DNA of 29,460 bases, from the IMG/VR virus record IMGVR_UViG_3300024262_000180, positions 1 through 29,460 of that record; one strand, written 5' to 3'. Shown here in pieces: positions 1 to 29,460 of this stretch. Each line of letters starts with the position of its first letter. Within the stretch, counting starts at the first letter, position 1. The notes beneath the pieces are model-generated. The model did no database searches. It was not told the origin of the DNA and saw only the letters and a list, made by a program, of their open reading frames with translations. The DNA is from a virus. The position numbers were made by a program, and so were the translations under genes.

Positions 1-720
1 GTCTTGGATGATCTGGAAGATTCGATCGCGTTCCCGGTGCAATGTTTCGTTTGAGAATATAACTTTTTGCGATCGAGAAAAATGATCGTTCTTATCGACA
101 AACTCATACTCAACATCGTATGTTTCTCCCATATGATATTCGACAACCAGTTGATACAAGCTCGCCTGAATGATGTAATCAATCGGGTTGATAAGTTTGA
201 TATTCGCGCAGGTTTTGACGTCCCGGATAACCTTATTCGTGGAATCAAAATCATCAAGTTCAACCTTTACGATCTCCGTATTGAACGGGAAAGGCATAAA
301 CAACACCTTTTTGATCGGCTCCTTGGCGAACATTTCGTTTGCGTTGAACTCCGTGGCCATTTGAGCGATTAAGCGGCCCATACGTTCAGTAAGTTGAACT
401 TTCTCGGCCTCTTTTGCTCTCCGGGCGACAACCTCATACTTGTCATCGAATCCCTTATAACCAAGAGTGACAAGATCATCAAACGCGCGGCCGATGACAA
501 AATAATCCTTATCAAAGGAATCATCACCCGGGCAAGGGGCAAGATCAACGTATCGTTTACAGTAGCAAAACGGGCATCTTGCGAACTCTTTAATCTTGGA
601 GGCTGTAATAAAGCTCGCGTTCTTTTCGGCGTAGGGAAGCTCCTGATTGTCTTCAAAGTATTTTGAAAGCTTGGACCAATCACCGGATTTTCTGGATGAT
701 TCTATAAGTTTAGTTATCAT
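1..720 (-). CDS. PD-(D/E)XK nuclease, RecB/Cas4-like (partial, 3' end cut)
   Basis: Read directly from the minus strand: an open frame from ATG at 720 runs off the left edge (240 codons visible). Residues near 39-51 give the sequence SFITASKIKEFARCPFCYCK, which is the entry helix and CP motif typical of PDDEXK_1 exonucleases. The catalytic core is VELDDFD followed by KVIRDVKT (about residues 155-169), and QASLYQL matches the conserved Q-x3-Y helix after it. It overlaps the stop of the putative annealing protein by 11 bases, so the two are translated together, as expected for a phage recombination pair in which the nuclease makes single strands for the annealing protein. Cysteines (CPFCYC, then CP) could bind metal, but the C-terminal Cys cluster that would show an Fe-S form is outside the window. 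The family is sure; its exact role is inferred. Confidence 0.82.
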   Translation of the reverse strand, partial: MITKLIESSRKSGDWSKLSKYFEDNQELPYAEKNASFITASKIKEFARCPFCYCKRYVDLAPCPGDDSFDKDYFVIGRAFDDLVTLGYKGFDDKYEVVARRAKEAEKVQLTERMGRLIAQMATEFNANEMFAKEPIKKVLFMPFPFNTEIVKVELDDFDSTNKVIRDVKTCANIKLINPIDYIIQASLYQLVVEYHMGETYDVEYEFVDKNDHFSRSQKVIFSNETLHRERDRIFQIIQD

Positions 721-1459
721 TTTTTTGTGGAGTTAAAGATTGCTTTTTGGCTGTTGCGGCGGCTAGGACTTTTTGTTGGAAAGTTGCCGGAAGAGCTTGG
801 GTTTGAGCGATCAAGTTTGGTTTGATCTGCTCATATTGCTCAAGAGATTTGACGCCTTCAATCAGTTTGACAAGAGCTTCCGCCTTTTGGGAATTATTCT
901 TTTTGACAGCCGGGAGCTGATTGCTTTCGGCCTTTAAGCCTTCCATGTCTTGCGTAAACATATCGGAAAGTCCAAGAGCGCTCAAAACAGCATCAACCAA
1001 AGCGCGCTTTTTAGCGATCTTGATGGCGTTGTTCTCATTCCCAAACTTCTCCTTTACGTTGCACGCGCCTTTACCAAACCCGACGATCTGGCCGTTTTGG
1101 TTTAAGATGTGAGCTTCATAACAGAATAAGCCGCCGATCTCCCCGGCCATAGTCCAAGTCTCATCATCGCGAACGTATTGCGCGCGTAACTGAAACAATG
1201 ACAAGAGCTTTTCGGCTCCGGGTTTAAGCAAGGAAGGCTTGCTTTTAAATTTGGCGCCGCTTTTATTCGTCATCTCAATCCCGCCGTAATCAACGTCAAG
1301 TTGAAAGGATGTTGCGACGTACTTTCGGAGAACATCACGCATCTCGGCTTCACGCGCGACGTTTTGCTTCAAAGCATCAACAGAAATGCTTAAAAGCGCG
1401 CCCTCGACAATCTCGGGCTTTGGCTTAACCTCCTTTGGAGGGATTTTAGTGTCATTCAT
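710..1459 (-). CDS. Putative single-strand annealing recombinase (Rad52/RecT-like role)
   Basis: A 249-residue protein. The recognisable core is SLLKPGAEKLLSLFQL, then a beta region, GFGKGACNVKEKFG, and a helix NNAIKIAKKRALVDAVLSAL ending LSDMFTQD. That combination belongs to a phage family found next to Cas4/RecB-like nucleases; its AIKIAKKRALVDAV helix resembles the one in Rad52-type annealing proteins. The C-terminal 70 residues are low in complexity and rich in K and Q. I chose ATG at 1459 (MNDTKIPP) over an upstream in-frame ATG at 1501 because a TTTAACC element precedes it by 8 bases and because the longer form would be encoded by the -10 box of the promoter. The assignment as an annealing protein rests on motif memory and on the neighbouring nuclease; a plain conserved hypothetical is the alternative. 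Confidence 0.6.
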   Translation of the reverse strand: MNDTKIPPKEVKPKPEIVEGALLSISVDALKQNVAREAEMRDVLRKYVATSFQLDVDYGGIEMTNKSGAKFKSKPSLLKPGAEKLLSLFQLRAQYVRDDETWTMAGEIGGLFCYEAHILNQNGQIVGFGKGACNVKEKFGNENNAIKIAKKRALVDAVLSALGLSDMFTQDMEGLKAESNQLPAVKKNNSQKAEALVKLIEGVKSLEQYEQIKPNLIAQTQALPATFQQKVLAAATAKKQSLTPQKNDN

Positions 1460-1467
1460 ATTTAGTG

Positions 1468-1471
1468 GGTT
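1468..1471 (-). promoter_or_regulatory. AACC start element of the recombinase gene
   Basis: TTTAACC with an 8-base spacer (CACTAAAT) to ATG at 1459. It supports the shorter start over ATG 1501. Confidence 0.5.
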
Positions 1472-1490
1472 AAAGAATGATGACAAAATA

Positions 1491-1519
1491 ATTATAATCA
1501 AAGTTCGGTCTAAAGTAAA
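1491..1519 (-). promoter_or_regulatory. sigma70-type promoter for the recombinase-nuclease pair
   Basis: On the minus strand TTTACT (1519-1514), 17 bases, then a perfect TATAAT (1496-1491). It lies in the gap between the LexA-type gene and the recombinase start at 1459, giving a leader of roughly 25 bases. Confidence 0.55.
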
Positions 1520-1532
1520 GGCTTTTTTGCCT
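1519..1532 (-). terminator. Short hairpin, possible weak terminator
   Basis: AGGC (1532-1529), a loop of six A, GCCT (1522-1519), then TTACTTT on the minus strand, directly after the stop of the LexA-type gene. The stem is only 4-6 bp, so termination would be leaky at best. Confidence 0.3.
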
Positions 1533-1763
1533 CTAAAAAAGGACGCGGATTCCGCGGTGCTTCTCCTTATTTATAATAATATACCCCTTCCGCGCAAGAG
1601 TTTGTACACGCTCCCAAGCGGCCGTTTTGCGGATGCCAAAGTTCGCCGCGATCTCCGGAAGGTTGGGGGGGTAGCCGTTCTCGTTTAACGATTCCGATAT
1701 AAAGGAAAGCGTCTGGAGCTGTTTAAATGTCAGGGGTAGGCGTACAAGGTTTTTTCTCGGCAT
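1533..1763 (-). CDS. Free-standing LexA-type winged-helix DNA-binding protein
   Basis: 76 residues that match only the N-terminal DNA-binding domain of LexA: LTFKQLQTLSFISESLNENG, YPPNLPEIAANFG as helix 2, AAWERVQTLARKGYIIINKE as recognition helix and wing start, and HRGIRVLF as the last wing strand. There is no Ser/Lys peptidase domain, so it cannot self-cleave as LexA does. It sits between the small accessory genes and the promoter at 1491-1519, so control of the recombinase unit or of the accessory promoter is a reasonable inference. An AAAACC element ends 5 bases before ATG at 1763. The fold is well supported; the target is unknown. Confidence 0.75.
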   Translation of the reverse strand: MPRKNLVRLPLTFKQLQTLSFISESLNENGYPPNLPEIAANFGIRKTAAWERVQTLARKGYIIINKEKHRGIRVLF

Positions 1764-1765
1764 GT

Positions 1766-1819
1766 TTAGGTTTTTTTAATATTACGAATTAAACGATGAT
1801 ACAAAGCAGTCTTACTCAT
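1766..1819 (-). CDS. 17-residue peptide ORF, likely recombination remnant
   Basis: ATG at 1819 gives MSKTALYHRLIRNIKKT. A TAACC element precedes the ATG by 9 bases, so it could be translated. Its first five residues and the DNA around its start (1805-1823) are identical to the start of the gene at 2140, while its LYHRLI part (DNA 1787-1808) is 21/22 identical to the 3' end of the gene at 2613-2771. It therefore looks like the scar of a deletion that joined one gene's start to another's tail. Real expression is uncertain. Confidence 0.35.
   Translation of the reverse strand: MSKTALYHRLIRNIKKT
1787..1808. repeat. Dispersed repeat of the small-gene region, copy 1
   Basis: 21 of 22 bases match copy 3 at 2631-2652, and 17 bases (1782-1798) match copy 2 exactly. 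It encodes the LYHRLI part of the 17-residue ORF. Confidence 0.7.
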
Positions 1820-1855
1820 TGTTAGTTTGGTTAGTTAATAAAGGAATCAAAGGAA

Positions 1856-2140
1856 CTATAAACAATCTTCACAAGTATTGTGCATTTTTATTGGCCTCAG
1901 CTTTCCACAACAATCACATTTGCCTGACTCGCCTGACTCAATTTTCTTTTTAGTGAAATTTAACATGTCAGTAGCGCCAGTTTGACAACCGTCTTTCCAC
2001 GCCTTCTTCCTCTCCTTCTTTAGGAGGGATTCTATGAAGCTGATTAAGCGCTCCCTATCTTTTGCGTTTACTTCTGCGCAGAGCTTAAAGGAGCCGTACA
2101 ACTCATCAAATTCTTCTCTCCAGTTAGCAGTCTTACTCAT
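1856..2140 (-). CDS. Small protein with C-terminal zinc ribbon
   Basis: 94 residues, unrecognised. Residues 1-60 are charged and helical (ANWREEFDELYGSFKLCAEV, RLISFIESLLKKERKKAW). The C-terminus carries CDCCGKLRPIKMHNTCEDC, with two Cys pairs suited to bind one zinc ion, in the style of small phage proteins that bind nucleic acid or host proteins. TTAACC lies 9 bases before ATG at 2140, and the TAA of that element is also the stop of the preceding gene. It belongs to the row of tiny accessory genes transcribed from about 3285. Function unknown. Confidence 0.7.
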   Translation of the reverse strand: MSKTANWREEFDELYGSFKLCAEVNAKDRERLISFIESLLKKERKKAWKDGCQTGATDMLNFTKKKIESGESGKCDCCGKLRPIKMHNTCEDCL

Positions 2141-2151
2141 TGTTTAGGGGG

Positions 2152-2307
2152 TTAAGGAATTAAAACCAAAATCGCCGCTATCAAGGCTATTAGACTGGCA
2201 ATATAATCAAAGCTATCAGATTCTGTAATTTTAATGTCCTCCTTTACTCGCCAAGCTACATAAAAACATAAACCGACTGACAATATTGATAAAGCTATAT
2301 CTCTCAT
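2152..2307 (-). CDS. 51-residue protein with two membrane segments
   Basis: A short frame from ATG at 2307 to TAA at 2152. Residues 3-19 (DIALSILSVGLCFYVAW) and 35-51 (YIASLIALIAAILVLIP) are two hydrophobic helices joined by a charged loop (RVKEDIKITESDS), so a small membrane hairpin protein is likely. GTAACC precedes the ATG by 10 bases, and its stop overlaps the start signal of the next gene. Holin, antiholin or a superinfection-exclusion protein are all possible; its place among accessory genes rather than in the lysis cassette speaks against a holin. Confidence 0.6.
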   Translation of the reverse strand: MRDIALSILSVGLCFYVAWRVKEDIKITESDSFDYIASLIALIAAILVLIP

Positions 2308-2319
2308 CTTTTTTTTAGG

Positions 2320-2336
2320 TTACGAATTAAACGATG
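2320..2336. repeat. Dispersed repeat, copy 2 (decayed)
   Basis: TTACGAATTAAACGATG on the plus strand, identical to 1782-1798. In the minus frame it reads SKPHRLIRNLKKR without a start codon, so it is a broken copy of the sequence in the 17-residue ORF. Confidence 0.65.
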
Positions 2337-2348
2337 GGGCTTACTTGT

Positions 2349-2609
2349 TTAATTCCCTTTTAATTTTTCATACATCCAAATTGCTCCATGAATGTACGAA
2401 TTATCAATTTTTTTTAAAAGCTCCTTATCTTTAAACAAATTTGCATAAAGAAATTTCTTTTCCATTGGGTCATAAGCTATAATCATGCCACCCTCCAGAC
2501 ATGAGCCACAATGATATAATCCATTATTATAAAGATTTGAATATTTATGCCCACATTTGTGACATTTTATTGAGCATATACGTTTTTTTGATGAAGTTTC
2601 TGCTGACAT
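2349..2609 (-). CDS. Small zinc-ribbon protein
   Basis: 86 residues, unrecognised. Cysteines CSIKCHKCGHKY (about residues 12-23) and YHCGSC (32-37) form a CxxC...CxxC zinc ribbon near the N-terminus; the rest is a short helical domain ending KLKGN. TTAACA lies 9 bases before ATG at 2609. The third of several Cys-rich small proteins in this stretch. A nucleic-acid or host-factor binding role is typical of such phage proteins but is not shown here. Confidence 0.65.
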   Translation of the reverse strand: MSAETSSKKRICSIKCHKCGHKYSNLYNNGLYHCGSCLEGGMIIAYDPMEKKFLYANLFKDKELLKKIDNSYIHGAIWMYEKLKGN

Positions 2610-2612
2610 ATT

Positions 2613-2771
2613 TTACTTTGTTAAAGATTTAATTAAACGATGGTACAAAGCACAGCACTCGTAGATCTTCTTTTCACCCACTACTTCTCCTAGAGTGCAA
2701 CCAACGTAGTCACACTCTTTTCTTTTAGGGCAGACGTTCTTGTCGTATGGGATGCGTTCTTTAGGTTTCAT
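2613..2771 (-). CDS. 52-residue Cys-rich protein
   Basis: Read from ATG at 2771 to TAA at 2613. Cysteines at residues 14, 20, 25, 39 and 40 (VCPKRKEC, VGC, YECC) suggest a metal-binding fold. The start overlaps the end of the 63-residue gene by 11 bases, so translation is probably coupled, which fits the lack of a TAACC element. Its C-terminal ALYHRLIK is echoed in the 17-residue ORF at 1766-1819 and in a decayed copy at 2304-2345. Function unknown. Confidence 0.6.
   Translation of the reverse strand: MKPKERIPYDKNVCPKRKECDYVGCTLGEVVGEKKIYECCALYHRLIKSLTK
2631..2652. repeat. Dispersed repeat, copy 3
   Basis: Encodes ALYHRLI at the end of the 52-residue Cys-rich protein; differs from copy 1 at a single base. 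Confidence 0.7.
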
Positions 2772-2952
2772 CTTCTGATGGGGTTAGTTCCTTGTGAATT
2801 GTGAAAGTATTGTCCGGGTCTGTTTCTGACAATCTCTGGAGCTTATAAAGCTCGCGTTCAATATCATTGGCCAAATAATTCTCTTCCATATTATTCGCCG
2901 GGCGGAACTTGATGATGTAAAGATAGTTTTGGAATTTAGGTTTTTTCGTCAT
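2761..2952 (-). CDS. 63-residue hypothetical protein
   Basis: Begins MTKKPKFQNYLYIIKFRP and ends in an acidic tail (LTPSEDET); it contains no Cys cluster or membrane segment. A longer in-frame start at 2994 exists, but the element ATAACC ends 8 bases before ATG at 2952, and the longer form would overlap the zinc-binding gene, whose stop is at 2955. Unrecognised; expressed with its neighbours from the promoter near 3290. Confidence 0.6.
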   Translation of the reverse strand: MTKKPKFQNYLYIIKFRPANNMEENYLANDIERELYKLQRLSETDPDNTFTIHKELTPSEDET

Positions 2953-2954
2953 GT

Positions 2955-3104
2955 TTAAAGGGTTATTGGATTTATGTAATCGCAATTTTCGCATATTTCC
3001 ATCTTCTCATAAATCTCATCGCGGACATAACCGCCATCGATTCCGGCCGGGATGACACATACGTCATCGATATAAAGTTCCGAGTTACATTGTGGACAGT
3101 TCAT
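2955..3104 (-). CDS. 49-residue zinc-binding protein
   Basis: ATG at 3104, TAA at 2955. Two classic CxxC knuckles, CPQC at residues 3-6 and CENC at 38-41, separated by a beta-like stretch (ELYIDDVCVIPAGIDGGY), give a four-Cys zinc site. It overlaps the end of the upstream membrane protein gene by 20 bases, so coupled translation is likely and no TAACC element is present. It resembles the zinc-ribbon parts of many small phage proteins; no function can be named. Confidence 0.65.
   Translation of the reverse strand: MNCPQCNSELYIDDVCVIPAGIDGGYVRDEIYEKMEICENCDYINPITL
2961..2964 (-). promoter_or_regulatory. AACC start element of the 63-residue gene
   Basis: ATAACC with an 8-base spacer (CTTTAAAC) to ATG at 2952. 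It supports the shorter start over ATG 2994. Confidence 0.45.
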
Positions 3105-3264
3105 GACAGGCTTGTTTAAGTTGATAATTTTCTACTCGCAAGTCGAGGTTCCAACCGATCACGGCGCCGAGCATCGCGGCCAATAGGAACAAAGCCAATA
3201 TTGCTTTGAGGTTAGACTTCTTCCGGTAAGAGGGTTGGAAGTTGTCGGAATAGTATCTGAACAT
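3085..3264 (-). CDS. 59-residue single-pass membrane protein
   Basis: First gene after the promoter at 3289-3317. ATG at 3264 is preceded by TTTAACCCTCC, 9 bases away. The N-terminus is positively charged (SYRKKSNLK), followed by one long hydrophobic helix (residues 20-40, AILALFLLAAMLGAVIGWNL), then a short soluble tail. The positive-inside rule suggests a cytoplasmic N-terminus. As first gene of an accessory operon it might act at the membrane early in infection, but nothing in the sequence proves this. Confidence 0.6.
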   Translation of the reverse strand: MFRYYSDNFQPSYRKKSNLKAILALFLLAAMLGAVIGWNLDLRVENYQLKQACHELSTM

Positions 3265-3288
3265 AAAAAGGAGGGTTAAATTGACCCT

Positions 3289-3317
3289 ATTGTATATCCT
3301 CCCCGAACTTTATGCAA
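3289..3317 (-). promoter_or_regulatory. sigma70-type promoter of the accessory/early operon
   Basis: Minus strand TTGCAT (3317-3312), exactly 17 bases, TACAAT (3294-3289). The predicted start is near 3282, giving a leader of roughly 20 bases to ATG at 3264. It lies directly downstream of the terminator at 3371-3422, so it opens a new transcription unit. The -35 box overlaps tandem TAAAGT repeats. Confidence 0.65.
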
Positions 3318-3348
3318 TACTTTATCCCTAACTTTACCCTTGACTCTC
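3301..3348 (-). repeat. 12-bp tandem repeats over the accessory promoter
   Basis: On the minus strand, TAAAGTTAGGGA (3336-3325), TAAAGTATTGCA (3324-3313) and TAAAGTTCGGGG (3312-3301) stand head to tail, preceded by a degenerate unit GAGAGTCAAGGG (3348-3337). The regular spacing near one helical turn and overlap with the -35 box suggest binding sites for a regulator. Confidence 0.5.
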
Positions 3349-3370
3349 TTGATATAATGTTTGAATAAAC

Positions 3371-3422
3371 AAAAAAGCCGCTCAAGATCAAACCTGCGAA
3401 CAGGGAACCTCACTTGAGCGGC
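3371..3422 (-). terminator. Strong intrinsic terminator of the late operon
   Basis: Minus strand GCCGCTCAAG (3422-3413) pairs perfectly with CTTGAGCGGC (3386-3377), followed by six T (3376-3371). The 26-base loop holds a nested hairpin, CCTG-TTCG-CAGG. It begins 17 bases after the holin stop and ends the head-tail-lysis transcription unit. Confidence 0.85.
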
Positions 3423-3438
3423 CTTTCTTATGCTCGAC

Positions 3439-3708
3439 CTATTTCTTGGCGGTTGTCTTTAAAAGGTATTCATAAATCAAAACAGCCACGGCCATCGAGT
3501 CTAATGCGAAAGAAATGGCGCTTTGCTTTACTTCTGCGGGGAGGAACTGGTCAAATGCGGTATATGCCACCCCCAACACGATCACGCCGCTTAAAAGGGC
3601 ATGTTTTGGGGCAATTCCGAATTTTTTGGCGACTATTGCAAGGCCGTTGACGAACGCTGTCGCCACAATAACCATTGGAGCCGCTATCAATAATGCTTCT
3701 GGTGTCAT
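3439..3708 (-). CDS. Putative holin, three membrane segments
   Basis: 89 residues with three hydrophobic segments at about 5-26 (LLIAAPMVIVATAFVNGLAIV), 38-55 (LLSGVIVLGVAYTAFDQF) and 66-82, and a basic end (LLKTTAKK): the class I holin layout. It is the last gene before the terminator and lies in a cluster with an amidase and an XhlA-like protein. GTAACC stands 10 bases before ATG at 3708. Holins open the inner membrane to release the endolysin; the family cannot be named from sequence alone. A short overlap with the upstream gene (3705-3708) supports one operon. Confidence 0.6.
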   Translation of the reverse strand: MTPEALLIAAPMVIVATAFVNGLAIVAKKFGIAPKHALLSGVIVLGVAYTAFDQFLPAEVKQSAISFALDSMAVAVLIYEYLLKTTAKK

Positions 3709-4016
3709 TTTTTAAGGAGGTTACGGATTTTAAAATAAGATTTCACGCCTTGGATAAGGCTGTGGACTGGCTTGCTCGGGTGCAAAATAACTAACTTCCG
3801 TGCCTCATGCGCTGATACAAGGTCGAAATTTTCGGCTTTGATTTTAGAGTTCTCGCGTTGTATTCGTTTGCATCGCTCGATTGCCGCGTCCCTTTCCTTT
3901 TCAACGCGAACAAGAGCTTTTTTGTACGTCTCGAGGCCGGCGATGGGGTCATAAAAAACAATCCCAACCACCTTCCCACGATCGTCTTTTACGACATACC
4001 GAGTCTCTTTTTCCAT
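3705..4016 (-). CDS. Small coiled-coil protein in lysis cassette
   Basis: 103 residues. The N-terminus (RYVVKDDRGKVVGIVFYDP) looks like two beta strands; residues about 35-70 (LVRVEKERDAAIERCKRIQR, IKAENFDLVSAHEARK) form a coiled coil; the C-terminus is basic. No membrane segment. CTAACA stands 8 bases before ATG at 4016. It overlaps both neighbours slightly, so it is part of the lysis operon. A spanin-like role is not supported because there is no signal or lipobox. Unrecognised. Confidence 0.6.
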   Translation of the reverse strand: MEKETRYVVKDDRGKVVGIVFYDPIAGLETYKKALVRVEKERDAAIERCKRIQRENSKIKAENFDLVSAHEARKLVILHPSKPVHSLIQGVKSYFKIRNLLKK

Positions 4017-4354
4017 TTTGGAATTGTTAGTGAATAATCATAATAAAACACTTCTGTATAAGTATACCCTCCATAAACGATTGCCCAAACCTCAAACGGG
4101 AATGGCGTATCGCTCCGGAGTTGAGTCAGCTTATGCGCGACAATGGCTTCCGTAAAAAGCCGAGTCCATATCGGCCGCATCTTGCCGTAACACATCGGAA
4201 CAGTCTTATCGCCCTGCTTTGCGTCGAATTTCGGAGCATAAACCCCATAAACCTCTCTCATTATATCGCGCTTATAAATACGCTTCCCGGCTCTCTTTAG
4301 CTTCAAAAAGACTTGCGCGTATGCTTCTAGTTTTAAGTTGCGTTTTTTAAACAT
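3989..4354 (-). CDS. Hypothetical basic protein
   Basis: 121 residues, start MFKKRNLKLEAYAQ. The reading frame is open further upstream (to 4435), but that would overlap most of the amidase C-terminus; ATG at 4354 follows the amidase stop directly (TAATATG), the usual arrangement here. The N-terminal half is basic and helical (LKRAGKRIYKRDIMREVYG), the C-terminal half aromatic (WAIVYGGYTYTEVFYYDYSL). No known domain recognised; a helix-turn-helix-like fold is possible but weak. It overlaps the next gene by 28 bases. Confidence 0.6.
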   Translation of the reverse strand: MFKKRNLKLEAYAQVFLKLKRAGKRIYKRDIMREVYGVYAPKFDAKQGDKTVPMCYGKMRPIWTRLFTEAIVAHKLTQLRSDTPFPFEVWAIVYGGYTYTEVFYYDYSLTIPKWKKRLGMS

Positions 4355-4355
4355 A

Positions 4356-4931
4356 TTATTTTCTGGCCCACTCGAGGATTTTTTTGGTCGCCCTGTATAG
4401 CACAACCAGAAACGGTCCCCAAAGTATAGGCTCATAAGGTTTTTTTGACGTTGTAATTATACCATGCTTTCGCGCCCAAATCTCGGCGTGGCGCACTTCA
4501 AGATAACCATAAACATCCGGGCCGATCAACTTCCCGGGGCAAGTCTTATAAGAAACAAGCGAATGAGTGTAAATCTGATCTCTTGAAAGTCCATACTTCT
4601 CCATTTTTGCATATAGCAGGTCCCATAATGACATGACTTGTTCGTCTGTTGGCTCCTCAACGTCAAAATTCCCATCAAGGGCAATCGATAAGAAGTTCCC
4701 ATCGTTTAAGTTTGTCCTCCAAAACGGCTTTGAGGAATCAACCACATATTGCGCGGCTGTGGATTGACCGTCCTTCCGGAAAGTGTGAACCTCACCGTCT
4801 GCGGCGATCTCCATGTTATAGCCACCACCGCCCCATCCCTTCTCGGCATGATAAGCGTCTGTTGCGGGCCATTGCCGCGGATTCTTTTGCCACGAAACGG
4901 CCGTATGATGTACAAAAATTCCCTTAATCAT
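4356..4931 (-). CDS. Endolysin: N-acetylmuramoyl-L-alanine amidase (Amidase_2/PGRP)
   Basis: 191 residues. Zinc ligands fit the family: VHHTAV (His 8 or 9), THSLVSYKTCPG (His 123, Cys 131), with the Tyr of GGGGYNMEI (38) nearby. It cuts the bond between N-acetylmuramate and L-alanine in peptidoglycan. The catalytic domain fills residues 1-145. The remaining tail holds a hydrophobic stretch with basic ends (ILWGPFLVVLYRATKKIL, 169-186) rather than a cell-wall-binding repeat, so contact with the inner membrane is possible. The start overlaps the XhlA-like gene stop by ATGA, showing coupled translation; there is no TAACC element. Confidence 0.9.
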   Translation of the reverse strand: MIKGIFVHHTAVSWQKNPRQWPATDAYHAEKGWGGGGYNMEIAADGEVHTFRKDGQSTAAQYVVDSSKPFWRTNLNDGNFLSIALDGNFDVEEPTDEQVMSLWDLLYAKMEKYGLSRDQIYTHSLVSYKTCPGKLIGPDVYGYLEVRHAEIWARKHGIITTSKKPYEPILWGPFLVVLYRATKKILEWARK

Positions 4932-5206
4932 AGATAAGTATTTATCAGTAGTCCGGCGACCATCATTACGGCTCCAACCGCTCCACTTAAACCAAGATAA
5001 ACTCCAACAGCTCTATTCCGGAACTCCGTGTTTTTAGCGGTTTGGCCGTTTAATTGCACCAGCCGATCTTTTACAGCCTGATGGTCTTCCTTATTATGCT
5101 CGATGAACATATCAATCTTATCATCAATCCGAGCAAATTTCGCCTTCAATAAACGATCTAATCCCTCCAGCTTTTCTAGCAATGCGACTTGATCTGTTTT
5201 AAGCAT
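4928..5206 (-). CDS. XhlA-like holin accessory protein
   Basis: 92 residues: a coiled coil over residues 1-60 (VALLEKLEGLDRLLKAKFAR, EDHQAVKDRLVQLNGQ) followed by one C-terminal membrane segment (VYLGLSGAVGAVMMVAGLLI). This is the architecture of the haemolysin XhlA family, which sits next to holins and amidases in Gram-positive phages. It is the first lysis gene and is coupled to the amidase through a 4-base overlap. An alternative is a single-pass pinholin-type protein. Confidence 0.65.
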   Translation of the reverse strand: MLKTDQVALLEKLEGLDRLLKAKFARIDDKIDMFIEHNKEDHQAVKDRLVQLNGQTAKNTEFRNRAVGVYLGLSGAVGAVMMVAGLLINTYL

Positions 5207-5219
5207 AATGTTTTTAATT

Positions 5220-6170
5220 TTAATCTGTTACAACTGCCGTACTTGGAACGAATGCAGCCTTGACCTTAAAAAGTTGAATGAAAGTATTCTCATGTGTATC
5301 CGAATCCTGAATATAAAGTTGCGCTGAGTCTCCGGTACTCCAACCACTAACATCGTCAGTTTGAGCCACATAACTTGTACTTGTTGTTGATTTTGTTGTC
5401 CCCACTGGACTCCCATTCCTGTAAACTCTGCTATTTACAGTTGCCCAACCACCGGAACTTTTCATTTCCCAAGTAAACCTATATTGACCCGGCAAGCCGA
5501 CGGTTATTTCTTTTACTAAAGACCAGCTCGTGTCCGCAACTGTGTTAGATCTCTCCGTATCTGCGGACGCTAAAATATCATCTGTAGCCACAACCTCCGC
5601 ATCATTAAGCAAGCTATGGCGATGTAAGGTGTCTGCGATCGTTGATGTCCCGCCCAATAGCGTTGACGTTACGTTCGTATGCTGTGCGCTTGTAAGATGA
5701 TAATACTGTGCGGCTGTTCCGCCTTGTAACCCGGATGCGTCATTATGCGCGAACGATGGCGCTTGCCATGTAAGAAGCCCCGCAACCATACTTAAAACAT
5801 CACCATTGGAGCCTTTTGCTAGATTGACCCATTGGCTCGAGCCGTTCCGGTGTAAAATGTCTTGCGTTGCCGCGCCGGTGATAACCACATCGCCAACGTC
5901 ATTTAGGACTGACCCGGATTTGTTTATCTTGCTCCAAGCGATAGCGGCTGACGTGTTGATGTCCGCGTTTACGATGGAATCGGATAAGGCTAGTTTTGAA
6001 TAAGCAACCGCGGCGGCGCCATCAAGATCAGCGTTCACCAGTTTAGTCCCATCGGCGTCTTGATGGTGCGCTCCACGAATGGAATCTCGTAAATCTGTGA
6101 AGTTTTGATTGACCTCCGAGGCTCTGGCGATTGTCATGGCCACAAAGGTATAAGTTACATCAATCGACAT
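5220..6170 (-). CDS. Tail-tip / receptor-region protein
   Basis: 316 residues. The N-terminus (ARASEVNQNFTDLRDSIRG) and the short repeats VNADLDGAAAVAYSKLALSD and VNADINTSAAIAWSKI are typical of phage tail fibre shafts that trimerise. A central segment (DILHRNGSSQWVNLAKGSNG) resembles repeats in fibres from many environmental phages. The C-terminal 120 residues are beta-rich (SWSLVKEITVGLPGQYRFTW), probably a jelly-roll head. It lies directly after the Tal gene, where host-recognition proteins usually are. GTAACC is 7 bases before ATG at 6170. Confidence 0.7.
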   Translation of the reverse strand: MSIDVTYTFVAMTIARASEVNQNFTDLRDSIRGAHHQDADGTKLVNADLDGAAAVAYSKLALSDSIVNADINTSAAIAWSKINKSGSVLNDVGDVVITGAATQDILHRNGSSQWVNLAKGSNGDVLSMVAGLLTWQAPSFAHNDASGLQGGTAAQYYHLTSAQHTNVTSTLLGGTSTIADTLHRHSLLNDAEVVATDDILASADTERSNTVADTSWSLVKEITVGLPGQYRFTWEMKSSGGWATVNSRVYRNGSPVGTTKSTTSTSYVAQTDDVSGWSTGDSAQLYIQDSDTHENTFIQLFKVKAAFVPSTAVVTD

Positions 6171-6171
6171 A

Positions 6172-8388
6172 TTATAAGGTTACAGAATCAGGGGATTTTG
6201 GATTGCCAAGCATTTTTGATGCCTTCACATCCCGGTCAATTTGTTCGATAGTCTCCGCCACTCTTGGCGCGCGACTGCTCACGGTTATTATAGCATAATC
6301 AGGGTGATAAGTTACTGAAACGATTTGCATGAGGCGCTCTTGAATGTTTGAAGGTGAGCTGTCCCAATACATTTCGTCCCAATATCCAAGGTCCCATTTT
6401 GAGAATCCAGTATCAACCAGATTGCGAACGTAAATCATTTGTCCCGGTTGGATGCTTTCAATATCATATCCGAATTCGCTTTGATTGTTGTCGATTATCT
6501 TCATCGTCATCCTGATCTCCGGGTTTTCATTATCATCGAGCTTGCGTTGAGCAAGTGCCTCCATTGTGTCCGGGTCGGTGATGCGCTCATCAGCCTCAAT
6601 AATAGCTTTCCGGCCGTAATTTGTGACTGAACTTGTGCGGGTATACTTCTTATAAAGAGATTCTTCATAATGAGTTTTAAAATATAGGTCATGCGATGAT
6701 AAGGAAAGCGAGCCAATATCAGCTCCGTATTTTAGCACGCCCCCGGCATATCCAGCGGCGGAATCACTATTGAGCTTCACATAATTTGAGCCGTCTGTTG
6801 TCGAGCTTTCCATGACTAGCCAATACTTCTTCCCGTCTGCGATGTCAGTTAAATCAGCCGCCAGATCAATCAAAATATCGGTATTTAAATCCGCGCCATT
6901 CACATCATCGGCCGCCATCATGTACTCAACCAATTTGGTCCCGTCTGGAGCGTCAGCGCCATTGTCGGCTTGGATGCTAAAACTTAAAATCCCGGCGTAT
7001 GTCCCAACGATCGAATCGATTTGGAAAGTGATGCCCGATATGGAATTGACTGTCGGCGTGAACTGTTGGCATCGAACAACGTATCCGGCCGCGTCCCCAA
7101 TATTCACCGTATTATTCACCGTCTCATTCGTTTGATCGTCTAAAGTTTGCGCTCCCCCTGTGAAGTAAATCATATTGATAACGTCCTCGATGTTTTTCTC
7201 GGCGCTGAACTCGATTATATCCTCCCCGAGTTTAAACGTATGATCTGCGCCCTTGCCTTTCGGCGCTAGATGTACAACGTCATCAGCATCGACATTCCAA
7301 AACCAGCGCGTCGGACACATTTCGGCAATAACCTCGATCGCTTCAAAATAAGTTTGATTTGAAAATTCATAAGTTTCCGTATCGCCCACCGGATAAGTTG
7401 ACGTTGCCGTATAGTCCACCGTCCCGCCCTCGGCTGTGAATCGGTCTAAAACATATTGCAACATGCTCTCCGGGTCTTCTGTGGAGCGTGTGAAAGTGGT
7501 ATTGCCATCGGCATCCTCCAAAACATACTCGGATAATTCCATCATATTCGATAAGAAGTGAACGTCGACATATTCCTTTGAGCCTTGTAAGACCGGGCTG
7601 TATCTGGTGAGCTTCCCGGAGTAAATCTGAACGCCTTTTTTGCATGAGTCGGCCTCGTAGTCTATCCAATCAAGGCGGATTCCGGTGATGTCTACTTGCG
7701 CGCCAGTATAAGCAGGATATAAAGCGATCGAATCAATAGCGCTCGAATCAGGCGAACCAGAACCGATCGTTGCTGTGGCCCAGTCAAATTCAATCGTATT
7801 CCAACCGAACTGAAAGGGGTTCCCGGAAGCGTTAGTCGTTACTCGTTTATACCAGCAATCGGCGATTCCATTATCGCCCCATCTTAAATCTAAAGCTGTG
7901 AAATTGGTAAAATCTGTTATTGGAAAATAAATTCGGAGCTTAATCTTTCCAGTCCCCTCATAATCGCTTAAATCGATCGGAGCCATGTCTTCAACATATA
8001 TCGCCGCATAATCAACACCGCTTTTTGTGACGTCGATGTCGAATTTAAGTGACCCGGCGCCGCGAGATACTATCTGGTCATCAGTTGCAATGTTATCGCC
8101 ATCATCACGAACCCCCCACGTCCCATTTACTGAAACAGCATCGCAACTGTGGAGCAAGATAACATCCGGGTCCTCATCAAAACATTGTACTTTTAAGATG
8201 TTATTGAACAAGATCGACCCAAGCTCATCAAATTCGTTGATCTTCTCGGCAAGTGTGAGCTTTAACTCTCCCAAACCTGAATTGATCGTTTTGGTAAACT
8301 CCGGGAGCGTGACCACATTGTCGAGGGTCTTTAAATAGTTCCCGGCGCTGTCATAAATCTTGTAAAGGTAGCGTTTGTTCTTGGCCAT
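6172..8388 (-). CDS. Tal-like tail-associated protein (baseplate hub) with two inserted beta domains
   Basis: 738 residues. The core (residues 1-70, 255-420 and 575-738) matches the prophage tail endopeptidase/gp27-like hub: YLYKIYDSAGNYLKTLDN at the start, then YFEAIEVIAEMCPTRWFWNV and RKAIIEADERITDP. Residues about 72-250 (LLHSCDAVSVNGTWG to DITGIRLDWIDYE) look like a carbohydrate-binding jelly roll, and about 420-575 is a second all-beta insert. It follows Dit without a gap, as in Gram-positive siphophages, and forms the tip that first contacts the cell. No peptidase motif is visible. Confidence 0.75.
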   Translation of the reverse strand: MAKNKRYLYKIYDSAGNYLKTLDNVVTLPEFTKTINSGLGELKLTLAEKINEFDELGSILFNNILKVQCFDEDPDVILLHSCDAVSVNGTWGVRDDGDNIATDDQIVSRGAGSLKFDIDVTKSGVDYAAIYVEDMAPIDLSDYEGTGKIKLRIYFPITDFTNFTALDLRWGDNGIADCWYKRVTTNASGNPFQFGWNTIEFDWATATIGSGSPDSSAIDSIALYPAYTGAQVDITGIRLDWIDYEADSCKKGVQIYSGKLTRYSPVLQGSKEYVDVHFLSNMMELSEYVLEDADGNTTFTRSTEDPESMLQYVLDRFTAEGGTVDYTATSTYPVGDTETYEFSNQTYFEAIEVIAEMCPTRWFWNVDADDVVHLAPKGKGADHTFKLGEDIIEFSAEKNIEDVINMIYFTGGAQTLDDQTNETVNNTVNIGDAAGYVVRCQQFTPTVNSISGITFQIDSIVGTYAGILSFSIQADNGADAPDGTKLVEYMMAADDVNGADLNTDILIDLAADLTDIADGKKYWLVMESSTTDGSNYVKLNSDSAAGYAGGVLKYGADIGSLSLSSHDLYFKTHYEESLYKKYTRTSSVTNYGRKAIIEADERITDPDTMEALAQRKLDDNENPEIRMTMKIIDNNQSEFGYDIESIQPGQMIYVRNLVDTGFSKWDLGYWDEMYWDSSPSNIQERLMQIVSVTYHPDYAIITVSSRAPRVAETIEQIDRDVKASKMLGNPKSPDSVTL

Positions 8389-9156
8389 TTATAAGTAGGT
8401 TGGTGTGTATTCGATGTCGACGTCGATGTTAAAAGCTGACGCCGTGACCTCTAAAGTGAGGCTGTTTGAGCCGGCTTGGAAGGCCGGAAAGATACCAGTA
8501 TAATCCAATTCGGTCCCATTTAATTCGACGGTCTTATTCTCACAATCGATCTCTAAAACGTCGCTTGTTAAAAATGACGTCCCGACAATAATCTCATCAT
8601 CCAAGGTGTTATTTTTAAAGCGAATCATTGTGACGCTAGTCCCGGAATTGATCGTGATTGATATAACTGGAAGCGGTGGCCCGGAACCTGTAAAGTCGAC
8701 GCTGTAAACATGCGGCGTGGCTACAATGGCGGCCTCGTTATCTGTTGTCGTTGATGTCGCGTATCCAAAGGGGTCAACACATATAAACGTGAGCGAAAAC
8801 GGGACGAAACTGTTATGATAACCGCTTCTCGGGACGTCTGCCTTTTCTAGTGTGGCGATATAACGCCTTGTCCCTCCTCCGTATTCGATGTCGAGGTTCT
8901 TTTCGATGCCCGATAAGTTCTCGAGCATATCATCGACCTTGGATTTGAAGTCTGCGGCACTTGCCCCGATGACGTGACCGGTTACTTGAATACGCCGGGC
9001 GCTTCTCCAATCTGATACGATGATTTGACCATGTTCGCGCGCTCTTTTATAAATATCAAGTTCGCGATCTGGCGGTGATAAGTGGCTGATTTTTTCGGTC
9101 CTATAACTTGACGATTGCAAGCTGTAGGAATTGAATGATATTGCTGTTCCTGACAT
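8389..9156 (-). CDS. Distal tail protein (Dit, Sipho_tail family)
   Basis: 255 residues, located between tape measure and Tal. The N-terminal domain has the family pattern: ISFNSYSLQSSSYRTEKISH, RELDIYKRAREHGQIIV and RRIQVTGHVIGASAADFKSK, followed by VPFSLTFICVDPFGYA. The C-terminal part (DIEYTPTYL end) is a beta sandwich. Dit forms the hexamer that closes the tail tube and carries the tip proteins. Its stop codon sits immediately before the Tal ATG, and TAACG stands 8 bases before its own ATG. Confidence 0.8.
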   Translation of the reverse strand: MSGTAISFNSYSLQSSSYRTEKISHLSPPDRELDIYKRAREHGQIIVSDWRSARRIQVTGHVIGASAADFKSKVDDMLENLSGIEKNLDIEYGGGTRRYIATLEKADVPRSGYHNSFVPFSLTFICVDPFGYATSTTTDNEAAIVATPHVYSVDFTGSGPPLPVISITINSGTSVTMIRFKNNTLDDEIIVGTSFLTSDVLEIDCENKTVELNGTELDYTGIFPAFQAGSNSLTLEVTASAFNIDVDIEYTPTYL

Positions 9157-9159
9157 ATT

Positions 9160-11100
9160 TTAAGCGTTAGAAATACCAAAGCGGGCAAGTTCTTGTCCTC
9201 TTGCGAGGCCCTCCATAACGGCATTTTTGATGTATTGAATGTCCTCATTGCTTCTTACTGAATCGCGTCCAAAGTTTAAGGTGATACCGCCTCCAGTTTT
9301 ATCCAAAGGTGTTACCGATGCGCCTGTTGGAAGCTGTAAAAGCTCCGGGCCGGCCTCTCCAACGATAGCCGCTCCACTTCCGGTGATGATACCACCTTCC
9401 GCAAGTAAAGGGATTGTCGATATTGTAGGCATACCCGGAACGGTCGATGCGATCGAGTTCGCTTTCGTAATAAAGCTATTTATCAGATTTATGACATAAT
9501 TGATTCCCTCTTTAACCTTAATTTTAATCCCTTCCCATATTCCCGTAACAACATCCGACATACCATTCCACATATTCGACCATCCGGCCGATAATGAATC
9601 CGACATGCTACTCCAAAGCTCGGAAAGCCATGTCGCGGCGACTTCAAAGGCAAGTTGTAATCCTTCCCATATAGTCCCGAAAAATGCGCTTATGCCTGTC
9701 CAAGTTGATGTCCAAAGTTCAGAAACGAAAGTGGTAAACCCTGTCCAAACCTCGAGAAACAACTCAAAGGCTACTACCAAAAATTCTGATACTGCTTCCC
9801 AAACAATTCTTAAAACATCTAGCATGTCATTCCAAGCTCCCTCCCAATCAACGCCGAGCATTGTGAGAATAGTCAGGAATAATCCGAGGACTAAATAAAG
9901 GGCTGTTGATATAATTGTGTAAAGTGTTGTTAAAATCGTACTTAAAACCAGTATTATTCCATCCCATGCGACTTGTAAGGTTTCACTTACTGATGTCCAT
10001 AAGTCGGAAAAATAAGTGGCTATTGAATCGAATACCCCGGTGGCGGTGGCTGATAGTCCCTCCCATAAGGCGCTCAAATAAGCGACCACCTCGTCCCATT
10101 TAACGACCATATAAACGATCGCGGCTATCAATAGACCAATCCCGAGGACAATGAGCGTCACGGGGCTAAAAATAGCCGCAATGACCACTCCGAGCGACGT
10201 AAACCCTGCAATCAGCATCGGCAACATCCCAATCAATAAAAGAATCGGGCCGAGTATGGTAAGGAAAACGCCAGCAAGGGCAATTCCAATTCCAACGAAT
10301 TTGAGTAAGTCTGGATGATTTGTGTTCATATCGGTCATAAATGTCGCAAGCTTCTCCGCAACAGCGGCAACAGCGGGCAACAAAGCTTCCCCGAGCGTCT
10401 CTTTAAGGTCTCCGAATGAGTTGCTCATGGCTTGCAATGCGCCTTCTGTGGTTTCGCGCATCAAAGCGTTATTCGTTTTTAGGTTGGATGCCATGATCTC
10501 TTGAATCGCCAAAACTTTTTCTTCCTCTGTTCCAAGTTCCAATATTGCTTTTTGATTTTCGTCGACGATGATTCCCTGATTCTTCAATCTTGATATATCG
10601 ATACCGTTCATCATTTTCCCAAAGGTATTCGCGGTCGCGTTCATTTGGTCCTGACTCACTTCCGCGCCGTACATTGCCACGGCGTAGTCCTGCATTGTAG
10701 CGGTCAAGTCTCCAATGGCCCCGGTGCTAACTTGGAAAGTCGCAAGTTGAGCCATCCCGGTCATCGTTACCTCATCGCCAATCACTCCGACGGCCTGTTG
10801 AGCGGCGGCAAGTTCTTTTAGCGCGTCAACCTGCTCTAGTGTCGCTCCAGCGATATTCACCATTGCATTTTCTAACACCTTTTCGGCTGTTTCCTGTACG
10901 GAGGCCGAATCAATAAAGCTCTTTGTCATTAAAGCTAATGCGGCGCCGGCAACGGTAAAAGATGTCCCGACTTTTTTAAAATCTGCGGCGGTACTCTCCG
11001 AAAAACTGCTGACCGATTTGGTCGCGTCATCGAACCCACTTTTTAGATCATCAACCGATGCTTTAAGCGTAGCGACGATTGAGCCAACATTTAAGGCCAT
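9160..11100 (-). CDS. Tape measure protein
   Basis: 646 residues, short for this family. The N-terminal domain (LKASVDDLKSGFDDATKSVS) is the standard start; residues 60-250 are helical; 265-345 hold several hydrophobic helices (VGIGIALAGVFLTILGPILL, VTLIVLGIGLLIAAIVYMVV) of the type that enters the membrane. After that come many Trp-rich helical repeats (LSALWEGLSATATGVF, LWTSVSETLQVAWDGI, LWSSMSDSLSAGW). The C-terminus carries LLAEGGIITGSGAAIVGEAG, the usual tape-measure end. From the usual 1.5 angstrom per residue the tail should be about 95-100 nm. TTAACA precedes ATG at 11100. Confidence 0.92.
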   Translation of the reverse strand: MALNVGSIVATLKASVDDLKSGFDDATKSVSSFSESTAADFKKVGTSFTVAGAALALMTKSFIDSASVQETAEKVLENAMVNIAGATLEQVDALKELAAAQQAVGVIGDEVTMTGMAQLATFQVSTGAIGDLTATMQDYAVAMYGAEVSQDQMNATANTFGKMMNGIDISRLKNQGIIVDENQKAILELGTEEEKVLAIQEIMASNLKTNNALMRETTEGALQAMSNSFGDLKETLGEALLPAVAAVAEKLATFMTDMNTNHPDLLKFVGIGIALAGVFLTILGPILLLIGMLPMLIAGFTSLGVVIAAIFSPVTLIVLGIGLLIAAIVYMVVKWDEVVAYLSALWEGLSATATGVFDSIATYFSDLWTSVSETLQVAWDGIILVLSTILTTLYTIISTALYLVLGLFLTILTMLGVDWEGAWNDMLDVLRIVWEAVSEFLVVAFELFLEVWTGFTTFVSELWTSTWTGISAFFGTIWEGLQLAFEVAATWLSELWSSMSDSLSAGWSNMWNGMSDVVTGIWEGIKIKVKEGINYVINLINSFITKANSIASTVPGMPTISTIPLLAEGGIITGSGAAIVGEAGPELLQLPTGASVTPLDKTGGGITLNFGRDSVRSNEDIQYIKNAVMEGLARGQELARFGISNA

Positions 11101-11103
11101 AAG

Positions 11104-11394
11104 CTACTTGTTAAAAATCTTTTTGAGGTTTTCTAATCCAGTCCTGTCAATTTCTGCCTCTATTATACTATCCTCGGGACGTTTAAGCGAATTTTTTAAA
11201 TTCATAAAAGCCTGATTTTGGTCCTTCACATGGGGCGCGATTGAATTAAAATAATCATAAGCCCATTCCTCGGATTTAAGGTGTTCCATTTCGTTATGCA
11301 TCAAAAAGAAGTGGCGCGCGGATAGTAGCGGCCACTCCCAAGGTTTCGGAAAGTTAGGATAAAAGCGACTCATTGCCGCGAATACCCTGACCAA
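11104..11394 (-). CDS. Tail assembly chaperone, frameshifted extension
   Basis: 96 codons in the -1 frame relative to the preceding chaperone gene. The first usable start would be TTG at 11394, with no TAAC element before it; the first ATG (MSRFYPNFPKPWEWPLLSAR) is inside. The frame is open back to the run of ten A residues at the end of the upstream gene, so the protein is most likely made only as a -1 frameshift fusion (an analogue of lambda gpGT). The sequence WEWPLLSARHFFLMHNEM resembles the C-terminal parts of other siphophage chaperones. It precedes the tape measure gene, as expected. Confidence 0.75.
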   Translation of the reverse strand: MVRVFAAMSRFYPNFPKPWEWPLLSARHFFLMHNEMEHLKSEEWAYDYFNSIAPHVKDQNQAFMNLKNSLKRPEDSIIEAEIDRTGLENLKKIFNK

Positions 11395-11396
11395 TC

Positions 11397-11747
11397 TTAT
11401 TTTTTTTTTGCACCTTCTTTAGCTTCTGGCGTTAGCGCCGGAGTAAGCTCTTGAGGCAAGTCACCCTTCCCGGATACTTCCGAGACGATAGCTTGCACCA
11501 TCATTTCGAACTGTTTAATCGTCATTTCCCGGAGTAAAGGCTTTTTATCCTCTTCCACAATCCAATCCTCGATGATAGCAACGGCCTTTTTCATGGCCCC
11601 GAGATTGCCCTTATCGATAGAATTAAAATGCTCCAGCATTTCAGCAAGCTCAACAAGCCCGGGTGATCGGACTTCCATGACCTCACCGGAAAGCCTTACT
11701 AGCACCGGTGCGTTTTTGATCTGGTCAAGATCGACAATATTCGACAT
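11397..11747 (-). CDS. Tail assembly chaperone, unshifted form
   Basis: 116 residues, beginning MSNIVDLDQIKNAPVLVRLS. It is helical and charged, with the layout of gpG-type chaperones that coat the tape measure protein while the tail is built. It ends EGAKKK, where the three Lys codons lie inside a run of ten A. The ATG is preceded by two AAAACC elements, at 6 and 14 bases. A small gap with a hairpin separates it from the major tail protein. Confidence 0.75.
   Translation of the reverse strand: MSNIVDLDQIKNAPVLVRLSGEVMEVRSPGLVELAEMLEHFNSIDKGNLGAMKKAVAIIEDWIVEEDKKPLLREMTIKQFEMMVQAIVSEVSGKGDLPQELTPALTPEAKEGAKKK
11399..11410 (-). promoter_or_regulatory. Programmed -1 frameshift site (A10 slippery run)
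   Basis: Minus strand GCA AAA AAA AAA TAA: ten consecutive A (11409-11400) directly before the zero-frame stop. A -1 slip here reads through to ATA AGA TTG and into the downstream 96-codon frame. Position and direction fit the conserved chaperone frameshift of siphophages. Confidence 0.75.
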
Positions 11748-11771
11748 AAAATAGGTTTTTAGGTTTTAAAT

Positions 11772-11804
11772 TTGGGGCCAAGCAACTCCACTACTCGGCC
11801 CCAA
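11772..11804 (-). terminator. Hairpin after the major tail protein gene
   Basis: TTGGGGCC (11804-11797) pairs perfectly with GGCCCCAA (11779-11772) around a 17-base loop, 14 bases after the major tail protein stop. The 3' side is ATTTAAAA rather than a T run, so a partial terminator or an mRNA-stabilising 3' end is more likely than full termination. Confidence 0.5.
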
Positions 11805-11818
11805 GGCTTCCTCATTTA

Positions 11819-12331
11819 TTAAGCGGTTGAATCTCCGATCAACCCAAGGTAGCTTCCGTCTGATTTTGTTTCGTCAATTAAAGCCGCGAATTCGACTTCA
11901 AAAACTCTCTCCTCATTGTGTCTGTAAGGGATAACGATTTCGCTAACACAAACAGCTTTGTATAGAACTACATCATCGGCAAGATTGGCCGGTAAGTTCT
12001 GGTTTGGATGCAATACCACTTCATAAGCGGATGCTGACAATAACTCTCCTGCCTCCTTACCAATAGTAAGTCTGGCATCACCTCCGGCAAGCGTTCCCAA
12101 AGGAATTGCTTTTTTGAAGTTCAGCATTGTTGATTCGGCGATTTTGAATTTGACTTTGAAGCCCTCGCCGATTAGAGCTTTTTCGACTACTGTGTCGCCG
12201 TATTTATCCACCATTATATCCTTAAAGGATGGTGAATAAGCGACTTCCGCGCCTCCGATAGTGTGACCAACGTCAACTCCGTTGATCGACACGTTACAAG
12301 GCCCGATTGCTACGTTTGTGACGTCCGCCAT
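11819..12331 (-). CDS. Major tail (tube) protein
   Basis: 170 residues. Features of the family include NVAIGPCNVSINGVDVGHTI at the start (the strand that seeds the tube barrel), FKVKFKIAESTMLNFKKAIP, and EERVFEVEFAALIDE near the end. It lies between the tail terminator and the chaperones, the standard place. A GC-rich hairpin follows the stop, which would suit high expression of this abundant virion protein relative to the next genes. TTAACC stands 9 bases before ATG at 12331. Confidence 0.8.
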   Translation of the reverse strand: MADVTNVAIGPCNVSINGVDVGHTIGGAEVAYSPSFKDIMVDKYGDTVVEKALIGEGFKVKFKIAESTMLNFKKAIPLGTLAGGDARLTIGKEAGELLSASAYEVVLHPNQNLPANLADDVVLYKAVCVSEIVIPYRHNEERVFEVEFAALIDETKSDGSYLGLIGDSTA

Positions 12332-12349
12332 TGTTATAGGGGTTAAAAA

Positions 12350-12748
12350 TTAACGTGTTTTAAGTTGTATGTTTACGCTCCACTCATGGCGATCATTGGT
12401 GTCCCTTTGAAGGTATCCAACATCCCCGATCGGGTGCATAACCATTATATAAGTCCCTGCCTCGGCTACTCCATTTTCGTCTGGAAAGTTGAAGTTGCGT
12501 TGCCGCTGACAGGCATCAAAAATACTCTCTGCGATTGCTCGACCTGCTGAATAGCTTTGATGTCTAACTAAAGCCTGAACGCTTGGTTGTTCAATAGGCA
12601 CATATTCGTTTGGCGGTGGCCCGCCTGTTTCATATAGACCGATGCAATTATCGACGTCCTCCGGGAGTGTTGATATAAACATATCAGTCCCGACGGTTCC
12701 GACGCTTTGGTCTTCCAACCATTCTGCAAATTCTTTTATAAGTGTCAT
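12350..12748 (-). CDS. Tail terminator / minor capsid protein
   Basis: 132 residues, beginning MTLIKEFAEWLEDQSVGTVG and containing IGLYETGGPPPNEYVPIEQP and FNFPDENGVAEAGTYIMVMH. The combination matches the phage tail-terminator family often annotated as minor capsid protein. It caps the tail tube at the neck. The ATG at 12748 overlaps the stop of the gp10-like gene by four bases, so coupled translation explains the missing TAACC element. Confidence 0.75.
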   Translation of the reverse strand: MTLIKEFAEWLEDQSVGTVGTDMFISTLPEDVDNCIGLYETGGPPPNEYVPIEQPSVQALVRHQSYSAGRAIAESIFDACQRQRNFNFPDENGVAEAGTYIMVMHPIGDVGYLQRDTNDRHEWSVNIQLKTR

Positions 12749-13131
12749 TGGAATTTAGATTTAAGTTTTGCCGCGATATACTCGGCGATGACTTCTCCAT
12801 TACGATCAACGGGGTCTTTTAGATACCTTCCCTTGCGTCCATTTTTGAACTTGTATTCGGGATGCTCATGTAACCGCGCCGCATAAGGTGTGTTGTATCC
12901 GACGTCGACTTCATTGGCTGATGTCAGCCTTGCCGTATCGACGCTCCCGGAATTAAGCAATGTCCCTTCTTTTATTGGGACCTCTTTATTTGCAAGCCTT
13001 AATAGTTCGTCGCCACCTTGTACAAGGCCGCTTTGAATCTCGGCGATGGCCTCTTCTTTTAACTTGCCAAGCGCGCTAATAAGCTCATCGACTCCCGTGA
13101 TTTCAAGTTTCAAAGTTCCCATTCCTGCCAT
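12745..13131 (-). CDS. HK97 gp10-like neck / tail completion protein
   Basis: 128 residues with start MAGMGTLKLEITGVDELISA. The segment LLRLANKEVPIKEGTLLNSG and YNTPYAARLHEHPEYKF, ending with a helical KDPVDRNGEVIAEYIAAKL, are the recognisable signature of the HK97 gp10 family, which joins tail to head. The frame is open further upstream (to 13212) but this would overlap most of the end of the head-closure gene, so the ATG at 13131, two bases before the end of that gene, is chosen. Confidence 0.8.
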   Translation of the reverse strand: MAGMGTLKLEITGVDELISALGKLKEEAIAEIQSGLVQGGDELLRLANKEVPIKEGTLLNSGSVDTARLTSANEVDVGYNTPYAARLHEHPEYKFKNGRKGRYLKDPVDRNGEVIAEYIAAKLKSKFQ

Positions 13132-13133
13132 AA

Positions 13134-13445
13134 TTATATCTTTTTTAAGAACACTTGTACATGATGAACGTCGTCCCGGCCCTGTCTGTTGTATAATGCG
13201 ACCACTTCCCAATTCTTACTCCGATAAGCGATCTTGTCGTGTTTATCGATAGTCGTCCCATAAGGAAACCATGCTGACGCGTCTGTTTCGATAAATTCAC
13301 CAGTTGCGCTCCGGATAACTTTATATCGCTCTTGGAATCTTGCCTTGATTGATGCTCCGGAGCCGTATGCGTTCTCGCCATAAGCATTTTTTGAGCTTCT
13401 GTTGTAAACTGTGACGGCCTGATTTAAGTGTGAAAGTATAGACAT
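13134..13445 (-). CDS. Head closure / head-tail joining protein
   Basis: 103 residues, beginning MSILSHLNQAVTVYNRSSKN, with beta strands ASIKARFQERYKVIRSATGE, AWFPYGTTIDKHDKIAYRSK and WEVVALYNRQGRDDVHHVQV. This is the small beta barrel of the SPP1 gp16-type head completion family, which seals the connector after packaging. Position between adaptor and gp10-like genes agrees. GTAACA stands 11 bases before ATG at 13445, and its stop is three bases before the next start. Confidence 0.7.
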   Translation of the reverse strand: MSILSHLNQAVTVYNRSSKNAYGENAYGSGASIKARFQERYKVIRSATGEFIETDASAWFPYGTTIDKHDKIAYRSKNWEVVALYNRQGRDDVHHVQVFLKKI

Positions 13446-14150
13446 TTAAGAAGTGATGTTACCTAATCGTGTGATGTATTTTTTCAGATAGTATTTAGCG
13501 CGGGCCGGAATACGGGCATCAACGCCCTCGGCGAATGTTTCGCTGAACTCTCCGATTGAATAATTCGTGATAGATGGGTCTCCCAAGCTATCGCCAGCAC
13601 CGGAAAGCAACCATGTTGCGATCTCATAAGTTGCGTATTTGATCTCATTCGGGATTTTCTCGATGATATAATATTGATCATCAGCATCCGGAGCAACAGA
13701 AAAATCACCGTCTAAAGTGAAGGTCCCCGTGGCGCGAGCAAAATCTTGTATTCTTAAAAGCTCATATTCGGCATCGCCTGTTCTCATTTCCAAGGCCCAT
13801 CCATTAAAATAATCATCCGGATAGTCCTCTTCCCCTGCATAATCAGCGTCGACAATAACGCGATCAGTACCATCCAAGCTGACTGAATCAATCGTCCCAG
13901 ATTTGAACTCTTGCCAATCTCGAGGGAATTCTAATGGTTGCAATGGGCTTAAACGATACTTACCGCCTCTAAAACGAAAGGAATCGACTATCTTGGCCGC
14001 CTCAACTAGCGCGGCGGATTTCTGGTCATCTGTTGCGGCATCCCAATCGGAGGCGCCATATCGAGCTTCAAAAAAGGCGTCGGCCTCTGTTAAAACAGCG
14101 TATGAGTTCGCCGAGAATTTGGATGGAACGGCATCAATAGTGATTGGCAT
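13446..14150 (-). CDS. Head-tail adaptor with an inserted beta domain
   Basis: 234 residues. The two ends match the helical connector family often annotated as DnaT-like: SYAVLTEADAFFEARYGA, KSAALVEAAKIVDSFRFRGG and LQPLEFPRDWQ near the start, then IPNEIKYATYEIATWLL and ARIPARAKYYLKKYI. Between residues about 82 and 164 an acidic beta-rich segment (GTIDSVSLDGTDRVIVDADY to SVAPDADDQYYIIE) is inserted, which the family does not usually have. The protein fits under the portal and receives the head-closure ring. A candidate promoter lies just upstream. Confidence 0.75.
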   Translation of the reverse strand: MPITIDAVPSKFSANSYAVLTEADAFFEARYGASDWDAATDDQKSAALVEAAKIVDSFRFRGGKYRLSPLQPLEFPRDWQEFKSGTIDSVSLDGTDRVIVDADYAGEEDYPDDYFNGWALEMRTGDAEYELLRIQDFARATGTFTLDGDFSVAPDADDQYYIIEKIPNEIKYATYEIATWLLSGAGDSLGDPSITNYSIGEFSETFAEGVDARIPARAKYYLKKYITRLGNITS

Positions 14151-14173
14151 ATATAAGGGATTAAATCGCTTAT

Positions 14174-14179
14174 ATTATA
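14174..14179 (-). promoter_or_regulatory. Candidate extended -10 promoter for connector-tail genes
   Basis: Minus strand TGA-TATAAT (box 14179-14174) in the gap between the glycan cassette and the adaptor gene; the extended -10 pattern TGnTATAAT is complete. The best -35 at 17 bases is weak (TTTATT). It would restart tail gene transcription after the inserted cassette. Confidence 0.4.
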
Positions 14180-14185
14180 TCACCC

Positions 14186-15280
14186 TTACGAAACATAATA
14201 AACATCGCGGGTATTCCAGCGCGTGCGGCCGAGGTATGTCCAATCGGTGAATCGAGTATGCTTATCAAAAAGAGCGATCAATTCCGTGTTGTTTATATTC
14301 TTACCCTCTAGCCAATCCTCCGCATCGGTCCCGATCTCCATAAAGATTCCCTTATTCGTGATTTTATCGAGTTTTTTAAGACCCTCAATCGTGTAATCAA
14401 TCCCTGTTTGTAAGGAATGATGCAAAACGGCAAGACAGATAGTATAGTCATATGTTTTGGTTTCAGAAAGGTTGATAAAATCGGCATGCTCATACGTTGC
14501 GCCGCTTGGGTCGTCAAATTCGAGCTGTTTCATGGCGTCGACATATTGAGGGTCAATATCTATGGCGTGGACCGTGTGACCGTCCCGGGCAAGCTCTCGT
14601 GTAAAGTATCCAAGGCAAGCTCCAATATCGAGAATCGTGGATGGCCCTTCAATAATACTCTTCATCATTTTCAGGCGATCTTTACACTTGCGGCCGAGTT
14701 TAAGGTCCTTTCCGAATCCTTTTGGGAGTGGTTGATACTTCTCTTTTTTGCCCTTATTGATCTCGTGCTGTAGTAAGTGATCGAAATTTTTAATCCTGTG
14801 CATCTTACGAAAGTCATCCCAAGTATCCTCATGCTCATCAACTAGGAAGCTATCAGCGCCAAGGGCGATCAAAGCGGCGGCACGATGATGACCGTCACGA
14901 ATACAGCAATCCCCGGATTCGTCGCGCTTGTGAATCATCACCGGAAACTCAATCCCGTTGTTCATTATGTCCAAGATTAAATCTTGAAAGTCTAAACACC
15001 GTTTAATAATACCGGCCTCGTCTGTTGCTCCGAAAAAACCTTCCGGCAAGAGCTTTAAAGCGTCCATTCCATATTTAAAATAATCTGTATCCACAAACTT
15101 ACAGTCCTCCTGCCCCAATACGAGCTTGGCGAACTTATAATGAGGTGACTCCTTAATTGGCGTCTTAATTGCCAAGTCGTCTCCGTATTTTTGAACCGGG
15201 TCGCAATTCTGGACCATCGAAAACAACGTGTCCGATGTTACTGTAACTGGTTTGCGGGGCTTGCCCATTTTATCAAACAT
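14186..15280 (-). CDS. ParB-like domain fused to a class I SAM methyltransferase
   Basis: 364 residues. The N-terminal half (about 45-150) carries EFPVMIHKRDESGDCCIRDG followed by HHRAAALIALGADSF, the DGHHR motif of the ParB/sulfiredoxin-like fold. From residue 213 a Rossmann methyltransferase starts: ILDIGACLGYFTREL (motif I) and HAIDIDPQY (acidic loop that holds SAM), with CLAVLHHSL in the motif IV region. Such fusions occur in surface-sugar clusters. It is the last gene of the glycan cassette. Substrate unknown; a sugar hydroxyl or a virion protein is plausible. TTAACC stands 7 bases before ATG at 15280. Confidence 0.7.
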   Translation of the reverse strand: MFDKMGKPRKPVTVTSDTLFSMVQNCDPVQKYGDDLAIKTPIKESPHYKFAKLVLGQEDCKFVDTDYFKYGMDALKLLPEGFFGATDEAGIIKRCLDFQDLILDIMNNGIEFPVMIHKRDESGDCCIRDGHHRAAALIALGADSFLVDEHEDTWDDFRKMHRIKNFDHLLQHEINKGKKEKYQPLPKGFGKDLKLGRKCKDRLKMMKSIIEGPSTILDIGACLGYFTRELARDGHTVHAIDIDPQYVDAMKQLEFDDPSGATYEHADFINLSETKTYDYTICLAVLHHSLQTGIDYTIEGLKKLDKITNKGIFMEIGTDAEDWLEGKNINNTELIALFDKHTRFTDWTYLGRTRWNTRDVYYVS

Positions 15281-15289
15281 ATTTTGGGG

Positions 15290-15925
15290 TTAAATTTTTT
15301 TATAAGCGACAACATTCCATTTCCATATTTTCGAGGATACGCTTTGATTTAAAAATTGCTCCTCTTTTTCTGATAGCTTCCCTCCGGGGAATACCCTTTC
15401 AAACTGATCGGCCCACCATTCCAGCGGGTACAATGTAACGTGTGAGGCGTCGCCCTGCGCGTGTTTACTGTCCCCAACTTCCGGATAGTGCATTGTTATC
15501 CCTCCGGGCTTTAAAATCCTCTTAATCTCATCAATAAGACCCGGGATTGCCTCTTCATAAATATGCTCAAGGGTCGCTAGTGAATAAACAAAGTCGAAAC
15601 TGTTATCAGGGAATGGCAATAAGCCTTCCGAAATATCACATAAAAGCACCCTGCTTTGATCGTATGAGTTATCGACAGCGTATTCGGAGCAATCGATTCC
15701 AACAGCATCAGCGCCGAGCAAATTAAGATGTTTGACTTGATAGCCAAAACAACATCCAATATCTAGCACCTTTTTGTCTTTAAGATCGAACACGGCCATC
15801 AGGTCCCGAGCATCGTTCTCATGCGTTGACCCTTCCTGATAATCGAAATATCCTCCTTTAGTCGCCTTGTGATCGACGCCCATAAAGTATTCCTTATCAT
15901 AGAATTCTGGTTTGATTTTAGGCAT
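15290..15925 (-). CDS. Class I SAM-dependent methyltransferase
   Basis: 211 residues. Motif I is KVLDIGCCFGYQVKHL (residues 52-67), the acidic residue after beta 2 is in VGIDCSEYAVD, and PFPDNSFDFVYSLATLEHI covers motifs IV and post-I, followed by the ILKPGG turn. This is the Methyltransf_11 group, commonly acting on sugars or small molecules. It overlaps the GT2-GT4 gene by 8 bases, so it belongs to the glycan cassette and may methylate the glycan made by its neighbours. Substrate cannot be read from the sequence. Confidence 0.8.
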   Translation of the reverse strand: MPKIKPEFYDKEYFMGVDHKATKGGYFDYQEGSTHENDARDLMAVFDLKDKKVLDIGCCFGYQVKHLNLLGADAVGIDCSEYAVDNSYDQSRVLLCDISEGLLPFPDNSFDFVYSLATLEHIYEEAIPGLIDEIKRILKPGGITMHYPEVGDSKHAQGDASHVTLYPLEWWADQFERVFPGGKLSEKEEQFLNQSVSSKIWKWNVVAYKKI

Positions 15926-17804
15926 GGTTTTTGAGTTTTAAGAAGTATTTGTGGAAGCGCTCGGCTACGGCTTCCCAATCGTAGATTTTAATTAAACGGC
16001 GAGCCTCTTTATCACGTTTTTTGAGGCCCTTTCCGTTGTTATTGTAGACTTTTCTCAAGAGTTTTTTAAGGTGAGCTTTATCAGGTTCGGCCCATTTGGG
16101 CTTCTCATCCTTCCCATAATAAGGCTCTTGATCGTTATTGTGGAATGTCGAATGGACCATCTTGGATTTAATCAACTCGGTATTTTCTGGAGTGCAAAAG
16201 CTCATATTGCCACCCCAACCAGTACAGATCACCGGAGCGCCGCAACATAAAGCTTCCAAAATGCACATTCCAAAGCCTTCCGATCTATGCGGATTCACAA
16301 ACGCCCCGTTGACAGCGGCCCGGCGGTAGTATTTAGCCAACTTCTCGGGCGTCCAATAATTCCATTCGTAAATAACACTTGGAGGGTTCTTATGCTTACT
16401 CCTTAAATCTGCCAAAGCTTTTTGCGTATTTTTTCGGTGTCCATAATTCCCATCTTTGAAAAATAACACAATGTTATCACTCCCGGTGAACTCTTCAAAG
16501 TATGCTTTCAATAAAACATCCGTTCCCTTGCGCGGTTGGGTTGCACCGTTAGCGAACAAAAAGAATGTATCCGCGAATTGAATGGCCGGGACGACCTTTG
16601 GATTATAGATATTTTTATCAAGTCCGTTAGGGCTTAAATCGATGACTTTCTCCTTTGGGACTCCTGATCTGATTAAATTCTCACCACAAAACGGCGATGG
16701 CGGATTGATTAGATCGGCCTCCTTTAAAGGCTCGAGCCATGACTTCTGACAAACGTCATTTTCCTGATGGACCCACCAATGCTGTTTCCCTTTATATTCC
16801 ATGACGTTCCCGGTGCATATCCGGAGGCCCATCGGGACGATCTTTTTGGTTGGCTTGCGGATAACATTCCAGCCTTTTTCCCTTAATTTAGCGACCACGT
16901 TGGTCGTGCATATGCAAAGCGATTCCATGCAATCATCCCCATGATAATCGCGATAGACTGTGATCGTGTTATTCTTATTGATTTTCTTTTTGATGTAATC
17001 GAGATTCGATTGGAACTTATCAAACCATGCTTTCCCTTTTTCGTCTTTGTAAGTGCTGTGATATTTATGCTCCCATGGAAATTTGACTGTATAGCTATGC
17101 CACCCGGCAAGTGACGCTCTTAAACAAAGCTCGCTATCCTCATGCCAAAACTCTCCCATGCCCCATTCGTCTAATAATCCGACTTCATGAAACACCTCGC
17201 GGCGAATCATAGTTGCACCACCGGAAACAACGTCGACTTGAATCGGGTCATTTTCTGGCGACATTAAACGCATCCCCGGTTGATTGAAGTCAAAAAATGT
17301 AGTCCCTAAACGCCCAACGAATCCGACGCTTGGGTTATGTAAGAAGATTTCGAGCATAATTTTGTCCCAATCAGGCCCTACAGTCGAATCATTGTCGAAA
17401 AATGCTAAATAGCGGCCTTTAGCGGCCTTGATGCCGTCATTCCGACCTCCAGCCACCCCGCGATTCGTTTCGTTGAGTACAAGCGTGATATTTGGCCTCT
17501 TTTCTGCGAGTTCCTTAAAATATTCCGGAGTCCCGTCTTTTGAGCCGTTATCGACTAGAATCAACTCATAATCGCAACTCGTATGCTCAAAAATAGAATC
17601 GAGGCATTTGACGGTCATTTCTAAACGATTCCACGCCATAATGATAATGCTCACATCGTAAGAACGGCGCCTTGCATCAGCTCCAATGACTTCCGGCCGG
17701 ACTTGGATGTCCATTTTTTCATACCCTTGAGATTCCAAGCCTTTCTCGGCCCAAAAACTATCCGGGACCTCGACAATTCTACCTGTTGGATTTTTTACCC
17801 ACAT
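15918..17804 (-). CDS. Bifunctional GT2-GT4 glycosyltransferase
   Basis: 628 residues. Residues 50-275 are a GT-A family 2 enzyme: SIIIMAWNRLEMTVKCLDS, ILVDNGSKDGT, the metal-binding FFDNDS (DND 137-139) and the late HED (221-223). Residues about 280-628 are a GT-B family 4 enzyme with GATQPRKGTDVLL and the E-x7-E motif in SEGFGMCILEAL (Glu 509 and 517). The first 45 residues (MWVKNPTGRIVEVPDSFWAE) belong to neither and resemble short N-terminal domains of phage head proteins, so they might dock the enzyme to the virion. It overlaps both neighbours (10 and 8 bases). Two sugar-transfer steps in one chain suggest a short glycan of at least two sugars. Confidence 0.85.
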   Translation of the reverse strand: MWVKNPTGRIVEVPDSFWAEKGLESQGYEKMDIQVRPEVIGADARRRSYDVSIIIMAWNRLEMTVKCLDSIFEHTSCDYELILVDNGSKDGTPEYFKELAEKRPNITLVLNETNRGVAGGRNDGIKAAKGRYLAFFDNDSTVGPDWDKIMLEIFLHNPSVGFVGRLGTTFFDFNQPGMRLMSPENDPIQVDVVSGGATMIRREVFHEVGLLDEWGMGEFWHEDSELCLRASLAGWHSYTVKFPWEHKYHSTYKDEKGKAWFDKFQSNLDYIKKKINKNNTITVYRDYHGDDCMESLCICTTNVVAKLREKGWNVIRKPTKKIVPMGLRICTGNVMEYKGKQHWWVHQENDVCQKSWLEPLKEADLINPPSPFCGENLIRSGVPKEKVIDLSPNGLDKNIYNPKVVPAIQFADTFFLFANGATQPRKGTDVLLKAYFEEFTGSDNIVLFFKDGNYGHRKNTQKALADLRSKHKNPPSVIYEWNYWTPEKLAKYYRRAAVNGAFVNPHRSEGFGMCILEALCCGAPVICTGWGGNMSFCTPENTELIKSKMVHSTFHNNDQEPYYGKDEKPKWAEPDKAHLKKLLRKVYNNNGKGLKKRDKEARRLIKIYDWEAVAERFHKYFLKLKNHA

Positions 17805-18769
17805 AATAAAGATTTTAATTTATTTGCTGTCTGTTTATATGTCCAATTTTTAGAGACCCACATGGCGTTCTTATAATTCCACTCGTCCAACATGGGGTCA
17901 TCTTGGCGATTGTAAATCTCGCGCATCATTCGGGCCATGTATCCAACGTCGCAAGCAATCATCTTCCCGGTGTCTTCTGTCTTATAGTGATCGTATTGGG
18001 CGTCGCACCAGTCCCAAGTCAGCTCGATAAAACGACCTTGATCGAAATACTCGCCCATCCCGGAGCCGTCTGGAATCATTACGGGAATCCCTGTTGCCAT
18101 AGCTTCAAGAGGGGTGTGTCCAAAGCCTTCTCCCCTGCTCGGGAATACCATGCAATCGGCCTTATTTATCACTTCCATTTGTAAGCGGTCCCGGGGAAAT
18201 TCTCGATAGTCCCATTCGATATTCGGATACTGATGCATCGGTGGCATGTTGCCTTTAGGCCATACTGTCTTGAATATAAGCTTTACCGGGTCATCAGGTT
18301 TAAACGCCTTTTGGAAAGCCTTGAAAGTTATGTCCCATCCTTTTCGATAACCATAAGCGTCATAATGCAGGAAAGTATAAACTTTCTTACCTTCCGGGCG
18401 CTTATAATACTTGAAAAACTTGGGATTGTAGCCAAGCGGAACGACCTCGGCATCAAAGCCAGCATCCTTCATGGCCTGTTGATTGAACTTACACGGGACG
18501 ATGATAAGATCGGCTTGTTTAAGCGGTGCAATCCAATCATCGGGGATTTTACTCGACTCGAACATCGTGAAAATGACAAGCTTCTTACATCCCCATCGTT
18601 TAATAAACTTGATGTTGTGCGGATAACCGTAAACAAGGCCCACGTCGCGGCCTTTATAGTCTTCAATCAAATTGACCCCAACCTTTTTGAGCGACTCTTC
18701 AATATCGGCTCGCGATTGAGGATAACCGTTGCACGCTTTATGCGTGACGCTTTTAAAGCTGATGTCCAT
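17795..18769 (-). CDS. Family 4 glycosyltransferase (GT-B)
   Basis: 324 residues, soluble, no membrane segment. The C-terminal half shows HYDAYGYRKGWDITFKAF (phosphate-binding RKG at about 142-144) and PSRGEGFGHTPLEAMATG with the E-x7-E pair at Glu 214 and 222, which holds the nucleotide sugar. It transfers a sugar from a nucleotide donor with retention. It is the first gene of the cassette after the major capsid protein and overlaps the next glycosyltransferase gene by ten bases. Two AAAACC elements precede ATG at 18769. Donor and acceptor are unknown; a capsid or tail protein is the inferred acceptor. Confidence 0.82.
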   Translation of the reverse strand: MDISFKSVTHKACNGYPQSRADIEESLKKVGVNLIEDYKGRDVGLVYGYPHNIKFIKRWGCKKLVIFTMFESSKIPDDWIAPLKQADLIIVPCKFNQQAMKDAGFDAEVVPLGYNPKFFKYYKRPEGKKVYTFLHYDAYGYRKGWDITFKAFQKAFKPDDPVKLIFKTVWPKGNMPPMHQYPNIEWDYREFPRDRLQMEVINKADCMVFPSRGEGFGHTPLEAMATGIPVMIPDGSGMGEYFDQGRFIELTWDWCDAQYDHYKTEDTGKMIACDVGYMARMMREIYNRQDDPMLDEWNYKNAMWVSKNWTYKQTANKLKSLLCG

Positions 18770-18798
18770 AATGTAGGTTTTGAGGTTTTAATCACGTT

Positions 18799-18825
18799 GC
18801 CCGCCCCGGGGTAAGCAGGGCGGGC
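18799..18825 (-). terminator. GC-rich hairpin after the major capsid gene
   Basis: GCCCGCCC (18825-18818) pairs with GGGCGGGC (18806-18799), eight GC-rich pairs around an 11-base loop, about 90 bases after the capsid stop. No T run follows, so partial termination or 3' protection of the capsid message is more likely than full termination. The rest of 18770-18913 shows no convincing gene or promoter. Confidence 0.5.
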
Positions 18826-18913
18826 GCTGTGAACAAAATGTCTATCGTGTTTTTTGATCGGCCGTGATGTCGCGCTTATGGCTCAAACATCCAAGTCAAT
18901 CGGGTGTCGACGT

Positions 18914-19846
18914 TTAGGTTTGCACATCGACTGCGGCTGTGTTCCGTAGAATTGCCACGCCGTACAATACGTCGAGGGAGTATTTAGTTGCCAATGCACC
19001 GTGATCGTAAGATTCGGTGTATCGGATACCTAAACCAGAAACAGGGTCGGCCACATAAGCTTGCTTTGCTCCTTTACCATCACCGGAAGTTCCAAGATTA
19101 CGGAATCCACAAACGAACGCTGTCTTGTGGAAAGCGATGTTGTGAGTTGTAACCGGGGAAGCTCCAACTTGGAGAATACCTTGGTGAACAAAATGTTTGA
19201 ATCCAAGAATCGGTCGAGGTGAAATTAGGCCGGTTGAATTGATCGACGCGGCTTGTGCTTCACCAACACTTGAAGCTGAATAAAAGTCAGTATCCTGCAA
19301 TAGAGCGGATTCATCTTTTGGATGCCAGAAGATGTAACGATCAGTTAGAGGGATTTTAGCCTCATTAAGGGTTTGACGTACGTCCACGATAAGATCGCGA
19401 TCGGCATCAGTTCCCGGGGTTCCGTCACTTTGAGTGAGTGTTGCATATAGAGCAAGAATGTCGCCGTCGAATTGTTCTGCAATTCCGCGTAGACCTTCCG
19501 CAATATAACCTTCTCCAAGATTTATCATCGAGTGAAGAGCTGTTACATCTTCCACACCAAAACAAACGTATTTGTGTTTGTTGATGCTTAAAGAAACAAC
19601 GGAAGTTGTTGGCTCTTCAACTGTCATATCTGTTTGTCCGCTCTTGTCTCTAACTGTTAGAGTTCCGAGGCTTGGAATGACAACGGTATCACCTTTTTTG
19701 AAGGTGGCCATTTGGTCCACGTCAACATAATCTTTATCTTTGGCGATCTTGTCGAGTAGAACTGACGAATTGCGGAGAATATCAAGTGCTTTGTTAGCAA
19801 TAGTCTCCGGGGTAAGGTTCGTCTCCTTATCGATATATGAGGTCAT
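18914..19846 (-). CDS. Major capsid protein (HK97 fold)
   Basis: 310 residues. The N-terminal arm (SYIDKETNLTPETIANKALD), the beta strand region FKKGDTVVIPSLGTLTVRDK, the spine helix ALHSMINLGEGYIAEGLRGI and the peripheral domain GIRYTESYDHGALATKYSLD near the end match capsid proteins of the P22-like coat group. It follows a scaffold protein, which fits a coat without a fused delta domain. CTAACC stands ten bases before ATG at 19846. It is followed by a GC-rich hairpin and then by the glycan cassette, which makes it a candidate glycan acceptor. Confidence 0.85.
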   Translation of the reverse strand: MTSYIDKETNLTPETIANKALDILRNSSVLLDKIAKDKDYVDVDQMATFKKGDTVVIPSLGTLTVRDKSGQTDMTVEEPTTSVVSLSINKHKYVCFGVEDVTALHSMINLGEGYIAEGLRGIAEQFDGDILALYATLTQSDGTPGTDADRDLIVDVRQTLNEAKIPLTDRYIFWHPKDESALLQDTDFYSASSVGEAQAASINSTGLISPRPILGFKHFVHQGILQVGASPVTTHNIAFHKTAFVCGFRNLGTSGDGKGAKQAYVADPVSGLGIRYTESYDHGALATKYSLDVLYGVAILRNTAAVDVQT

Positions 19847-19870
19847 CGTTTATAAGGGTTAGAAATAGTG

Positions 19871-20521
19871 TTACCCTTCTGTGATAAGTCCAGCCTTTTC
19901 AGCTTGTAAGATAGCTTCCTCGTTCTCTCTATAAAAGTTGTTATCGCGGAGCTGTGAACGTGTAAACGTATTCGGCCCGCCAGCACCACCATCGCCGCCT
20001 CCTGCGGGTGGGGTCGAGCTTCCCCCTTTGGGAGTGGTTTTGGCTTCTGCTTGTATAAAGTGAGGGTTGCTGTCAGCAAATTCCTTTACTAGAGTTTCAA
20101 GGGTTGCTGAATCGATGTTCCCATCCTTGTCGAGCGACATTTTTGAGTGATCGATTAGCTTAAAAGCGTCATCAGGAGCGACAATATTATGTTTCGCGGC
20201 TTCTTTTAGAAAGGCGAACTTTTTGGAGGAATCGGACAGCTTTGTTTCTAACTGTTCGCGCTTCTCCTTTTCGGAGTTGTAAAGCTCTTCAAACTTTTTA
20301 TCGCTTTCGAGCTTGTCGCGTTCAGCTTTCTCTTTAGCTTCCCGGAGTTCTTTCGCCTCGGCTTCTGCGGCCTTGGCTTTCTCCCTCCAATGCTCCTTTT
20401 GGGCTTGGATAGACTTAACGTCAAGGGTCGGGTCGTCTTTCGACGGGTCATTTTCAGGCGTTTTGTCGCCAGCGGGTTTTTGGGGTTCCTCGCTATCACC
20501 CTTTTTGTCATCTTTAGACAT
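19871..20521 (-). CDS. Scaffold protein
   Basis: 216 residues, highly charged. An acidic disordered start (SKDDKKGDSEEPQKPAGDKT) leads to a long coiled coil (about 40-105, HWREKAKAAEAEAKELREAK), a helical domain (FLKEAAKHNIVAPDDAFKLI) and a Gly/Pro-rich linker (PKGGSSTPPAGGGDGGAGG) before a C-terminal tail. This is the standard layout of DUF4355/Gp20-like scaffolds that guide capsid assembly and are then removed. ATAACA stands 8 bases before ATG at 20521, and a promoter precedes the gene. Confidence 0.85.
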   Translation of the reverse strand: MSKDDKKGDSEEPQKPAGDKTPENDPSKDDPTLDVKSIQAQKEHWREKAKAAEAEAKELREAKEKAERDKLESDKKFEELYNSEKEKREQLETKLSDSSKKFAFLKEAAKHNIVAPDDAFKLIDHSKMSLDKDGNIDSATLETLVKEFADSNPHFIQAEAKTTPKGGSSTPPAGGGDGGAGGPNTFTRSQLRDNNFYRENEEAILQAEKAGLITEG

Positions 20522-20571
20522 AAGATTCTTGTTATGGACTTTAGTGTCCGAAATAAAGGTTTTGCAGTTAC

Positions 20572-20601
20572 ATTATAGCGCCTATTTTGTACGGCTTGCA
20601 A
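20572..20601 (-). promoter_or_regulatory. sigma70-type promoter for scaffold and capsid genes
   Basis: Minus strand TTGCAA (20601-20596), 18 bases, perfect TATAAT (20577-20572), straddling the stop of the minor capsid gene. The leader of about 40 bases contains a small GGAC/GTCC hairpin. It would raise expression of the two most abundant head proteins. Confidence 0.5.
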
Positions 20602-21496
20602 GTTCTGGATGGTACGGGTCAAAAACATGCCTACAGTTCGGCCCGAATATATGCCCGGAATTTCCCTCCACATCTTCCAAAGTTGGATAGCCTTTCGTTG
20701 CTCCGGTGAGCGATATGATTCGTCCTTCCCATTCCCCGCAACTCGGACAAGTTGAGCCATGGCCGGATATGATCGCCAAGTCGAAACCATGCTCGACCAT
20801 TCTCATCCCGACGGCGGTGTTATGAGCTTGCATTTGTTTTGTGCGCCCGAGCATCTTGGCGTAAACATCAAGTTGCCAAGCCTTCCCGGAACGATCTCTT
20901 ATTGCGACGATACCTGTATTCGTGAAAGTCTTTTTGATTGCGGCTGTCTTGGCTTTTAGAGTAGTCCCTTCAATAGTGGTCTCGGCCATCTTGCGGCGGA
21001 TTGCTACGCGTTGAGCTTCCGAGATTGTGCGTTCAGCGTTCTTATAAGTAAGCGTCAGGCCATTCGCAAAATCATTATAAGTTGAAGTGACTATCGCCTC
21101 GATCTGCGCGCCGTGGACCTTGTTAAAAGCGGCGCCTGTAAGCCCTGACACGCTCGGAAGGTCTTTGATGGCATCTTGTGACAACTTTGCTTTCAAAGCC
21201 GTTGTTTTGGTGTCTGCGCGAACGACTCCAGCGTAATAAAACTCCGGGACGTTCCTTTCAACCCATTTTTTAGTATCGGCATCGGTAGCGGCTAGAATCG
21301 CCGAGATTTGTCTTAATGTACTGGCCGCCTGTGCGCGTTTAAAGTCGGTCCCTAAAGATAGCATCGATTCGCTTATGCGGAGCGCGGCCTCTTTATAAGT
21401 AGAAACTAGCGGATTGATTGGGGTATCGGTGAGACCCTTGGCGGCTGAATAAGCCTCTCGATACTTTGCGATTTGTTTTGCGGTTACTGTTGCCAT
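20582..21496 (-). CDS. Minor capsid / head morphogenesis protein
   Basis: 304 residues. The N-terminal 180 residues are helical; the C-terminus carries STCPSCGEWEGRIISLTGAT and HIFGPNCRHVFDPYHPE, with Cys and His residues that bind zinc. This end is diagnostic for the phage minor capsid protein 2 and Mu gpF/SPP1 gp7 group. Such proteins sit near the portal and leave with the DNA. It follows the portal after one small gene. The start overlaps the preceding gene by 13 bases, explaining the lack of a TAACC element. Confidence 0.85.
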   Translation of the reverse strand: MATVTAKQIAKYREAYSAAKGLTDTPINPLVSTYKEAALRISESMLSLGTDFKRAQAASTLRQISAILAATDADTKKWVERNVPEFYYAGVVRADTKTTALKAKLSQDAIKDLPSVSGLTGAAFNKVHGAQIEAIVTSTYNDFANGLTLTYKNAERTISEAQRVAIRRKMAETTIEGTTLKAKTAAIKKTFTNTGIVAIRDRSGKAWQLDVYAKMLGRTKQMQAHNTAVGMRMVEHGFDLAIISGHGSTCPSCGEWEGRIISLTGATKGYPTLEDVEGNSGHIFGPNCRHVFDPYHPELASRTK

Positions 21497-21717
21497 GGTT
21501 GTCTTTCGTCATCATTTAATAAATCTGTCAGGAGCTTTCCCCAGTATAACATTGCATCCCCGGCATCATAATTTGATACACGATTTGCGATCATATTCGC
21601 GACGCCCTGCTTACTTTCGTCAGTTAAATAGAATCCACATATAAACACCTTCCCTTGCTTCTCAAAATGCTCTGATAATTGATACAATGCTTTTTCTATA
21701 GTTTCAACATCGTCCAT
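21484..21717 (-). CDS. Small hypothetical protein between portal and minor capsid genes
   Basis: 77 residues: DVETIEKALYQLSEHFEKQG forms a helix, then VFICGFYLTDESKQGVANMI and AMLYWGKLLTDLLNDDERQP. No known domain or membrane segment. It starts nine bases after the portal stop, with TAATCC six bases before the ATG, and overlaps the next gene, so it is part of the head operon. A structural or regulatory accessory role is possible; not recognised. Confidence 0.65.
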   Translation of the reverse strand: MDDVETIEKALYQLSEHFEKQGKVFICGFYLTDESKQGVANMIANRVSNYDAGDAMLYWGKLLTDLLNDDERQPWQQ

Positions 21718-21726
21718 AAAAGAGGA

Positions 21727-23175
21727 TTATTCAACTGATGGCTCCTCGGGGTCCATGGGGGGAATCCCGGCCGGAGCGGTTGCGCCAAAGTCAGGCGTAT
21801 TGGATTTAAGCCTTTCAAGTTCTTTTTGGATTTCGTCTTCTGTCCAATTCGGGTTTCTTTCCCGGACGGCTGTTTCGTCGCTCAAAGCTCCTGAATTAAG
21901 CTCAATCTCTCTGATTTCTGCCTCTTCTCGGAAGTCAGTAGGAAGTCCATCTTGGAATATAACGTCAACCTTTATAGGTTCCGGGCCACGATCTGCGGAA
22001 TTTTCTGCTAATGCCTCAAACTCTTGCGCTACCAGTAGGGCCTTTTTAAGCACCTCCTCAAAATAAACCTTTTTGCGTTTAATCTTGGCAATGGTGCGGA
22101 GCATCTTAAATTTGAGCGCTCGGCCGCTTTCAGCCATACCACCGGAATCGACACCTAATACACCGGGGCTTGTTTCTGTAATCATAAAGAGGAATTCCAT
22201 AAGCTTATCGATCTGCTTAAAGGATTCGTCCAGCTTACCATCCCAAGTGATATATTCGGGTTTGACTATGCCGGAATCGTTACTTGATACCTCGAACATT
22301 TCGAGATTTTCACGTCTTACATTGCCATTTTCATCCAGTACGCCCGGAGGGACGGCAAGTTTAGGGTCTGAATGTTTGGTCAAGATGCGACTGTTGCCGC
22401 TCATGCGATCGTTTACCTCTTCAATTAAGCTGTGGATGTCTTCATAATCAGATTGGCCGAAATGATGGGCCGGTGATGATCTAAAGTTTGGAATATGGAA
22501 GATCGAGAATCCTTCAATCCCTGTCCATTCTTCCTCGGCCGGTGGGTTGTCATAAATCTTGGCTAGATTGATTTGACCATCCAAGCGATTTCCTTTCACC
22601 TTCCAAAGCTCATTTAATATTCGACCGTTAGGGAAATGACGTTCCTTTCTTAAATAGTCATCACTTCCAATTCTTTTTTTCCATGCGAGGGTCATTTCTT
22701 TTACGATATTGGCGTTGTCAGGGTCTAGCACCGGGATATAAATATCTGGTTGCACGAACTCGATGATTGCGCCCATTTCCTTATTGTCTTTGATTCCAAC
22801 TTGCGCGAGGTCGCCAAGGCGGACTTTGTACAATGCATCGCCCTTGTAAGAAGTGACCAAAGAGGTCTCCCAATTAAGGGTATGCAAGTTATTGTTCTCG
22901 ATGATTCTGGCGATGTTGTCTTTCTGATCGTCACTTGCATCATCCGGGGCCTCCACAATAACAGGCTCTCCGAATAGAAAATCCGCCGCGACTTTAGATA
23001 TAAGCCCGGCGAAATTGCAAGAGATATAAGTTTTAAGCTCTTCCGCTGTGAACTTTGCGTTTAAAGAAGCCGCGAAAGCTGATCGGTGAGACCCTTGGAA
23101 GAGATATTGATATTTGAGATATCGCGCGAATCGGGCCTCATCCTCCGCGCTTAAATATTTTTGATCGTCTGCCAT
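21727..23175 (-). CDS. Portal protein (SPP1 gp6-like)
   Basis: 482 residues. Typical segments: FARYLKYQYLFQGSHRSAF, FAGLISKVAADFLFGEPVIV, PVLDPDNANIVKEMTLAWKK, the GFSIFHIPNFRSSPAHHFGQ and SDYEDIHSLIEEVNDRMSGN stem region, and FLFMITETSPGVLGVDSGGM with a long helix after it. The protein forms the 12-fold channel through which DNA is packed. Order terminase-portal-minor capsid is canonical. The C-terminus is acidic and Pro-rich. TAAACA stands nine bases before ATG at 23175. Confidence 0.88.
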   Translation of the reverse strand: MADDQKYLSAEDEARFARYLKYQYLFQGSHRSAFAASLNAKFTAEELKTYISCNFAGLISKVAADFLFGEPVIVEAPDDASDDQKDNIARIIENNNLHTLNWETSLVTSYKGDALYKVRLGDLAQVGIKDNKEMGAIIEFVQPDIYIPVLDPDNANIVKEMTLAWKKRIGSDDYLRKERHFPNGRILNELWKVKGNRLDGQINLAKIYDNPPAEEEWTGIEGFSIFHIPNFRSSPAHHFGQSDYEDIHSLIEEVNDRMSGNSRILTKHSDPKLAVPPGVLDENGNVRRENLEMFEVSSNDSGIVKPEYITWDGKLDESFKQIDKLMEFLFMITETSPGVLGVDSGGMAESGRALKFKMLRTIAKIKRKKVYFEEVLKKALLVAQEFEALAENSADRGPEPIKVDVIFQDGLPTDFREEAEIREIELNSGALSDETAVRERNPNWTEDEIQKELERLKSNTPDFGATAPAGIPPMDPEEPSVE

Positions 23176-23187
23176 AAGTATAATTGT

Positions 23188-24795
23188 TTAGAATCCTTTT
23201 GGTTTATGAGTGAACGCTCGAGTCTGTGGCTTATCGCGGAATCCATAGATTGCCATTGCATTGCTCCAGAAACTATCTCCGTGACCTTCTTCTGTTTCAA
23301 CCGCTTGAAGCTCGTTATTGACCGCGAGAATCTGCCTTAAACCTCGGGGGTCATTTAACATCTCTATTTTACCACCTTTCACCTCTTTATCCCAAGCGGT
23401 AGCCATTTCGTTTTTCGATTTAGAGGTAAAATGGATTGGTTTATACTTCTGACGATCTAAAACGCCTTGTTCCAAAAATCCCTCCCATACTCCGTTCGTG
23501 TTGTCGAATAATATTGTATCAATATTAAGATTTTTTTGCATCAGCTTAATAAACTCGATTTGCGTCGGGTTGTCGGTGTCGTAAATATCCTCCGGTGCGC
23601 CCTTCATTCCATTCGTATAATTCCATCGGTCCATCCATTTTGAAACCATTTGTTGAATCTTATACATTGCGTTACCATGCTCATCCCGTTTGACGTTGCC
23701 GTGTTCGTCTTTCAAAAAGACCTTCTCATAAACCACGAAATGCGACGGGTGGCGCTTCTTACCAATATCGATGGCCCCGATACGTTGATTCCTGTATTGC
23801 GTATGCTCCGGCTCCAATTTCTGCATGATCGTATAATGCGGAAGCTCCTTATTGACCATCCCATAAAGCTCATCCGGGTTGAAGTATGTTTCGTCGAGCA
23901 TTGCCGGCTTAATCATAAACTCCCGGGGGAATGATCGGGGCCGACGCTTGCGAATCTCGACAAGCTCTTCAAAGGTCAACCATTCGGGCCATAAAGCCTT
24001 GCCAGCGGCCTCATCCTCGATCGCCGGGCGCATCATAAGGCCGTAATTCGACAAGAGCTTATCATTATAAAAGAAGTCGGAATGAGATTGTGGCGTTCCG
24101 ACAATATGAATCTCTCCGGTGAGCTTGTCAGGGATGTCGATAAGCATATCCTCAAAGGCGTCATTCACCTTGAAAATATTCGTCAGCATCATGCGATTTT
24201 GCGGGTCCTTAAACGGGTCATCGATAAATATGGCGTCCCCATGCAATCCGCGAACGGCGCTCATAATCCCATGCGGGGTGAGGCGGTAAACGTGCTTTCC
24301 ATCCCATGTACATTCGATGATAAACTCGGCCGTCTTCTTACGATCTCGGCATCGTTCAAAAAAGGGGTTCAAAGCCATATAGCGTTTGATCTCCCCGATA
24401 TGATATTGAGCCATGTCCTGCTTAAACGAAAAATAAAAGTCTTTAGTATCGCGCCGGGCGAATCGGAATATCCTCCACATGGCGTAAGCGTGCAATCCTG
24501 TACTCTTAAAATGGTCCCGGGGAGACTGCCGGGCCGTGTATCGATAGGACTGCATAAAATCGGCGATCTCATGGACGTATTGCCCGGAAACGAATCCTTT
24601 GGGGAATGATAACGAGAAAATATGATCTATAAAGAAGCCGAAATTTAGTGATGCTTTCGTGATGACCTCTTGAAGCTCCTCTCCTGTCATTGTATCCGGA
24701 TGCCGTGGTGTTATAACAGGGCGAATCCTATTTATCTTGAGCTTGTTCGACAGGGTCGAGGGTGTTTCGGAATTGATGTTCGGGTTTTGGTTCAT
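23188..24795 (-). CDS. Terminase large subunit
   Basis: 535 residues with this start. Walker A is a degenerate RQSPRDHFKSTG (89-100), Walker B is HGDAIFIDDP (186-194), and EIHIVGTPQSHSDF (228-241) is the coupling motif. The nuclease has GAIDIGKKRHPS (Asp 343), IDTILFDNTNG (Asp 431) and GHGDSFWSNA (Asp 507). It pumps and cuts DNA at the portal. A longer frame starts at 24855, but the element CAACC ends eight bases before ATG at 24795, the spacing seen at other genes, and it still overlaps the small subunit gene. A small internal repeat DEHGN (363 and 371) lies between ATPase and nuclease. Confidence 0.92.
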   Translation of the reverse strand: MNQNPNINSETPSTLSNKLKINRIRPVITPRHPDTMTGEELQEVITKASLNFGFFIDHIFSLSFPKGFVSGQYVHEIADFMQSYRYTARQSPRDHFKSTGLHAYAMWRIFRFARRDTKDFYFSFKQDMAQYHIGEIKRYMALNPFFERCRDRKKTAEFIIECTWDGKHVYRLTPHGIMSAVRGLHGDAIFIDDPFKDPQNRMMLTNIFKVNDAFEDMLIDIPDKLTGEIHIVGTPQSHSDFFYNDKLLSNYGLMMRPAIEDEAAGKALWPEWLTFEELVEIRKRRPRSFPREFMIKPAMLDETYFNPDELYGMVNKELPHYTIMQKLEPEHTQYRNQRIGAIDIGKKRHPSHFVVYEKVFLKDEHGNVKRDEHGNAMYKIQQMVSKWMDRWNYTNGMKGAPEDIYDTDNPTQIEFIKLMQKNLNIDTILFDNTNGVWEGFLEQGVLDRQKYKPIHFTSKSKNEMATAWDKEVKGGKIEMLNDPRGLRQILAVNNELQAVETEEGHGDSFWSNAMAIYGFRDKPQTRAFTHKPKGF

Positions 24796-25423
24796 TAAGT
24801 TTTGGTTGGGCGTATTGCTGTGCAATCTCGACGATCTCGGCGTGTTGCCTTCCATCTATCACGTTGATCTCGACGTTGTTTTGCGTGAATGATTGCGTGA
24901 TCTGTTGAATGACTCCCCAATAAGTGGCAAGTTTATCCTCATCGTCCCGGACGTGTTTCAACATATTTAAAAGCGAATACTGCTCATCGCGCTTCTCCTT
25001 CTTCATGTCTAAAAAGGCCCCGAGCATCTTTGGATTTAGTCGCTTCTCGCCATCAATTTCGGTAAACAATAAATTGTTATAGATATTTTGAGCAATTTCG
25101 TCAGCCTGTTCGATCTCCTTAATCTTATCCTCGATCTGATATTTTGCGTGTTCGATTGATTGGATGCGGCCACGGCTTAATCGTTCAAGTTGAGCGTCTC
25201 TTGATACTCCCTCGGAACGCTTTTTCTGAACAACCTTGATCGCTTGCCAAACAGTCGATAAGGAACAATCAAAATCTCTTGCGATAGTCCTTCCAGTAGC
25301 GCCATCGACGTATGCTTGCCACATTTGAAAATACCGGGTCATCGTCTCGGGTTCTAATCCCAATAATGACGCCCTACCCTCTCGCGTAGTTGGCAAGTTT
25401 CGCTTGTGCGAATGGTTTTGCAT
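24728..25423 (-). CDS. Terminase small subunit
   Basis: 231 residues. The N-terminal part contains a helix-turn-helix (VDGATGRTIARDFDCSLSTV then WQAIKVVQKK), which would recognise the packaging site; residues 95-160 are a coiled coil (IEHAKYQIEDKIKEIEQADE) suited to ring formation; the rest is Gln-rich. It is directly upstream of the large subunit and overlaps it. I place the start at ATG 25423 (MQNHSHKR) rather than GTG 25447, because the promoter predicts transcription to begin near 25446 and AAACC stands seven bases before this ATG. Confidence 0.75.
   Translation of the reverse strand: MQNHSHKRNLPTTREGRASLLGLEPETMTRYFQMWQAYVDGATGRTIARDFDCSLSTVWQAIKVVQKKRSEGVSRDAQLERLSRGRIQSIEHAKYQIEDKIKEIEQADEIAQNIYNNLLFTEIDGEKRLNPKMLGAFLDMKKEKRDEQYSLLNMLKHVRDDEDKLATYWGVIQQITQSFTQNNVEINVIDGRQHAEIVEIAQQYAQPKLNEPKPEHQFRNTLDPVEQAQDK
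24804..24807 (-). promoter_or_regulatory. AACC start element choosing the terminase start
   Basis: AACC with an 8-base spacer (AAAACTTA) to ATG at 24795, matching the spacing at 1459, 2952 and 28619. It decides between three in-frame ATGs. Confidence 0.5.
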
Positions 25424-25430
25424 AAAATGA

Positions 25431-25434
25431 GGTT
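25431..25434 (-). promoter_or_regulatory. AACC start element of the small terminase gene
   Basis: AACC with a 7-base spacer (TCATTTT) to ATG at 25423; it lies inside the short leader of the promoter at 25453-25481. Confidence 0.5.
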
Positions 25435-25452
25435 TTTGTGTTCGCACTATCT

Positions 25453-25481
25453 ATTATAAGCCAAACAACAGGTTAAATCAA
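25453..25481 (-). promoter_or_regulatory. sigma70-type promoter of the head operon
   Basis: Minus strand TTGATT (25481-25476), exactly 17 bases, perfect TATAAT (25458-25453). The predicted start near 25446 leaves about 23 bases to ATG 25423. It is the only promoter-like site in the gap before the terminase genes. Confidence 0.65.
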
Positions 25482-25489
25482 TGCCTGTT
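25467..25489. promoter_or_regulatory. Inverted repeat around the -35 box (operator candidate)
   Basis: AACAGG (25467-25472) and CCTGTT (25484-25489) form a 6-bp inverted repeat that encloses the -35 hexamer of the terminase promoter. It could be a repressor site or a weak hairpin at the end of the upstream gene. Confidence 0.35.
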
Positions 25490-26478
25490 TAAGCCACTTC
25501 ATTCATAAATCCAAGAGTGCTTCCGGTGTTGGTGTATTGATTGCCGTCAGTAGGTTCAAAAACATAACCGATCTCATTTTCGTTCTCTACAAATACAAAA
25601 CGATTTGCCCATTTCGCCGGGACAGCATAAATTTGTCTCAAGCTACCAATGCCCCTGACTGTCTCCGCGGCTTGTCCTGCGAGTGCACAAATTGAATATA
25701 ATAAAGGCATCGTCCATTTCTTGTCGTCTTGGGTCATCATATTGACTGCTCCACTCCATGTCTGTTGGATTCTTGCGTTTTTCATTAAGATTTTCTTATT
25801 AGCCGGTGTTGATGGGTCAAAGCACATCACCTTCTCAGCGTCATTGTTCCCATTGGATGTCATAAACAAAGAGGAGGAATTTATAAAATCAGAATTTAAA
25901 CCAGCGGCCGCGCCGTTAGTTATTAAACCATATATTCTCCCATCTGCTTCCGCCTTGCCGATTTGTGGCTCGAATATAGCGCCTAAAATGACAACCTTGT
26001 GATGCTCTCTCCCATTTAGTAAATCTTCACATCTAAAGGCGACCATTAAGCTTTCGGAACTTTCGATGATATAAACATCCTTTGGGCGACCGGCTTCCCC
26101 GGCATTTGTAACGGCGACGGAATAATATCCACTCCATCTTACGCCTTGCCCCCAAGGTTCCGCGCTATCCCATGCGCCAAGTGTTCCTCCGTCTGGAGTG
26201 ATTGCGACATAAATCGGGATTCTTGAACTTAAAGTTCCATGCAACCATCCAAAGGTGCTACTTGATGGATGTCCGGTGAATAAAGCTCTTAAATTAGGTG
26301 TTCCGCTCCCCGCTTTCGGGCCGATCTCTAAATATCCAGCGGCGCTACTCTTGGTCTCCCAATGAGTAGAATTATCGATCGCGGCCTTGAGGGCATCTAA
26401 ATCTTGTTGTAATGACCCCGGGTTACCTCCGTTGGCCTCATAATAAGCGCTTTGGACCCATGTAAGTTGCGTTAGCAT
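25489..26478 (-). CDS. Putative virion protein, unrecognised
   Basis: 329 residues. The start (LTQLTWVQSAYYEANGGNPG) is followed by a helix (LQQDLDALKAAIDNSTHWET) and then long beta-rich stretches (YLEIGPKAGSGTPNLRALFT, SRIPIYVAITPDGGTLGAWD). The composition (rich in G, S, N and T, no catalytic motif) and the end GYVFEPTDGNQYTNTGSTLG resemble capsid or baseplate decoration proteins. Its neighbours upstream are of the same type. TTAACC stands seven bases before ATG at 26478. Structural role inferred only. Confidence 0.6.
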   Translation of the reverse strand: MLTQLTWVQSAYYEANGGNPGSLQQDLDALKAAIDNSTHWETKSSAAGYLEIGPKAGSGTPNLRALFTGHPSSSTFGWLHGTLSSRIPIYVAITPDGGTLGAWDSAEPWGQGVRWSGYYSVAVTNAGEAGRPKDVYIIESSESLMVAFRCEDLLNGREHHKVVILGAIFEPQIGKAEADGRIYGLITNGAAAGLNSDFINSSSLFMTSNGNNDAEKVMCFDPSTPANKKILMKNARIQQTWSGAVNMMTQDDKKWTMPLLYSICALAGQAAETVRGIGSLRQIYAVPAKWANRFVFVENENEIGYVFEPTDGNQYTNTGSTLGFMNEVA

Positions 26479-26487
26479 AATAGAAGG

Positions 26488-26766
26488 TTAAATATCAGAA
26501 ATGTTGGAAAAATAAGCTAGTGTTTTGATGTAATTGTAAGCTTGCGTGTATAAGCTGTCAGCGGATTCGGTGTCATATGGAATTTTCACGAACCATTCAT
26601 GTAAAATCTCATTGCTATCTCTCCCGGCCGCATCTTTATAGAATATGATCTGGCAATCGAATTGATCTTTTGCTCCCGTAAGCTTTCCAATGCGAACGTA
26701 GGCTTGCCCTAGTGAATAATCTGCGCCGTCCGCTGTGGTTGTGTTGAGGTCTGTAAGAATAGCCAT
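26488..26766 (-). CDS. Small hypothetical protein, likely structural
   Basis: 92 residues, AILTDLNTTTADGADYSLGQ at the start, then beta strands (QIIFYKDAAGRDSNEILHEW, FVKIPYDTESADSLYTQAYN). No known domain. It lies nine bases after the preceding gene and ten before the next, so it is part of the five-gene unit from 29017 to 25489. No TAACC element is present; an A/T-rich leader precedes the ATG. A small virion component is a reasonable guess. Confidence 0.6.
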   Translation of the reverse strand: MAILTDLNTTTADGADYSLGQAYVRIGKLTGAKDQFDCQIIFYKDAAGRDSNEILHEWFVKIPYDTESADSLYTQAYNYIKTLAYFSNISDI

Positions 26767-26775
26767 GATTAGATT

Positions 26776-27423
26776 TTAATTAAATACTAAAGGGGAAGGA
26801 TAAAGGAAATTAGATGGTGGCGGCGGTGGGGCTGGCATATCGTCGAAAGTCACTACCACATTATCACCATCCAAGGCTTTCGATACGATGTTCCAAGTGT
26901 GCGCCCATACGAAATTCGGATGATAGATGAAAATATTTGAATTTGTCGGCAACTGTACAGGGCCAAACTTCTCATTTGGTAAGCGTATAAAATTCCCCGT
27001 CACATCAACGTCAGTTAGTCCACCGGGCATTGTAGCCGCCGGGAATGTCCACGTTTGATTGCTCGGCCCGATTGTCCCATATGTCCCATCGTAAAAATTC
27101 GTGAATTCCGCGTAACTATTTGTTGTGGGGTCTGGCGGCAAGCCTCTTGCGGGCGGCTCTTCTCCAACTTCCGGCTCTATAAATAAAACACTATTATCCT
27201 GTTGGAAAATTTTAAGCTCTTCCCTTTTGCGTCTTAAAGCGCTCGGGATGCTTAATAACAATGCGCGCATTTCTGGGTTCTCTCTTGGGATTGGTATAAA
27301 AAAACAGGATTTATCAGGTGTTAAATGAGCAGAAAAAAGCTCCTTATTCGGGTCATTCACGGCGGCCCAACCAAGCCATATATTCTTCAAAATAAAAATG
27401 TAATCAATTTTATATGAGGCCAT
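26776..27423 (-). CDS. Hypothetical protein, likely structural
   Basis: 215 residues. The N-terminal half (SYKIDYIFILKNIWLGWAAV, RREELKIFQQDNSVLFIEPE) is followed by a Pro-rich linker (GEEPPARGLPPDPTTNSY) and a beta-rich C-terminal half (TWTFPAATMPGGLTDVDVTG, NIFIYHPNFVWAHTWNIVSK) ending PPPPPSNFLYPSP. The layout suggests an attachment domain and a beta head joined by a flexible linker, as in minor fibre proteins. ATAACA stands ten bases before the ATG. Not recognised. Confidence 0.6.
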   Translation of the reverse strand: MASYKIDYIFILKNIWLGWAAVNDPNKELFSAHLTPDKSCFFIPIPRENPEMRALLLSIPSALRRKREELKIFQQDNSVLFIEPEVGEEPPARGLPPDPTTNSYAEFTNFYDGTYGTIGPSNQTWTFPAATMPGGLTDVDVTGNFIRLPNEKFGPVQLPTNSNIFIYHPNFVWAHTWNIVSKALDGDNVVVTFDDMPAPPPPPSNFLYPSPLVFN

Positions 27424-27425
27424 AA

Positions 27426-28619
27426 TTAACGCATGTTATACAGTAAATTCTCAAGATAAGCTCGCTCTTTTGTGTCTAAAATTCTATCGAAAAACCCAAG
27501 CGTCTCAAACTTTGCGGCTGTGACTCCAGTTGGCGTGATATTAGGACCGGGGAAGCAAGCGTGAGCATATGGCGCCCCTTGGAATAATCCAGCTCGATGA
27601 CTCCCTAATGTATAGCTTGTCGCGTAATCTGTTTGATTTATTCTAATCTCTTCCGCTCCCGAGCTTTGATATTCATTTATCCATGCGACTTTTTGCAAAC
27701 CGTGAGGGTCAACACCAGCGCCTTGATATCTTGCATAACCTACGCCATCGATACTGACTAAACCCTCGGGCTTTGAGGAATATTCTCTTTGCCAAATTGA
27801 TCGTTCATCGAATCCCGTTATAGTTGCCCAAAATCCCTGCATTGTATAAGACCTCGTCCCGGGATGATACAACGAAAACATTGTAACATCATTCCCGGCG
27901 TCGAGTTGGCCTTGGCGATTGAAGTTATATCCTCCGCCGACTCCAGTCCCGGGATATTCATATCCATCAGAATCAAAGGCTCCGCGATCATAGCCCAATG
28001 GATATATAAATATATGAGTATCGTTTTCAATTGGTTTGATTTCCCAATCGTCAATAATGCAACTCAAAGGCGTTGTCGTCCCGGTATTCCTTAATTGAAG
28101 CGCCCCTGTTGCACCAGCATAAGAGGAAAAATATATCGTTCCTTCAACTGGACCATCTGCCGCATTAAAATCTATCACTAAACTTAATTGCCACGGGGTC
28201 CACATCGCGATTCTAATTTGCGCGAATCCGGAAAGGACGTGGATTTTATATTTAAATTGATATGTCTGGCGATGGACAAGATTTGGCATCACGGTTTGGC
28301 CGAAAACGGTGTTATTGTATCGAGTATCATTATCAACACGTTGCGCGCTCACTCCACTTGATTTCCAAGGCAACGTCGTTTCTTCTGATGGCGTCCCTGT
28401 CCCCACAAAATACCAATCACCGGGGGCAATTCCTCCAACATATTCACCTTCAAAGCCCGGATTGTCCAAGATGTCATTTTCTCCGATTTGCAATACCGGG
28501 TCCATTAAATTATAAATCAAGTTATTGTCATGGTATCGATAATCATAAAGAGCCGCGGGTTGCATTTCCATTAAGTTGAAAATTGGCTCCTTTGGATTTC
28601 TTGCGAGTGCGTTTAACAT
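27426..28619 (-). CDS. Virion adhesin-like protein with carbohydrate-binding-like domain
   Basis: 397 residues. Residues about 45-195 (ENDILDNPGFEGEYVGGIAP to LSCIIDDWEIKPI) have the order of a CBM4/9-type jelly roll: NPGFE near the start, a Trp after it, and the closing IIDDWE strand. The C-terminal half has LamG-like features (TMFSLYHPGTRSYTMQGFWA, LGFFDRILDTKERAYLENLL, the last a very common end for LamG/concanavalin-like domains). Two sugar-binding-like folds suggest attachment to host glycans. AAACC stands eight bases before ATG at 28619. It lies far from the tail tip genes. Confidence 0.65.
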   Translation of the reverse strand: MLNALARNPKEPIFNLMEMQPAALYDYRYHDNNLIYNLMDPVLQIGENDILDNPGFEGEYVGGIAPGDWYFVGTGTPSEETTLPWKSSGVSAQRVDNDTRYNNTVFGQTVMPNLVHRQTYQFKYKIHVLSGFAQIRIAMWTPWQLSLVIDFNAADGPVEGTIYFSSYAGATGALQLRNTGTTTPLSCIIDDWEIKPIENDTHIFIYPLGYDRGAFDSDGYEYPGTGVGGGYNFNRQGQLDAGNDVTMFSLYHPGTRSYTMQGFWATITGFDERSIWQREYSSKPEGLVSIDGVGYARYQGAGVDPHGLQKVAWINEYQSSGAEEIRINQTDYATSYTLGSHRAGLFQGAPYAHACFPGPNITPTGVTAAKFETLGFFDRILDTKERAYLENLLYNMR

Positions 28620-28630
28620 AAAAAATTGGT

Positions 28631-29017
28631 TTAAGCGGCGATATTTGCATCCATATCATTATCGGCATTGCTGATTCCATAACAAATTCCAATATTGCCA
28701 GCCAAGCTGTCGCCTATTACGCTCGCGAACTTCCCGGCCGCGCCGACAAGTGGAAAGCTATAAGTTACGTTTTGAACTAGAAAAATGCTAGTCAGCACCG
28801 ACTTACTTGCTGAAACAGCTCCTCCAAAGCTAATCCAACAGTTCTGATCGGCTTGGATTGCGATGATTTGGTTTGGTTTATATGATAGCTCTCCGGCCGT
28901 AGCGGTTGAACTATTGAACGCGATCGATTCGTGGAATATCTGATCGGAAGGGGCGTTTGCTTTGTATTTATCTTTTATGGGGAAACCTTTTTCAATTTCA
29001 GTTGGTCCATCGCTCAT
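28631..29017 (-). CDS. Small beta-rich protein, first gene of the adhesion unit
   Basis: 128 residues: DGPTEIEKGFPIKDKYKANA, then AFNSSTATAGELSYKPNQII, AIQADQNCWISFGGAVSASK and TYSFPLVGAAGKFASVIGDS, all beta-like and low in charge. The pattern resembles small phage virion proteins annotated as decoration or head fibre proteins, but no family is certain. It directly follows the promoter at 29047-29075. ATAACA stands nine bases before ATG at 29017. Confidence 0.65.
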   Translation of the reverse strand: MSDGPTEIEKGFPIKDKYKANAPSDQIFHESIAFNSSTATAGELSYKPNQIIAIQADQNCWISFGGAVSASKSVLTSIFLVQNVTYSFPLVGAAGKFASVIGDSLAGNIGICYGISNADNDMDANIAA

Positions 29018-29046
29018 GGGGATTTGTGTTATTGAATAGCGCCTAC

Positions 29047-29075
29047 ATTATACCAAAAAACCGCGCAAGTGTAGA
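29047..29075 (-). promoter_or_regulatory. Extended -10 promoter of the adhesion unit
   Basis: Minus strand TCTACA (29075-29070), 17 bases, then TGG-TATAAT (box 29052-29047), a complete TGnTATAAT extended -10. The spacer contains half of the terminator stem and its T run. Leader about 23 bases to ATG 29017. Confidence 0.6.
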
Positions 29076-29082
29076 GCGGTTT
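29055..29082 (-). terminator. Intrinsic terminator overlapping the promoter
   Basis: AAACCGC (29082-29076), 11-base loop, GCGGTTT (29064-29058), with a run of six T (29060-29055) on the minus strand. It ends the transcript of the gene at the right edge. The same bases serve as spacer of the next promoter. Confidence 0.7.
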
Positions 29083-29123
29083 GATGGAAACGTAATTATT
29101 AGCACCCTCCTAGATGCTCTTAA

Positions 29124-29460
29124 CTATAAGTTATTATCTTTCCCGGGTGTATCGGATTCCTCTTCTGGAATTGGAGCCATTTCTTCTGTTTCCGGGACGT
29201 CATTTTCTGTTATCCCTTCCGGGTTTACCTCTTTTGAACAAACATCATAAAGGACATTTAAGTGTTCATCGCAAATTCGGATGTATTCACGGAAAGTGAA
29301 AATCTCCCAATTATGCTTTTTCTGTTGCTTCTGAATTGATAAAAGCTGATTGGTCCCCTCTTCACCACTCCAAAAATCAGTACATGCGGCCTCGGATGCT
29401 TTTGCACATTCCAAGTCCATTTCTTTGGTTATCAATTCACCTTGAAAGTGGCGTTTTAAC
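29124..29460 (-). CDS. Acidic-tailed protein (partial, 5' end cut)
   Basis: The frame is open from the right edge (LKRHFQGELITKEMDLECAK) to TAA at 29124. Visible: 111 residues with a helical part (TNQLLSIQKQQKKHNWEIFT, REYIRICDEHLNVLYDVCSK) and an acidic, disordered end (ETEEMAPIPEEESDTPGKD). A TTG at 29435 could be a start, but the open frame upstream makes a longer protein more likely. It is followed by a terminator, so it closes another transcription unit. Not recognised. Confidence 0.55.
   Translation of the reverse strand, partial: LKRHFQGELITKEMDLECAKASEAACTDFWSGEEGTNQLLSIQKQQKKHNWEIFTFREYIRICDEHLNVLYDVCSKEVNPEGITENDVPETEEMAPIPEEESDTPGKDNNL

Follow-up and report, generated by a model that had tools for sequence, protein, structure and literature searches.

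Why should four genes for glycan enzymes stand among the structural genes of a tailed phage, and on what do their products act? The question is raised by a stretch of viral DNA of 29,460 nucleotides (IMG/VR record IMGVR_UViG_3300024262_000180; 'the window'), in which four open reading frames (positions 18769-14186, minus strand) lie between the major capsid protein (MCP) gene and that of the first head-tail connector (Table 1). A preliminary description had recognized a GT4-family glycosyltransferase (GT), a GT2-GT4 fusion, a methyltransferase (MT) and a ParB-like/MT fusion, encoded by overlapping or nearly overlapping genes that interrupt the canonical head-tail order right behind the MCP gene. 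Both parts of this account are borne out. All four reading frames are present, with overlaps of 10 nt (GT4 and GT2-GT4) and 8 nt (GT2-GT4 and small MT) and a 9-nt gap before the ParB-MT gene. The MCP gene lies 144 nt upstream of the cassette and the Ad1 gene 35 nt downstream, and the remaining gene order is canonical (terminase, portal, MuF, scaffold and MCP, with the tail genes beyond).

Table 1. Genes of the cassette and its borders in the window
Feature	Positions	Strand	Support
GT4-family glycosyltransferase (GT4), 324 aa	17795..18769	-	Pfam PF00534 E 7.9e-12; phrog_2170 E 1.4e-29
GT2-GT4 fusion glycosyltransferase, 628 aa	15918..17804	-	PF00535 E 2.8e-32; PF00534 E 1.9e-12
Class I SAM methyltransferase (small MT), 211 aa	15290..15925	-	PF08241 E 1e-19
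ParB-like domain + WbdD-like methyltransferase fusion (ParB-MT), 364 aa	14186..15280	-	MT domain: Pfam E 2.8e-9
Major capsid protein (MCP)	18914..19846	-	phrog_283 E 4.4e-37
Head-tail adaptor Ad1, downstream cassette border	13446..14150	-	phrog_477 E 1.3e-18
MCP-GT4 intergenic gap, 144 nt, strong GC-rich stem-loop	18770..18913	-	RNA fold

The assignment of four enzymes is not a product of chance, because Pfam supports the GT2, GT4 and MT domains. GT4, the first protein encoded after MCP, carries an EX7E motif (E214-E222). In the fusion, a DND motif at 137-139 marks the GT2 domain and a second EX7E motif (E509-E517) the GT4 half. The nearest solved relatives of the small MT in a PDB profile search include phosphoethanolamine N-methyltransferases and a D-glucose O-methyltransferase.

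The same four-gene order, which the preliminary description had suggested looking for in related phages, recurs between MCP and Ad1 in a sister phage, L006. There the cassette proteins are 64-71% identical to those of the window (GT4 69%, GT2-GT4 fusion 70%), compared with 71% for MCP. Their pN (0.19-0.24) and pS (0.75-0.86) match the MCP values (0.225 and 0.81) and are below those of the tape measure or scaffold. Since the cassette is conserved about as well as MCP, and its synonymous sites are near saturation, it is an old part of the core genome rather than a recent passenger. The stem-loop in the gap between MCP and GT4 has an RNA fold z of -3.26 in the window versus -0.66 in L006. Of the phages with related capsids, neither Morgana nor PSonyx has the cassette at this spot, and in Keanu the place is taken by other genes, an annotated MT among them.

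Virion glycosylation cassettes have been described in mycobacteriophages (Freeman et al. 2023, as cited in PMC11256854, PMC12363180 and PMC11600133). In the cluster O phage Schuy, an O-MT and three tandem GTs (gp34-37) are encoded between portal and protease/MCP. Cassettes of this type are reported to modify capsid and tail tube alike (PMC11600133). Che8 gp108-110 and the Schuy proteins resemble the present set in uniting an MT with three GT activities in one operon of soluble enzymes, and cluster O phages likewise carry the set inside the head genes. Clustering of GT genes with structural genes, a feature of virion glycosylation cassettes, is seen in the window, L006 and Schuy. The composition differs, however. 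A GT4 and a GT2-GT4 fusion stand in place of three small GTs, a second MT is fused to a ParB-like domain, and the insertion follows MCP rather than preceding it. BLASTP and profile searches found no significant similarity of GT4 and GT2-GT4 to Che8 gp110, of the family that includes Corndog gp38, and to Che8 gp109, and the similarity to Che8 gp108 is of GT2 level only. The proposal that a protein is glycosylated in the cytoplasm, already made in the preliminary description, thus gains from gene order, co-conservation with the capsid and the cluster O parallel, and loses from the lack of close homology to the Che8 GTs. On the first three grounds, virion glycosylation is the best-supported reading.

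The cassette is probably a core module of the late genes, with enzymes that would assemble a short glycan on a structural protein of the phage itself, within the cytoplasm of the host. The acceptor predicted by position, and the most likely one, is the MCP encoded just upstream. Position alone cannot fix the acceptor, since related GT4s in several actinophages adjoin the ribonucleotide reductase gene and not the capsid gene. Attachment to a tail or fibre protein instead of the capsid is rather unlikely, although the published modification of tail tubes would agree with it. Ser/Thr-rich collagen-like proteins are also encoded by two phages with related enzymes: L022, which has a ParB-MT and an FkbM-GT4, and L192, in which a related GT4 lies behind an apparent capsid gene. 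The window itself encodes a protein (6170-5220) with 22% Ser/Thr and a sub-threshold BclA_C match. Yet this Ser/Thr-rich fibre is conserved in L006 at its N-terminus only, whereas the cassette directly follows the MCP gene in both phages.

An improbable alternative is that the enzymes modify a glycan of the host cell surface, so as to mask a receptor or exclude superinfection. O-antigen conversion is a frequent annotation for phage GTs, and the GT2 domain of the fusion matches phrog_841, which is GtrB-like. In addition WbdD, the O9a O-antigen chain-terminating kinase/methyltransferase that ParB-MT resembles (see below), acts on lipid-linked cell-surface polysaccharide (PMC3482155). However, a polyprenol anchor enzyme, a flippase and a membrane GT are all absent from the window. 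Phage conversion genes usually turn over fast, unlike the cassette genes, which overlap, belong to the late structural block and match the capsid gene in conservation. The cassette also has no promoter or terminator of its own above shuffle expectation. The absence of a flippase, polymerase or membrane anchor noted in the preliminary description holds for the window, but in L006 the next ORF after the cassette encodes a PQ-loop (SemiSWEET-like) membrane protein of 77 aa, a point in favor of a surface target. This ORF could hint at a membrane step.

The glycan reading for the phage's own particle is given a more specific form by the last gene of the cassette. In profile searches of the PDB, ParB-MT matches WbdD with an E value of 1.3e-17, the best PDB family by eight orders of magnitude. 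Foldseek hits for the MT half of the model are WbdD at ranks 1-5 and a methylphosphate capping enzyme at rank 6. The AlphaFold model of the protein had a pLDDT of 32 with two sequences and 61.7 with seven, and the fold search covered the MT half. WbdD residues Y16, R31, C33, R36, H132, H133 and R203 all have counterparts in ParB-MT. Four of them (Y16, H132, H133 and R203) have been shown to be essential for methylation by WbdD (PMC3482155). In the hhalign alignment these correspond to Y182, H287, H288 and R358, the last pairing depending on the alignment of a single C-terminal hairpin; by alignment the MT domain keeps the complete essential set. An FDxH match (338-341 versus WbdD 194-197) was dropped because it precedes the hairpin in the better alignment, and PADLOC mad2 matches were rejected as generic MT matches. 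VIA-align Z values did not separate MT families, and WbdD was not among the rows listed. The small MT, for its part, had no match to WbdD in the PDB profile search.

Both proteins fuse the MT to a nucleotide-binding partner domain, a putative one in ParB-MT, but the architectures differ. In WbdD the partner is a C-terminal eukaryotic-type kinase; in ParB-MT it is an N-terminal ParB/SerK-like domain, the protein stops after the MT domain, and neither such a kinase nor a C-terminal coiled coil is present. The phage gene, moreover, adjoins a capsid gene, and no transporter of an ABC-exported O-antigen locus is found within the window.

The ParB-like call was weak initially (phrog_1033 E 7e-4). 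Support comes from a DGHHR box (residues 129-133) and from profile searches, in which the N-terminal domain matches SbnI (E 5.8e-4 alone; 0.002 for the full ParB-MT profile). The box is invariant across seven divergent relatives, partly by selection, as these were gathered with a DGHHR pattern. SbnI and SerK, ParB-fold free serine kinases, are the best PDB matches of this domain around the DGHHR/DGVHR box, with about 43-53 residues alignable, and no canonical ParB occurs among the matches of the domain alone. Features of canonical ParB partition proteins (HTH and dimerisation domains, a parA neighbor) are likewise absent, leaving the box-II region and the MT domain. The N-terminal half of the ParB-like domain, where model confidence is mixed, could not be aligned with the half of SerK that holds the catalytic glutamate, and no kinase catalytic residue could be mapped in it.

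The same domain pairing, of a ParB-CTPase fold with Methyltransf_23, was listed in a 2025 survey that predicts DNA methyltransferase activity for the phage fusions and reports ATP binding by bacterial ParB-SAM methyltransferase fusions (PMC12704722). That prediction, with the Pfam GT4-conflict match of GT4, favors a reading in which the cassette hypermodifies phage DNA with sugars on its bases and ParB-MT is a DNA methylase. We regard this as very improbable. No base-hydroxylating or base-synthesis gene was detected in the 29-kb fragment, which lacks the replication region, and the MT of ParB-MT is similar to WbdD and to MTs that act on small molecules or glycans. The locations of its relatives also argue against it. 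Direct tblastn searches of phages (E up to 1) and genome scans returned none; relatives were recovered only with a nucleotide-level pattern that combined DGHHR with the SAM motif, and most matches of this pattern in GC-rich genomes are chance frames. In eight of nine lineages these distant fusions adjoin, or are fused to, glycan enzymes (GTs, sulfotransferase, pyruvyl transferase, FkbM MT), the exception being a Novosphingobium relative outside any glycan cluster. In a control, a home-made GT4 profile matched 0/117 chance loci, a lower bound, as it missed a GT4 (locus L187) that Pfam found. We read ParB-MT as a glycan-capping enzyme, not a DNA methylase.

In the proposed pathway, GT4 would start or extend the chain, both domains of the GT2-GT4 fusion would lengthen it with further sugars, the small MT would methylate a sugar, and ParB-MT would finish the chain with a terminal modification. 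The favored last step is a WbdD-like cap: the ParB-like domain would bind nucleotide and may transfer a phosphate to the terminal sugar, after which the MT domain would methylate the phosphate. The preliminary description allowed for perhaps two methylations, with the refinement here that one may be a methyl-phosphate cap, because ParB-MT has the look of a phosphate methyltransferase of the WbdD type with a ParB domain akin to serine kinases fused to it. It is a tentative prediction that a particle glycan is ended in this way by one protein, with a ParB-fold kinase where WbdD has its eukaryotic-type kinase. The glycan may serve as a shield, in adhesion to polymers or in particle stability.

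Sugar coats of phages alter the recognition of particles by antibodies and possibly by other binders. The present locus extends the idea of virion glycosylation from mycobacteriophages to an uncultured tailed phage with other enzymes. What is new is its fourth gene, whose product has an MT domain nearest to WbdD and a ParB-like domain nearest to SbnI/SerK. For a pairing that the 2025 survey guessed to act in DNA methylation, this offers a candidate function: the capping of glycans with a phosphate-methyl end. If this is true, the ParB-Methyltransf_23 fusions, at present listed with a predicted DNA methylase function, would be a wider glycan-capping family.

The cassette is real and conserved. 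The main genes of this 29,460-base IMG/VR virus record all lie on the minus strand. They run from structural-like genes through terminase, portal, MuF, scaffold, capsid, cassette, the head-tail adaptor Ad1, Hc1, neck, tail terminator, tail tube, tape measure, Dit, Tal and fibre to endolysin. The positions of the four cassette genes (18769-14186) are exactly those of the preliminary description; two junctions overlap (by 10 and 8 nt) and the third leaves a gap of 9 nt. The genes encode a GT4 glycosyltransferase (GT), a GT2-GT4 fusion, a methyltransferase (MT) and a ParB-like domain fused to a second methyltransferase (ParB-MT). Because EX7E in both GT4 domains and DND in the GT2 domain are readable in the translations, the glycosyltransferases look catalytically intact by their motifs. 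The stem-loop preceding the GT4 gene (see table) has no clear T run, and L006, the sister phage contig, has no equally strong fold.

L006 (IMGVR_UViG_3300008255_001485) is the only sister contig from our scan with the GT2-GT4 protein. It has all four genes, likewise placed between its capsid and connector genes. Protein identities to the window are 69, 70, 71 and 64% in the cassette, 71% for capsid, 64% for Ad1, 52% for scaffold and 49% for tape measure. In every gene compared, synonymous divergence is close to saturation, while cassette pN is 0.19-0.24; GC content stays level throughout the region. The cassette is therefore unlike a recently gained passenger and, judged from these comparisons, is an old component of the core. 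In phages with more distantly related capsids, the capsid-side interval is seen to accept inserted genes: it holds a single small gene in Gordonia phage Morgana and in Corynebacterium phage PSonyx, and six in Streptomyces phage Keanu, of which one is annotated as a methyltransferase (none of the three tested matched Pfam). L006 itself has a PQ-loop ORF between its ParB-MT and Ad1 genes; the window has no room for a counterpart.

A profile built from the window and L006 ParB-MT proteins alone matches WbdD, the chain-terminating kinase/methyltransferase of O9a O-antigen, best in the PDB (E 5.5e-8). Relatives were sought by pattern (DGHHR, then a SAM motif at the proper distance). Real fusions were found in phages (L013, L016, L022 with its near-copy L029, and L153) and in the bacteria Paenibacillus lautus (L041) and Novosphingobium (L109/L186), and L187 and L188 came from whole-genome searches. 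Bacteria rarely carry such a fusion, with few matches in about 800 genomes. A five-fusion profile strengthens the WbdD match to E 1.3e-17, the next family being UbiG (1e-9), with SbnI at 0.002. The N-terminal domain alone matches SbnI (5.8e-4) and then the free serine kinases SbnI and SerK (0.12-0.25), with no canonical ParB among its PDB matches. Its assignment as a kinase is a lead rather than a fact, because NCBIfam scores ParB (1.3e-4) slightly above SerK (1.5e-3) for L006, both below cut-off. Foldseek with a moderate model (pLDDT 61.7) ranks WbdD first to fifth and a methylphosphate capping enzyme sixth; MT families are not told apart by a structural Z-score. WbdD and the capping enzyme each methylate a phosphate.

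Features of the window and of related loci (L-handles)
Locus	Position	Strand	Description
Window	18770-18913	-	GC-rich stem-loop (GCCCGCCC...GGGGCGGGC) in the 144-nt capsid-GT4 gap; z -3.3
Window, upstream of terminase	25489-29017	-	ORFs of 329, 215, 397 and 128 aa; read like structural/fibre proteins; zero Pfam or PHROG matches
L006, PQ-loop ORF	6949-7182		SemiSWEET-like membrane protein, 77 aa; PF04193 E 3e-7 with longer frame 6889-7182
Window and L006			ParB-MT neighbours GT4, GT2-GT4, MT
L013			GT4-GT4, radical SAM, MT, then ParB-MT
L016	1805-4672	-	One 955-aa phage protein: ParB-like, MT, FkbM-like MT part (by eye), GT4 part (local profile)
L022, L153			FkbM-GT4 immediately after ParB-MT, near terminase; L153 also cytidylyltransferase
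L041 (Paenibacillus)			GT4, MT, ParB-MT; same order as window
L187			GT2, sulfotransferase, GT4, Stealth
L188			GT41, polysaccharide pyruvyl transferase
L186			Sole ParB-MT locus without glycan neighbours
L022	14035-14919		Collagen-like Gly-X-Ser/Thr repeat protein, phage with related glycan enzymes; possible O-glycan acceptor
L192	4789-5970		As preceding row
L007, fibre gene	15100-16626		N-terminus matches window protein 6170-5220; C-terminus instead a glycine-rich, receptor-binding-like domain

Glycan enzymes accompany ParB-MT in eight of nine lineages (window, L013, L016, L022, L153, L041, L187, L188 and L186, with window and L006, and L022 and L029, each counted once). In 117 bacterial loci matched by chance, a GT4 profile detected no GT4, a lower bound because this home-made profile was seeded from the same loci. 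This context is the main argument against reading ParB-MT as a DNA methylase, as proposed for such fusions in a study whose own data show that bacterial members bind ATP (PMC12704722).

A role in phosphate methylation can be compared with WbdD residue by residue. There, H132A, H133A, R203A and Y16F each abolish methylation and keep phosphorylation; H132, H133 and R203 are linked to phosphate use, and R31, C33 and R36 line an adjoining sulphate pocket (PMC3482155). With hhalign, the whole MT domain aligns to a WbdD (L009; E 9e-17 with L013 included), pairing window Y182, R197, C199, R202, H287, H288 and R358 with Y16, R31, C33, R36, H132, H133 and R203. All seven aligned fusions share Y182, R197 and R202. 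The window, L006 and L013 keep both histidines, and the remaining aligned fusions keep one. The other cassette MT has no WbdD match. These residues fit a phosphate methyltransferase but do not prove one, since NodS- or RebM-type enzymes can also have two histidines.

Passages in PMC11256854 and PMC12363180, citing Freeman et al. 2023, describe mycobacteriophage capsid and tail tube glycans that phage GTs make, and report Che8, Corndog and Myrna as phages with glycosylated proteins. Cluster O phages have an O-methyltransferase gene followed downstream by three tandem GT genes (PMC11600133), placed in Schuy between portal and capsid maturation protease. The window's head block likewise has three GT domains and a methyltransferase. 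Unlike this similarity in layout, the enzymes are not close homologues of those of Che8: gp110 and gp109 have no significant match to them, and gp108 has a weak, GT2-level one. Among phages, those of Streptomyces carry the nearest GTs, adjoining a ribonucleotide reductase gene. In another virus (L192/L193), domains read by eye place a related GT4 shortly downstream of an apparent capsid gene, followed by a collagen-like Gly-X-Thr protein and a GT2-like gene. In Mycobacterium phage LunaBlu (OR253903.1), gene 109, annotated as a serine/threonine kinase, adjoins gene 110, a Che8 gp110 homologue.

Glycosylation of the virion by the cassette is likely. The glycan would be assembled on a structural protein in the cytoplasm, one sugar at a time; one sugar would be methylated, and ParB-MT would add a terminal cap. 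That this cap is a phosphate-methyl group is possible, and we hold it only tentatively. Candidate acceptors are the capsid protein, suggested by its position, the tail tube, suggested by analogy, and the Ser/Thr-rich fibre at 5220-6170. In the published passages on mycobacteriophages the glycan acts as a shield. For this presumably environmental phage, a role in polymer binding or stability is equally possible.
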